Positions 1 through 64,000 of a stretch of DNA of 64,000 nucleotides are shown one piece after another; the first letter of the stretch is position 1, and each line of letters starts with the position of its first letter. The position numbers and the translations under genes were made by a program. The notes beneath the pieces are model-generated. The model was not told the DNA's origin. It ran no database searches and was given only the letters and a program-made list of their open reading frames with translations. Source of the stretch: Pegea sp. RAD2-039 (Eukaryota > Chordata > Thaliacea > Salpida > Salpidae); assembly GCA_034620365.1 (NCBI GenBank), contig JAQGEQ010000195.1, forward strand, positions 186,001-250,000. The letters run 5' to 3'.

Positions 1-3000
1 TCTGACCGATGACATCATCATCTTCTTCATCGTTTTCATGGTTTTGAGCGCTGAAGACGTTGCCACGTGAAAAATATACTTTTGCTACGCTTAGAAGGGC
101 TTCATTAGGCCAGATATTGTACCTGCAAACAAACAGACGTGACAAACGGAGCTCCCAGTGGACAGATGGACCTACCAATCGATTGTACAACAGTTGATCA
201 AAGCTGGATGTGTCCTGCATCTTTTACGGAAGTTCTCACCAGCAGGGCTCATAGCAATCGCAAAATGAAGATTGTTAGAGACTCGATATTTAAAGAAGTT
301 TATGATAGAAGATCGTTGGTCTGGGACATTCGCTTCTAAAGCTGAATGTTTAATGTCCAAAACAATTGAATCTAAATCTTCATTGTCTAAAAGGTCAATA
401 TTTTCACCTGTTTGAAAATGAAAGCTTCAATTAAAGCAGGAAGCGATTAGATGCCAACTAACTAACCAGTATTCAAGATACAGTTAACATCTTCGAGAAA
501 ACTCTCACAAACGAAATCTGCATCAGTTAGAAGAAATACAGTTGGTTGATTATCAACTCCACATCGCTTCAAAACATTTTTCATTTCTTCTCGAAAATCG
601 TTCAAATCGTAATCACGGACCACATTTAATCTGTAACCAATCAAAATAAAGAATCAAGAGATCAGATAAACCTTATACCCACCTAGACACAACACAGTTA
701 GCTAAATGGGCAGCTAGTTTACAAGAAGTTGCTTTTCCAGTACCATCAATACCAACCAGCAACAAATGTGAACCTCCTTGCTGTCGAAACACTCTTGCTG
801 CTCGAATCACGTGATCGATAGCAGCTTGAAAGAACACTAAAGGTGGCGCATCTAACTTCTTGTAACTATATATACGATAGTTAGCGGTCAGTGGTCTAAT
901 GACTGGTCTATGACCTTAATTTCATGTAGAATTGTTCAAGTATTGTAGCTAGTTGACGATAAGGTGGTAGCTGTTTGTATACTCGACTAGATCCGGGGCT
1001 TGTACTGTCCACAAAGTCACCAAAGTTCACTTTTTCATTCATCAACTTTTCAGTAGGGATAGATACCTACAAAATGACATCAAGATTGAGGCAAATGGGG
1101 CGTTGGAAAGTTACCTTGAAGTAATTATGTAAATCATCTGAAAGAAATTGATAGAAAGTAGTTTGATCACGAGAATCCACCAAACGATCATGAAAAATAC
1201 ATGAAGCTTCATGTGCAAACAATTGTATCATCGTCTCACGACTCACTGCTACTTCTTCATTCACCTGTCACATCATCATGTAGATGACGTCATCACCGCG
1301 TGATTATCACCTGCATTAATCCTTTAATAACAGCAGATAGGTCACGAAGATTGAAGTTGTAATGAGATTTTTCGGGACTTGGTAACATCGCGTTGCACAT
1401 CTTGTAGTAAATAGCGATCGCGCAGTTTACAACTTCCGCTAAACAATCTTTCACTTCCGGTAAGAATTCGCGGCTGTTTAAAAACGAGCCAAGTTGTACC
1501 TGGACATATATGGACGATAAGGTGGTTATGGACCAGTGAACAGCCCACAAACCTGATAAATATGCTGTAACGAGGCAGTTGAAGGTTGTGGAAGTACAAA
1601 AGTCGAAAAGTTGCTAAGAAACCGCTGACTGACGCGACTTTTATTTCCGCTAGGTGGTGCTGCAACTGCTGCCATGGTTACGTTGGATACATTGAGCCAA
1701 TTCAGTGTAGCAAGGTTGTAAAATCCGTTCAAGTCCATAAATTGTCTGTCAGCAAATAGTCAGATCGATATGACGTCACTGATGACGTCACTGATGACGT
1801 CACCTGAGAAGCTCAAGGGGAGTTTGTGTTCCGTATTGATCTGTAGATGGAATGTTGACGTCATTGATGAAGGTGATGCAATGTTTATTTCGATATGGCG
1901 AAAAGTTGCTACTATTTCGTTTCATCAACTTCGACAAAACTTGATTCTGTAAGTGATGACGTCATCAGTAGTCTAGTAAAAGAAGCAGTGACGTCATCAC
2001 CTGACACACAGATGGCTTAGTGAGAGCACTGAATTGAATAGTATTGACGACGACATCTTCAGTTGGCCTCGTGACTTCAATAAATGACGTCATACTTGAG
2101 TCAGATGACGTCACACCTACTTACTATTCGTGTTGCTTCTATGGTTGGTTTCCATGGAGTGTAGAGCATTGTTAGGAGCTTTAATGATGCCAAGATCAGC
2201 GATGTCTTGTAAAATCACTGAATTTTTATGGCTAAAGTAAAAAATGTCGCCGAGAATTGTTCCGTTTTCATAACCAGATCCTCCTGGTTGGCTGAGTTTG
2301 TGAAGAATACTCTGCAAAGACATTTGTTGAAGAGCTTGAAAACTGATTTAGGGATTTCACCTGCATCAACATCAATTTACCAACACCGCTGTCACCAGCT
2401 AATAAAACTGGTTGTTTGTCAAGAAGAAGCAGTGAAAGAAGGAATGAATATCGAATCTAGAAATAAATTTTTACAAATTGATGAAGTAGGAATGAAACTT
2501 GCACAAAACTGTGTCTGTTGTTGGAACCAAAGTTGCAGAAATATCAGCTGAAGTTGCTTTACTGGAATCAAACATCAAAGCTCGACTGGCCCCAACTTGT
2601 GTAAGCGATAAACCTTTTTCTATCAAAGTTTTTGTGGCAGGAACCAACTCTGTCCATCTCGTAAACCTCCCACTCTAAAAAGAATTTGTTGAGCAATTCA
2701 TCATCATAAAATAATCAAAGATTACTTGTAAGTCGACAAAGTATGAGAAGATAGATTTGCTCCCAGATGGAAAGGACACAGATAAACTTTGATGATTTTC
2801 AAATAAATCATGAATAAAATGATCAAAATCATAACTGACATTGATCAATTCTTCATCGCGTCCAATTACAGTAGTATTAATCAAAGAATCATCTTGTTGG
2901 TCGTCTTCCCTGTCATCAAATCAGCTGTTAATTGATTGATAGTTGCACATTTGAAATAAGACCTGTTTAAAACTCCTCCAACACTCCAAGTGAATGAGAA

Positions 3001-5800
3001 GACGAATAATTTGCCAATGAGAGAATTCAATCTTTCTGGATTCGACTCCAAGAACCATTTGACCTGAAAGGAAGAAATGGATTTCGATTTAGTGACAGGG
3101 ACACAACAAAACCTACTTCCTTGTTTTCATCTTGATCTTTGTCTTGTTTTGATCTTTTGGAAGTTGGTTTTTGGTTTGTTTGGAAATCATTAGAGGGATC
3201 CATTCGTAAATTGTGATGTTGTAAATCTTCATAATCAAAGTTCTGATCATAGTAACGCTACAAAAAGTCCTAAAGTTTAATCTGGACTTTTGTTTAGCTA
3301 TTAGAGCCTACTTGTTCTGTGTCCTCCCCAAAACCCCCGTTAAAATCCATAAACTTAAAAAAAGCTTCTAATAATCGACAAAGAGTTTGAACAACTGACA
3401 AGAAAGTAACAGGTAGTTGAAGCAGTTTGGTTTTCTTTTCAATAAATTCTTTCCCACTATCAATACTTAAACAAAACAATTTCCACAAATAAACTCTTCC
3501 TACAAATTCACCAACAATCATATCAGATCTAGATGACATCACGTGATCTTACCTTTCAATGGTAACGCAGATGGTAATTTTCGAATCCATGATTTAACAA
3601 ATGGTTTCCAACCAAGGTCAACTGGTTCCATGTACACCATGGCACACCTACTGATTGTAGCTGGACTCGCCTATTCGACATCAATTGAATTTTATCAAGA
3701 GATCTTGGAGGACACAAACCTGAGCCAAGGAGTCAACTTCAAATATTAACCGGAGGTTTTCTGGGAGTCCAATTCGTTCTCCATTTGAAAGACACAAAGT
3801 TTTGGTATCATCTAAAGCTGTGTTCAAGTTTTCTACCCACGTGGTGTCGACAGGACCATCTAGTATTACCCACTTCTTATAACTCACTTTATTTGACCTG
3901 AAATTGAAACATTTGAAAATTATGAATGAAATTCTGAAGAAATATAAACTTTGTTTCCTTCTCATCATCTTTCAGTGGTGTCATAAGCTGAAAAATAATA
4001 CAGAAAGTTGTTTGAATCTGTTGGAATCCGATTCTAATACCTTCAGAGATGATTCAGTTTCAAACGGCTTATCAGCAGTGTTCTGATTATATTCATTATT
4101 CGATAATTCCTTCGCATATCTAAAAGCAGATTCGAAAATAAGTTATCAAACCAAACAACGACCAGTGACCTTCGGACTACATTGGACAGGAGACCATCTG
4201 TCCACTCCAATGTGTTCTCATCTAGGGAGCCGTAAAGTTCGCCCAGAGACACACACTTCGGGTTAATTGTGAAAGTTTCCACATACTGCATTCGATTATC
4301 AAGTTTCTGTAAACACGTGACTGAGACACATGTAGAAATGAATTTCGAATAATTTACAAATTCCAAGACATTATCTTCAATCATAGAGTTCATATCACAT
4401 AAAGCACTCCTTAAAACCCGACGAACGATCGTCTTCCCACCTCCTGAAGGTCCCACCAGCATCACTCCGTGTCGGACTTCCAACTGCTCGTGTAATTGAA
4501 TGATCTTTCTGATCTGAGGACGCCACTCTTCAAGATTTAATCTTTTGATCACATTTTTGATGCATGTCTGTGAAAGATCAAGTGAGATGAGGAAGAGGAA
4601 GAAGACTTTTACTTCTAGGATAGGAGATTGGATGTTTGGAGGATCAACTCCAGGAAAGAGATCAGACATGATGTCGTTGAAAAGAGGAGCGTCTTCCGAG
4701 AGTAATCTTGGAAGATTAGAGTTTGTAAGAGCATGAATGAGGATACTTTGCTCTTCATCTAAGATTTCCTTCAAAGATGAAATTTTGAAATTTAATTTTG
4801 AGTTTAGTCCATCTCTTCACTTGTTCAGTGATGTTAGGAGAATGCTTCTCTGCTAATTGCCGCTTCTTGTGACCAGCCATGATTAGAACTGATTTGATGG
4901 ATCTCATACCAAAGTCATAATGATCCTAAGATAAGGAAGAAATCACAGGAAGACAAATAGATGAGAGGAAACTGACCTGTTGACTCAACTGGCTGCTCGT
5001 TAATTTGTACAAATTGACGATTTTTCTCGAGAACAATTTTGCTTGTCGGAATCCTTCTGAGAAGAGAATCACTTCCGTAATGATCCCTGAATCCGGTATC
5101 ATCATAGCAACAGGTCGAAAGAGTGATTTGAGATTATCTGGAAGTTCAACTCTTCCCATGTACCCTGGATTCATGGTGATGAAGTAACCACAAGATTGCA
5201 TCAGTTTAATTTCTTTGCCTTCAAACATGAATCTGCAAAAACATCAAATTACTCATCACCAAAAACGCCACCAAGTGGCAACTACTTGATCACTGTCGCA
5301 TCTTTAGCAGACTTAATCGCGCGAACTTGTGACGCAATCACACTCAAAACTTCGATATCAATCCGATTAAACTCATCAAAACAGCACCAAGAACCAGACT
5401 GACATAATCCACTAAAAAAATGACCCATCGTCTGCACGAAAATATGAGTTAGTGAGACAGATGATCACAACAGGGTCCCTACCTTATAATCGATATCTTC
5501 TGAGCAGTTGAAGACAACACACTGCTTCCCCATGCTCTGCATATCACAACATGTTAGTGAAATGACGTCATACTTCATGACGTCACCTTAGCGAGGTCTT
5601 TAACTGTCTCCGACTTGCCAGTCCCTGCTGGACCAGCAGGTGAACCTCCAAGATTGAATTGAAGAGCTCCGGTTATTGTGAGGAAGCAACGATCAGTCAG
5701 AGGAGTAATCACTAAGCGAGAGGAGCATCCAAGATATTCAAATCCGTAAGAACAAGTGAAGTTACATTGAACGACTCGACAGGAGAGAGGCATTTGAAAT
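1..5800 (-). other. Landmarks of the dynein motor ring (AAA1-AAA4) within the gene above
   Basis: Each P-loop can be read directly on the minus strand. AAA1: GPAGTGKSE at ~5609-5635, with Walker B CFDEFNRI at ~5345-5385 and [18 protein letters not shown] near 5150. AAA2: GPSGGGKT at ~4430-4456 in a 243-codon open block (4043-4774), followed by the [20 protein letters not shown] block near 3870-3790. AAA3: [10 protein letters not shown] at ~2378-2408, with [19 protein letters not shown] near 1630-1675. AAA4: [12 protein letters not shown] at ~735-770, then [20 protein letters not shown] at ~490-550. AAA1 keeps the residues expected for the hydrolysing site. The AAA4 loop GIDGTGK differs from the common GVGGSGR, and the AAA1 block has MGR where AGR is usual. 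Confidence 0.85.
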
Positions 5801-8800
5801 TTGTACAGGAGTTGTCTAAGATCAAAATCTTTAAGATGAAGATCAGAGATGAGTTGGGATGTTCACCTTTTCCATTGGAAGTCTTCTGGATCATTGATGT
5901 TGTTTTTAATGAGACTTTCTGTGATATCCCGGATGTGAACTAGGGTTATGATTAATGATTCTAATTTGAAGTATTGATGCGGAGGTAGTTTTTTCTCAGA
6001 AACTGAATCTGTGGATTTAGGACTCGTTTATGATTTGTGACTTTGTTATTGATCTAATAATTACCTGATAAATCTGTAAGAAACTCTTCTAAAGTTTCAT
6101 GAAGCTTTTTTAACTCCTCATTACAATTATCACTGAAAAGTGCTGAAGTGACATTTTCATTAAACCAAATTTGAATCTTTAAAAAACTTGATGAGATGAA
6201 AGAAGTTAAAAAAGATCAGAGTCACTGACCACGACCAACACCACTTGACCAGGGTGAGTAAACATCCAGGACTTTAGTATCTCACATTCTCCATTCCATT
6301 CTTTGAGAGCAGAAAAGAGTTTTTTTTTCATCGTGTCACTCATCGAATTTTCAACAACAGATAACCAAACTTCAACTGATCCTCGTAATTTGATATTTCT
6401 GTAAATTATTCGATAATTATTATCTAAATAATTTAAATAGAAATTGAACAAACTTGTTTAAGGAGATTTCTTCTCGTTCAGCTGATACCATTGACAGGAT
6501 ATAAGGAGACGAATTTTTGTAATATTTCGAAATATTTGCAATTTTCAGGAATTTGATATTTGCAAAACATTTAGCTAGATGAGGTTGAACGCAGTTAGCA
6601 TCTTGACCAGAAGATAAAATTGAAAGTAATTCGTCGTTACTAAGGAAGTAGAAACGCGGGAAAGCTAGCCTCTTCAACTCGAGATAATCCTGGAAACAAA
6701 TCCGTCAAATTGATGTTGATCAAATGTTGAGTACCTCAAGACTTTTTTGGACTTTTTCTAAATCGGAGTTACAAGATTGCAAAGTTTCAAGAACTCCTGG
6801 ACCAGTAGCAGCTTTTAAAGCGTTTGGTTTATCTTCTGTTTTCTTCATTAAACCTTTCCAAGTTAAATCAACCTTCATAAAGACTCATAATCAGCAAGTT
6901 TAGTTTGTAATCGAATCAAACCTCATTAAAAAGTTCAGATTCAATAGGTAATTGACGTTGTATATCACTATTAGTAAAAACTGGTTCTAAAAGAAGCCAA
7001 TTTCTTTGACAATAAATCCATTCATCCAACGCTCTTGAAAACAGCATCAATTTCCGATCCCAATCTTCAACTTGATTCTACAAAATCCGAGAGATAAAAG
7101 AAGACAAAAGGACATCTTCTTACTTTGATAGCTGAAAGATATCTCGATCCTTTTATAGTTCCCATGGTAACTTGACTTTCTTCTAGCTGATTATACATCT
7201 CATCTGGTTGTGAAATGATCATCACATATGTTGTTCCAGTTTGATGACTAACTAGCCTATCAACAGCAAACACGTCACCATAAGTTCGATTTCTTCAAAA
7301 CTTACTTAAAGTCAGTTTTTTGCCACAAGGAAGACAATCGGCTCAACATATTCACTAATGTTGCTTCGTTTGTAGCTCGTGTTGAAATATCAATGATAAA
7401 ATCACGATGTTGTACCAACTGGTAGGGTCACGTGTTAAATGACGTCATAATTTGACCAATCACAAACCTTCCATTTAAGTAAATGTCCTAAAGTCAATTT
7501 TTCATCTTTCAAAATCGAGCGTCCGATTGTATATTGGATTTCTTCCCAATGTTCATTGAGAAGTTTATCATTTCTCATTGAAGATATTAGAGGAAGACCC
7601 AATTTGAATTCAAGAACATTTTCTTTGAGTCTGAAAGAGATTGTTTTTGAACATCAACGATTCTACCACTAAAGTAGTACGAGTCTTCAACACTCTCTAC
7701 CATCAAGCACAAGATTTAGTGATCGTGGAGTCCCCCCCCCAAAAAAAATAAGCAAAGAGACTTACACAGGCACAATCTCATTCTTTGGAAGACCTTTTTC
7801 CAACATATAAATAGTTTGTAAAAATCTTGAAACACTTTCTTGAACTTCATCAATTTCTAGCTGATGAAAAGGTGTATTCTACAAGTTGAGTTGATTATCA
7901 TAAAAACAATAATTTCGTTAAAAAAATAGAAAAACTCACAATCCATTCATCATAACTCTTCTCCCATTCTGCATTCGACTCCCACAGGAGTTTACGAAGA
8001 GCGATGTCTCGTTCAAGATCAGCAACTTGATTTTGTAACTGAAGAGCATTCATCCCTCCTCCAGCAGATTTGGAGATCATTGCTTCACTACAACACACAT
8101 GAGTGACAACAACAGGTATTTGTACATCTACTTACACTGTGTAAAGCTTAATAGTACTTGCAGGTAAAGTAGAACCAAACCGTTCCTGATAACTCGCATA
8201 ATTTCGTGCGTTTCTTGCAATAACTTCAACTTCATCAGATAATTTGCTGATTGTGTCAAGGATTTGAACAGTGGGTGTATCAGCATCTAATAATTTCGGA
8301 TTTAGTACCTAGAAAAACGATGTTAGAAGAAATAGAATTGAAAAGATTCAAAGACCTTTCCATGCATTTCAAAGAGCTTTCCACGAAGCTCTTCCACCAA
8401 GTCATCGAGTTCACCACTAAACCGGAGGATTCCATCACTCTTTTTCGCTTCGCAGACGAATAAAGTATTCTTCAAAAGCTGAAAAGTCGGCATCATAGTC
8501 CGAAAGATCGCCAGCTCCTCCGGATTGATATCTACTTCATAATCTTTGATGATAGTGAAGAATCTGTAACGATATGATCAGTTGTTGGATGAAGGGAGGA
8601 TAAGACTCACTGGATGATAATATTGTACTCAGTCTCGAGATTTGATATATCTGAAGCACAATGAGCTAAAAAAGTGAGATGAGATATAAACGCTTCGACA
8701 GTTTCAGTCGGTTCAGAAAGCTTCTTGATAGCTAAATGGATTGAATAAAGAAGCGCGCGGTTTCTACGAATCGCTACTTGAGGTAGAACTCTATGCAGAG

Positions 8801-11800
8801 CTTGAATAATTTTCTTGAATCAAGAAATATTAGTTGGTCACGTGTCTACATCTAAAGTGCTTTCCACCTGTGGATAAGGAAGAATCATCTCCGACAATTG
8901 CTTTGATTCAACTTCAAATAATCCGACTCTTTTCACTTTCTTCATCCCATTAATGTCATTGACCATATCTGTAAAGTGAGCCAAGGTCTTTGCAAACTCA
9001 GCTGGACCCCAATCAGATGAGTTTGGGAAGCAACCGTTTGTACAACTAGCTCTACAGTCCTTTACCATATCCTCGAATCTATAAGAAATGATTAGAGGGG
9101 GCGTTCAAGGGCACCTGACTTACTTATAGAAATCTTTTGACCACTTTTGGACATTAGTAACTGCTACGTCGACGGTATGGATGATTCCACTAACAATCTG
9201 ATGATAACTCGCTTGTGCATGAAGTGCATCTAGAGTAAAAGTTTGATTCTTGGAGTTGTAACTGTCTTCAAGATCATCATCAGTTGCAAAGTGATAAAGA
9301 AGATTTTCTTCTTCTACATTATTTCGGATTTGACTCAATTGTACATCAAATGCTGGTGGATTCCTCACATAATCAGCAAGAACGTCGGCCTTGCTCACTA
9401 GCGCCAGCTACCGATTGAAATTTGATTTTTACGTTTGATGAATATTTCAAAGCTGATTAACTGACTTGTGGAATGACGTTTTCGTATTTAGAAATAATTG
9501 AACGAATCGAAGCAACATAAATTTGCTTATCTGGGATTACCACGACTCTGATATCACTTGGTTCTAACCTGTTGTTAAAGAGATAAAATGGTTGGAAGAG
9601 AGATTTTGAAGTTTTTTAGTCTTTTTTATTATTTCTTATCTAAATAGCTCAAGTCGACTTCTTGCTACCAAGCACAAGATTTGTGTGATTTATTAGTGAC
9701 TCAATTTTGTAGCCAAGGAGTTTTTACAGGTGAATCGAACTTTTTTATCAAATTTTTATGACCTAATTGAAATTTAAATTAACATCGACAACTTATAAAC
9801 AAAAATTGTTATAATTTTGCAAGACACACGTAAAAAATCATTAAAAAATTATTGAAATTACGTTGATTTGACGTCAGCATCTTCTGTTATAACTTTTTCG
9901 GTTATTTCTGCAAATTTTGGAGCTGAATTCTGGTTGGTGGAAAGTCTTTAAAAAAAATGATGAAAAAATTGATGAAGTAAATAATTAGAACTTACTGAGG
10001 AGCACTTAAATTAGTTATAAATCGATTTGTTGGAATATTTATCAAAGATCCAACTCTTTTCACAGATTCTTCTTCAATTTGTAGTTTCAGTTGAATCTTC
10101 AACATTTAACATTTAAATCGTTTAATAAAAATGAAACTGCAACTGACAATGAACATTGGTTTTGTAATACGCTTGAATAAATCATGTTCTTCACTCCTCT
10201 TATTACCATCTTCATCATTAGATCTTACATTGTCTTCACCTTTACCATTAAGTTTCATCTAGTTAAGAAAATATTTACATAAAAGTTGAAACATGAAAAC
10301 TGCAAGCTAACTTTTTTATTCACTATTAATTTCAGACGGTTTCCAAACATATAAGCTTCTTGATTTTTTCCTAAAACTTTGCGATGCATCACTTTCATTT
10401 CTTCCCAAGAGCTATATCCGACTCTTTTAGAAAACTTGGTCACTTTTTCATATCTGAAATTAATAAGATCAGTAAAAGCCTAATGTTTAAAAAACTTACA
10501 AAACGGTTGGGCTTGCTTCATATAAAGTAGGCGTGTTGTTGAGTATAAAAACTTTATTAGAATCTACGATAAAGCCATGAAGAAACTGAACCGATTTTAA
10601 AACAATTCGAGTCAAGGACTCTTGCATCAAAAGATCTAAAACTCGAAGAAATCGGTTTAAACGTTGAAGAAGTTTTCTCCAATTTGACATTTGGATATAA
10701 GAAGTCCCTGAAATTATTCTTCATCATTAAACTATTTCTTAATACTGAGACTTACTCAGTAAGCCTGTCTTATCATCTGATATGAAGGTTTTTCTAACTG
10801 TCACTAAACCTTTTAGAACTGCCCGTGTAATTCCATTATCTTCACAAAATTCCTATAAACTGAAAATCAGTTGAAATCTGAGAAATTTTTGAAAACTTAC
10901 TTCGCAAACACGAGCAGCTACTTTAGATATTTGATCTCTTAATCGTTGAAGAGTTGTCACAGAGATTGCCAATTGCTTCTCTTGAATATCACAAAATTCA
11001 TCCAACTTATAAACTTTTCTGAAAACAGTAAGCTTTACACACAAACTTAAAATGTTTATAGAATACTTGGAATCGAACTTTAGCAGCAAAACAGCGTTTT
11101 CGCCGACCCCTAATCCATTTTTACTTGAAGATAAACTTTCACAAACTGATCGAACGTAATAAACACATTTTAAAAATTTTTCTTGTTGACAGATCATTAT
11201 CTTCAACAGAAGATTTCTGTCAAAAATCTACATTAAATTCGTCTTCTGTTTATTGTCTCTGAACCAACTTGTTATCTTGATTTTTCGCTAATCGTACAAC
11301 AGCTCTCCAAATTGAAAAGTGTTTCCAAATACGAAAATTGGTAAATACTTTGAGATGAGAAATCATATTAAACAGCCGAGCTTCATACAACCACCAAATA
11401 ATCGACTCAACTTCACTTAAATAAACTTCTTTTTTGCGATTTTGATAAAACTTGAAAAAAAAATGTATCATAACATTAACTCATGACGTCACTAACATTA
11501 TCTACTGGTGACGTCATCAATAGTAAATTACTTTGGTGATTGAAGATGCTGAAATGATGTAATAAACTGACTTCGACTTTGCCATTTTACAACTAACAGC
11601 TTTTAGTTCATATGGGTTTGGAGGCCAGCGTTGCTGGTTTCGTACAATTGCATAAATATGATCGCCTCTATCCTTCAAAGGATTTAGGATTTCCTGAGAA
11701 ATATTTTAATGACACTTTTTTTGTTGTTGCAATTATAGTAAGTACATTCGTGGGGTTTCGGTGGTTTGCTATCCTTATTTCACGTCTTACACCAGGGCCA

Positions 11801-12917
11801 TGTCTAGGTAACATCGTTCTCCAGTTCAAAGCGTTCCTCATCTTTAAAATATTTGTAACAACGCAGCTACTAAGAGGTTCTGATGACAAATTGTTAAACT
11901 CTCAACTTAAAAACTAATCTAAAAATCTTACTTCTTTCATCATATTTACTGTTGAAAACATCATCTTTTGAATCAGAATCTGATAAGCTGGTAGGTTTAA
12001 CAGGTTGCCAGACAATGTCACCCCGAAACAAATCTATAGTTGATGTATATAGTTTGCCCTTTTCATCGAAATCTGTTCTGGAGTTTTGGGCTTGGACATT
12101 TGCTTTTCTTAATAAAAAAAATCTCGAATAAATAGTTGAGCAATTGGTAAATACAAACAACCAGTTTCAGATTGTTTGTAAAAAGATAAAAAAATAATTA
12201 TCATTTAATTTAAAAAGAGATCTTCAAGACTAATTGATTAATTAAAAGCGAGGTGAATGAATTTATGTTCTGTTATTAACAGAAAACTAATTCTACATTT
12301 CTGCAATTAATCCATCAGTTTAATATTTATCTTAGTTGAAGTTATAGTTGAAGTAATAATCCTGAAAACCTAATCAATGGTAGAATTGGTATTGGTGGAG
12401 CAACACATTTAAAACCATGAGAACTTTTTTCAATTTTACGACAAGCCATTGTGTTAATAGCAGTTTTTGCATAATCTCTTCTTGCAGTTTCACCAAACAA
12501 AGATATTTCAGGAAGAACCACCTAAAATTGAAAACCGAAAAGTTTATAAAATTCATCTATTAATTGGTTGGAATTCGAATTTTGAATCCTTCAATTTCCA
12601 AACAATCTATTTAAACTATTATTTGATTTTCTATTAGCCATAAAGAAAACTTTTTAATCAACAAAATATCACTGATAATTTATGATTAATTATCTCTTGA
12701 ATTATCAACAAATTTATAAAGCTTTTTACTATCACCAGTGAATATAAATACTTGATAGTTTTTTTGGCCAATTTTTCATAAGTTTTAAATATCTAAGATA
12801 TGTTACTTTTTGTTTTGACCATAATTGGAATTTAATTATTAAATAGATGAAATAAAGAGATTTTAAAAAGAAGTTCACCTTCATTTTAGAACTTTTTTGC
12901 ACCTTTTGCTGATCCAT
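1..12917 (-). CDS. Axonemal dynein heavy chain, N-terminal part (start to AAA4), many exons, runs off left edge
   Basis: Motor subunit of ciliary/flagellar dynein, an ATP-driven microtubule motor. I chose the ATG at 12917 because the exon chain is in phase from there: 12917-12879, 12524-~12372, ~12106-11930, ~11878-11780, ~11691-11540 and onward, all joined by GT-AG introns, many only 45-60 bases. Tail (DHC_N1) homology is clear from ~11690 ([13 protein letters not shown], then a [12 protein letters not shown] block) and 11455-11260 ([11 protein letters not shown]). The linker (DHC_N2) runs ~8500-5900 and holds [16 protein letters not shown] near 6610-6660. AAA1 to AAA4 follow at ~5800-1. The last visible exon (1 to ~123) continues the AAA4 C-terminal block after [11 protein letters not shown]5, AAA6, stalk and C-terminus are outside the window. 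Motor motifs resemble single-headed inner-arm types (DNAH6/DNAH2/DNAH14-like), but I cannot assign an orthologue. The first three exons have no motif I recognise; their membership rests on splice phase. Confidence 0.93.
7668..7740 (+). repeat. Dispersed ~100-bp repeat, copy 1 (partial)
   Basis: Shares GAGTCTTCA and ATCAAGCACAAGATTT with the five other copies in this window. It lies in a dynein intron and ends in a run of C followed by a run of A. No coding capacity. Confidence 0.6.
9655..9735 (+). repeat. Dispersed ~100-bp repeat, copy 2 (partial)
   Basis: Carries CCAAGCACAAGATTTGT and, further on, GGAGTTTTTACA, both shared with the copies at 51261 and 60190. It sits in a larger-than-usual dynein intron (about 9580-9870). 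Confidence 0.6.
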
Positions 12918-15900
12918 ATCTTAAAAAAATTATCATAAAACCATTTTATAAAAAACTCTGAAAATTAGAAAGCAAGTTGCACTTATAAAAGTTGTATAAA
13001 GCAAAAAATTTCCTTTTAAAAACCCTAAAATTATAATAAAGTTTTTACAACAACTATGTTTTAGACCTGTAATTAAAAAGAGCAATTAAAAGATAATTAT
13101 ATATTTCAAATTTTATTAAAATTAAGTTTATACATATACTTGGAAGTATTTTCTATAAAACAATTACTAGTTTCTAGAATTTCATAATATATTAAAGTAT
13201 ATTATTATTGTTATATCAAAAAATATTTGAAAAACATAATTAATCAGAAAATTCTTATCAAATTAAATAAATAAAGATCACATAAAAAATTGTTAATCAG
13301 TTTTATTAATTTGTTTTTGGATGGTTTACAATTTAAATATAAACATGTTTATTTTGGTTAATGATTTTATTTAGCAGCATACTGGCAAAGCTAATATTTT
13401 AAACAGCTGGCTTTAGTTTAGTCATGGAAACGCGATTTATAAACGCGTACGAAAAATACTTAAAATTTTGTTGAACCTAGAAAAAGTTAAAATAAAGTAT
13501 CATTAAAATAAAATAAACGAATAAATTCTAAAGTGAGTTCGTTACAATCAATTACTTGTATACTAAGGTAATATACTAGTTAGATAAACTTCAAATAATC
13601 ACGATAAAAGTCCAACACTATTTAATTCATTCAGTCTAAAAATTGATCTTATAACTGTCAATGTATTTCACAACTAATAAAAAATTATGTTAACGGTGTT
13701 ATTATGTCGCAAATGGGTCTTAATGATATAGATAAGTTTTATAGAAACTTATTTTACAAATTTAGATTTCTATCTTAAAGTTATTTGCGAGCTGAAATTT
13801 ATATTCCTAAATTAAACTTATAGTTTGATTGAAATATTTTAGTTTAATTCTGGCTTGGCTAGTTTGTCTCAAAATTAAGTTTAAAAACTCTAACAAAATA
13901 AGCAATTTTAAAGAAGTTTTACTTTAATTAAGTATTAAGGCAGTCAATAATTTTAAAAAAGAAATCAACATGCTTATAAAAAACTAAATGTATTCAACAA
14001 AGTGATAGTAATTTGCACATATCTGGTTGTTAAGAACATTGTAATAATTACAAGCTGATAAGTTGTTTAAAATTTATCTATAGTTTAAAAGTACATCAAT
14101 TTTTGGACAACTACAATTGGTGCAGATATCACAATGATATGAGTGAGTACATGGCTCAGAAACTTGTAAAATTTTCAGTCAAGTTTCATACCTCCAAGTA
14201 GTTTGTCACAAAATATTAATAATTTAAAAGAGTCAGAAAAGCTTAAAATATTAGTAACATAATATTAGTAATATAAATATTGTTTCTAAGGTTTATATAA
14301 AATCAATTTAAACTGATTCTTGGCGTTGAATTTGACTACTGACAACCATATCAAAGTGTGTCCAAAATTTAACAAGAATTAAATAACAGAAGATTCTTAA
14401 AATTATTATCAGTTGTTCTAATATTTTTACTATTTTACTTAAAAGTGATTTTATTACAAACCTGAGACAGGAGCATTTTTTAAACATTTGCTATCAAATA
14501 CTATTTATTCTGAGCTTAGCAAAAAAACAATAGCTCCACATTTTAAAACTCGTTTTAACTGAATATTCGATTTGAATATCGGTCAGTTCCAATTAAACAA
14601 CAATAATTTCCTTGTAAAAAAAGTTATTTAAGAATAAATGCCGCATGGTAATGTCATCCATATCAGTTCAGCAAACAATTCTTCGTTACAACTAGTAATA
14701 TCTTTTTTCTTCGATTATTATGGTTCTTTAACTCATTTGAATATTATATTTCCACAGTAATTACTACAGCTGAAAATCGCACAATTACAAACAGTACTAA
14801 GTCACCATAATCGGTATCAACACAGATATTATTGAGTTTGAGAAACTTGCCTATCCACTTCAGGCGAAGACAGAAACCTTTAGGATGTCGACTCTCACTT
14901 TCTAAGACAAAATTAAACCAATTCGTTCTCAAAACTTATATAATGTAAATACAAATTCTAATACAAATTACAAAAAAGTTTATTGTTTGATCTATTTGTA
15001 TCAGCGAGAGTCAAGTAGAGCACTTCATGTTCCAGTGGCAAATAAGAAACGAAAAAGAGATCACACTACTACAATGAGGATAGGGAGAAAATAACGAATA
15101 AACGGGGAAGAGAACTAATTGCTTAGTCTTAACTAGACTAACAACTTTGTACTATTTTTATGGAAAGAAGTTCATACAGCATACAAGCAGCTCTACAAGA
15201 AACCAAGATTTGACAAACTTTGAGAAAATTTAAAAGTTTCTGATAAAAACAGTTATGACGGTAGCAAAATAGGTTGACAACAGAATTGTTTTGCAGAGTG
15301 ATCAATCCAATGATTTAAGATCATTAAAAGTTCAGACTCTTATATTCCTTCGTTCCAGAAGTCACCGCAATGGCAGTGATTCCAAAAGAGCATAAAAGAT
15401 AATCTACAGCGAATTAGAAAGTCAAGAAAGCTGCTGTACAATAGCATTGAAGAATAAAACTTGACACGCTTGCTAAAATCTCTTAAGCGTCGGAGGGTTA
15501 ACAGTGTCCTGTTATTAGTGATCAGCCGTTGTCAAACATAATCGGACTGCATGGAGCTGCGAATAGTGTCCTAGATGTCAAGCTCTTTGCTTTATGAAGT
15601 TGGCAAATTTCCTTCACTGTGAAAGAATACATCGTGCAGAATCATCGTGTAGTGATGAGAAATCAAAAATGCGAGTGAAAACTCCTCAATTAGCGCCTGT
15701 TTCAATTCTTCACGTGTTACAAGTGGTTTACATTCACGGTCATTTTTATTTTATTTGTCCGATTCATTTTATGATTTCTTATTTTCTTCAGAAAAATCTT
15801 TTTTTAGAATTGTTAGTGTTCTAGCTTTATTGGTTTGTGTAATATATTATTCAGAAATACTTTAAAAAACAGCTTAAAAAATCTTTTATATAATATAAAA
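12918..15900. other. AT-rich spacer upstream of the dynein gene
   Basis: Very AT-rich sequence from 12918 to about 14640 with no ORF or domain I recognise; it presumably contains the dynein promoter. From about 14640 to 15830 base composition is more even and short open stretches occur on both strands. This suggests decayed mobile DNA, but I see no motif that names a family. Confidence 0.5.
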
Positions 15901-15922
15901 GAATTTTAAAAACACATACTAC

Positions 15923-16020
15923 CTGTGTGTAGTATCGGCTAACACTCCCGCTTACCACACGAGAGATTCCGGTTTCGAGCGCAGGCGGACACATATTTGC
16001 GACAAGGAAAGGCCTATAAG
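15923..16020 (+). repeat. tRNA-derived SINE, copy A
   Basis: The first ~65 bases look like a tRNA: a box A-like TAGTATCGGCTAACAC, an anticodon-arm-like CCCGCTTACCACACG and a box B-like GGTTTCGAGCGC. A tail follows containing TTGCGACAAGG. The same order, with the same GCGACAAG tail, occurs on the minus strand at 23886-23966, so this is a repeat family and not a tRNA gene. The acceptor stem is absent and the ends do not pair. The 3' limit is uncertain. Confidence 0.7.
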
Positions 16021-16489
16021 AAACTCGGGCTTATTACTTTATCTGGCTTATGACAATATTTCTATGAGACTCAAATCTACGAGCTTAACGCCGAAACTGC
16101 AGCCTCATAGACAGTTTATCACTGAAATCAATATCGTTCTGGTAGCTAATGCGACACCAGCCAGGCGCTCTCGATCTGACACGAAGCATGCCACAAAAAT
16201 AATTGAAAAAACTGACTTGGTTGATATCCAATTATACCAATTAAAAATGTTAGATTAATTTGAAAAATTTTTATATAATGAAAAATATTGTTGTAAGTTG
16301 TTGCCGTTGACCACTGAAAAATATAAATTAACTTTTCCTGTTCAGCATTTAACGATTAGTTTTTTTTGATAAAATGTAAGTAATTATAATATTTTAATTT
16401 TTAGTTGTAGTTTAGTAACCAACAAATTCTAGTAATTTAAAACTACAGTATTGCAGTAATTCTTCTGCATCAGAGGCTCTGGTTTTGCT

Positions 16490-17210
16490 TACAAAATGTT
16501 CCCGCAGCAAGTTGAGAGAGCTGAGTCGATGTATGCCCAGCTATTTCACCGAGGATTTTACAGCATCTTTGTACCTCTTTATTGGAACACCTCTGTTTCT
16601 TCAGCCAGATGTTAGTTCGCTATGTAATGCGATTTTGTGTAAACAGTTATCCTCCATTCTGATCGATCCAACAAAATCTGTATTTTGTGAACGTAGTTTC
16701 AATGCTGGGCAACTTATCTCTGACCAGCGCAACGTTACTTAAAGTAGAATGCTACCATTTATTGCGTCGATGTTTCGGGGGCAGCGTGGAAATGATCCAG
16801 AAGTCGCAAATAATGACCGAATAAAACCTAGAAGTTAGATCCATAAAGAAAAGTGGCCAGAACGGCAGCTCTGTTCAGGTCGATGTTTGTTTTGGTTTTG
16901 ATCTCTTTGTTACTCCAAATTCTTTTATGAAACCGACCAAAACATTTGTCTGATATTGTTAATCTGTTGTCTACTTCCCTATCAATGTTAGCATCAAATA
17001 ATTTTATGTTGCCTAGATACTTGAAGTACTGTAAGGGGAAGCTGTTGATGGTGATATGAGGATAAGCGTATTCGTTACATGGATTGGGTTGATGAAGAGC
17101 TCCCGGTTCACTTTAAGTTCAAACATGTCTTGCATCCTTCACAAAGTCAGGTATCATTCTTTTTTCACTTCATTTTGCTGCTCCGACTCAGATTGTGCTA
17201 CTAAGGCAGC
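16490..17210 (-). mobile_element. LINE fragment: 3' part of a reverse transcriptase ORF (family 2)
   Basis: Read on the minus strand it gives a block with YFKYLGN, then VDNRLTISDKCFGRFHKRIW, then AAVLATFLYGSNF. This is the pattern YLGS...EI..RI..A..FG.L..RVW...TK..VY...VL.TLLYG found downstream of the catalytic motifs of many animal non-LTR reverse transcriptases. Further on (about 16690-16540) come RMEDNCLHKIALHSEL and KRYKDAVKSSVK, matching the usual R+PK..LYGEL....KRYKD.LK tail. Several stops and frame changes interrupt it, so it is dead. It has no similarity to the LINE fragments at 17930 or 24840 and is a different family. Confidence 0.72.
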
Positions 17211-17929
17211 GTCATTGGTTAAAAAATGGTTTTATGAACCAGTTTCGTTATGCTAGTTTATAAATTACAATTCTTTTTAAAGTGTATAAATAATAAATAT
17301 ATCTGAGAGAATAATTATTAAAGTTGATTTCATATTTGATTTAAACCTCAATTTTTAAAAAGTTTTTAAAAGCTAGTCTTAAATTTATGAATACAACACA
17401 AGGTCGCTTAGAATCACTTTTTACCAACCTTAAAAGAATTATTTTTACTCCGCTTTTAAAATTATACCATAAACCGAGAACCTTATAATAAATAATAATA
17501 AACTGAACCAGCTTGCAAACGGAAAAAAGCCTCAAAAAAGTTATTTATAACGTGAAAAAACTACATGAAGATGTGTACCAAAACAAGTCTTATAAAGCCT
17601 AAAATGTTCAAAAGTGAACACAAAGTTTTACACAATGAGACAAAGCTAGTTTTAGATCACTAAATCACCACTTAAAATTCTCATATACAATCTATATTTT
17701 TTAACTTATTTGTTGACATTATATAAACTTGTTTTTGTTCTTCAATTATTTGATGTTTTTACCTTAATCTTTTGAAAATTATATTACTAAAATGATTAAT
17801 GTACATAGTTGTTATCCTATAAATATTAGAGAAAAAAATTATGTAAATGTGATAATCCCTTTGAATTATTTAAATATTTATTAGGATAAGATAAGATATT
17901 TATAAGGAGTATTACTTTCATAATGGCCT

Positions 17930-19571
17930 GTAAATTCATTAGGAAAAGTGAGGTATTGAGTCAGGGAAGATCTTCGTTTCACAAAGTTATGCTAGACATC
18001 AGATATCAGATGGTGCTCCATTAATTATCATTAAGTTGGTCATATGATTGTGAATGATATGTTCTTCAGATCTGTAGGTAACTGAGGTCAGTAAAACTGA
18101 TCTGTAGTTAGATGCAGTGTTTCTGGGACCCTTTTTGTGAATAAGAGTAATAATAACTTTCTTACAAATTTGAGAAACTTTTCCTCGCTTTAGAGTGATG
18201 TTAAAGAGCAGAGATAACGGCAGTGATAAAGAGGAAGTAGTTTTTTTTTAACATTGCAGGGATCTGATCAGGGGTGTTAGAAACTGATGACTTTAAAAAG
18301 GATATAGCCTTAGCTACCATATTGACCGTTATGTCAACATCTATCATGTCAGAGACATTTGTGAGAATTTTGCAGTAGCAAAGAGAAGAAATATTGCCAT
18401 TATCTGTCGAAAAAAATGATCTGTGTTAGATTGTTTTTTAGCAATTCAGCGTGTTTCCCCGGTTCCATCACAAGCTGGTTTTTATTATCAAGTAAGAGAG
18501 GTAATTGAAATCTCGCCTTAAGCTTGCGATTTATGGAGCCAAAAAATGTTTTCTTGCTAGGTGAAAATAAGACTGCACTTTCTCTCCCTAAGTATAAATT
18601 AGAAATATATTTCTTGTAAACTATACAAAGATCTTTGTACAGTGATTTGATGGAAGGGTCTGTTTCAGTTTGTTTGTATAGAAGATTTTTTCAATTTTTT
18701 TAGCTCCTTAAATGTTTGGGCAAATGTGTTTTTTTTGTTTGACTCTATTAAAAGGTATGAATTTCTCAATTGACTCTTTAACGATGTTAGAAAACCTTGA
18801 GTTAATAGTATTGTTTTTCCGGTAGAGTTGAAAATAGAAATCAAGTCAACACCTGATAGAAACTTATTCAATACCATCATAATTTCCACTATAAAGATTC
18901 CAATTGGTTAGAGTTTTAATGTTAATGGAAAAAGTTAGATAAAGCTTGAATTCAATCATGTTTGAAGATTCAAAGATATTACCACTAAGTTGGGTCTGAA
19001 AAGTAAATAAATTGAGATAAGCTGTTAGCATCAAGGAAACTTACAAGGCATGACTTAAAATGGCTGAATTGGGATTGTCGCTATCCGAGTTAAACGATGT
19101 TTCCATAAATGCTGAATTCGGGGTTTTCCAATCAATTTTACTAAAATTAAAATACCCCAAAATATATAACTCAGGACACGCAAAACTTTTCAAAATCTTT
19201 AATAATAGTAACCCCCGTCATTAGTTTTAGAGGGTGGTAGGTAGGTACATATAAATCGAGAAAAATGTGGACTTTGAGTAATGAAAATCGAAAGCGATAA
19301 TCTCAAATCCTGGACAACAAATGGGATCGATCTGAATTCTTGAGATCATGGGTGCAAGCGATGTTTTGTAAATTACGCAAACACCGCCGCCTCTATCATA
19401 CAGTCTGTTACAACGCAAAGCACTAAAAAGATTACCGTCAACCAGAAAAGAATCAGGATAAAACAGTTTCAACCAAGTTCCAGTAATAAAAACAAATGTG
19501 AAATCTTGAGAATGCAAAAGAGCTTTCCATTTGAAAATGTTCTTAATAATCGACCGCGCGTTGAAGAACAT
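17930..19571 (-). mobile_element. LINE fragment: endonuclease plus start of reverse transcriptase (CR1/L2/Jockey-like, family 1)
   Basis: The 5' block (19571-19227) reads as an endonuclease domain: FFNARSIIKNIFKWKALL, then FITGTWL, then DRGGGVCVIYKTSLAP. This is the N.RSI...L..L...ITETWL...DR..GGGV.I pattern of non-LTR endonucleases. Past 18900 the linker (FIPFNRVK, FFGSINRKLKARFQLPLLLD) and RT motifs 0-2 (TLKRGKVSQICKKVIITLIH, then KRRSSLTQYLTF) follow in shifting frames. Nucleotide similarity with the plus-strand copy at 24840 is obvious over 150 bases (GAGGAAGAGTTTCACAAATT against GCGAGGAAAAGTTTCTCAAA). It is 5'-truncated and lacks the catalytic YADD region. Stops and frameshifts show it is inactive. 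Confidence 0.8.
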
Positions 19572-19719
19572 ACCAAATGTAATAGAAGAATTGACTTTGT
19601 CGAAAAAGAATCATTTATTACAAGTAATATGCACTTACCAGAAATGATTTTATCACAACTTATTAGCCTTATTCAACAGAGTATAACCGATAACTTTATC
19701 CAAATAGGGTATTAATTAT

Positions 19720-20397
19720 AAGTGCAGTTTTTTTATCAAAATATATTGTCATTTCATTGGTTAAATAAAGTCATGTGATATTTTTTATAGAACCAAATTC
19801 TATCACCTATATATAGAAGTTTATGAATAATGTTATAAGTTATAATCTGTATAATTTTTAAGCAAAACCTTATTATATTAAGCATACTTTTTATTTGCCA
19901 TATTTAAAGTATTTGTTTATTTATAATAACTTCTAATACTTGTGTAAATAAATTTCTTGGATATTACAAAATTTATTTCAGTTATCAAATCAAACACTCA
20001 ATTCTACAGTATTATCTAGTTTTAAATAAATTAATACAGAGTATTTTTTTTCATTTTCAAGTAATTCCTAATGTAAATTCCATTTATATAAAGCATATTG
20101 AAGAAAATTATAATTTAGTTGTATTTCTGTTTTAAAGTATTTTGTTTTTCACCTTTTATTGGAATATTAAATAAATAAAAAAATTTTATAAGAAAAAAAT
20201 TTATTGTTTAAAGTGTTATATATTTTTATATCTGTTTTAATATCGCATAAATTAAAAAAGGTTGATATATATACTAGATTAAGTATTTACCAATAGATCT
20301 TTGATCCATTTAAAAAATATATTTTTGTTTAGTGTTTTAATCTATAGATTTTTATTACTGCTTTAAAAGTTCTGCACTAGTTATAATAAAGTTGCAA
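19720..20397 (+). other. Spacer upstream of the zinc-finger gene
   Basis: Extremely AT-rich, no ORF and no recognisable element. It presumably carries the promoter and 5' UTR of the gene starting at 20398. I see no clear core-promoter element. Confidence 0.4.
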
Positions 20398-21411
20398 ATG
20401 ATGGAAACAAAGTTTGATTTCAAACTTAAAGATTATTTTTATGGATGCTCAAAGAAACGAATTGTTGAGATTGATACAAAAATATCAAAGAAATTTACTT
20501 GTCTGGATTGCAAAAGAGTCTTTAAAAGTAATTGTGGTTTGATGAGTCATGCCAAAATAAAAGTGCTTTCAGATTGGATAAAAGAATCAAAAAGAAATTT
20601 GATTTTCTGTAATTTTTGTTACAGAAACTTTAATAATGTGAAAAGTGCTTCAACTCATCTCAAAACTGTTCATAAAATATCTAACGAAACCATCTGTGAA
20701 ATCTGTGAAAAGCATTTTGATAATAATAATGATATGTTTGATCATATGAAATCGTTTCATAATCCAATTGAGATGCCTTACAAGTGTCCAATTTGTTTGT
20801 ATCAAACTTCTTATTATTGTAATTTGTTTACTCATTTTCAATCTTGCCACAAGGATACAAAACATTTATTATGTTATTTTTGTCTTGAAGTTTTTGAATG
20901 TCAAGATTTGTTTTTAAAGCATACTCTTCATCATTCAGCAGTTAACAAGAAGTATAAATGTAATTCATGTAGATTATTTTTCACTTCTATGAATTCCAAA
21001 AAATCTCATTGCCAAGAATCTCATAATTCTGCTGTAGAAGATGCTGACCAGACAGTAATCCCTAAAAATATATTAGAACATGCAGTTACAATAAGATTTG
21101 ACAGTGGATCGCCCTCAAAGTTTGTCATCCCTAAATCTCATACTAAGTTAAGATGCTTGGAATGCCAAGATATTTTTTCTGAGGAATCTTCTGCAAGAAA
21201 AAATCCTCTTGAAAATAGTTTAATTTGCTCAAACTGCAAATATAAATCAGATAAATTAGCTACTAAATCTCAAGTATGTGATCAAGATGTATCATCTAAA
21301 AATGCTCTGCAATCTGAAAATGAAGTATTTAATTTTGAAGAAAATACTTCAGGCAAATTACAGGAGAATTTAAGTGAAGTAGAAAGTTTACAGGGACAAC
21401 TCAAGAGTTGA
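20398..21411 (+). CDS. C2H2 zinc-finger protein, intronless, ends at a TGA in readthrough context
   Basis: A single open frame of 337 codons from ATG ATG at 20398 to TGA at 21409-21411. The frame is open two codons further 5' but only from a TTG. It encodes roughly six C2H2-type fingers. A first, degenerate one is CLDC....SHAKIKV. Then come FCNFCYRNFNNVKSASTHLK, ICEICEKHFDNNNDMFDHMK, CPICLYQTSYYCNLFTHF, CYFCLEVFECQDLFLKH and CNSCRLFFTSMNSKKSHCQ. A late CLEC...CSNC pair follows near residues 256-282. The last ~60 residues are acidic and Ser/Asn-rich. Probably a nuclear DNA- or RNA-binding protein; I do not recognise an orthologue. The stop is followed by CTAG, and the same frame stays open to 21945 (next entry), so the true product may be longer. 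Confidence 0.85.
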   Translation: MMETKFDFKLKDYFYGCSKKRIVEIDTKISKKFTCLDCKRVFKSNCGLMSHAKIKVLSDWIKESKRNLIFCNFCYRNFNNVKSASTHLKTVHKISNETICEICEKHFDNNNDMFDHMKSFHNPIEMPYKCPICLYQTSYYCNLFTHFQSCHKDTKHLLCYFCLEVFECQDLFLKHTLHHSAVNKKYKCNSCRLFFTSMNSKKSHCQESHNSAVEDADQTVIPKNILEHAVTIRFDSGSPSKFVIPKSHTKLRCLECQDIFSEESSARKNPLENSLICSNCKYKSDKLATKSQVCDQDVSSKNALQSENEVFNFEENTSGKLQENLSEVESLQGQLKS

Positions 21412-21945
21412 CTAGATGAAAAAACTTTAATGCCTGGTATTGATCAAACAGAAAACAAAGCTACTTCATCTGTATTTTCAAATGATATTTTAAATATTTA
21501 CGCACCAAGAGCTTTAAATAATAATTTTTCGTCAACTGAAAATTTGTTCAACTCAAAGACCGGGAAATCTGTTGACTCAAATGATTCTCACAAAACTTCT
21601 GGAAATGAATCTCCAATTAATAAGGAATCAGTTAATGACACTTTAATCACTACGCAGACATCAGTTACTTCCAAAGTCCCTGCTGCTCCTCAGTATGTGT
21701 CAGTTTCTGGAATTCAAGCTTCAAGTTTTGTAATTTCTTGGACAAGGCCTAATTCACAAATTAGTGGTTACAAATTAATCTTTCAAAGAGTTAACATGTC
21801 CACAGAAGTAATACTTGATTCAGGAAAACGTTCGGTGATATTAGCTGGATTGAAGTCTAAAACACGGTATACTATCTCACTTACTTCATTGAATCATGGA
21901 ATAGTTGGAGAATCTGCTAATTTTGATGTCACTACTTTAGATTAA
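21412..21945 (+). CDS. In-frame extension with a fibronectin type III domain (readthrough product or separate ORF)
   Basis: This 177-codon stretch is in exactly the same frame as the zinc-finger ORF and separated from it only by the TGA at 21409. Six codons follow the TGA before the first ATG (21430). The first ~85 residues are low-complexity and Ser/Asn-rich, like the end of the upstream ORF. From about 21676 comes a clear FN3 domain: VPAAPQYVSVSGIQASSFVI, SWTRP, ISGYKLIFQ, GLKSKTRYTISLTSL and a final VTTLD. It ends at TAA 21943-21945. Animal mRNAs are not normally bicistronic at this spacing. The candidates are translational readthrough, a recently broken single gene, or a sequence error. 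I prefer readthrough because the context is TGA-CTAG. Known C2H2 proteins with a C-terminal FN3 domain are uncommon. Confidence 0.7.
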   Translation, partial: LDEKTLMPGIDQTENKATSSVFSNDILNIYAPRALNNNFSSTENLFNSKTGKSVDSNDSHKTSGNESPINKESVNDTLITTQTSVTSKVPAAPQYVSVSGIQASSFVISWTRPNSQISGYKLIFQRVNMSTEVILDSGKRSVILAGLKSKTRYTISLTSLNHGIVGESANFDVTTLD

Positions 21946-22349
21946 TCTGTTTCTCTAAAGAAAAATGAAGAAGATATGTTGTTGTTGTGATTTATTTAAT
22001 TAGGAAAAGTTTAATCTTTTAATATCTTTAATGTGATGAAAGTTTTTCATTATTGAGTAGCATGCCAATATCTAATAGTATCCAATGATTCTATTTCACG
22101 TAAATTTCACCTTCCAAGTAATTTTTTCACAATTATGTATTGTTTAAAAGTGCAATTTATTTATAAGTTAAAATTTTTGTGAAACATTTAATTTGAAGAT
22201 TCCACAAAAGCTGCTCGTAAAAGAATGTAGTTGGTCGCCTAAAAGCTTATTTCTATCTTTGCAATAGAATGCTTCACAAAATAAAAAAGTATTTTAGCGT
22301 GCGAGTTAATTTGACTTTGATATTGTAGGCGGTAGTGAGAATGTTTAGA

Positions 22350-22960
22350 TGAGTGATAAGATTTGACTCCTTTGCTTCAAGAATAATAATTTTTGTTGTC
22401 TGAAGACCGTTTGAAAGCTTAAGTTAAAAACTTCAGCTTTTTAAGATCGCTGAGATACAAGGATTTATTTTTATCCACCAGGGGTAGTATGGATAAACAG
22501 AAATTTAATTTTGATTTAACAGATTTATAGAATTTGCGTGATGAGCAGCTGTTACAAATTTTACCCTTCCTATAATTGTGCCTCTTATTGCTTCAGCTAC
22601 TTTATACAAAATTCTTAAATCATTTTAGTGGTTTTATAATTCAAGCTTTATAACATCTTTTTCAAGTAATAATATAAAATAATAACTTTTTCCATACGAT
22701 AGAGTTGAAATCTAATTTGGAACTTAAGTAGTGAAAACCTTTAACAATGTCCGAATATTTCTTGCCTTGAACAGTTTTAGAATTTCATATAAAGTAGATA
22801 ATCCAACTTTGAAAAAATAATTTCCTTGGTTAATTTATTTCAAGTCTTGAGAGATGAAGATCCCCAAGTCTTTAATTACCTGATATTGGGCAGATAACTG
22901 TCAAAGTGTTAATAACAATCCCAGAACAAAAGGACAGACACTAGAAGGCTGAAGCTTGAC
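22350..22960 (-). mobile_element. LINE fragment: 3' part of reverse transcriptase (CR1/L2/Jockey-like)
   Basis: On the minus strand the sequence gives IKDLGIFISQDLK, then YEILKLFKARNIRTLLKVF. This corresponds to the conserved ..VKDLGV..+..L...........+A......+L..F..R....L..L+..YVRP segment after the YADD motif. Near its end (22480-22360) it is similar at nucleotide level to 29830-29960, placing both in one family. Many stops; inactive. Confidence 0.68.
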
Positions 22961-23885
22961 GAATGAGTTATCTATGAAGGCAAATTTGTCATTACTATTT
23001 CAAGCTGAAATCTATAGTGATTAAGACAACTTATGTTTTGATTGAAATTGTTAAGTTTAACATGGCTTTAAGATTTTGTATTAAAATTAAGTTCAAAAAT
23101 ACTATTAAAATAACCATTTTTAAGTTTTTTACAGGATATATACTGATAATAACCATTTATTTAGAGCTTTATTCAATTTGTAAAAGACGTTTAACAAAAA
23201 TGCTAATTCCAAACAGTACACGCTACAAACACTCCAAAGTGTATTACAGAAGGAACCTGGTATATGAAGTTGTTACGCGTACATTGGCTTAACCTCCAGT
23301 AGTTCAGCCTTCTTTAAACTATAATTTTTTTTATTGAGTAGAATAAATACAGGAGCTTTCAACATCTCTTCTTCTTAAGTGATAGTATGAAGCTCTCTTC
23401 TTTCTAAGTGATAGTTTGAAGCTTATTTCATGCTTTGTCAAATCTAATCTATTTCTATCACAACTAGTCTTATATAAGAATAATTTCAAGCCTTCTCTGC
23501 GCTTTCTGCAACGACTTTGGAATTGTAAGGGGTTAAAGATTCATCGAAAGTTTCAAACTCTTTGCATCATGCTTTATTGATCTCTTTCCACACAATAGCC
23601 TCGGAAACAAAGCTCTTCAACTCCATATACTGCAATTCGTTAAAGGTCATTTTTGTGTCTCCGACGAACTAAAGAACTGTGGGTGCTACGTAGCTGTTCT
23701 ACCAAAGATTTGCATTCTAAGTAAAAGAACAACGCGATATAAAACAATAAAAAGGATAGAAAGAAAGTTTCAGAGTTACAAAGTTTGCTTTCCCGCTTCC
23801 ACTATTCTCTCTTCCGCCGTGGTTGTAACAACATCTACGGAATTCATTATAATTCTTGGCAAAACGCTCCTGAATATTTTTATAA

Positions 23886-23966
23886 CTTGTCGCACCTGGT
23901 CTACCTGGTCTCAAAGCCGGAATCTTCCGCCTGGTAGGCGGGTGTGGTAACTGCTACACTACAGAG
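23886..23966 (-). repeat. tRNA-derived SINE, copy B
   Basis: On the minus strand it reads TGTAGTGTAGCAGTTACCAC (box A region), CCCGCCTACCAGGCGG (anticodon arm), TTCCGGCTTTGAGACC (box B region) and GTGCGACAAG (tail). This is the same order and spacing as copy A at 15923. Strong base pairing of the anticodon stem is kept (CCGCC with GGCGG), but the acceptor stem is missing. The two copies differ at roughly a quarter of positions, so the family is old or evolves fast. Confidence 0.68.
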
Positions 23967-24099
23967 GTGAACAATTAGCTTTTCCACATTATAATAGTTA
24001 GAGCGTCTGGGTGCTCTCTCATTAAACTGAGTTGCACACAACTACTCAATTTTAGTCTGGACTGTCATCGTAGCTGGTCTTCTATTTCTTTTCCTATTT

Positions 24100-24335
24100 G
24101 AGTATCAGACAAACGATCATAAGTTCCTAAAATATTAGACATGACAATTTCGTGTTTGTCTCCTTGTCATATCTTTAGCGCCTACCTCTATACTCTTTAT
24201 GTGGACCTCCTAACTCAAACACAATCTTATTATGGCGTTTAAGGAAGCCCCTTCCTAGCACCACCTCTACACCGAGGCTCTCCATGATAAACAGCTTACA
24301 AAGATATTCGAGGATCCGGTATCAATAAGTGCCCA
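24100..24335 (-). mobile_element. Fossil fragment of an LTR-retrotransposon-like aspartic protease (retropepsin)
   Basis: The minus strand shows an active-site motif LIDTGSSN near 24320 and, 3' of it, a VVLGRGFLKRHN block near 24230 that resembles the ILG.DFL.+H segment closing retropepsins. This is a small, broken fragment, consistent with a Ty3/Gypsy-like or related element. No reverse transcriptase, integrase or terminal repeats are visible around it. Base composition is less AT-biased than the flanks, so it is not among the oldest DNA here. The family assignment is tentative. Confidence 0.5.
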
Positions 24336-24839
24336 ATAAATAAATTAAATAAATTACCCACAATAGAGAATCTACCATAACATGGTTCAATTTCTTGGAA
24401 AATTAAGTAAGCCCTAGTACTTCATGCCCTCGGCTACTCACTACAGCTTTTTCTGTTCTTTGTTTTCTTGACTGTTTCTTGGAAGACCTCTTCTGGTATC
24501 GATATTGAGCAATTTCATATCACGCAAGTATTATAAATGCAAAGGCTCATTTTGCATAAATTCCATTTTATAGAAATTTATAGTTGAAAAAACAATTTTC
24601 ATAAATAAAGATTTTAAATATCAAAATTTGATTTGATTTTTAACCGCGAGCACAAAATATTTCATCAAAGCTATATTTTCATAATAAACATCTAAACCAC
24701 TTCAAATTTCTATCTAGAAAGAAGTGATATTTTCGAAGACTAATTTTTGATCACTTTATTATGCAGCCTTTTAAAATCAACCTATTTTATTATTGAGAGA
24801 AAAAAATTATTTATTTTAAGAAATAAAAATTTGTGAGTT

Positions 24840-25200
24840 TTGTTTTATGTTTCTTGGCTCTTTATAGATCTTTCAAATCTCTGCTCTTTGATATCACTCT
24901 GAGGCGAGGAAGAGTTTCACAAATTTGGAAGAAAACTATCATTACTCCTATTCATAAAAAGTATCCCAGAAACACTGCACTTAACTACAGACTAGTTTCG
25001 CTGACTTCGGTTATCTGCAGAACGGAAGGACACATCATTATCTAATATCTTTTTCCAACTTGGCTTTGTAAAACAGAGATTTTCGCTGACTCAACATCTC
25101 ATTTTTCTTGATGAGCTTACAGCCATAATGAGCAAAATATTTAAGATTAGTCTTATACATCAGCTCACTATTAATTTAAACCAACATATTTTTAGAATTC
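24840..25200 (+). mobile_element. LINE fragment: reverse transcriptase motifs 0-2 (family 1, second copy)
   Basis: The frame from 24833 gives SLLFDITLRRGRVSQIWKKT, IITPIHKKYPRNTALNYRLV and SLTSVICR. This matches the non-LTR RT pattern L..G.VP..WK.A.V.PI.KKG......NYRP+SLTSV. After a stop and frame change comes KQRFSLTQHLIFLDELTAIM. It is clearly related to the minus-strand copy at 17930-19571. Truncated at both ends and inactive. Confidence 0.8.
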
Positions 25201-26492
25201 TTTAGGTAGGCCAAATATTGCTGATTTAGAGCCATTGTTATCATTTCCTAAAGTTGACTTTAAATATTTTATACTATCTTTACTGTTCTCAACGGTTAAC
25301 TAATCAACTTTTACGATAATTCCTACAATTAAGTTATACAATCTTGAATTTACTATTCAAAATACATCAGTATCGTTTACTTTTTATTCTCATGTTGTGT
25401 TTTCTTTATTTTGTTCAATTCTAGCATGTTTATTTTCTTAAATAAACTTTTATTGCTTTTGATGAATAAATGTTTATTTACAAAAAAATCATTAATATGA
25501 TATAGTTTCATGATATAATTACATTACTATGATCTTTGTTTTGGTAATTTTTTGTTTTTATAATGGAATCAAAATTATTTTGAAGCTGCTTCATATTTTT
25601 TTTTATCAAAGTTACATGTATTACTAATTTTAATAGCAATTTTTTTGATAGTTAATCATCAACATTTTCTGTTTATTATTAAGAGTTTAATCTTTGTATC
25701 ATTGCTTAGATTAGTCCAAATGTATGAAACAAACTTATATAAAACATTATTGTATTTAAAAACTAATTGAAATTTTTGACTAAAGCATTCCATCCGGTAT
25801 CAGCCAGCTTTTGATTTTTTCTTTCTTACAAAACTTTCTTTTTAATTTGATCATTTTTATGTTATTTTGAATACATTATCATATTTTTAGATATACATTG
25901 TTAGATTTTCAGAAGATCATTCCTGTAGATATTTTGGAATTATTTAGTATTAATAAATTTATGATTGTTCTTATAAGATAATCAACAATTTGCTTAAGGG
26001 ATTTTTTTTGAAGTCTAAAAATATGATTAGAATCATTCTTCTGTTTACAGTGATCTTGTATAATAATCAAGCGGTATACAATATTGTCAGTTTCTTTATT
26101 TTATCCACTTATTTTGTGCTTATGAATCATAACTTGTATTTACTCATGTCTTTTTAGTGTACCTTTTTCAATATTAATTATGTTAAAGTGTGATACTTAA
26201 AGACCTTTTCGTGATTTTCTTTCAGTCATATTGTTTTAAATTTGCTATAAGGCTTGTATCATTTGTGATCTGCAGTCATGTGATGAGTAAAGAAATAAAT
26301 AACGTGATGCTTTTTGTTTCTAATAAAAAAGCATTTATTTTCATTTTGGAACATTTTTATAACTGTAGTATTGTTACTAAGTTTTCATATTTAAATAGAT
26401 GTTAGAGTTATTTTTAGTTATAGTCTAAACTTTCAAGTTATAATAAAAATAATGGCAATTATCTTACAGAGTTGTTTAGCTTAGAAACAAAA
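25200..26492. other. AT-rich spacer
   Basis: No ORF with recognisable similarity, no repeat I can define. Presumably upstream region of the CoREST-like gene. Confidence 0.4.
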
Positions 26493-28180
26493 ATGCCAGT
26501 TTATCACTCTTTACAAGCCAGTCGAAGGCGTGATGGTGAAAATATTCAGAAATATAAAAGTATGAACTTTTCTTAAAAACAGTATTCCAATGTTTTGCAT
26601 CTAATGTTTTTATGAACACTTTTTCATATTTTGATTTGTTATAGGTTTTATTATTTTAATTCAGATGTTGACTGGGATTTTTGACAATTTACATTACTAG
26701 GAATAATTATTTAATAAAATTGCTGTATAAAGAACCATGCCAAGATAACAAAGCTCGAAAAATGTTTTTGGTTTTATGAAGATAATAGTTTCAGATAGTA
26801 AATTATCCAAAATTAGTTCCGAAAATTATAACAGATTATTAATATAATTTTATTTAGATGCTCATATAAAAGTTGGAAATCAATACCAAGCTAACATACC
26901 TGCTTGTAATATAGGTAAGAATAATTGATGTTGAAAAATTGTTGTCAGAAATAATTTCTTTTACTTCTAGATGTTGAGTCAGCCAAGTTAGAAGATCCAC
27001 GTTGTGTTTTATATTGGAAAATGTCTGACAAACTACAACTGAATGACCGTGCGTAAAACTTCTTTTTTTGTTTCTAAAATCAAATTATTTTATTGTTAGT
27101 GCAAAAGTACATAGATGAAACTGTTAAAGAACATTTTATCGAACTTGATCAAGCCTTAGGCTTATTATATTGGCATAAGTATAATATCGTCAATGCAAAG
27201 AAAACCATGTCTAAAATTGTGCAAATGGACGGTAATTATCTTGAGGAAACTTGTATTTCAAATATAACTCATAAATCTTTTAGAGAAATGGAGTGAGAAA
27301 GAGGAAGATCTTTTCAGACAGGCTATTGAAATAAATGGAAAAGATTTTCGCAAAATAAGAGAGTTTGTAAGTTTAATAAACCGTTAAATGTAGATACAAT
27401 CACATTAGTATGTTTAGCTACCAGATAGAAGTATTGGTCAATTGGTTCATCATTTTTATAAATTTAAAGCTAAAACAGCTAAGAAATCGTGGATAGATTG
27501 GATGATAAGTAAAGATGAAAAAAACAACTCTCAGTATAAGTAAGTATCTGATGTTGTGTTAGTGTCAGTAAAAAACTCATTTTTTACTTTCTAGCGAGGA
27601 ATCCAAGAAAATAATCGCTTTTTCAAAGAATAAGGTAAACTATTATTATAGAAATCTTATTAGAATTAGTGATGTTAATAACTCTAAATCATCAGAATTT
27701 AGTTTTAAATCAAATTATTTTTTAACAATTTGCAAATTTCTGAATAAATCAAATTCCACCTTTAATTTCGATTTTTATAATTTCTAGATAATCAAGAACA
27801 ACGTTTCTAGCTTTAGAGGTAGAAGCTAAGAAATTTGTTCGTGAAAAAAGTTACTTAGAAATATGTTTAGGAAACATTACAGCTGAGGAGCTAGATGAAG
27901 CTCTGAAAATTTCACAAGACGATCACATTACAAGAAATAATTTTGATAACGAAATTATTAAACTAAAAAATGAGGTTATAAAAGTTTCTTCTTTACGACC
28001 TTGTTCTTTAATCCTCTTAAAATGTAACAGACTCAGCAGCAAAAGCAAATCTGCATTAACCAGCAACAAGAAATTGAAAAACTTTTGCAAAAGATTAAGA
28101 AAATGGTCCCTCATGATGAAAACGTAAAAACTTTTGTAATTTGTTGATCATTTTTATAAAACTATTTCCTTTCTTAGTGA
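26493..28180 (+). CDS. CoREST/RCOR-like co-repressor: ELM2 box, one SANT domain, coiled coil
   Basis: CoREST scaffolds the LSD1 demethylase and HDAC1/2 on chromatin. A chain in phase: 26493-26559, 26858-26914, 26971-27048, 27100-27231, 27284-27366, 27418-27539, 27595-27634, 27819-27974, 28031-28123, then TGA at 28178; 276 aa. The ELM2 region reads IKVGNQYQANIPAC, later VLYWK, then LDQALGLLYWHKYNI, matching RCOR (VG..YQA.+P ... EQALG+L.WHKHNI). The SANT domain follows: EKWSEKEEDLFRQAIEINGK, FRKIREFLPDRSIGQLVHHF, YKFKAKTAKKSW. The last exons form a Gln/Lys-rich coiled coil (QQQEIEKLLQKIKKM) like the LSD1-binding linker. The second SANT domain of typical CoREST is missing: the stop is formed by the first three bases after the last acceptor. 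The acceptor at 27818 and the final exon are the least certain joins. Confidence 0.82.
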
Positions 28181-29300
28181 TTTCCTTTTAAAAAGACAAA
28201 ATCAGTGCGAGGAAAATTTGAGATATTTTTATGTGATTATGTTTCTGTTGGCTTTTATTATTTTCATATTTTTAATGGTTTTAAACTGGAAGAAAAGTAA
28301 TTAGTGTTATAAGAAATTGAAAAATGATTTTTTTTCTTTTAAACGGCCTTTTATGAAAATAAATGATTCGGTGAGTGCGTCTTAACTCTAAAAAATATTG
28401 AAAATTATTTATTATAAAAGCAAAGTATAGAAATTAGAAAACACGGCAACTAAATTTCAGTCTCTTCAGGTTTTCTTGCACATTTGTGTAAAGACTGTAA
28501 AATGATCATTAAAGCCAGCTCGGAGTAGTTCTGTTATCCCAAGATTCATACTAAAATCAAAAACTTAGTTGAAAAAGTCGATGTTTTTAAAGAAGATTTG
28601 ATAAATAAAGTTTAAGTTTAAAGCTTTCATATGTTGATATTTGTTGATGCCTTGTGTATTCAACCTGAACACGTTGATAGAATTTCCTGAATGAAGAACA
28701 TGTTAAAGATCGAATCTTCAAATCTCTCAAAGTATACATCTTGAACATTCTTGAGTCTGTGACGGGTGGTTCAACTTTCAATACGAAGCAAGATTTTCAA
28801 AGTTTTGACAAAAGACGACGTTAAAGCCACGTCATTAACAACAAACCAATTATCATCAACATCTCTAATCAATTAATCAAAAATAAACTGCTGAAACTCT
28901 AAAAAATGTTATCAATTTAAAAATTTATAGAAAAAAGATTTATCACAGCTTGTTTGTGTCAAGCCTCTTTTGTAGGATTGATATGAGTATATCTAATACT
29001 AGCAGCCACTTGCCGTACATAATTCGTCAATTGCAACATCAGATCAACAGCAAATAAGACAAATCTTGTGTTCCATTATCGTGACCCCTGGATGATTATT
29101 ATTTTAGAAATTTTTACCACAACACCAGAGAAGTGTTTTTTTAATCTTTAGAATCGACTAAAAAATTCCAAATAAAAATTCCTTCCCATTTCCAAAAATA
29201 TTTTTGAAGTTTTAATTACCTTTCTGATTTGAAATCTAAAGTCAGATTTTGTTGCATTTATATCCCTCCTTTAATATCTCAAAATAATCAATGCTATCTG
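28181..29300. other. Spacer 3' of the CoREST-like gene
   Basis: Just after the CoREST stop, another frame (from 28179) is open to 28307 and encodes a hydrophobic stretch (FLLAFIIFIFLMVL) followed by WKKSN; I found no splice join that would use it. From 28500 to 29090 the minus strand has short exon-like stretches that I could not identify or join. Confidence 0.35.
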
Positions 29301-29309
29301 AAAAATGTT

Positions 29310-29995
29310 TGTTATACTACTCATAGTGATATTTGCTTGTTGAGAGATTTTAATCTTCTTAATACAGATCTCTATGTTTAGATTGTTCTTCCCATGACAA
29401 CTTTCTCATTTTTACATCTACAAATCTCTAAATGTATTCATGAACCTGTTTACTCAGAAGATAAGATTTCAGATCTTTTGTTCTGTAACATCTCACGACG
29501 TAACGAATTAATACTCGCTTCTGTTAACCTTCTGTTCCATCTGCGATCATTTTTTTGTTTCTTTTATGTTTTTATTCTTCTGCAAATGATTAATGGTTAT
29601 AATTCCCTTTCCAAACCTATATGGAACTAAATTTGAAAAGGTTTCATTCAAATTCTGACCAATTCCATTTATAGGTTTTTTTTCTTAATTCTCCTCTCTT
29701 GTATTAAAACTCTGCCTAACATTGAACAGTTGTTAGATAAAAAGAATTTCTTCTACGAAAAATACAAACAAAAAATACTAGTTTAAGAGTAAAAAATATG
29801 GAGTTGAAATTAATAAGCGGTGCGATTACTGAGAAAATCAAACTTGTGACAGCAAGAATCACGTAAACTCGATAAATTTGTTACATCAAACTTAAATTCG
29901 CGCTCAGCCATGCTACCCTTATTGATGAAAATATATTTATCTTAGTGGTCTTGAAAAGAATGAAACTTTCCACCTTAGCTTTTTTAAGTCCTTAT
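29310..29995 (+). mobile_element. LINE remnant: end of endonuclease fused to 3' region (internal deletion)
   Basis: At 29335-29560 the plus strand gives LLRDFNLLNTDL, then HLQISKCIHEPVY and ISDLLFCN. This is the endonuclease C-terminal pattern GDFN.....W...L.Q.+.EPTR....LDL++T, with a shifted-frame SICDHFFV for the final SDH. Within a few hundred bases (29825-29960) the sequence already resembles the 3' region of the LINE at 22350-22480, so nearly all of the reverse transcriptase has been lost. Inactive. Confidence 0.65.
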
Positions 29996-29999
29996 CAAA

Positions 30000-30748
30000 G
30001 ACAACGATTAAAAAAAAATATTGTTCTTGCAAATATTATACTTCACTGTTATTAAAATTATTTTCAGAAGATCTCGTTTTGAGGCAGAAGAATTGTTGCA
30101 AAACTTTTCCCAACTCAGTTGCTTCGCTTAGCATTTAAGAATAGGTTCTAAATCTTAGCAAAAATAAATCTCAAAAAGATTTTTAAAATAAGACTTACAA
30201 TTTGTGAGTTTTACAAACACTTTAAGGCTGCAGCTTTAGCGTTAATTTCCTACGGTAAAGTAGAAATGAGACAACTAATTTATCTCTTATAAAATAAATT
30301 TCACTATAATTTTTTCAAACATTAAGTTTATTTCTAAGTTATTTAAGTATAAATAAAAATTGAAATAATATTTTGTATTTTATTCTGAGAAAAATGCTGC
30401 GTTCAAAACTGGCCATTGTTGACATAGTGATATATTCAAAAAATATTTACTTAGGCATTCAAGTATATTTTATAATATAAAAAATTATTTCTTCTTCAAC
30501 TTGAGGTCAGTAAAACTTTGTTAGGTTTACTTTTAATATTTTTTTGTCTATCAATTTTTGAAAATATGTTTTAAAAGTTTTTAGCAAGTTTCTCATAGAA
30601 TTTATATTACAGAAAATTAGAACAATGGTTCTAGTATAAATAATAAATGATTTTTGTATAAATTTCAAGTAGCACTTAAAGAATGAAATAAAAATTAATC
30701 ACATTTACTTAACTATCCAAATAACTGTGTTTAAAAGAAATAATATTA
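30000..30748. other. AT-rich spacer upstream of the Polyhomeotic-like gene
   Basis: No gene-like signal. Contains poly-A and AT-rich stretches only. Confidence 0.35.
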
Positions 30749-30946
30749 TTTTTTGTTTATTTAATGATTGTATAATGATTTATATTGTTTAGTCTAATAC
30801 AATAATGTTCATTGTTTTTTGTTTATTTAATGATTGTATAATGATTTATATTGTTTAGTCTAATACAATAGTATTCACTGTCTTTTGTTTATTTAATTAT
30901 TGTATAATGAATTATATTGTTCAATTTAATAAAATTTTCTTTATTG
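30749..30946 (+). repeat. Tandem repeat, three units of 66 bp
   Basis: Units at 30749-30814, 30815-30880 and 30881-30946 begin with TTTGTTTATTTAAT and continue TGTATAATGATTTATATTG. Units 1 and 2 are nearly identical; unit 3 is diverged. The array ends 40 bases before the start codon at 30986, so it lies in the promoter or 5' UTR of that gene. Confidence 0.85.
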
Positions 30947-30985
30947 TTTTTTGCTTTCAATAAAAATTAACTTTTTTATTAAAGA

Positions 30986-32316
30986 ATGTCTCCAAAAAAA
31001 GTTTCAATTTCTGCTTTGAAATCATTTGAAAACGAGAGAGAAATGGCTTCATTTAATTATTTGGATGAAGAGATAATCCCGAAAACATTACTAGATATTA
31101 TCAAAAAGTATAATTGGGCAAATTTATTCAAAAGAAAAAATGTTCTTCAGACCTCACAATCTGCCATCATAAATTCGTCTAAGGAAGCTGATACTTTTCA
31201 AAGTAAACTAAACAAAAAAAGCCACAAATTATTCTGATGTTATTTAGATGATAAAATTATGTCGATTTTTCAGTTAAAAGTCCACAAGAAACAAGAAGTG
31301 TTTTGCCAATTAAGAATGGAGCTGAAATTGGAATCTTCAAGCCACCCGATTTAAATGCCCTAAAAGCATCTGATTTTCTTGATAAACCATCAACAAGTAT
31401 AAATGAATATATATTATAAATAATATACATATAAGTATATATTATTACTTTTTATTGCTGTTAGGAGAGAAATCAGGTAGAAATTATGCCAAGGAGCTAA
31501 AAAGAAAATTATCTTGCTTACAAACTGAAGAACCTAACAAGCATTCAGAACAATTTAAGACTTCTACATCTTCTACCTGTGACTTGATTTTGAAGAAAAA
31601 GGTCCCAGTGAGTTTATTTCTAACTATAACCGTTAACCATCAAGTGACTATTATCTTATTTGCAGAAACCTGATAAAGAAATTGATAATGAGACCCAAAT
31701 TAAATTTTATGTTATGCCTGAGGAAAACGCTTTACATCTAATTGATGGATTTGTAATTGAAGAATCACCTGTACCTTTCTATAATGAAGCCTTGGATACA
31801 AAGGAAGATCAAATCAAAACTGATCCTAAAGTTGAAAATTCTGAAAATATCGAACCAACTTTTAAGAAAAAAAAGTATTCATCAGTAAGTTTAAGTAGTG
31901 ATAAGGAAAGCTATAATTGTGATATAGACATCAATGGGAAAAAAGCTGAAGAAAAAAGTATTAGCTGTTCGATAGAGGGTTTAAACCAACTAACTGATGC
32001 AATTTCAAATGGTATTTGTGCTAAGACTACTAAAAAAGATTCCAAACAATTTGAAATAGATTGCTTATCAGATGCTGGCAAAGATAATAGTAAAGAAACT
32101 TCTGCAGTAATTTCTGAATGGTCTGAAAATGATGTTTATAACTTTATTTCTAAGATAGAACATTTACATAAATATGCAAATGAGTTTCAAAAACATAAAA
32201 TAGATGGAAATGCATTGAAGTTACTTGATGTAGATCATATGGTAAATATAATGAATATCAAATTAGGTCCAGCTTTGAATTTGATTCAAAAAATCAAAAA
32301 TTTACTAAAAGGATAA
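30986..32316 (+). CDS. Polyhomeotic-like protein with HD1-type motif and C-terminal SAM domain
   Basis: Four exons in phase: 30986-31202, 31274-31396, 31465-31607 and 31666-32316; 377 aa. Near residue 185 is HLIDGFVIEESPVPF, matching the Polyhomeotic HD1 motif (H.I+GFVI.E...PF). The last ~70 residues are a SAM domain: EWSENDVYNFISKI, EFQKHKIDGNALKLL and MNIKLGPALNLIQKI. This is the PHC-type SAM (W....V..FI ... F....IDG.ALLLL ... MNIKLGPALKI). Polyhomeotic is a polymerising subunit of Polycomb repressive complex 1 in the nucleus. The protein is much shorter than typical PHCs, and I see no FCS zinc finger between HD1 and SAM. The middle is Ser/Lys/Glu-rich and disordered. It could instead be a PHC-derived paralogue or another SAM protein such as SAMD7/11, but the HD1 motif argues for PHC. 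Confidence 0.8.
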
Positions 32317-32329
32317 AGTAAAGTGTTGT

Positions 32330-33505
32330 GTCTAAATAGAATTCAAAAATATACTTCATTTCTTCGACTTATTTTGGTTATAAAAAATACTTTAAGTTGT
32401 ATTTTTGGTAAAACCTTGTGACCTGTATAAACAGTTTTATGTTAAGAAAAGTTCTTTTTTATGCAAAATATCGTTTTGAAATAAAATTTTGACAGTCTAA
32501 TTTTTTAATTAATATATAAATAATTTTTCACTGTTCAAGATTTGTCCAGCTGAAACTGCTGCTAGAAAAACTTGATTAATATCTTGTATCATTATATTAT
32601 CCATACAGTAAAATTTTTACTAATTAAACTGAAATAGTTAGTACTATTTTATTAAGTTTTACAAGTAGTGGATATATAAAAGTTTACAAGACACAAAAAC
32701 TAGTTTTCAACAATAATTACTGAAATCTCATCTAATTTGTTTATGATTTTAAAAATCACTTTATCAAGTAAATAGAAATTTCTGCCGACAAGAAGAGTTT
32801 GATCTCACCCCTAACTGTTCACTTAATAAATGTTAGGAATTCTTCGCCAATAAAATCCTTGATATTTTAATAAATTTTAAATGAATTGATTTTATGCTTT
32901 ATTGGCTGATTTTCTAAGTTTAAAAAGTAAAACCTAGAGGCTTTAAAGTACCAAACATTTCTTTCTATATTTTCAACTTAATAATATTTATTATTTGTGA
33001 GAATGTGTGTTAGCGAGATGTGCTATTGTCAGGCAGCCTCATTTGCATTTATTGTAATAAATAGACTTGAAACAAAACAGATATAAGCAAGCTACTCATA
33101 TTTGCAGGGCAGAAAGACAAATACTATCTTTTGTATGAAGATATTTGTTGAGGCAGATGCTACTAGCATGAAGTACCTAAAAAACTGACTCTAAAAGACA
33201 AAAAAGCTAGGCCAGTGACATAATGCAGTAATCACTTGTATTGGAGTGATTTATAAAGCTGCAACCGTCAACAGAAAGACATAGCGTCATTTTAAGGATT
33301 AATTTGTTAATGGCATTTTCAGTGTTCTTGTGTGGCTTCTCTGCCCTTTTAAAGATTATATTTCAGAATAAAAACAGCTGAAACTGTAGTTCTTTGAAAT
33401 TTCTGAAGCTTTTAAATCTTTTATAAAATGTGTGGATCTTAGTGTGGATCACTTAGATCTGGGTCAACTTTTTACTTTTGCCCACAGGACTCGCAAACAC
33501 GTGAT
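32330..33505. other. Spacer between the Polyhomeotic-like gene and the dynein fragment
   Basis: AT-rich to about 32980. From 33000 to 33500 composition is more even and looks like old mobile DNA, but no motif allows a family call. Confidence 0.35.
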
Positions 33506-33509
33506 TTGC

Positions 33510-34681
33510 TAATCAAGTGAATTGCTTCAGGAACAAGAAGGACATCTTCTGGACGACGAGAAACTGATCGATGTACTTCGAAAAAGCAAAGCTACATCTT
33601 TAGAAGTGACTCAAAGATTGAAATTATCGGAAAAGAACGAACTCAAAACTGACATCGCGCGCCGCAAGTACTTACCGATCGCCACAAGAGGCGCTGTTCT
33701 CTATTTTGTTATTGTTGATTTGGAGATTCTAAATCCGATGTACAAGTTCTCACTACAATGGTTTGCTGATATGTTCATCAAATTTATCGGTAAGTAAAGA
33801 TTTGATGACGTCACGTTCTCAAATGATGACGTCATACTTCGACAGCACGTGTGAATACACGATCAAGTGATATTGGATATTCTGTTGATTTTTATTCTTT
33901 CGGAGGATCAGTTGCAGATCGGGATAGTATGACTATGAGTGAATCAGCAAGTCGTGAGAAGCTTATAGTGAAGCCTGAAGCGGAAAAAGATTCTTTGGAT
34001 ATAATGTCGAAGTTGGGAACCGACAGCACAAAAGAACTGCATCCTAAGACTCTTTCAGACTATATATTTACTGACGATTTTCATTTACGGAATCTGCTCC
34101 TAAACTCAAAACTTTCTGAAGAATCTACAAAATCTCAAACTGCATCTCGAAAAGTGTCTCATCATCTTCTTCATCTCAATCTTTATCTCAATCTTCTTAA
34201 TTTTTTGATCAGGTAACACTTCAAAGAAAACATGATTGGAAAGAAACCTGTGAACGACTTGGTTTGATGGTTTGGAAGCAATGTAATTATCTGTCGATGA
34301 AATTAAACAAATTTCAACATCTTTGTACCTCATTGGTTAATGAATATGATGAAAAATGGTCAGAAGTATTTGAACATCACAACATCTATCAACTCTTCAG
34401 TAGAAGTCATCGAAATATAACATCAAATCGAAGACAACTTTTTGATTGGTCGAAATTAAGTACATTTGAAAGGTTTTCATGTCACTAACTCATGTTATCT
34501 TATCCTAAGAATATCTCATTTCAGACTGATCCTCATCAAAGTTTTGCGTCCAGAAAGTCTTCCTCAAGCGATCCAGCAGTTCATGACAGAAGAGCTGGGA
34601 GCTGATTACATCAACAGTGGATCTGGATTTGATATATCTGAGATTTATCTACAATCTCATTCAACTACCATCTCGTGTTGA
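33510..34681 (+). pseudogene. Isolated dynein heavy chain gene fragment (AAA5-AAA6 region)
   Basis: Exons in phase: 33510-33789, 33846-~34155, ~34213-~34474 and ~34526-34681. The first exon is classic dynein: GHLLDDEKLIDVLRKSKATS, then RRKYLPIATRGAVLYFVIVD, LNPMYKFSLQWF. The last exons contain LILIKVLRPESLPQAIQQFM and ELGADYI..GSGFDISEIY, equivalent to LLLIR.LRPD....AI..F....LG..+VE.PPFDL...Y. Between them is a ~100-residue Ser/Lys-rich stretch not normal for dyneins. The piece stops before the AAA6 nucleotide site and has no upstream AAA or stalk exons, so it cannot be a motor. Because introns are kept, it arose by DNA duplication, not by retroposition. It lies on the strand opposite to the dynein gene at the left edge. 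A poly-A signal-like AATAAA follows at ~34796, so it may be transcribed. Confidence 0.75.
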
Positions 34682-35023
34682 ACAAGATCACTGGACTTTA
34701 TGTGGGACTGCTTTATTATGTCAACTTGATGATTAATTTGCAGATTGCTTTTATGACTTATTTATAGAATAAGAAGTTGTCTGTGAATCACTCAAAATAA
34801 ATTTAAGTAATAAAACATTTTAACTATGTTCTTTTTATCAACTATATTAGTTAGTTACTAATTACAAATCTTACAAGAATAGATAATTTTAAGCAACTTT
34901 ATAAAAGTTTTAAATATATTACCACAGTTTGAAATGTTAATCAATCTTAAGAAATTGTTGCTAGCACCATAAACTTAAAAAGCAGACTAACTTGAAATTG
35001 TAAATAATTGGTGTTTTATATAT

Positions 35024-35305
35024 GATCAAATCGAAACACAAAAACTCTAAAGCTAATTATGGTTGGCTGGTAGACCTCTTATGAAGTTTCTTGTCAGTCA
35101 ATAAGTTAATTTCATCTTTTAAGCTGCAGATAAAGTTTCAGTTTGTCACAATATTTATACCATCAAAATGTATGATGAATATTATCTTACCTAAAAATTA
35201 GTAAACCTTATATTACTAAGTTATTCAAATTAACTTCCAGTAAATGTGTTATTGCTACAAAGCTTAACCAGATACTTTTGTAAACAAAATTATTACTTAT
35301 TATTA
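35024..35305 (+). repeat. Direct repeat A1 of the U1 cluster
   Basis: About 280 bases closely matching 36860-37165 (GCTAATTATGGTTG, CTGGTAGACCTCT, TTAACTTCCAGTAAATGT are all shared). It is non-coding. Confidence 0.85.
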
Positions 35306-35539
35306 TATATATAATAAATTAATAAATAATAATAAAATAAATGTTTTACTTGATTTTGTTTAGTCTTTGAAAATAAGCAAAGAGGTAATTGTAAGGTCTT
35401 AGGTATCACAATTTAAGATTAATGCAGAAAGATTACAAATACTGTAGAAATATAAAACTTAAATTATAAATCAAAAATCTGATATGACAAAATAGAAGAA
35501 GATGAAGAACTTGGCAGTATTACATACTACTTGATAAGG

Positions 35540-35810
35540 AAACTACTTAAATCTGTTTTTTAAAAAAATTTTAAAAGATGCGGTAGATTTTGATGTAGAG
35601 ATGAAAGCAGGAAGGGAATTCCAAAACTTGGTTACCCTCTTAAAAAAGCTGTTTTTTCACTTGGAGTTATCAAATTTACTGAGGGATTTAATTTTGAAAG
35701 AAGAGCCTCTGAGGATGTGTGGGAAATTGCAATCTATGAAGTGAGAGGTTTCAAAGTTGGAGTGTTTTATTTCTGGTTGATTGATTTGAGAGTTTCATGA
35801 TAATTGGTTT
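35540..35810 (-). mobile_element. LINE 3' end fragment
   Basis: On the minus strand: NSFFKRVTKFWNSLPAFIST and STASFKIFLKNRF. This matches the extreme C-terminus of CR1/L2/Jockey-type RT proteins (..SFF.R....WN.LP..+...S...FK..L...). No other part of the element is visible here. Confidence 0.65.
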
Positions 35811-35834
35811 GTTATTGGGAGATGCTGAACCAAC

Positions 35835-36002
35835 TCAGTAAAACGCTTTGACGTCATCTTTTGTCAGAGGAACTTTGTCCTTCATCGACTTTAGGAAAGT
35901 TTTGAAGTCTAGCAGTGTATTGAGAATTGGATCTTCTGATTTAGACTCGGGCATGTTGAAAGATTTAGAGTTCCTTGCAGAAGTTTCAGCTTGTGACTCC
36001 AT
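35835..36002 (-). CDS. Unassigned small ORF, 55 aa
   Basis: ATG at 36002, stop at 35835-35837. Composition is Ser/Lys/Glu-rich at the start (MESQAETSARNSKSF) and amphipathic at the end (LLDFKTFLKSMKDKVPLTKD). The codons GAT GAC GTC near its end contain the over-represented palindrome described in the findings. It lies between a LINE 3' end and a U1 gene, so it may be the start of a LINE first ORF or chance. I cannot name it. Confidence 0.25.
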   Translation of the reverse strand: MESQAETSARNSKSFNMPESKSEDPILNTLLDFKTFLKSMKDKVPLTKDDVKAFY

Positions 36003-36202
36003 AGTTGAAGTGAATTAGATGATACTGTTCTTAAATTATTTTTCATTGAAGAAATTTGATCAGCTTGTTTATTTTGAATTTTCAAAGATTTTTGGTCATA
36101 TAAAAGCATCTGATGTTAAAGGTCATTCAACAGTTTTTCTTCAAACTATCTTTTCTAAAGAATATTTTCAATCAGGCCTTTAATTTTAGCATTTAGTTTA
36201 GA

Positions 36203-36365
36203 TGGGGGCTTGCGCGTACGCATCGCCCCATGTAAGAAATTGTACGAACGAGTTATTCACATTTGGAATAATCGCAGGGGTCAATCTGATCGCAGTGCAA
36301 TGAACAGACCTCGTCCTGGGCCAACGGTCTTCCTGATCACCGTTTAACCTTCGTCAGGTAAGTAT
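36203..36365 (-). ncRNA. U1 snRNA gene, copy 1
   Basis: U1 snRNA pairs with 5' splice sites. The minus strand starts with ATACTTACCTG, the invariant U1 5' end. Stem-loop I has the U1-70K loop as GATCAGGAAG, closed by ACGGT and ACCGT. Stem-loop II carries the U1A-binding ATTGCAC. The GACCCCTGCGATT core and stem-loop III (TTATTC loop GAATAA) follow, then the terminal hairpin with a TACG tetraloop closed by GGGGC and GCCCC. The length is 163 nt (human U1: 164). The Sm region reads AATTTCTTACATGGGG, which lacks the GG expected directly after the U-rich run. Nearly identical to copy 2. Confidence 0.95.
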
Positions 36366-36390
36366 GCTTCTGACGACGATCTTCATGTAA

Positions 36391-36436
36391 ATATAAGCGT
36401 TTTTAAGTTTTATGTTTGTGGTTCGAACTGACGTCA
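36391..36436 (-). promoter_or_regulatory. U1 copy 1 promoter elements: PSE-like core, TATA-like box, TGACGTCA
   Basis: On the minus strand ACCACAAACATAAAACT occupies 36422-36406, i.e. 41-57 bases upstream of the U1 start, the usual place of a proximal sequence element. TTATAT lies about 26-34 bases upstream. TGACGTCA (36429-36436) sits directly upstream of the PSE. The PSE-like core is repeated at the same distance before the other two U1 genes. Confidence 0.65.
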
Positions 36437-36859
36437 CTACGTTTTATGAAATTTTTGGTTTATTGAATCAACAACTTTCTGTTACAAATTATAAAAAAGT
36501 TTATCAGCAGATAGCAAAATACAAAGAATTTCTTCGGAAAAAATATATCAGCAAACTTCTGAAGTATTTCAATTCTCTTTGTTTGCTCTAATTGAAGTCA
36601 TTTCTTAATAATTTTTTAAAAAGTTGAATTTAAAGATAAACATAAAATACATCTTTAGTCTAAACTTGCTAAAATCAAATATACAACATTTTTAAAAAAG
36701 AAATCATCATTTGAAGATCACCTTAATTTAGAAAGGAAAGACTTGGAATTAGCAATGGGCTCATCTAGTAGTTTCTGCAGTCAAATCAAAGGTCAGTTTA
36801 ACAATCGTGTCTATCAAATCGATTCAAAGATTTCTTTCCTGATGTCAATGAAAGTATCT

Positions 36860-37165
36860 GATCAAATCGAGACACAAAAATATAAAGCTAATTATGGTTG
36901 ACTGGTAGACCTCTAATGAAGTTTCTTGTCAGTCAGTAAGTTAATTTCATCTTTTAAGCTGCAGACAAAGTTTCAGTTTGTCACAATATCTATACCATCA
37001 AGATATCTGATAAAAATTATCTTACCTAAAAATTAGTAAACCATATATTACTAAGTTATTCAAATTAACTTCCAGTAAATGTTTTATTGCTAAACTTGTA
37101 AGGTAAATGTTTTCGTTCAAACTCTGTTTCAAATAGCTTAATCAAAATACTTTTGCAAACAAAAT
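36860..37165 (+). repeat. Direct repeat A2 of the U1 cluster
   Basis: Partner of 35024-35305; about 90% identical by eye, with one insertion near 37100. Confidence 0.85.
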
Positions 37166-37616
37166 TCTTCCTTCTTAATATTTATATGATAATAAAATAA
37201 TTATTCTAGATAGATTTTGCTCAGGCTATGATAAATTACATAATAAAACAAAATTGTTTATTTTGTTCAATAAAAATTAAAAGAAATGCAAATTAGATTT
37301 TTTATTGAAAACAACTATATCAAACAAAATCTAATAAATAATCACCAGGATAAACAAAAAAATAAACATAGAAAAGTGTTTGGTTAATTGATTAAATTTT
37401 GCCAAAAAATACTCTACTAAGATAAGGGTGAGCTTATACTTGACAAACTTTATTTCAAATTTCAGCTAAGATTTTAACATTTATTTTAGTCAAAGTGAAT
37501 GATAGGCTCGATCTAAAATAAACTTTTAATATAAAACGGCCTTAGAATTTTATCCTACCCGAAAGCTTACCGATTAAGGCTAAAGCGAATAACTAAAGTA
37601 GTTGAGATTATTTAAA

Positions 37617-37779
37617 AAGGGGAAAGCGCGTACGCAGTCCCACCCCCATAAATTGCACAGCCGAGTTGACTACATTTGAGTCAATCGCGGAGGTAGTTTC
37701 AATCGATGTGCAATGAAAGAAACCACTCCCCGGACCCACCACCTTTATGATCATGGTGCAGCCACTGCCAAGTAAGTTT
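37617..37779 (-). ncRNA. U1 snRNA variant gene, copy 3
   Basis: The minus strand begins AAACTTACTTGGCAG, so U1 nucleotides 3-8 are kept but position 9 is T instead of C. Stem-loop I loop is GATCATAAAG with CACC/GGTG closing. Stem II has ATTGCAC with flanking TTTCA and TGAAA able to pair. Stem III is TTGACT...AGTCAA, differing from the other copies by compensatory changes. The Sm site is AATTTATGG, a good match to the consensus. The terminal stem has GACTGCG-TACG-CGC and TTTCCCC, closer to the vertebrate U1 3' end than the other copies. Length 163 nt. Conserved pairing suggests selection, not decay. It may alter 5' splice-site preference. Confidence 0.88.
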
Positions 37780-37800
37780 AACAGTGATGCTTCATTGCTT

Positions 37801-37835
37801 TATTTATAACTCGAGTTAGTTTTAGTGTTTGTGGT
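37801..37835 (-). promoter_or_regulatory. U1 copy 3 promoter elements: PSE-like core and TATA-like box
   Basis: On the minus strand ACCACAAACACTAAAACT lies at 37835-37818, 39-56 bases upstream of the U1 start, and TTATAAATA at 37809-37801. The flanks otherwise differ from copies 1 and 2, so conservation of this core at fixed distance supports function. Confidence 0.65.
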
Positions 37836-38177
37836 GACATGACTAATTTACAATGCTTTTTGACAACTCTTGGATAAGTTTTTATAAAAGTAGTTAATAG
37901 AATTTATAATTCTCAGTAAAAGTTAAGTTACAATCAATCATTTGAAAATAAAGGAGTATAATAGTTTACCATCAAGTCAAATATTATGACTAGTCCAGCC
38001 ATGATTTGAAAAAGGAACAGTGCAGGTTGACATTTTACATTTAAGCTTTTTATAACTTTATTTGTATGCTATTAAGTTTTTCAAAACTTTTTTCAGCGTC
38101 AATTACCAGCTAAAGCTACTCCTGTACAACTCCATATGAAAGTTTCAGTGAGAAGTCAATACGTTTGATTGTTTAGA

Positions 38178-38340
38178 TAGGGGCTTGCGCGTACGCATCG
38201 CCCCATGTAAGAAATTGTACGAACGAGTTATTCACATTTGGAATAATCGCAGGGGTCAATCTGATCGCAGTGCAATGAACAGACCTCGTCCTGGGCCAAC
38301 GGTCTTCCTGATCACCGTTTAACCTTCGTCAGGTAAGTAT
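38178..38340 (-). ncRNA. U1 snRNA gene, copy 2
   Basis: Same as copy 1 in every recognisable part: 5' end ATACTTACCTG, U1-70K loop GATCAGGAAG, U1A motif ATTGCAC, stem III with GTGAATAACTCG, Sm region AATTTCTTACATGGGG and a TACG-capped terminal hairpin. The transcribed part is almost identical to copy 1, while the flanks carry scattered differences. This points to recent duplication or gene conversion. Confidence 0.95.
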
Positions 38341-38365
38341 GCTTCTGTCGACGATCTTCATGTAT

Positions 38366-38411
38366 ATATAAGCGTTTTTAAGTTTTATGTTTGTGGTTCG
38401 AACTGACGTCA
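38366..38411 (-). promoter_or_regulatory. U1 copy 2 promoter elements: PSE-like core, TATA-like box, TGACGTCA
   Basis: PSE-like core at 38397-38381 (41-57 bases upstream), a TATATATA run in the -25 to -32 region, and TGACGTCA at 38404-38411. All are at the same offsets as in copy 1. Confidence 0.65.
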
Positions 38412-38726
38412 CTACGTTTTATCAAATTTTTGGTTTATTGAATCAACAACTTTCTGTTACAAATTATAACAAATTTTATCAGCAGATAGCAAAGTACAAA
38501 GAATTTCTTCGGAAAAAAAATATCAGCAAACTTCTGAAATTTTTCAACTCTCTTTGTTTGCTCTAATCGAAGTCATTTCTTAATAATTTTTTAAAAAGTT
38601 GAATTTAAAGTTAAACATAAACTACATCTTTAGTCTAAACTTGTTAAAATCAAATATACAACATTTTTTAAAATGAACAATATTTGAAGATCATCTTAAT
38701 TTAGAAACGAAATGACTTGAAATTAT

Positions 38727-41700
38727 CTTTATAGCAAAATATCAGATATTAATAAGAATTGCATCAATTCTGTGATCAATCTTGTGAAAACATAAACCAG
38801 CAAGTTGAATATTTGTGACATTTCAGTTTAATCCTTAATTGTTGATAAAATGAAAATATATTTTAATAACAAAAGTATTTATTGACATATTTAGTTCATA
38901 ATACAAATACACGCTGAAATAGAAATGTTTTGAAAACCTCTCACTCATATATTAGTTGTTTGATTCTCAATAATTTGAAATTAGTCAAATAACTTATGTT
39001 GATAAAATAATTTGAAGTTTTAAAAATCGTTTGACTTTTAATCCAAACTTAATCAGTTATCATACTTTAAACAAATCTTTCATAAAACAATTGATGTTTT
39101 CGTCACACAGCAAAATATCGTGAATTCAACAAATGTTAAAACTCTTCATCTTTACACAAAGACCTTTGAGCTACCCAGAACATTTATATCTTCAATTTAA
39201 ATGAAGAAGTTGAGATTATTGATCAAAATATATTAAACAAACTTAACATGATTCATTGTTTATATATTGAGTGTGTTTATGTTTTAGACATTTTTTAATT
39301 CTAGCGTGAACAACATCAACAAGCTCTTACTCAGATAGCCAAAAAGGAAGACCGTGTAATGTAATCAAAATATTAAGGTAATGAATAACAAACCACTGAA
39401 TACCAGAATGCTGGTCTTACTGTTACCTAAAGATCCTGCATAGTTTTCTCCAATTACTTTAAAAATCTCATCTTTTATCCGATAAAAGGTGAACTGCGAG
39501 AGACCGTGCCCTTGGTAGATATTCTATCCACTGTACTTCATAGTCTGCTGATAAAGTCGTTCTGTTTCCTTCATCTATGTCTTTGTTGAAAAACAACGAG
39601 TTACAAACTAAAATAAACTGAGAAATAAAACTAGTTTTCATATACATAAACGATATGCAATAAAACATTTATCTAAATAAAAATTATGAGTTGAAAAGAT
39701 TTATTTATATCGGTGACGTTTTTTAAAGTACTTTAAAAGAAGAGAAAAAAAGTTTTAAAAATGTCTAAGTTTACAATTTTGTTCAAATATTTAATGTTTG
39801 ACTTTTAAGCAGTTTGGTTTTGCAATGTATTTAAATTTGATTTTATTAAAATCAAGAAATTAGTGAAAAGGTTAGCAATAGTTCCAAATTGCTTTGACAA
39901 AATATATATACTTTGTCAGGAAACACAATTCAAAACACAGCTGTTGATAACAACTGTTGTAATTTGATCAATTTTGATTAAAAATGCATTTTTAAAGCTG
40001 CTTAAGATAACGATAAGTAAAACGATTCTTCGACAAAAAAATAGTAAACAAAGAATCTTATAAACATGAAAAATGCTTTTGTGTATGATATCAAGTGATA
40101 AATTTTGAACAAACTACAAAAACATAATTCCATTTTTTAAGTGGAAGATGAATTTGTGAATTTTGAAACTTCAAAATTTTTTTTAGTATATTTAAAACGT
40201 TTTCCAGCATGAAATAAACTTGCTTTAATTATTATATTTTAAGATTGTATCTTAATGCAACTTTATAAGCCCAATCTATTATTATTCTTTAATTTTGTTA
40301 TCAAATATGATTCAGTTTTCTCAGTTTTTTAGAAAATATTTTTTAATCTTAAAAAGTCAGTATTTGTTAATTGAAAAATATTTCTAGTTAGTTTCTTTCC
40401 TTAGTTGCATTTTAGTAGCAACATTTTTTCAAGTAAAAGCAAATGACAATGTTTCAACATATTTCATACTAATAACATCCAATAACTTGGCTAATTGTTA
40501 AAGTATATTTGTATGAATAGCTTTCAGATTGCTAAAATTTTTCATTTGAAATCAGAAAGTAGTTAGTAAATTTGTATAAATTTTTTATATTACATAATAT
40601 TTTTCTGATGTTATTTAGATAGTGCAAATGTTATCTTTTAAGAAAATAAAGTTTTACTTTAAAAGATTATTGTTAAAAAGTAGTTGGTACAAATAGATGG
40701 GTTGAAACAAAATTATTAGAGTTATAATCAAATTAATAGATTCACCTTACAATTTAAGGTGGCGCGGTTAGAGATTATAATTAGTTAATATTTATATCTA
40801 AAGAAATTAAGGAAAGTCGACTTTTTTAAAGGTTATTTTTTTTAACTTGATAAAACTTTGTTACATTAAAAAACCAAATATATTTCTGTAGTTTTGTTAA
40901 ACTGTAGATCAAAATTCAACCTAATTAAAATTACTCAACGTATAATTGTATAAAATGATTTTCAAAATTTCTGTAAGTTATTTGTAAAGTTTAAATATTT
41001 ATAATAACTTAAGTTGTTTTTTAGATTATTTAATCATTAGATTATACCATTTTGAAGTATTTGATTACTTAGCTTGACTTTTAAGGTGCTGTTATTTAGA
41101 TAGATGCTTTGCAGTGTTTTACTACAAGTTGATCTTGACTATAAATTGAAGAAAATTCTGTACAGCAAGTTTTTCATGAACTTAAATTTAGTTTAAAGCC
41201 AAGAGTTTTTACAAGTTAAGGTACTCAAACCAAAGTCCATTGGTGGTCGCACGTGATATCTTTTCAGAGAAATTTCTGGGCTGAAGTACATCTAGTATTT
41301 TTTATTATCTGTGAGTTTATTGCTTCAATAGTTTTGATTTCAGTAGATAATAAAGTTAATAAGTTAATTAAGTAGTTACTAAAGTTAAAGTAAGCACTTT
41401 GACCTGTAAAACAAGCTTGATAACTGAAGCTTCTAAGGACTTTTATGCAAAAACAGCTTAATATGTGTTTCAGTCTGGTATCTTTCCTCAAAACAATAAA
41501 AGAGTTTACTTTAACCTGTTACAACTTTTTACTGTTACCGATTAGCCTATATTTAAGCTTGTGAGTTTACTTTTATATTTTGAAATTTTCTGTTTAAGCT
41601 TTTGCAATACTTTACATAATGGATTTTGTAACAACTTTTCACCTTCAAGAGTAACTACTTATGATTTTTATTTACTTTTTTAGTTCATCATTTTTGAAGT

Positions 41701-41730
41701 TTTAAAGAGAAAGTTTGTAGCGAAACAGAA
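38727..41730. other. AT-rich spacer
   Basis: Three kilobases without a recognisable gene. A slightly more GC-rich patch at 39460-39620 has short open frames on the minus strand (for example YEVQWIEYLPRARSLAVHLL) that I cannot assign. Confidence 0.35.
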
Positions 41731-43170
41731 ATGAACAACAAAAGAAAGCCCAAGTTTCGTACAAATGGCTGGATGTATCCGTTTTCTCCTTACCAGGTTT
41801 CTATTCAAATTAATACTTGCTCATAAATATTCAGTCATATTTATCAAAATTAAATTTCTTATTTTGTTTAATAAAAGATAGTTCCATAAAGTTAGATTTT
41901 ATTTTCAGATTACTGCTTTGGTGCTAACTGCTTACTCTTGGTTACTTCTATTTGGTGTTGAGCTTCTTATTACAGTGGAAGCAGATAGGCTTTGGATGTA
42001 TATAGTAAGTTACAAATGTTAATAAAGATATAAGTTTATGTCGTAAAAACCTACAAGCAACTCATTTATATATGTATAGTTCTGGGGATTTATTTTTATC
42101 TGTCAAGTACTTAGTCAGTACTATGTAACAAGCATTATACCAGATGAAGATGCAGTATTGGCTTTTAAACATATTCACCCTGAAAAAATAAGAAATGCTG
42201 ACTCATTTCAAGGAAGCAGACCAATAAAAAGTGGACACTGTTTTATTTGTCAAGTCAAAGTGTATGTTTGTGTTTCTATCTTATACTTTGTAGTTTAAAA
42301 TATGAAATACAGACAAAATTATGAAAATAAAAGACTTAGCCATCTTCTAGATGTAAATCAAAAGGTCATTCTGAATTCAAATGTTTGTTTAGAAAATATT
42401 CTGATATTATTACCCTGGACTAACAATCTATTTTAATTATCTTGCGTAATGATATAAGTTTAATTGCTTAACAATCTCCTGTAGAGCTAAATATTGTAAA
42501 ACTTGTAATTAATGCAGAGGTAAAAGAGCAAAACATTGCTGGAAGTGCAACAGATGCACCGCAACCTTTGATCATCATTGTGTCTGGCTCAATAATTGCA
42601 TTGGAAGTAAAAATTACAGGTGAGTTTATCAAAAACACTGTTGATGTAATTTCAAAAGTTTAGTTCTATAATTATTTACCTTTTTAAGTGCTTTTTTGGT
42701 CTATACCTTCACGGTGCTTATTGGGTGTATTGGGATGTTTATCATTTCTTCATTTATATTGATTTGTGAAACACAAAATGTAACCGAATTTTGTTCTGTT
42801 CCAGGTAAATTTTTATACTTCTCGGCGAACTTTATAAGGAAATTTTTCAAAATTTAACTAAATTCTTTATTTTAAATTTTTTAGTGTTTAATCTTTATAA
42901 AAACAAAATTTGTTTAGATGTTTGGTGGAAGAAATATGAAAGTTTAAAAATTGCAATTTTGGTAATGATTGCCATAAAAGTCATCATTTTGATCTTAGCT
43001 ACTATTCTCACTGCATTGCTTACTCTTTTTCATTCGTTTATCAGTAAGTTTATGTCGTTACTGAGATTTAATTCTCAAGATTAATTGGATTCAAAACTAA
43101 AAAAATATTGTTTATAGGTTTTCAAAATAAAACTACATATGAATTCTTAAAGGAATTAAATCGACTCTAG
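41731..43170 (+). CDS. DHHC-type protein S-acyltransferase (ZDHHC1/11-like)
   Basis: Attaches palmitate to cysteines of membrane proteins. Seven exons in phase: 41731-41796, 41909-42004, 42080-42261, 42518-42619, 42689-42804, 42885-43043 and 43118-43170; 257 aa. It has the four-helix layout of the family. TM1 ([18 protein letters not shown]) and TM2 ([11 protein letters not shown]) come first. The Cys-rich domain follows: GHCFIC, then [20 protein letters not shown] and [10 protein letters not shown], with the catalytic DHHC intact. TM3 ([19 protein letters not shown]) and TM4 ([20 protein letters not shown]) follow. The final exon gives [14 protein letters not shown], the usual TTxE motif after TM4. 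If the last intron is not removed, translation ends at 43084 without TTxE. LNNC and the short loops point to the ZDHHC1/11 group. Confidence 0.9.
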
Positions 43171-44711
43171 AAATAAAACAAACTAGAGCCTGTGAATCGA
43201 TCAACATTAAACAAAATTAATTTAAGCTATTATTTTGTTCATTCATGTCTCCAAACATGTTTACTTTTACATTTCCTAAATATATATTCATTTTGCAAAA
43301 TTTTTCTATCTCTAAACTTACTCTTAATCTTATAAAAATCAACAAACTTTTTGTCTAAACTTTGAAATTAAAAATATTACCAAAACTTTTATTCTATTTT
43401 GTAGTTTATCATTATACAAATGAGAAGTTGAAATGAAATTATTCATGTGAAATTGTTTGTTAAAGTATTATAAAGGATAATATTTTTCATTTGCTTCCAC
43501 TAAGGGATAAATTTGTAGAAATACTTTTAGCAAAGTGACTATTTTTGTGTGATTAGGGCTTTAAGTTACAGAAAAAACAATGATAATTTTATATATTGAC
43601 ATAAATTCATATGAATTTTTGATCATTTTAGTCGCAAAAACTCTTTAAAAATCTATAAGCGAATTGCAAAATAAGCTTTCAACGTTTAAAAAACCCCATT
43701 TTCTACGTACTTGTATGCTTGTAAATAGCCAAGTTTTTTTCAAATTCTAAATATCATGTGGTCTTAAAAAGTAGCTTTTTGCCTTCTTAAACAAGAAAGT
43801 TTCTGTATAATGTATTCCTGAATTTAGGTGAGTAATATTTGCTCGTGCAAGTAAATAATTCGTAATACTAAAGTTATTTTTTAAGTGATTGCAATATAAA
43901 TTTAAAATTGTTTTTAATTATGTTTATCACGTTTTATACAAATTTAATTGAAACTCAATAAATGTGACATAAAATAAAAGATTGTCTCAATTTTAATTTC
44001 TTCGCCTGATTCTTACTAAATGTGAATGAAATTTTGTAAATTTTTATTAAAACCCACTCATATTAAAATAAGTTTTAAGATTGAGGCAATAATTAAAGTT
44101 ATTAACTAGTGCTCTAAATAATTGAGATTTAAACTAAATTAAATGTTAAGTAGAATTAAATAATTTTTGTTTAAATTTGACTTTTCAAATTGATTTCAAA
44201 GTAATCTTTAGTTTGGCAAGCTTTTGTTTCTTTATAAATTAATATTCAATCTAATAAAAGTTTATTTATGCTTAATATAATGTTTATTTGTAAATATTTG
44301 TTATTCACTTTTATTTGAATATATTTTTAAGTATGGGTATTTTTTAGAAGAAAAAAAAGTAATAAGTTTTAAACTAATTAGTTAATATATATTTTATAAT
44401 TTGTTAACATTGTTTGATTCTTGATGTTCTGATTTATATTTATGATAATAAATATTAAAGTTAAAGATATATTAAATCATTAAATTAAGATAAAATAGTT
44501 TATTAGATTATAATAAGTTTCATGTAATGTTGAAACACTCAATACTTACCTAGTTATGTAATCAAACTTTTATATTATATTTAGCTTATTTTAAATTTAG
44601 TTATGTAACATTTCAAAAATTAATAAACAAGTTTTTGAAATTTTTTTTTTAATTTCAGATATTTTTGAACCAAATGTTTTTTATTGGTTTATTTATTGAA
44701 AGTTGTTGATT
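43171..44711. other. AT-rich spacer between the DHHC and RNF11-like genes
   Basis: No gene or repeat recognised. Contains the 3' flank of the DHHC gene and the 5' flank of the next gene. Confidence 0.35.
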
Positions 44712-46208
44712 ATGGGAAATTCAATTCATAGAAGTCAAAATACTAATCAAAATACTCGAAATATTCCTTCAAATGCAAACCAGTCATCAGCTACTAATAG
44801 GTCAGCTACTAATAGATCAGCTACTAATAGCCAGCAAAGAAGATCTTTTAATGTTATTCCAGTAGTTCCACAATGGCATTATTATAGTGCTCAATTGCAT
44901 CAAGTTAGTCTGAATTGTTTTTATTTTCTCAGTAAAGTTTGTCTTAAGCTGAATGTTTCATATTTAAAGTTTTTTTTATTTTAAATTTTTTTGTTTCAAC
45001 TCTCTTAAAATATAAATTTTATTTCAACCTTTCCACAAATGATTTTTGTATACTTTCAAAATTTGTTTATAGATTTTTTCAAAATATTTGATATATTTTA
45101 TTATAGAAAAGTTTTTTGCTCTTAATTTATCTCCATGAATAATTACTCAAGGAAATGTGTAATAGCTAACTTAAACAATTTCTGATAGATTGAAACAATG
45201 AAACTTATTTTTAACTTTTGTTTTAACCTTTTCAAACTTCATATTTATAAATACCCTTTGATTATGTAAACTAAACTTTAAATTAAATCTTTTTAACTTA
45301 TAGTTTTTTGCTTAAAGCTTACAGTAATCCTTCCAACAAATAAACATAAATAAATAATTTTGTCGCTGTTGTTCTTCTGTAGTTAGTTCTTGGAAATCTT
45401 AAAATACAAACAAAACTTATCAACTAATTACACTAAAACGCTCTAATTTTGTTGCTTGGTTGAATTTTTAGCCTGGAACCTCGCAAAGTTCAAGGCCCTC
45501 ATCTTCTAGTGCTGAATATTATCAAAAGATCGCCGCCTTAGAAGAGCAGCAAATCAAATTAGCAAAACGATTAGGAATGATTCAGTGTCTACCAGAAAGT
45601 CTTTGGGATGAATCACAATCTACAAAAGAATTTAAAGAGTGACTTTAATTTTACAAATATTCTGATTATCAAATGACTTCAAATAAATGGTTTCTTTTTA
45701 CAAAACATCAAATTTTTAGAAAGAGACAATTTTGAAATAATGAAACTCACCATTCTGTATTTTAGTAATGAAAAATATTATTAACTAATAGTTAATAGTT
45801 AGTTTAATTAGTTTAATATTTATTTCTACCTCTACTTGTTTTACTAATTGTAACTAAACTAGGTTTAAATTTTTCACTTTTTTTATTTTCAAAACTTAAG
45901 TAACATTCAAATAATTTGATTATTATGAAATTTACAGATAAACAAATTCAACTTTTAAACCAACAAATGTCTGCCACGTCTTTTCACAAATAACTTCTTT
46001 GATTTTCAGATGTTGCATTTGTATGATTGAATTTGAGAAGAACGATCTAATCCGATATCTTCCTTGCTTACATTACTATCATCTTCAATGTATTGATCAG
46101 TGGTTGATTCGATCTTTTACCTGCCCAAGTTGCTTAGAACCCGTTGATATTGGTCTATTATCCACATATGCAAATGATACGCCATCAAGTGATGTAAACC
46201 AATCATAA
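44712..46208 (+). CDS. RNF11: RNF11-like RING-H2 E3 ligase adaptor
   Basis: Three exons in phase: 44712-44903, 45472-45638 and 46010-46208; 185 aa (human RNF11: 154). I chose the ATG at 44712 because it gives MGNS, the N-myristoylation start seen in RNF11, so membrane anchoring is expected. The middle exon has the RNF11 helix (EEQQIKLAKRLGMIQCLPES; RNF11 has EEQIRIAQRIGLIQHLP). The RING-H2 is intact: CCICMIEFEKNDLIRYLPCL, HYYHLQCIDQWLIRSFTCPS, CLEPVD. RNF11 modulates NEDD4-type ligases and signalling in endosomes. Unlike vertebrate RNF11, the N-terminal part has no PPxY motif. Instead exon 1 contains three copies of a 15-bp repeat encoding SATN(R/S). Confidence 0.9.
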
Positions 46209-49200
46209 CATCTCGATTTATACATTTGCATATTACACTATCTAATTACAAACCTGTTCTGCCACTTCTACAATTTCTCTCAAAAAAGAATTTCTTAAAG
46301 CGTTTTTTACTTCCAAATCTGTTGTTTGTCGAAAAGCCTGAAAATAAAATTCTAACAAACAAACTTAAGAATTCAGTTGACACTTTTGATCAATTTGAAG
46401 CAAAAAATAATTTTGATTTTGTATTTATTTACAGAAAAGTCAGTAACAGGTTTTTATCATAATATAAAATTAGCTTCTAATTATTTATTGTGTCTTTATA
46501 TGGTAATGAATCAGAAACTTTGATTTTTAAACTAGCGACATCAAGCCAATAATAACTTGTCTTAAAAATAAATCTTGTGGTTGAAGGTGCTGAGGACTCG
46601 TTTACTTCTAGTATCTACTTGAATTGTGGTATATGCTCTCAAAGAATTAATTAGTGATTTTATGCAAATCTTATAAACACGAAGCACATTAAACTGACAC
46701 TTGAACATTATACTTTGTAATTTAAAACTGTTTTTAAATCGATTTTTTTTAAATTAAAAACTTTTTTATTTTCAAACAAACTTTGTGGTTCAACAAATTT
46801 CCAAACTTTTAGTTTAAACCTCTTTAACCAACAAAAATTTGAACGATTTAAAATTTCTATAAATTTTGTTTCTTAATTCATCCTTTTATTATATTTATTA
46901 GTTATCTAACTAGTTATTTACTGATTATTTAAAAATTATCGCTTTACTGGACAAATGTTGCAAACTTAAATCACGATTTCACTTTATTGTATCATGACGA
47001 AAAATGTATAAAGTTGTTTTTCTATCACATTTTATAAAAAAAAAATAATTTGATTAATTACTTTTTAATAAAGTTTAGTGGCTTGCAAATAGTATGATAT
47101 AAAGATTTTTTTATTTGTAGGCAAATAACATCTTTAAATAATTTAAGAGCTTAATGCTATAATTCTTTACAAAATTATTAAATATTTATTTCAAAAAAGT
47201 GTAATATAAAAAATTAGAGAAGTATCAAAATACATTTTGAATTATTCAGAATTTTTAACTACTTCTACTAAATTATAAATAAATTTCTTTTACAATAAAT
47301 GTTAGTTATATAATAGCGGTAACAACTTTTGATCAACTCAATTATTTAAAACAATTTATTTAACAGAAAAATGCATATATTTAAAAAGCTTGAACTTGAA
47401 AAGAAATAATTCAGTTTTTTAATTTATCTGCAGAATATTCAATAAGTAACTTTTTATGAATAGTTAAAGTCATTTAAGAAATCTATTCAATATTGATATT
47501 ACTTGTAAATAGACATAAGATCAAGGTAAAACATGGAAGTATTTTCTTAAACAAGTCATAAAAATCAGTTCAATATTATCAGTTACTCTAACCAAATGAA
47601 AAGATGACGTCATCAAGTACAGAGATAAAACTCATATCCCAAATTGAGATAACAACTTGTATATAGCTGCATAAATACAACAAAGTTTAGTTTGATATAT
47701 TATCATCATAAATAAATCTTTTTTTTTTTAAACTAAAATCTTGTCAACAAGATTAATGGTCTTATAAAATTTAAAGAGTTATTTGACATTTTTGTGATAT
47801 TACATAAACTTCAAAAATGTTTTCTTTAAAACTTTACTTAATATTAATAAACTAATCATTTATTCGTTAGAAAAAACTTTCATTAAATTTAATATTTTAG
47901 AAGCAGCTACATTTCTAAATTTTGACAAATATTTATTCCTTCTTTTACAAACAGTTTTATTTCTCATTGACATCATCACTTGATTTATTTGTCAATTTTA
48001 ACATGATATTGGTAAAGTGGTTCACCAAAAGGTTTTCCGAATTTGTTACTTAAGTGTTAGTGTGAGGTCATTTGACCAACTCAAGTTTTTGTGTTAAGAT
48101 GTAACCAACATCAGATTAAAAATATTTCAAAAATCTTAACATTTTTGAAAAACAGATCACAAAAAATTTCTTTTCATCATTTTATAGCCGAAAAACAAAT
48201 TGAATTAAAACATCAAAAATTACTTTAATGTACACTTATATAAGCTTTATTTGAAATTAATAAAGCCAAAAAGAAATAAATTGAAAACAGACTTAAAAAT
48301 TCACATCACACTTTAAACAAATAAAAATATTCAAAAAAATACTGATAGTCACAAACTTGTTAAAAAAGGGTATAGCTATCAATTATGATTTATTAATTGA
48401 TACACAAAATACCTTTTCAAATTTATACTTTTCGTATAATTTTTAAATAAATTTCGTTGTAAGCATTTGAAATAAATAAAATTAAATGTAAGATTTGCTT
48501 ATAATAATCGAAAGTAATTAAGATATTTCAAATTATTTGTTTGTAAAATCCAATTTATCATTAAACAAATACCAAACTGTTGATTTATAAGACTGGCTAC
48601 ATAGTCTATTTACTTATAAACTATTTCAACAAAGTTTTTTAATATAAAACATTAAATAATTTTACAAGATTTATGATCTTAAAAAACAACAATTTATTTA
48701 GTCCAAAAGGACTTCATTTGAACACTTAATAAGATAACATCAAAATTCCTAGTCCACTTGTGGTACTTAAGTCAAGTAAACACATTACACATTTAGATTT
48801 TAAATTTGTCAGATACTATTTCATAATCTTCGTTATCTGAATGATCAATAAAAATGTTTGACGAAATCCAAATTATCTTTCAACATAAAAGTAATTTTTG
48901 CGGAAAGTTTTTATTATTTAGGACTTAAAGCATTTTCAGAAAAGTTTGTTTATTTTCCAGAAATTTCAGTTTGTTAAAAACTTTTTTATGAATAATTTTG
49001 ACATTTTTGAAGAAAATTTAATAAAAATCGTAGGTCATCTTCTGCTCGTTAAAACTCAATTCCGTAATTGATTGTAAAAAGTAATTTGAATAAAATCGCA
49101 ATTTCGAGATTTCTATCTTTCAGATCATTGAATTAATAATTATTGAGTTTTCACAAATAAATTAAATTGAAAGATTTTCAAGATTAAAAATAAATTAGAA

Positions 49201-49357
49201 GGTCTTTAGATGAAGATTAAATTAAGAGTCTTTCAATAAAGATCGACATCATTTAGTGAAGATATCTAATCTTCCACAGCAAAAAAAAGTGAAAAAAATT
49301 TTTACAAAAAGAATAAAAAAATATAAAAAAGATCAGAAGAAAATAGGAAGAAGATTT
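46209..49357. other. AT-rich spacer between the RNF11-like gene and Rhophilin
   Basis: Contains one repeat copy at 46545-46620 and a TGACGTCA at 47605. Nothing else recognised; it includes the 3' flanks of two convergent genes. Confidence 0.4.
46545..46620 (-). repeat. Dispersed ~100-bp repeat, copy 3
   Basis: Reverse orientation: AAATCTTGTGGTTGAAGGTG and CTGAGGACTCG match the reverse complement of the copies at 51261 and 61415. Confidence 0.65.
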
Positions 49358-52300
49358 TCAAAAGAAATGACCTTTTGAGGAGTCTTTACTCTCTCCAAAT
49401 AAGATCTGAGATCCACTCCTTCTTAAACTTCCAAATAAGGAAGTCCTCTTCTGTGAAGTCTTCTCTTTTTTCTTCTGCAAAGGAGCAAGAGTCGCAAAGG
49501 AATCCCGGAAGTTGAATCCCAGCGAATATCGCTTCATCGAGTTCTTTAATCGAGTCGGCATCGTCTTCTGCTCCAAATTCTTTTTGTTATTGTTGTTGCT
49601 ATTGTTGTTGTTGTTGTTGTGTTGGATAACTTCCCCTTCGCGAAGGGAATTTCCCGTCGATTGATTGGTCGCGAAGCCTGCCGTCTGAACAAAGTGATTA
49701 GTGATGACGTCATCACTTGAGAAGTAACGCACCGGTGACGTCACAGAGATCGCGCCGAGAAGAGCGACAACTCGAACACTAGATGGCTTGTTGCGATGAA
49801 GTAAATCACAAACATGAGCTTGTGACTTCCATCTGACGTCATCATCGTTGACTGCGATAATGACGTCATCTTCAATCAAACCGAGTTCCTGTAAATGTTG
49901 GGTCAGTTTGCTTCAAGGTCATTTTCAACATTTTTTTTTCACCTTTGACCTTTCGCCAACGGAAGTGATTTGAACCGGGGAATCCCCGCTCAGTTGGAAG
50001 TCGTTTGTGACGTCATCGGGGAGCTGGATGACGCGATGTGCTCCAAGACGATTGCGAGCAGAGAAAACAGTCAGAGGACCCTGTAGATGACATCATCAGT
50101 TGCAATGACGTCATAGGTGATGACATCACTCACCAGTCGACGAAAGATATCGCTGATTGGGGCGTCATCGAAAGAAGGTGCGATGCAGTCGCTGTCGAGA
50201 TCAGGAAGAGCTAGAAGAGATCTGATTGTTGATGCGATCTTTGAGGAGCTAGAATATTTCTTACCTCTGATCTCAGGGATGACGGTGAATTCAAAAAAGT
50301 CTTCTTCTGATCCGAGATCTTTAAGTTTCAGTTGTGTCCGCTCTTTAGCGTGCTGGAGGTATCCCTAAAAGACGATCAGATGATGAAGATCAGAAGATGA
50401 CGATCAGAAGATGATGATCAGAAGATGATGATCAGAAGATGACGATCAGAAGATGATGATCAGAAGATGACAATCAGAAGAAGATGATCAGAAGATGATG
50501 ATCAGGTAATGAGGATCAGATGATGAAAAGATGGAAATCAAAAGATGAAGACTAAAACTTGAAGATCAAAATTTCACTTTTACCTTCAAAACGTCATTTT
50601 TTTGTTCTTTATACAAATGATGAGTTTCAATAGAAAGATCATGAAATCGATTAGCTTCACGAAGATGAGCTCTTCCTGAAATAAGAATCAAATATTAATC
50701 TTAAGATGAAGATCAGAAGAGCAACAAACCAAATCGGATTCGGTCTTCTTTCTTTTTAGAGAGATTATCCGATTTCAAAAGATCTTCAGAAGACTTACTC
50801 ACATACAAATCATTCATCAAGTTACTAACTTCATCAGATTCCGCTGCTTCTAAAAAATCAATCACTAGGTGACGTCATCACTCGTAAACGCACTCATGCG
50901 TGACAATCGCAGATTGAATTATTCAAGAAATAGGAGTTTGGAATATGAGTAAACAAAGTGGTAAGAAAAGAGCGTTTCTCCTAACTACAGTAAAATATTG
51001 TACAAACCGTTTTGCTTTAAAAGTCCCATCGCAGCATAGTAATGAGAAAGTGCTCTATAAAAAAGAGCTTTAACTTCACACATATTTGTCCAAATATAAG
51101 GTACATAAGAAGATACTTCATCACAATTTAAACCCTCTAAAGCCAAATTGTATTTCTCAGAAACCTAGTCGGAAAAGTTAATGAAATTTACTGAACCCAA
51201 CAAATTCGCTAAATTAAAATATTAGAATTAAAAGTTTAATTTATTTTGATGAACATAATAGTCCTCAGCACCTTCAACCATCAAGCACAAGATTTGTTGG
51301 TAGGATAAGTTGTTATTGACTTGGTGTTGTTAGTCGAGAAGTTTTTACAACTTACTTTCATAGCTTCCTTTGAAATATGAACACATTTTCCAAGTTCAAT
51401 TTCAAATCCTCCAAAGACCCGAAGCTCGTAAATACATTCCTGAGATTGCGCTAACATCAGTTTGGTTACTGCACTCAAAAAATGATGGCTAAGGTCGTCT
51501 GTCGGGGGGTTACTAAAGTTCATTCGGAGGTAATGAAAAGCTCCTAAAATAGGTAACTTTAGATCAGAACAAAATCTAATAAATATTCTTTAATTTGAAA
51601 AATCGATATTTAGTTTTAATAATTTTAATAAGTTTTTAAATAACTTTTTTTTGTATTTTTTTTTGTAATGAAAAAGTTAATTAATAAATTCATAAAATGA
51701 AATTTAATCAAATATAAAAATATGAAATTGGTATTAAAAAGATGAAGTAGAAATTTTTGTAAAGACTTTTAAGGAGCTTTGTATTTAGAAGAGCACTGAA
51801 AATTCCAAATCATAAAATTATATTCTTATCAAAATCACGAAAAATAAATGAAAAAAAAGTTGTAAAATATTTACTTCAAACATAATTCAGTTTTTTGTAA
51901 TTTTTAGTGAATTAAATTGCTGAAATTTTTTGTAGTATTGACAGAAGGGTTTTATTTATAAGTTTACAGAAAAAAAGATTAAAATATTCAAGTTTGATGT
52001 CTGCAAATATTTGAGACATTTTATGATTGAAGAGGAAATTTACATTTTTTAGTTTCTTCGTTTTTATATTTTAAAACATCAAAACAAATATACAAACCAG
52101 CAGCTCTTTGAAAATGTTCAACTGATTTTTCAATTCCTTTCTTACGAGTACGATCATCTTTACAAGCAAGTTGTGAATACAAAGCTCCTATGTTAAAGAT
52201 GATGCTGGCTTTTTCAAGAGAGATAGATCTCTGTAGCGCAGGAATGCCAGTTAAAGAATCATACCTGTTAATTTTATCAAATTTTTTATTGAAATTGTTT

Positions 52301-55300
52301 TGTTAGCATCTTCTATTTACATCTTAACAACTTTGATTCGATTAACATTTTTTAAATACTGAATTTTTTGAAGATATTTTTACTGAAATACCCTCTGGGT
52401 ATTAAACGAAATTTTAACAAAATTATTTGAAAGAAACCAGATAAAGTTCGAAATTATTTGCATGAAATTTATAATCTAAAAATAAATATGATAATAATTT
52501 TAATGTAATAAATTAGCTACTGAATAAATTGTTAATAGTTTTGGATTAATAAAATGTTTTACAAATTTTGTAAATTTGAAGAAAAAAACTTTTGGTAAGT
52601 TTGCATAATAGGCGGAGAAATAAAAGATTCAATCTGAGAAGAAAATCAATTCAACTGAAAGTTATTTGAAACTAAATTAGGAAATATTCAGAATTAATTA
52701 AAGGACTACTGAAATAAATTAGACAAAAAATAAACAGATATTGTTTAAACAAACAAAATTTGTTTAAACAAACTAATAAATTTGATAAAAAATGTAACAA
52801 CAAATATTTACTGACTATTTAAGACAACTACTAAGTGATAAAGATTATAAAAAGGATATAAAATGCCGTCAACGTGTTTTTACTACCATCAAGAATACTC
52901 GAAAATTGTCAAACTTTAACTTTTAAAAAGAATTTTTTTTTATTTAAAATTAAATTCTAATAAAGAAATACAAGATTAACAAGTTATTAAAATGAAGTTT
53001 TTGTTGCACAAAACAACATCAAACTTAACCACGTGACTACGTTTAAAGTGTTGATGAAACTAAAAAGAAAAATTGATTTTGATGTGGTTAAAATAAAAAA
53101 ATAATGTTAAGACATTTAAAAGTCAACTAGCTTAAATCTATTCCAACAAAATAGTTCAAAAACTGTTTGGTTTATAACAATAGATTATTACAATTGAAAT
53201 GATTTCAAAGTTTACAAAAAAGGTTTTCTCTTTACAAGGTCTATTTGGAAAAAGAAATTGTTGATGCAAATATATGACAAAAGAATAAAACAGACTCACT
53301 AACCAATGAAAGTAGATGGTATGTTCTGTTTTTGTAGGAAAATAAAAACGTTTTTCAATGTAGTATAATTGATTGTAATATTCTAATAATAAATTAATTC
53401 CGTGTTCATTTCTTGCTGGTGTTCGGATTGAGTTTCTTAAATCACATAAGTCTGCGATTTCATCACTATATAAAGCAGGATCTTCTCCATAATGTTCAGA
53501 AAATATTCCCTAAAAATTAGAATATATCTGATGATGATGCAAAAAATAGAAAATAATTTTTTAGGAGTTGTTTTTAAAGTAATTATTGAATGGGTTTTTT
53601 GAGAATATTCAAATAATTGTTTGGTTTTTGATCTTTTATAAGCGTCAGCAAAAATAAGATTGATTTATCTTTATTGCTGCAATTGATTCACTTTCATCTT
53701 TATCAGTACTTTGATTGAAAACAGTTTTTGAAATGATTTGAAAAACCTGATAGTGGTTTAAAAATCATAAAACAGTTTTTATTTAATTAATAAATCAAAA
53801 TTGATTTAAACTTCTTGAAAAAAATCGATGTTTTCATGTAACACAAGTTACAAAAAAAAACTTTATTTAAAATGTCTAAAAACGAAACAATAAAATTATT
53901 TGTATTACTTTTAGTGTTTACACAAAAAAAATATACAAATATTCTTGAAAAAAGCAGTTTGTGAAAGTGAATAAGTTAATTGGTAAAAAGTATAAAAGTT
54001 AATCGATTTAATATTAGTATTCAAACTGGTTGAATAGAAAAACATTTCAAGAGGGTCTCTTGTATTTCTTTCAAAACAACTTACCACAAAACATTTAGTG
54101 AAGTTGACTTCATTTGTGTCTTTCAACCCTAGAGGTATCATCGGTATGCTGACAGTTTTACCACTACAAATTGAAAAGTTTAATTACAATAATTTTCAAG
54201 AAGTCTCTAAACCAATAAAAGTCTCTGTAACTTTTTTTCAAGCTTTTTTAGCAGTTTAAAAAATATTTTAACAAATTGTCATTTTTAGTTTTAAGACTTT
54301 TAAATAACGAATAAATTTTAATAAAAGATGTTGATCAAAACAATTTGATTTAATTTGGTTAAAACTTGTTGACTTAACTTCTGTAAAAATAGAAAGAAGA
54401 AAAAACAATTTAATTAGTTATTTCGAAATGAGTTCTGTTTAAACAAGCCGTTTGTGAACGTAATCAAAATAATCCTTTTTCAAACAAATAATTAAATTCA
54501 AAGTTTCAAATTAGAACTGAATTCGAAAAAATATTAATTTTTTTGAATATAAGTTTCGACAAAACTTGAAGAAATAATTTTTTTAATACAAAAAATTAAA
54601 CGTTTTTTTCGACTTTTGAATAAAAACAACTTTGAGTCAAATTATTGTAAATTTTAAAAAGTCTTCAGTTTAGAGTCATCAAAAATTTATCATTTTTTGC
54701 TAAAAAAAAGCTAAAAAAATTGTGTCTGAGTTTCAGAAGCTGCAGTTTGAAGATAATTTTGTGTCGTTTTTATGACATCAAAAATAAATTTACGAAAATA
54801 AAAACTGCAATTACTTTAAAATCACTTCATCAAATTAAACAGAAAGTTAATTGAATAATTCCAACAAATGTTCAAACTTTACAATAGTAAGAAAAGGTTA
54901 TAGTTAATATTCTTATGAATGAATATGAGAAAAGCAAACTACTTTTTGCTTTGGTAAGGATCGACTGAAGCATTTATTGAACTCAATTCTTCTTTCAACA
55001 TTTGCAAACTGGAATTCACAAAACTCAGTTCAACAGCAACTGTCTCTTTTACTTTAGGGTTTGAAGTCGCACTGTTAAAATATTAACTCTTGTTTCATGA
55101 ATCTCAATTGAAATCTTCATCTTAAGATCAAATTAGTTGGTTTTGAAATTACTTGTATAAGTTTTCAGCTCCTGCTCTCAACCTCAATTGTTTTGTGAGT
55201 TGTTGATTGATGTTGACTCTTTTACTTTGCATTTTACTTCTTTGAGTTGTTAGAGCTGGATTACAACCCTACAACAAATATAAGACTTTGTAGTAACAAC

Positions 55301-55454
55301 GGTTTTGATAAATTTTAAAAAAATCCTCAAAATTTAATTTTTACAAAAGATTTGTTGTGATACTTTATTCAAACAGTGTTTATATAACATTTCAAGAAAT
55401 ATTTACTCTTCGTATTATTGGCGGTTTTTGTGAATTTGAAGTCAAAACCTCCAT
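49358..55454 (-). CDS. RHPN: Rhophilin: HR1, BRO1 and PDZ domains
   Basis: Rho-GTP-binding scaffold linked to actin and endosomal traffic. About eleven exons on the minus strand, from ATG at 55454 ([12 protein letters not shown]) to the stop at 49358. First exons: 55454-55407, 55268-55153, 55071-54943. The HR1 part reads [20 protein letters not shown] and [14 protein letters not shown], almost as in vertebrate rhophilin. The BRO1 domain starts with IPMIPLGLK (~54140) and continues through [36 protein letters not shown] and [12 protein letters not shown] (~53500-52090) to [12 protein letters not shown] (~51430). The PDZ domain spans ~50030-49750 ([34 protein letters not shown]). After the PDZ the tail is basic and Ser-rich with an Asn-rich run near 49600. 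The small exons around 54200-53300 are the least well placed. Confidence 0.9.
50369..50530 (+). repeat. Minisatellite in a Rhophilin intron
   Basis: About ten imperfect copies of a unit close to GATGATCAGAAGAT, lying between two BRO1/PDZ linker exons. It is confined to the intron. Confidence 0.85.
51261..51355 (+). repeat. Dispersed ~100-bp repeat, copy 4
   Basis: One of the two most complete copies: CAGCACCTTCAACCATCAAG, CACAAGATTTGTTGG, GACTTGGTGTTGTTAGTCGA and GAAGTTTTTACAAC. It lies in a Rhophilin intron and ends at an exon boundary. Confidence 0.7.
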
Positions 55455-58400
55455 TTATCAATTTGTTAAATTCAAGTTGAAAATTTCTTCTGATTAACAT
55501 AAAAAAAAAAAAACAATTAAAAATTCTTAGTCAGTATTAATAATAAATCATAACAAATAGATATAGAATATTAAATAGCGCAATAGTGATGATTAATTTT
55601 GAATTATCATTCATATTTCAATAAATATCATAAAATAACTTGGTGAAATAAAACACCAAAAGTAATTTATATTTTACTTTTTTCTAAGCTTCAAAAATAA
55701 AATCTAAACAAACAAATTAACTAAATCATTATTTAAAAGGAACTTAAAAAAATGTTCAAATACTAAAAGTTATTTTAGTTTTAAACTCATAAGTTTTGAT
55801 AAAAACCACAAAATTCAAAAAATTTTGAAAGTAAGATTCATTTTTTCACAAAAAAATAGATTCATGCTTTTTAAAAATCTTTAAAAATATAGTTTAATCA
55901 AAACTTAAGTTTTTGAAATGTTCTCAAAATAACAAGAAATAAAAAATCTTAAACTTATAAAAAACCTTAAACTTATGAAAATTATAAACATTGAACATAA
56001 TTTAAATTTTCATTTTTCAAAAGTATTTTGAAACTAAGTAAATGATGCTAGTAAATTATTATTAAGTATATTACCTGATAAAATTTTATAAAATAGTAAT
56101 TATAAACTAATAACTTAGGTGTATATTCACTAGATCAATTGAAATTTGTTAATTTTTATTCATTTGAGTAAGTTATAACATTATCAATTGTGCTAAACAT
56201 AACAGTGAACATATTAACAAAATCAATATAAAATTATTTTACATAATGCGATTCAAAAAACGTTTACTTAAATTAAATTTTTCTATGTATATAAATAGTA
56301 CCCTCAAATTATATATTTTAAAAAAGTTAAACAGATACTACAAAATATATCACATGTTATTCAAACCAAACTGTTCGTTATAAGTACATGAATAAATGAA
56401 GTTGAAACTGGTGAAACAACGTGTATAAAGCGTTCTTGTAGTTATGACCGTTTTGTCTTTTTTTGTTCTGTTTTATACTAAACTTCTAAAAATAAAGTTT
56501 AAAAATAGTTGAACAATAAACTCTTTGAAACCAGCGCTTTATTATGTATTTGCTTTTAAATGAAATTATTCAAACTAAATTAATTATTTTTATAAATATT
56601 TTTTAATTTTTGTGCTATAAGATCTGTCAATGATTTTTATTGAAAAAATCATAAATAAGTTTGTAGCTTAGGTTTATCTTACTTAAAAACATGTTTTGAA
56701 AATTTGTTTAGCTAAAAGCTATTCTAAAAGCATCAAAGTCTATCTTCCATGAATTAAGCTATGAACAGCTTATTAAAATAAACTGTAGTTTGTTTAAAAG
56801 CCTCATGTAAATAAATGTTTCATTTTTTTAGATAAAACTTTTTCAAATTACCTTAGAATTACTACAGAATCATATTTCTTTATTTAATAGCTTTATTTGC
56901 AATTAGCATCGATTTCTTTGTTTTTTGTAATTTATAATTTTTTAATAAGTATGTTTTTTCGAGAAAAATACACCCAGACTTCAAGGCAAGTGCTTTTTAG
57001 AAACAGACGAGTCCTTAAAAACTAAATTAGCAAGTAACTACACACAAGCAATATTACAAGCTTAAATTTTTAGACTAAACAGTTTTGCAAATCAAGAAAA
57101 TAGATTGATCCCACTGGCCTTTTACTAAGTTTAATTCCACGCAAAACATAAACAACTTTTCCAGTACTAAAATCTTGTTGCCTAACTGGCTGCTGCGGTA
57201 CTTTGTTTTGGGTTACAAAATTAGATAATTCTATAATTGAATAATTAAATATTGTCTAAAGAGTTTTTTTTCGTAAGAACTGTTTTTTGTGTAATCAATA
57301 TAACTTATTAAATAGAAAAAAACATTTTCGCCTACATCGAGCTTGCAAAACTTTAATGAGGCCCTGCAAAGTTGCATGTTTTTTAAATTTAGTCTAAGAT
57401 TTTTCTTATCGTATACAGGTGTAAAATATGTAGTATTTTTTATTTGTTAAGCTTTTGACTCAGTTTCATTGGCTGAAGTAGTATATAGAAGGAAGTTATT
57501 AGTCATTCCTGCTTGTGCAAGAGTTTAATTAGTATGTACAGTAGCGTGCGTTGATTGCTTTCTTTTCTTAATTCTCCTTTTTGGAAATACAACCCAGTGA
57601 CCTGGAACAGTGACATCAAGATCAATATGTTTTAGGTTTTCTGTTTGGATTTACTTGTACACACTTTGCTTTTCATGAAGCTACCACAAAATAGTGGCAC
57701 AACCCATATTTGGAGGTAATACGTACTACAATTAAATACATTTTTACTTGTTAAATTTTTCAGCTGATGATAATTCTTTTTGTTAAGTGTAAATCTTTGT
57801 TTTGTCATTAAACAAGTAAGTTAAATTTCCATTAATTTTTTTAGTCAACTTTTATCTATCATTTGTTTTAATATTTAATAGGAAGTCTGATAAAAACCAT
57901 AATAATCAACAATTTTTTCTATAATTTTAGTTTAGATTTAATTGATAATATTACAAAATATTTTTATGATTGTTAAATGTAAATATGGCCATATTACGAA
58001 ACAGTTTAATTTATCAAGTGTACTTTAATAAACAGATTTTAAGTACCAACAATCTTTAAGATTTTTTGAATTTTCAAGAAATAAGGAACAATACTTATTA
58101 CTCTTAAGCTGATTAATCCCTAAAATTGCTTTATCAACCCATTATAACGGATCATATTATATTATTATAATTGAACTTTAAACTTTATTTTTAATTTATT
58201 AAACTATTGTACACTGGAGAGCGCAACCATTATAATGAATAGTTCTTATGCTAGTAATAACTTCACAAAAACCACGTCGTCTGATGCATTTAAAATTCTA
58301 ATTTTAATTGTTTTTGCAAACTTTCATAAAAGCGTATATCAGTTTTTTAAGACAGTTTATTTTTATATATAATGCAGCCTTCTACCATTGTAGTTTGTTT

Positions 58401-59809
58401 ATACTTGAATGTATCTTTCGTTTGTTTTGATCTAATCTTTTATTTACTTAGAGTAAAATATTAATATTTGTACTTAATTGTATTTTATAGACTTTAAATT
58501 ATAGTTGATGTGATTATAGTTTATTAATCAATTTGATGATTAAATCAAAATATGTCTGTAAATTTAAAAAGATGCATTATTCGTATAAGTTGTTTTCAAA
58601 TTTATTTTGAAAAATAATTTTCAATAATTTTTCAAAACAGCTTAATTGTAAAGCACAAAACGACTTAATAAACCCTTTAGTTTCTTATTCATTTATTATT
58701 TAGTTTTTTTAATTGAAAATAAGAAAATTTAATCAATAAATTCGAAACAGTAAGCATAATCACGATGGTAGAAGTCCTTATTTTCTAGTTTCATTTTGAT
58801 CAAGGTTTTTTCGTAAAATTGAAAAGTTTTGTTTTTTGACATTTCTTAGTTTTTATATTTTGAAATCACAATATTTGTTTCTATTCTGGTGTTTATTTGT
58901 TTATGTTTTTTCTGTGAAAACGAATTATTTATGTGTGGATAGTTTTGGTTGTGTTTTAAAAAATTCTTTTTTCTGTTGAATTTTATTTCTGAGTATTTTA
59001 AAAATATTGTTTAGTAAATTTCACTACTTATATAAATAAGTTTTTTATTTTAATAAATGATTTTTAGATTATTGCAATCTAACTCTTTAAAATAAATGAA
59101 TTAATAAGTTAATCTTATCAATTATTTTTTATTGAAATAATCATAAAACTTGTTTATATTATACATTTCAAATGTATTTGTTTATACTCTGTTACGTTTA
59201 AATTTAGCTTATATAACATTAAAAATATATTTAAACATCATTTTATAATAAATATTAGTGGTTGATAATATTAACTTTTGATTAATACTTGAATATATTT
59301 TTAGATAAATTTTATTAGTTATAGAATCTTAAGCAACAACAGTTTAAAACTATCCTTTTATTTGCAAAAAATATTTATTATATTTATATAAATTTAATAA
59401 ACATTTGTCTATACAACTATAGAATTATATATTATTGTGTGTATAAAAGTATATATTGTTATTATTATGTCTAAAGAGGTATATATAAATGAGTTGTAAA
59501 GCTACTTGTAACATTCAATTTTATCTAATTTATAAAACTTATAAATTAATTTTGAAACTTGGATTGTTTAATATGATGTTTATGTAACCTAAGTTTATTT
59601 TTCATTTATATTTTCATAAAGAATATTTTCAAGTTTTAAAATGTTCATTGAATAGTCATAATTTACAAATTAAATGTAAAATATTTCATTTATTAAAATT
59701 GATTTTTGTTGTTTAAACATTTAAATGATAACAATGCTTTTTATAACCTATTTTTATAAATATTTTTTACTAGATATAATAAATAACTTTGTGAGAACTT
59801 TTTGAGGTT
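55455..59809. other. Spacer between the divergent Rhophilin and ERK genes
   Basis: More than 4 kb, strongly AT-rich. A less biased patch at 57000-57750 has a short minus-strand open stretch (LDVTVPGHWVVFPKRR near 57600) that looks like decayed coding DNA, but I cannot name it. It must hold both promoters; no element stands out. Confidence 0.35.
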
Positions 59810-62557
<2,748 letters not shown>

Positions 62558-64000
62558 TAATTTTGTGATTAAAATTTAATTAATTTCTTTTTTTTTTTCA
62601 CTTTTTTTTTGTCTATTTTTATAAATAAGCTTCCAGGTAACACCTTCTCACAAACTACTTCCGGAAACACATTTGCTTTAAACTTCCAAATTTTACTTTT
62701 AGTCTTTTCGAACATCTTCCTTGTGACGTCATCAACGCGAATTGACGAAAGTTTTTTATTGCAACAATTTGAATCTATTAAGTGGTCTTGTGATGTTTAA
62801 AAGGTCAAAGTTACTTTAATATCTCCACAAATTGAAACGTTTCAAGATTTGATTAAAATTTGACAAATTTCCGTTCAAAGCTCTTTTTTGTTAATTCAGA
62901 AGAAGATTTAAAAAGACTTCAAATAGATCAGATGATAAGATCATCTTCATTCGAAGTACAAACTCTCAAATTCACATTTCAGTGTTTTTCTAAATTCGAA
63001 TAGTCTCTTTTTGAGGCTGTTTAGAAATTTGCTTCTTATTTATTTAATAAGATCATTTTATTGTCACCAGCAACAGTTCTTTTGTTAACTGATTCATATT
63101 TAAGTTTTTTGTTTACAATTTGGTTAGCCAATGTTGCTTGCTTCATACAAGTAAGTAATTAAATGAAGTTTTTAGCATCAAGATTGAATTTATTTTCTAA
63201 TTACTATAATTTGAAAAGGCCATGTTTCTGCTTAACCAAAAATTGAATTATTTTCATTTTAATGGATTTCTCCCTTTAGTTCCAGTTTTTGGTATTAAAA
63301 AATCTCAACAATTTGTTATTTACAAAAAGGGAAATATTAAATAAGTCAATCAAATATATGACATCACGTGATCAGGCCTTCCTGCTTCCTACATGAGATG
63401 GTGACCAATCAACTTGTTTCACTTTTTCCATTTTTCAAATATTTAACTTCGAAATTAATTGCAAATGTAAACACCAAAATTTTTGTTTACATTTCCTTCT
63501 CTATCACTTCCTTACAGTTTGTTTGTTTACAGATGGCTCATTAATGTCTTTCAATCCAGTTGATCTCAATCCTATCATCATCTTAAGATGAAGACTGTAA
63601 TTGGTGTCGTTTCTTTGAACTAACTCCGGATAAACTTTGAAGCAAATGCCCAAAATCTTCTCCATGTAATTATTTGCTGGCTTTTCAATTCTAGTAATTA
63701 TTTTGTAAATATTTTGATAATTTCGTCACTTTCGGAGCTTTCAGACAATTTTTCTTATTTTTCTTGTCGAAAACTTCTGTTGAAGTTTCTTTAAATTCAA
63801 TCTCATCTTAACATCAATTTTTTATCTTTTTTTGCTCGTTTAAAGATGTTCTAGATTTCCTAGAACTGTTTTCTTTTTTTTCTGCACAAACTTTTTGTAA
63901 ATAAAATCAAATTTTCAACTAAATATTTCCCAATAATTCATGAATCCGTTGAAATTTTCATCTCAATTTTTTTTTAATTATTTTTTTTTTTCATTTATTT
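62558..64000 (+). other. 3' flank of the ERK gene
   Basis: No further gene recognised. T-rich runs and scattered AATAAA-like signals (for example near 63900) fit a 3' UTR and downstream spacer. One TGACGTCA lies at 62724. Confidence 0.4.

What the first reader, a model, noticed from the sequence alone, without database searches (positions are those of the whole stretch)
20398..21945. Candidate programmed stop-codon readthrough joining zinc fingers to an FN3 domain
The zinc-finger ORF ends AGT TGA CTA GAT and the same frame then stays open for 177 codons, encoding a good FN3 domain. Seen directly: same frame, a single TGA, and CTAG right after it. Established: UGA followed by CUA(G) is the best characterised leaky stop context in animal mRNAs. 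Inference: the short form is a pure zinc-finger protein and the readthrough form adds a protein-interaction module. An extension that keeps an intact domain is unlikely in a simple pseudogene.
Basis: partly seen in the sequence, partly recalled or inferred. Interest (0 to 1): 0.85.

Follow-up and report, generated by a model that had tools for sequence, protein, structure and literature searches.

The report
Leaky stop inside zinc-finger–FN3 gene
An animal gene whose nearest intact relative makes one continuous protein (zinc fingers joined to a fibronectin-type domain) carries a single stop codon in the middle, set in a sequence context known to be read through, so it may make a short and a long protein from one message, although a recent damaging mutation would look similar.

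Summary
A 337-codon zinc-finger ORF (20398-21411) ends TGA-CTAG; the same frame stays open for 177 codons and encodes a real FN3 domain (51 bits).

New: the window's own 105.7 Mb animal genome holds a paralog (contig C125) that joins six fingers to FN3 in one uninterrupted 510-codon ORF. So the joined protein is most likely ancestral and the TGA a derived stop inside it. A dead copy on contig C32 also has TGA at the aligned position, though followed by ATAG, not CTAG (likelihood ratio about 7-8 for a TGA older than the duplication; 2.5 at worst). Since that split the dead copy took 9 internal indels in its FN3 part, the window copy none. Together this favours a tail still translated behind an old stop, most likely by UGA-CUAG readthrough.

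It is not proven. The polarised substitution test on FN3 is not significant, finger 1 of the window copy has lost a zinc ligand, no RNA structure was found, no other species could be compared, and a recent nonsense mutation or a 420-nt in-frame intron over the TGA are not excluded. If real: a new member of a known kind.

The parts
20398..21411 (+). First ORF: 337 codons, six C2H2 fingers (finger 1 lacks its second His) plus a degenerate CxxC...CxxC region, ends in TGA
21409..21411 (+). TGA stop codon in frame between fingers and FN3
   Evidence: aligned to TGA in dead copy C32
21412..21415 (+). CTAG immediately 3' of the TGA (UGA-CUAG readthrough context)
   Evidence: motif from PMC4132726
21412..21684 (+). 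Post-stop linker, open and coding-like in frame 0 (scored over 21412-21678)
21685..21915 (+). FN3 domain (Pfam PF00041 match, residues 92-168 of the tail)
21943..21945 (+). TAA stop ending the extension
21274..21693 (+). Rival reading: 420-nt frame-keeping candidate intron/exitron (GTATGT...CCTCAG) that would remove the TGA
   Evidence: scored with an approximate generic splice matrix written from memory
22280..22285 (+). AATAAA, possible poly(A) signal beyond the extension
   Evidence: seen by eye

Best explanation
The gene descends from a ZnF-FN3 protein that was made in one piece. A TGA arose in the linker before the C32 duplication (inferred). Its UGA-CUAG context lets some ribosomes read through with a near-cognate tRNA, so one mRNA yields mostly a 337-residue zinc-finger protein and some 515-residue protein (337 + 1 inserted + 177) carrying the FN3 module (inferred). 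Shown: same frame, context, domain, uninterrupted paralog, TGA in the dead copy, no indel or further stop in the living tail. Inferred: the age of the TGA, translation past it, its level, and what the FN3 module does.
For: Paralog C125 joins fingers and FN3 in one 510-codon ORF; window and C125 align without gaps over 96 residues around FN3 at 42% identity. The dead copy C32 has TGA at the aligned place, 12 of 14 bases identical at 21404-21417; LR for an ancestral TGA 6.8 and 8.3 on average over possible ancestral codons, lowest 2.5; 2 of 46 aligned window codons one step from TGA are TGA in C32. In the FN3 part C32 has 9 internal indels (7 not multiples of three; two more gaps at the alignment ends left out), the window 0; this depends on one pairwise alignment. 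A simulated neutral window tail would hold 3.0 stops on average, P(0)=0.048. TGACTAG is 2 of 3074 TGAs. UGA-CUAG is an experimentally supported readthrough motif (PMC4132726, abstract and passages).
Against: C32 reads TGA-ATAG, so the CTAG context is not shared, though C32 is dead; if the older codon was TGG the LR is only 2.5. Finger 1 of the window copy has lost its second His, unlike the other four members, and it gives no zf-POGZ match: signs of relaxed constraint. Polarised substitutions at codon positions 1+2: FN3 10 window versus 17 C32, p=0.25; whole tail 16 versus 23, p=0.34 (ZnF part 19 versus 42, p=0.004). No third-position excess in either part. No unusual RNA structure 3' of the stop (z 0.01 and 0.55). 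Among species tested, abundant readthrough was found only in Pancrustacea (PMC5100048 section 17), and this genome gave no cuticle-protein match (where the control genomes were silent too). The window copy lacks the C-terminal stretch that C125 has beyond FN3. One genome only; no expression data.
Confidence: 0.47

Rival explanations
1. Recent nonsense mutation (fixed or segregating): the TGA is young, the FN3 tail is an undecayed remnant, and the gene is either truncated or beginning to die.
For: The joined ORF is most likely ancestral, so an intact tail needs no readthrough; PMC5100048 excluded stops seen only in close relatives for exactly this reason (passage). FN3 and ZnF have similar dN to C125 (0.63 and 0.59; dS 1.6 and saturated), as expected if both were ordinary coding sequence until lately. 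Finger 1 has lost a zinc ligand. The TGA in C32 could be coincidence: about 5% on average, up to 16% if the older codon was TGG.
Against: TGA also at the aligned place in C32 (mean LR 6.8 and 8.3); CTAG would have to follow by chance (2 of 3074 TGAs).
Confidence: 0.33
2. The TGA lies in an alternatively spliced in-frame intron (exitron) of 420 nt, 21274-21693; splicing gives ZnF-FN3 without the linker, retention gives the short protein.
For: Best donor of the ORF (96.8th percentile) and best acceptor of the tail (99.8th percentile; chance of one that good among 27 AGs about 5%) happen to keep the frame.
Against: The stretch holds one stop in 140 codons and the post-stop linker is coding-like, unexpected for untranslated sequence; the acceptor-like CCTCAG is what the FN3 start (Pro-Gln) encodes and is also present in the uninterrupted C125; a donor that good is expected among 49 GTs (P about 0.8).
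Confidence: 0.12
3. Assembly error or a heterozygous allele at 21409-21411.
For: Only one assembly could be seen, and the DNA search of it returned one full copy of the locus.
Against: TGA also at the aligned place in the separate C32 copy.
Confidence: 0.05
4. The tail is a separate product: reinitiation or an own transcript starting at the in-frame ATG 21430.
For: ATG is the seventh codon after the stop.
Against: That ATG is GTA in C32; reinitiation after a 337-codon ORF is rare in eukaryotes (recalled).
Confidence: 0.03

Closest known systems
UGA-CUAG readthrough genes of vertebrates: OPRL1, OPRK1, MAPK10, AQP4 (PMC4132726, abstract and passages)
   Same: UGA followed by CUAG; in-frame coding extension; 12 nt 3' of the stop were enough there, so no 3' structure is required
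   Different: There the motif is conserved across vertebrates and tested by reporters; here neither. Here the extension is 177 codons with a whole folded domain; MAPK10's is 13 residues.
Drosophila dfr/vvl readthrough (PMC8417969, abstract and passages)
   Same: A transcription-factor gene whose readthrough adds a long C-terminal module
   Different: dfr stop is UAG (PMC13170385, passages), the extension is predicted mostly disordered, and readthrough is shown in vivo
POGZ-like C2H2 zinc-finger proteins (Pfam zf-POGZ PF25429)
   Same: The nearest paralog C125 has zf-POGZ above cut-off (31.6 bits, cut-off 27)
   Different: The window copy gives no zf-POGZ match; FN3 at the C-terminus is not part of POGZ as I recall it

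Membership tests
Functional stop-codon readthrough gene (UGA-CUAG class) | UGA stop followed by CUAG | tested here: met
Functional stop-codon readthrough gene (UGA-CUAG class) | In-frame extension with coding signature | tested here: met
Functional stop-codon readthrough gene (UGA-CUAG class) | Stop codon and context conserved among relatives while the extension stays under selection | tested here: inconclusive
   TGA shared with dead copy C32 but CTAG not (ATAG there); FN3 indels 0 versus 9; FN3 substitution test p=0.25; the uninterrupted paralog has no stop; no other species available
Functional stop-codon readthrough gene (UGA-CUAG class) | Translation past the stop | not testable with these tools
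   no ribosome profiling, peptide or RNA data
Readthrough promoted by a 3' RNA structure | Stable structure just 3' of the stop | tested here: not met
   z 0.01 (100 nt) and 0.55 (201 nt)
Selenoprotein (UGA as Sec) | SECIS element in the 3' region | tested here: not met
   no SECIS family listed (whole window, gathering) or (20300-23500, E up to 5)
POGZ-like zinc-finger protein | zf-POGZ double finger | tested here: not met
   no match in the window ORF up to E 0.1; paralog C125 matches

The most novel reading that the evidence does not exclude
A once-continuous zinc-finger protein has been split by an old leaky stop, so that readthrough, in an animal possibly outside the Pancrustacea, doses a complete folded FN3 domain onto it, and the arrangement predates a gene duplication.
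Probability: 0.38. Interest if true: 0.7.

Novelty: new member of a known kind. Interest (0 to 1): 0.48.

Why it matters
In the passages that I saw of five papers on readthrough, no animal extension was described as a whole folded domain; those described were short peptides, targeting or nuclear signals, predicted transmembrane stretches or disordered regions. I did not read those papers whole. Here readthrough would control a complete domain that a paralog carries constitutively, which makes a natural experiment: one copy always joined, the other joined only when the stop leaks. It would also show one route by which readthrough genes can arise: a leaky nonsense mutation inside an existing protein.

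Tried and rejected
Selenocysteine: no SECIS family listed. Genome-wide TGA reassignment: the four uninterrupted paralog ORFs hold no internal stop, and two of the four end in TGA. Stimulating RNA structure: none found. A-to-I editing UGA to UGG: not tested; the base before the A is G, unfavourable for ADAR as I recall. Relatives in viral contigs: ZnF ORF and tail each found none; the other six scans of that collection and the one of genome contigs (prokaryotes) were not used; metagenome scans were capped at 0. Third-position excess between window and C32 as a test of selection: none in ZnF (39 of 139 versus 80 of 276) or tail (28 of 149 versus 70 of 302), so uninformative even for the plainly coding part; the 16 bases just before and in the TGA were left out of those counts. 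FN3 in paralogs C31, C22a and C22b: not established; no Pfam fn3 hit up to E 1, profile comparison 12.9% probability over 32 columns, P 0.0022, model pLDDT 44; so I rest the ancestral joined architecture on C125 alone. Of the 27 matches to the ZnF ORF in the own genome I used the five best (E up to 7.3e-22); the other 22 (E 1.6e-7 and weaker) were not examined. Organism: an animal by 71 homeodomain matches; Chitin_bind_4 and nematode cuticle collagen gave 0 matches, but the control genomes were silent too, so the phylum is not settled; no COX1 match. Papers on ZnF plus FN3, POGZ with FN3, or readthrough extensions with zinc fingers: listings only, no match to this case seen.

Full report
What is there. 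The reading frame that starts at ATG 20398 runs 337 codons to TGA 21409-21411, is followed directly by CTAG, and then stays open for 177 codons to TAA 21943-21945. The first part carries C2H2 fingers; the second carries an fn3 domain at 51.2 bits, led by fibronectin in the PDB sequence search, and its model (pLDDT 72.6, two-sequence alignment) matches FN3 structures with best E 1.8e-6. The fn3 domain of the uninterrupted paralog scores 38.5 bits, so the domain behind the stop does not look degraded. Open frames of that length were not seen by chance: 0 of 3020 overlapping 177-codon stretches from presumed intergenic window DNA were free of stops. Codon usage is coding-like in frame 0 for the ZnF ORF (0.105 bits per codon), the post-stop linker (0.172) and FN3 (0.069), and negative in the other two frames and in the flanks tested; the training set was small (four paralogs and three window ORFs).

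The family. The window is G000:C40:186001-250000 of a 105.7 Mb assembly. Searching it with the two parts found a paralog on C125 where both lie in one 510-codon frame without a stop, with fn3 and zf-POGZ above their cut-offs. Three more paralogs (C31, C22 twice) share the six fingers and have uninterrupted ORFs of 541, 436 and 481 codons, but whether their C-termini are FN3 is not established. Of these five copies only the window's has a stop between fingers and C-terminus. In all five, fingers 2-6 keep their four Cys/His ligands; in finger 1 the window copy alone has lost the second His (C-C-H-I against C-C-H-H). The 22 weaker matches were not examined.

The dead copy. On C32 lies a decayed copy of the window gene: 70-85% identical in the aligned pieces (94% in the 16 bases at the TGA), with a long deletion in the fingers, an insertion of roughly 180 nt, and 8 in-register stops among 285 aligned codons, 7 of them at places that are sense in the window. 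The eighth is TGA aligned to the window's TGA, in AGAGATGAATAGAT against AGAGTTGACTAGAT, with a 2-nt difference just upstream. With substitution rates taken from the window-C32 alignment itself, TGA there is 6.8 (all aligned sites) or 8.3 (tail sites) times likelier if the TGA is older than the duplication; the lowest ratio, if the older codon was TGG, is 2.5. This is support, not proof, and the following base differs (ATAG, not CTAG).

Constraint since the duplication. Window and C125 align without gaps over the 96 residues around FN3, so gaps between window and C32 in that part belong to C32: 9 internal ones, 7 not multiples of three, against 0 in the window; two further gaps at the ends of the alignment were left out, and the count rests on one pairwise alignment. 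Under equal neutral rates that is 0.5 to the ninth, about 0.002. A neutral window tail with half of the observed divergence would carry 3.0 stops on average and none in 4.8% of simulations. Polarised by C125, substitutions at codon positions 1 and 2 fall 19 on the window and 42 on C32 in the ZnF part (p=0.004), but only 10 and 17 in FN3 (p=0.25) and 16 and 23 in the whole tail (p=0.34): same direction, not significant. Window-C32 differences show no third-position excess in either part. These tests bear on readthrough only as far as the TGA is as old as the split.

Mechanism. UGA-CUAG is the motif of the four human genes that read through efficiently in HEK-293T reporters, and UGA-CUA alone gave 1.5% (PMC4132726, abstract). 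The same paper notes 23 human genes with UGA-CUAG, of which four had positive coding scores (passage), so the motif alone is not enough. In the window 2 of 3074 TGAs have it. The likely outcome is a major short zinc-finger protein and a minor 515-residue form with FN3. FN3 as a protein-interaction module is general knowledge; its partner here is unknown. No SECIS and no unusual structure were found.

Rivals. A young nonsense mutation is the strongest rival, since the joined protein is most likely ancestral; PMC5100048 guards against just this by dropping stops found only in close relatives (passage), and the lost finger-1 ligand fits a gene under relaxed constraint. Among the species tested there, abundant readthrough is confined to Pancrustacea (section 17), which lowers the prior if this animal is outside them; the lack of cuticle-protein matches hints so (controls silent). 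A frame-keeping 420-nt candidate intron over the TGA exists; its donor is no better than expected among 49 GTs, its acceptor is better than expected among 27 AGs (about 5%). Against it stand the coding-like post-stop linker, a single stop in its 140 codons, and the same CCTCAG in C125, where nothing needs splicing. Weighing these I give readthrough 0.47 and recent nonsense 0.33.

Noticed in passing
36203-38340, minus strand: Three U1 snRNA genes in a cluster (130.2, 130.0 and 110.0 bits).
   Followed up: no
L008 and L009 (contig C22): Two ZnF paralogs, near identical (98% in the aligned C-terminal part), differ by an in-frame block of about 45 codons in the linker, ORFs 436 and 481: the linker tolerates length change.
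   Followed up: no
C-termini of L007, L008, L009: Acidic ends such as EVIVISDDDDE and EIIYISSDEE look like SUMO-interacting motifs (recalled resemblance, not tested); the window protein ends before any such stretch.
   Followed up: no
19227-19610, minus strand: 127-codon frame that resembles a non-LTR retrotransposon endonuclease fragment to my eye; Pfam gave nothing.
   Followed up: partly
L021:5062-5301 (C32): In the dead copy a frame beginning right after the TGA, covering the post-stop linker, is still open for 79 codons while the fingers and FN3 are broken; it may have been translated for a while after the duplication, or this is chance.
   Followed up: partly
20557-20559 (finger 1, residue 54): The window copy alone of five family members has Ile in place of the second zinc-binding His of finger 1.
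   Followed up: partly
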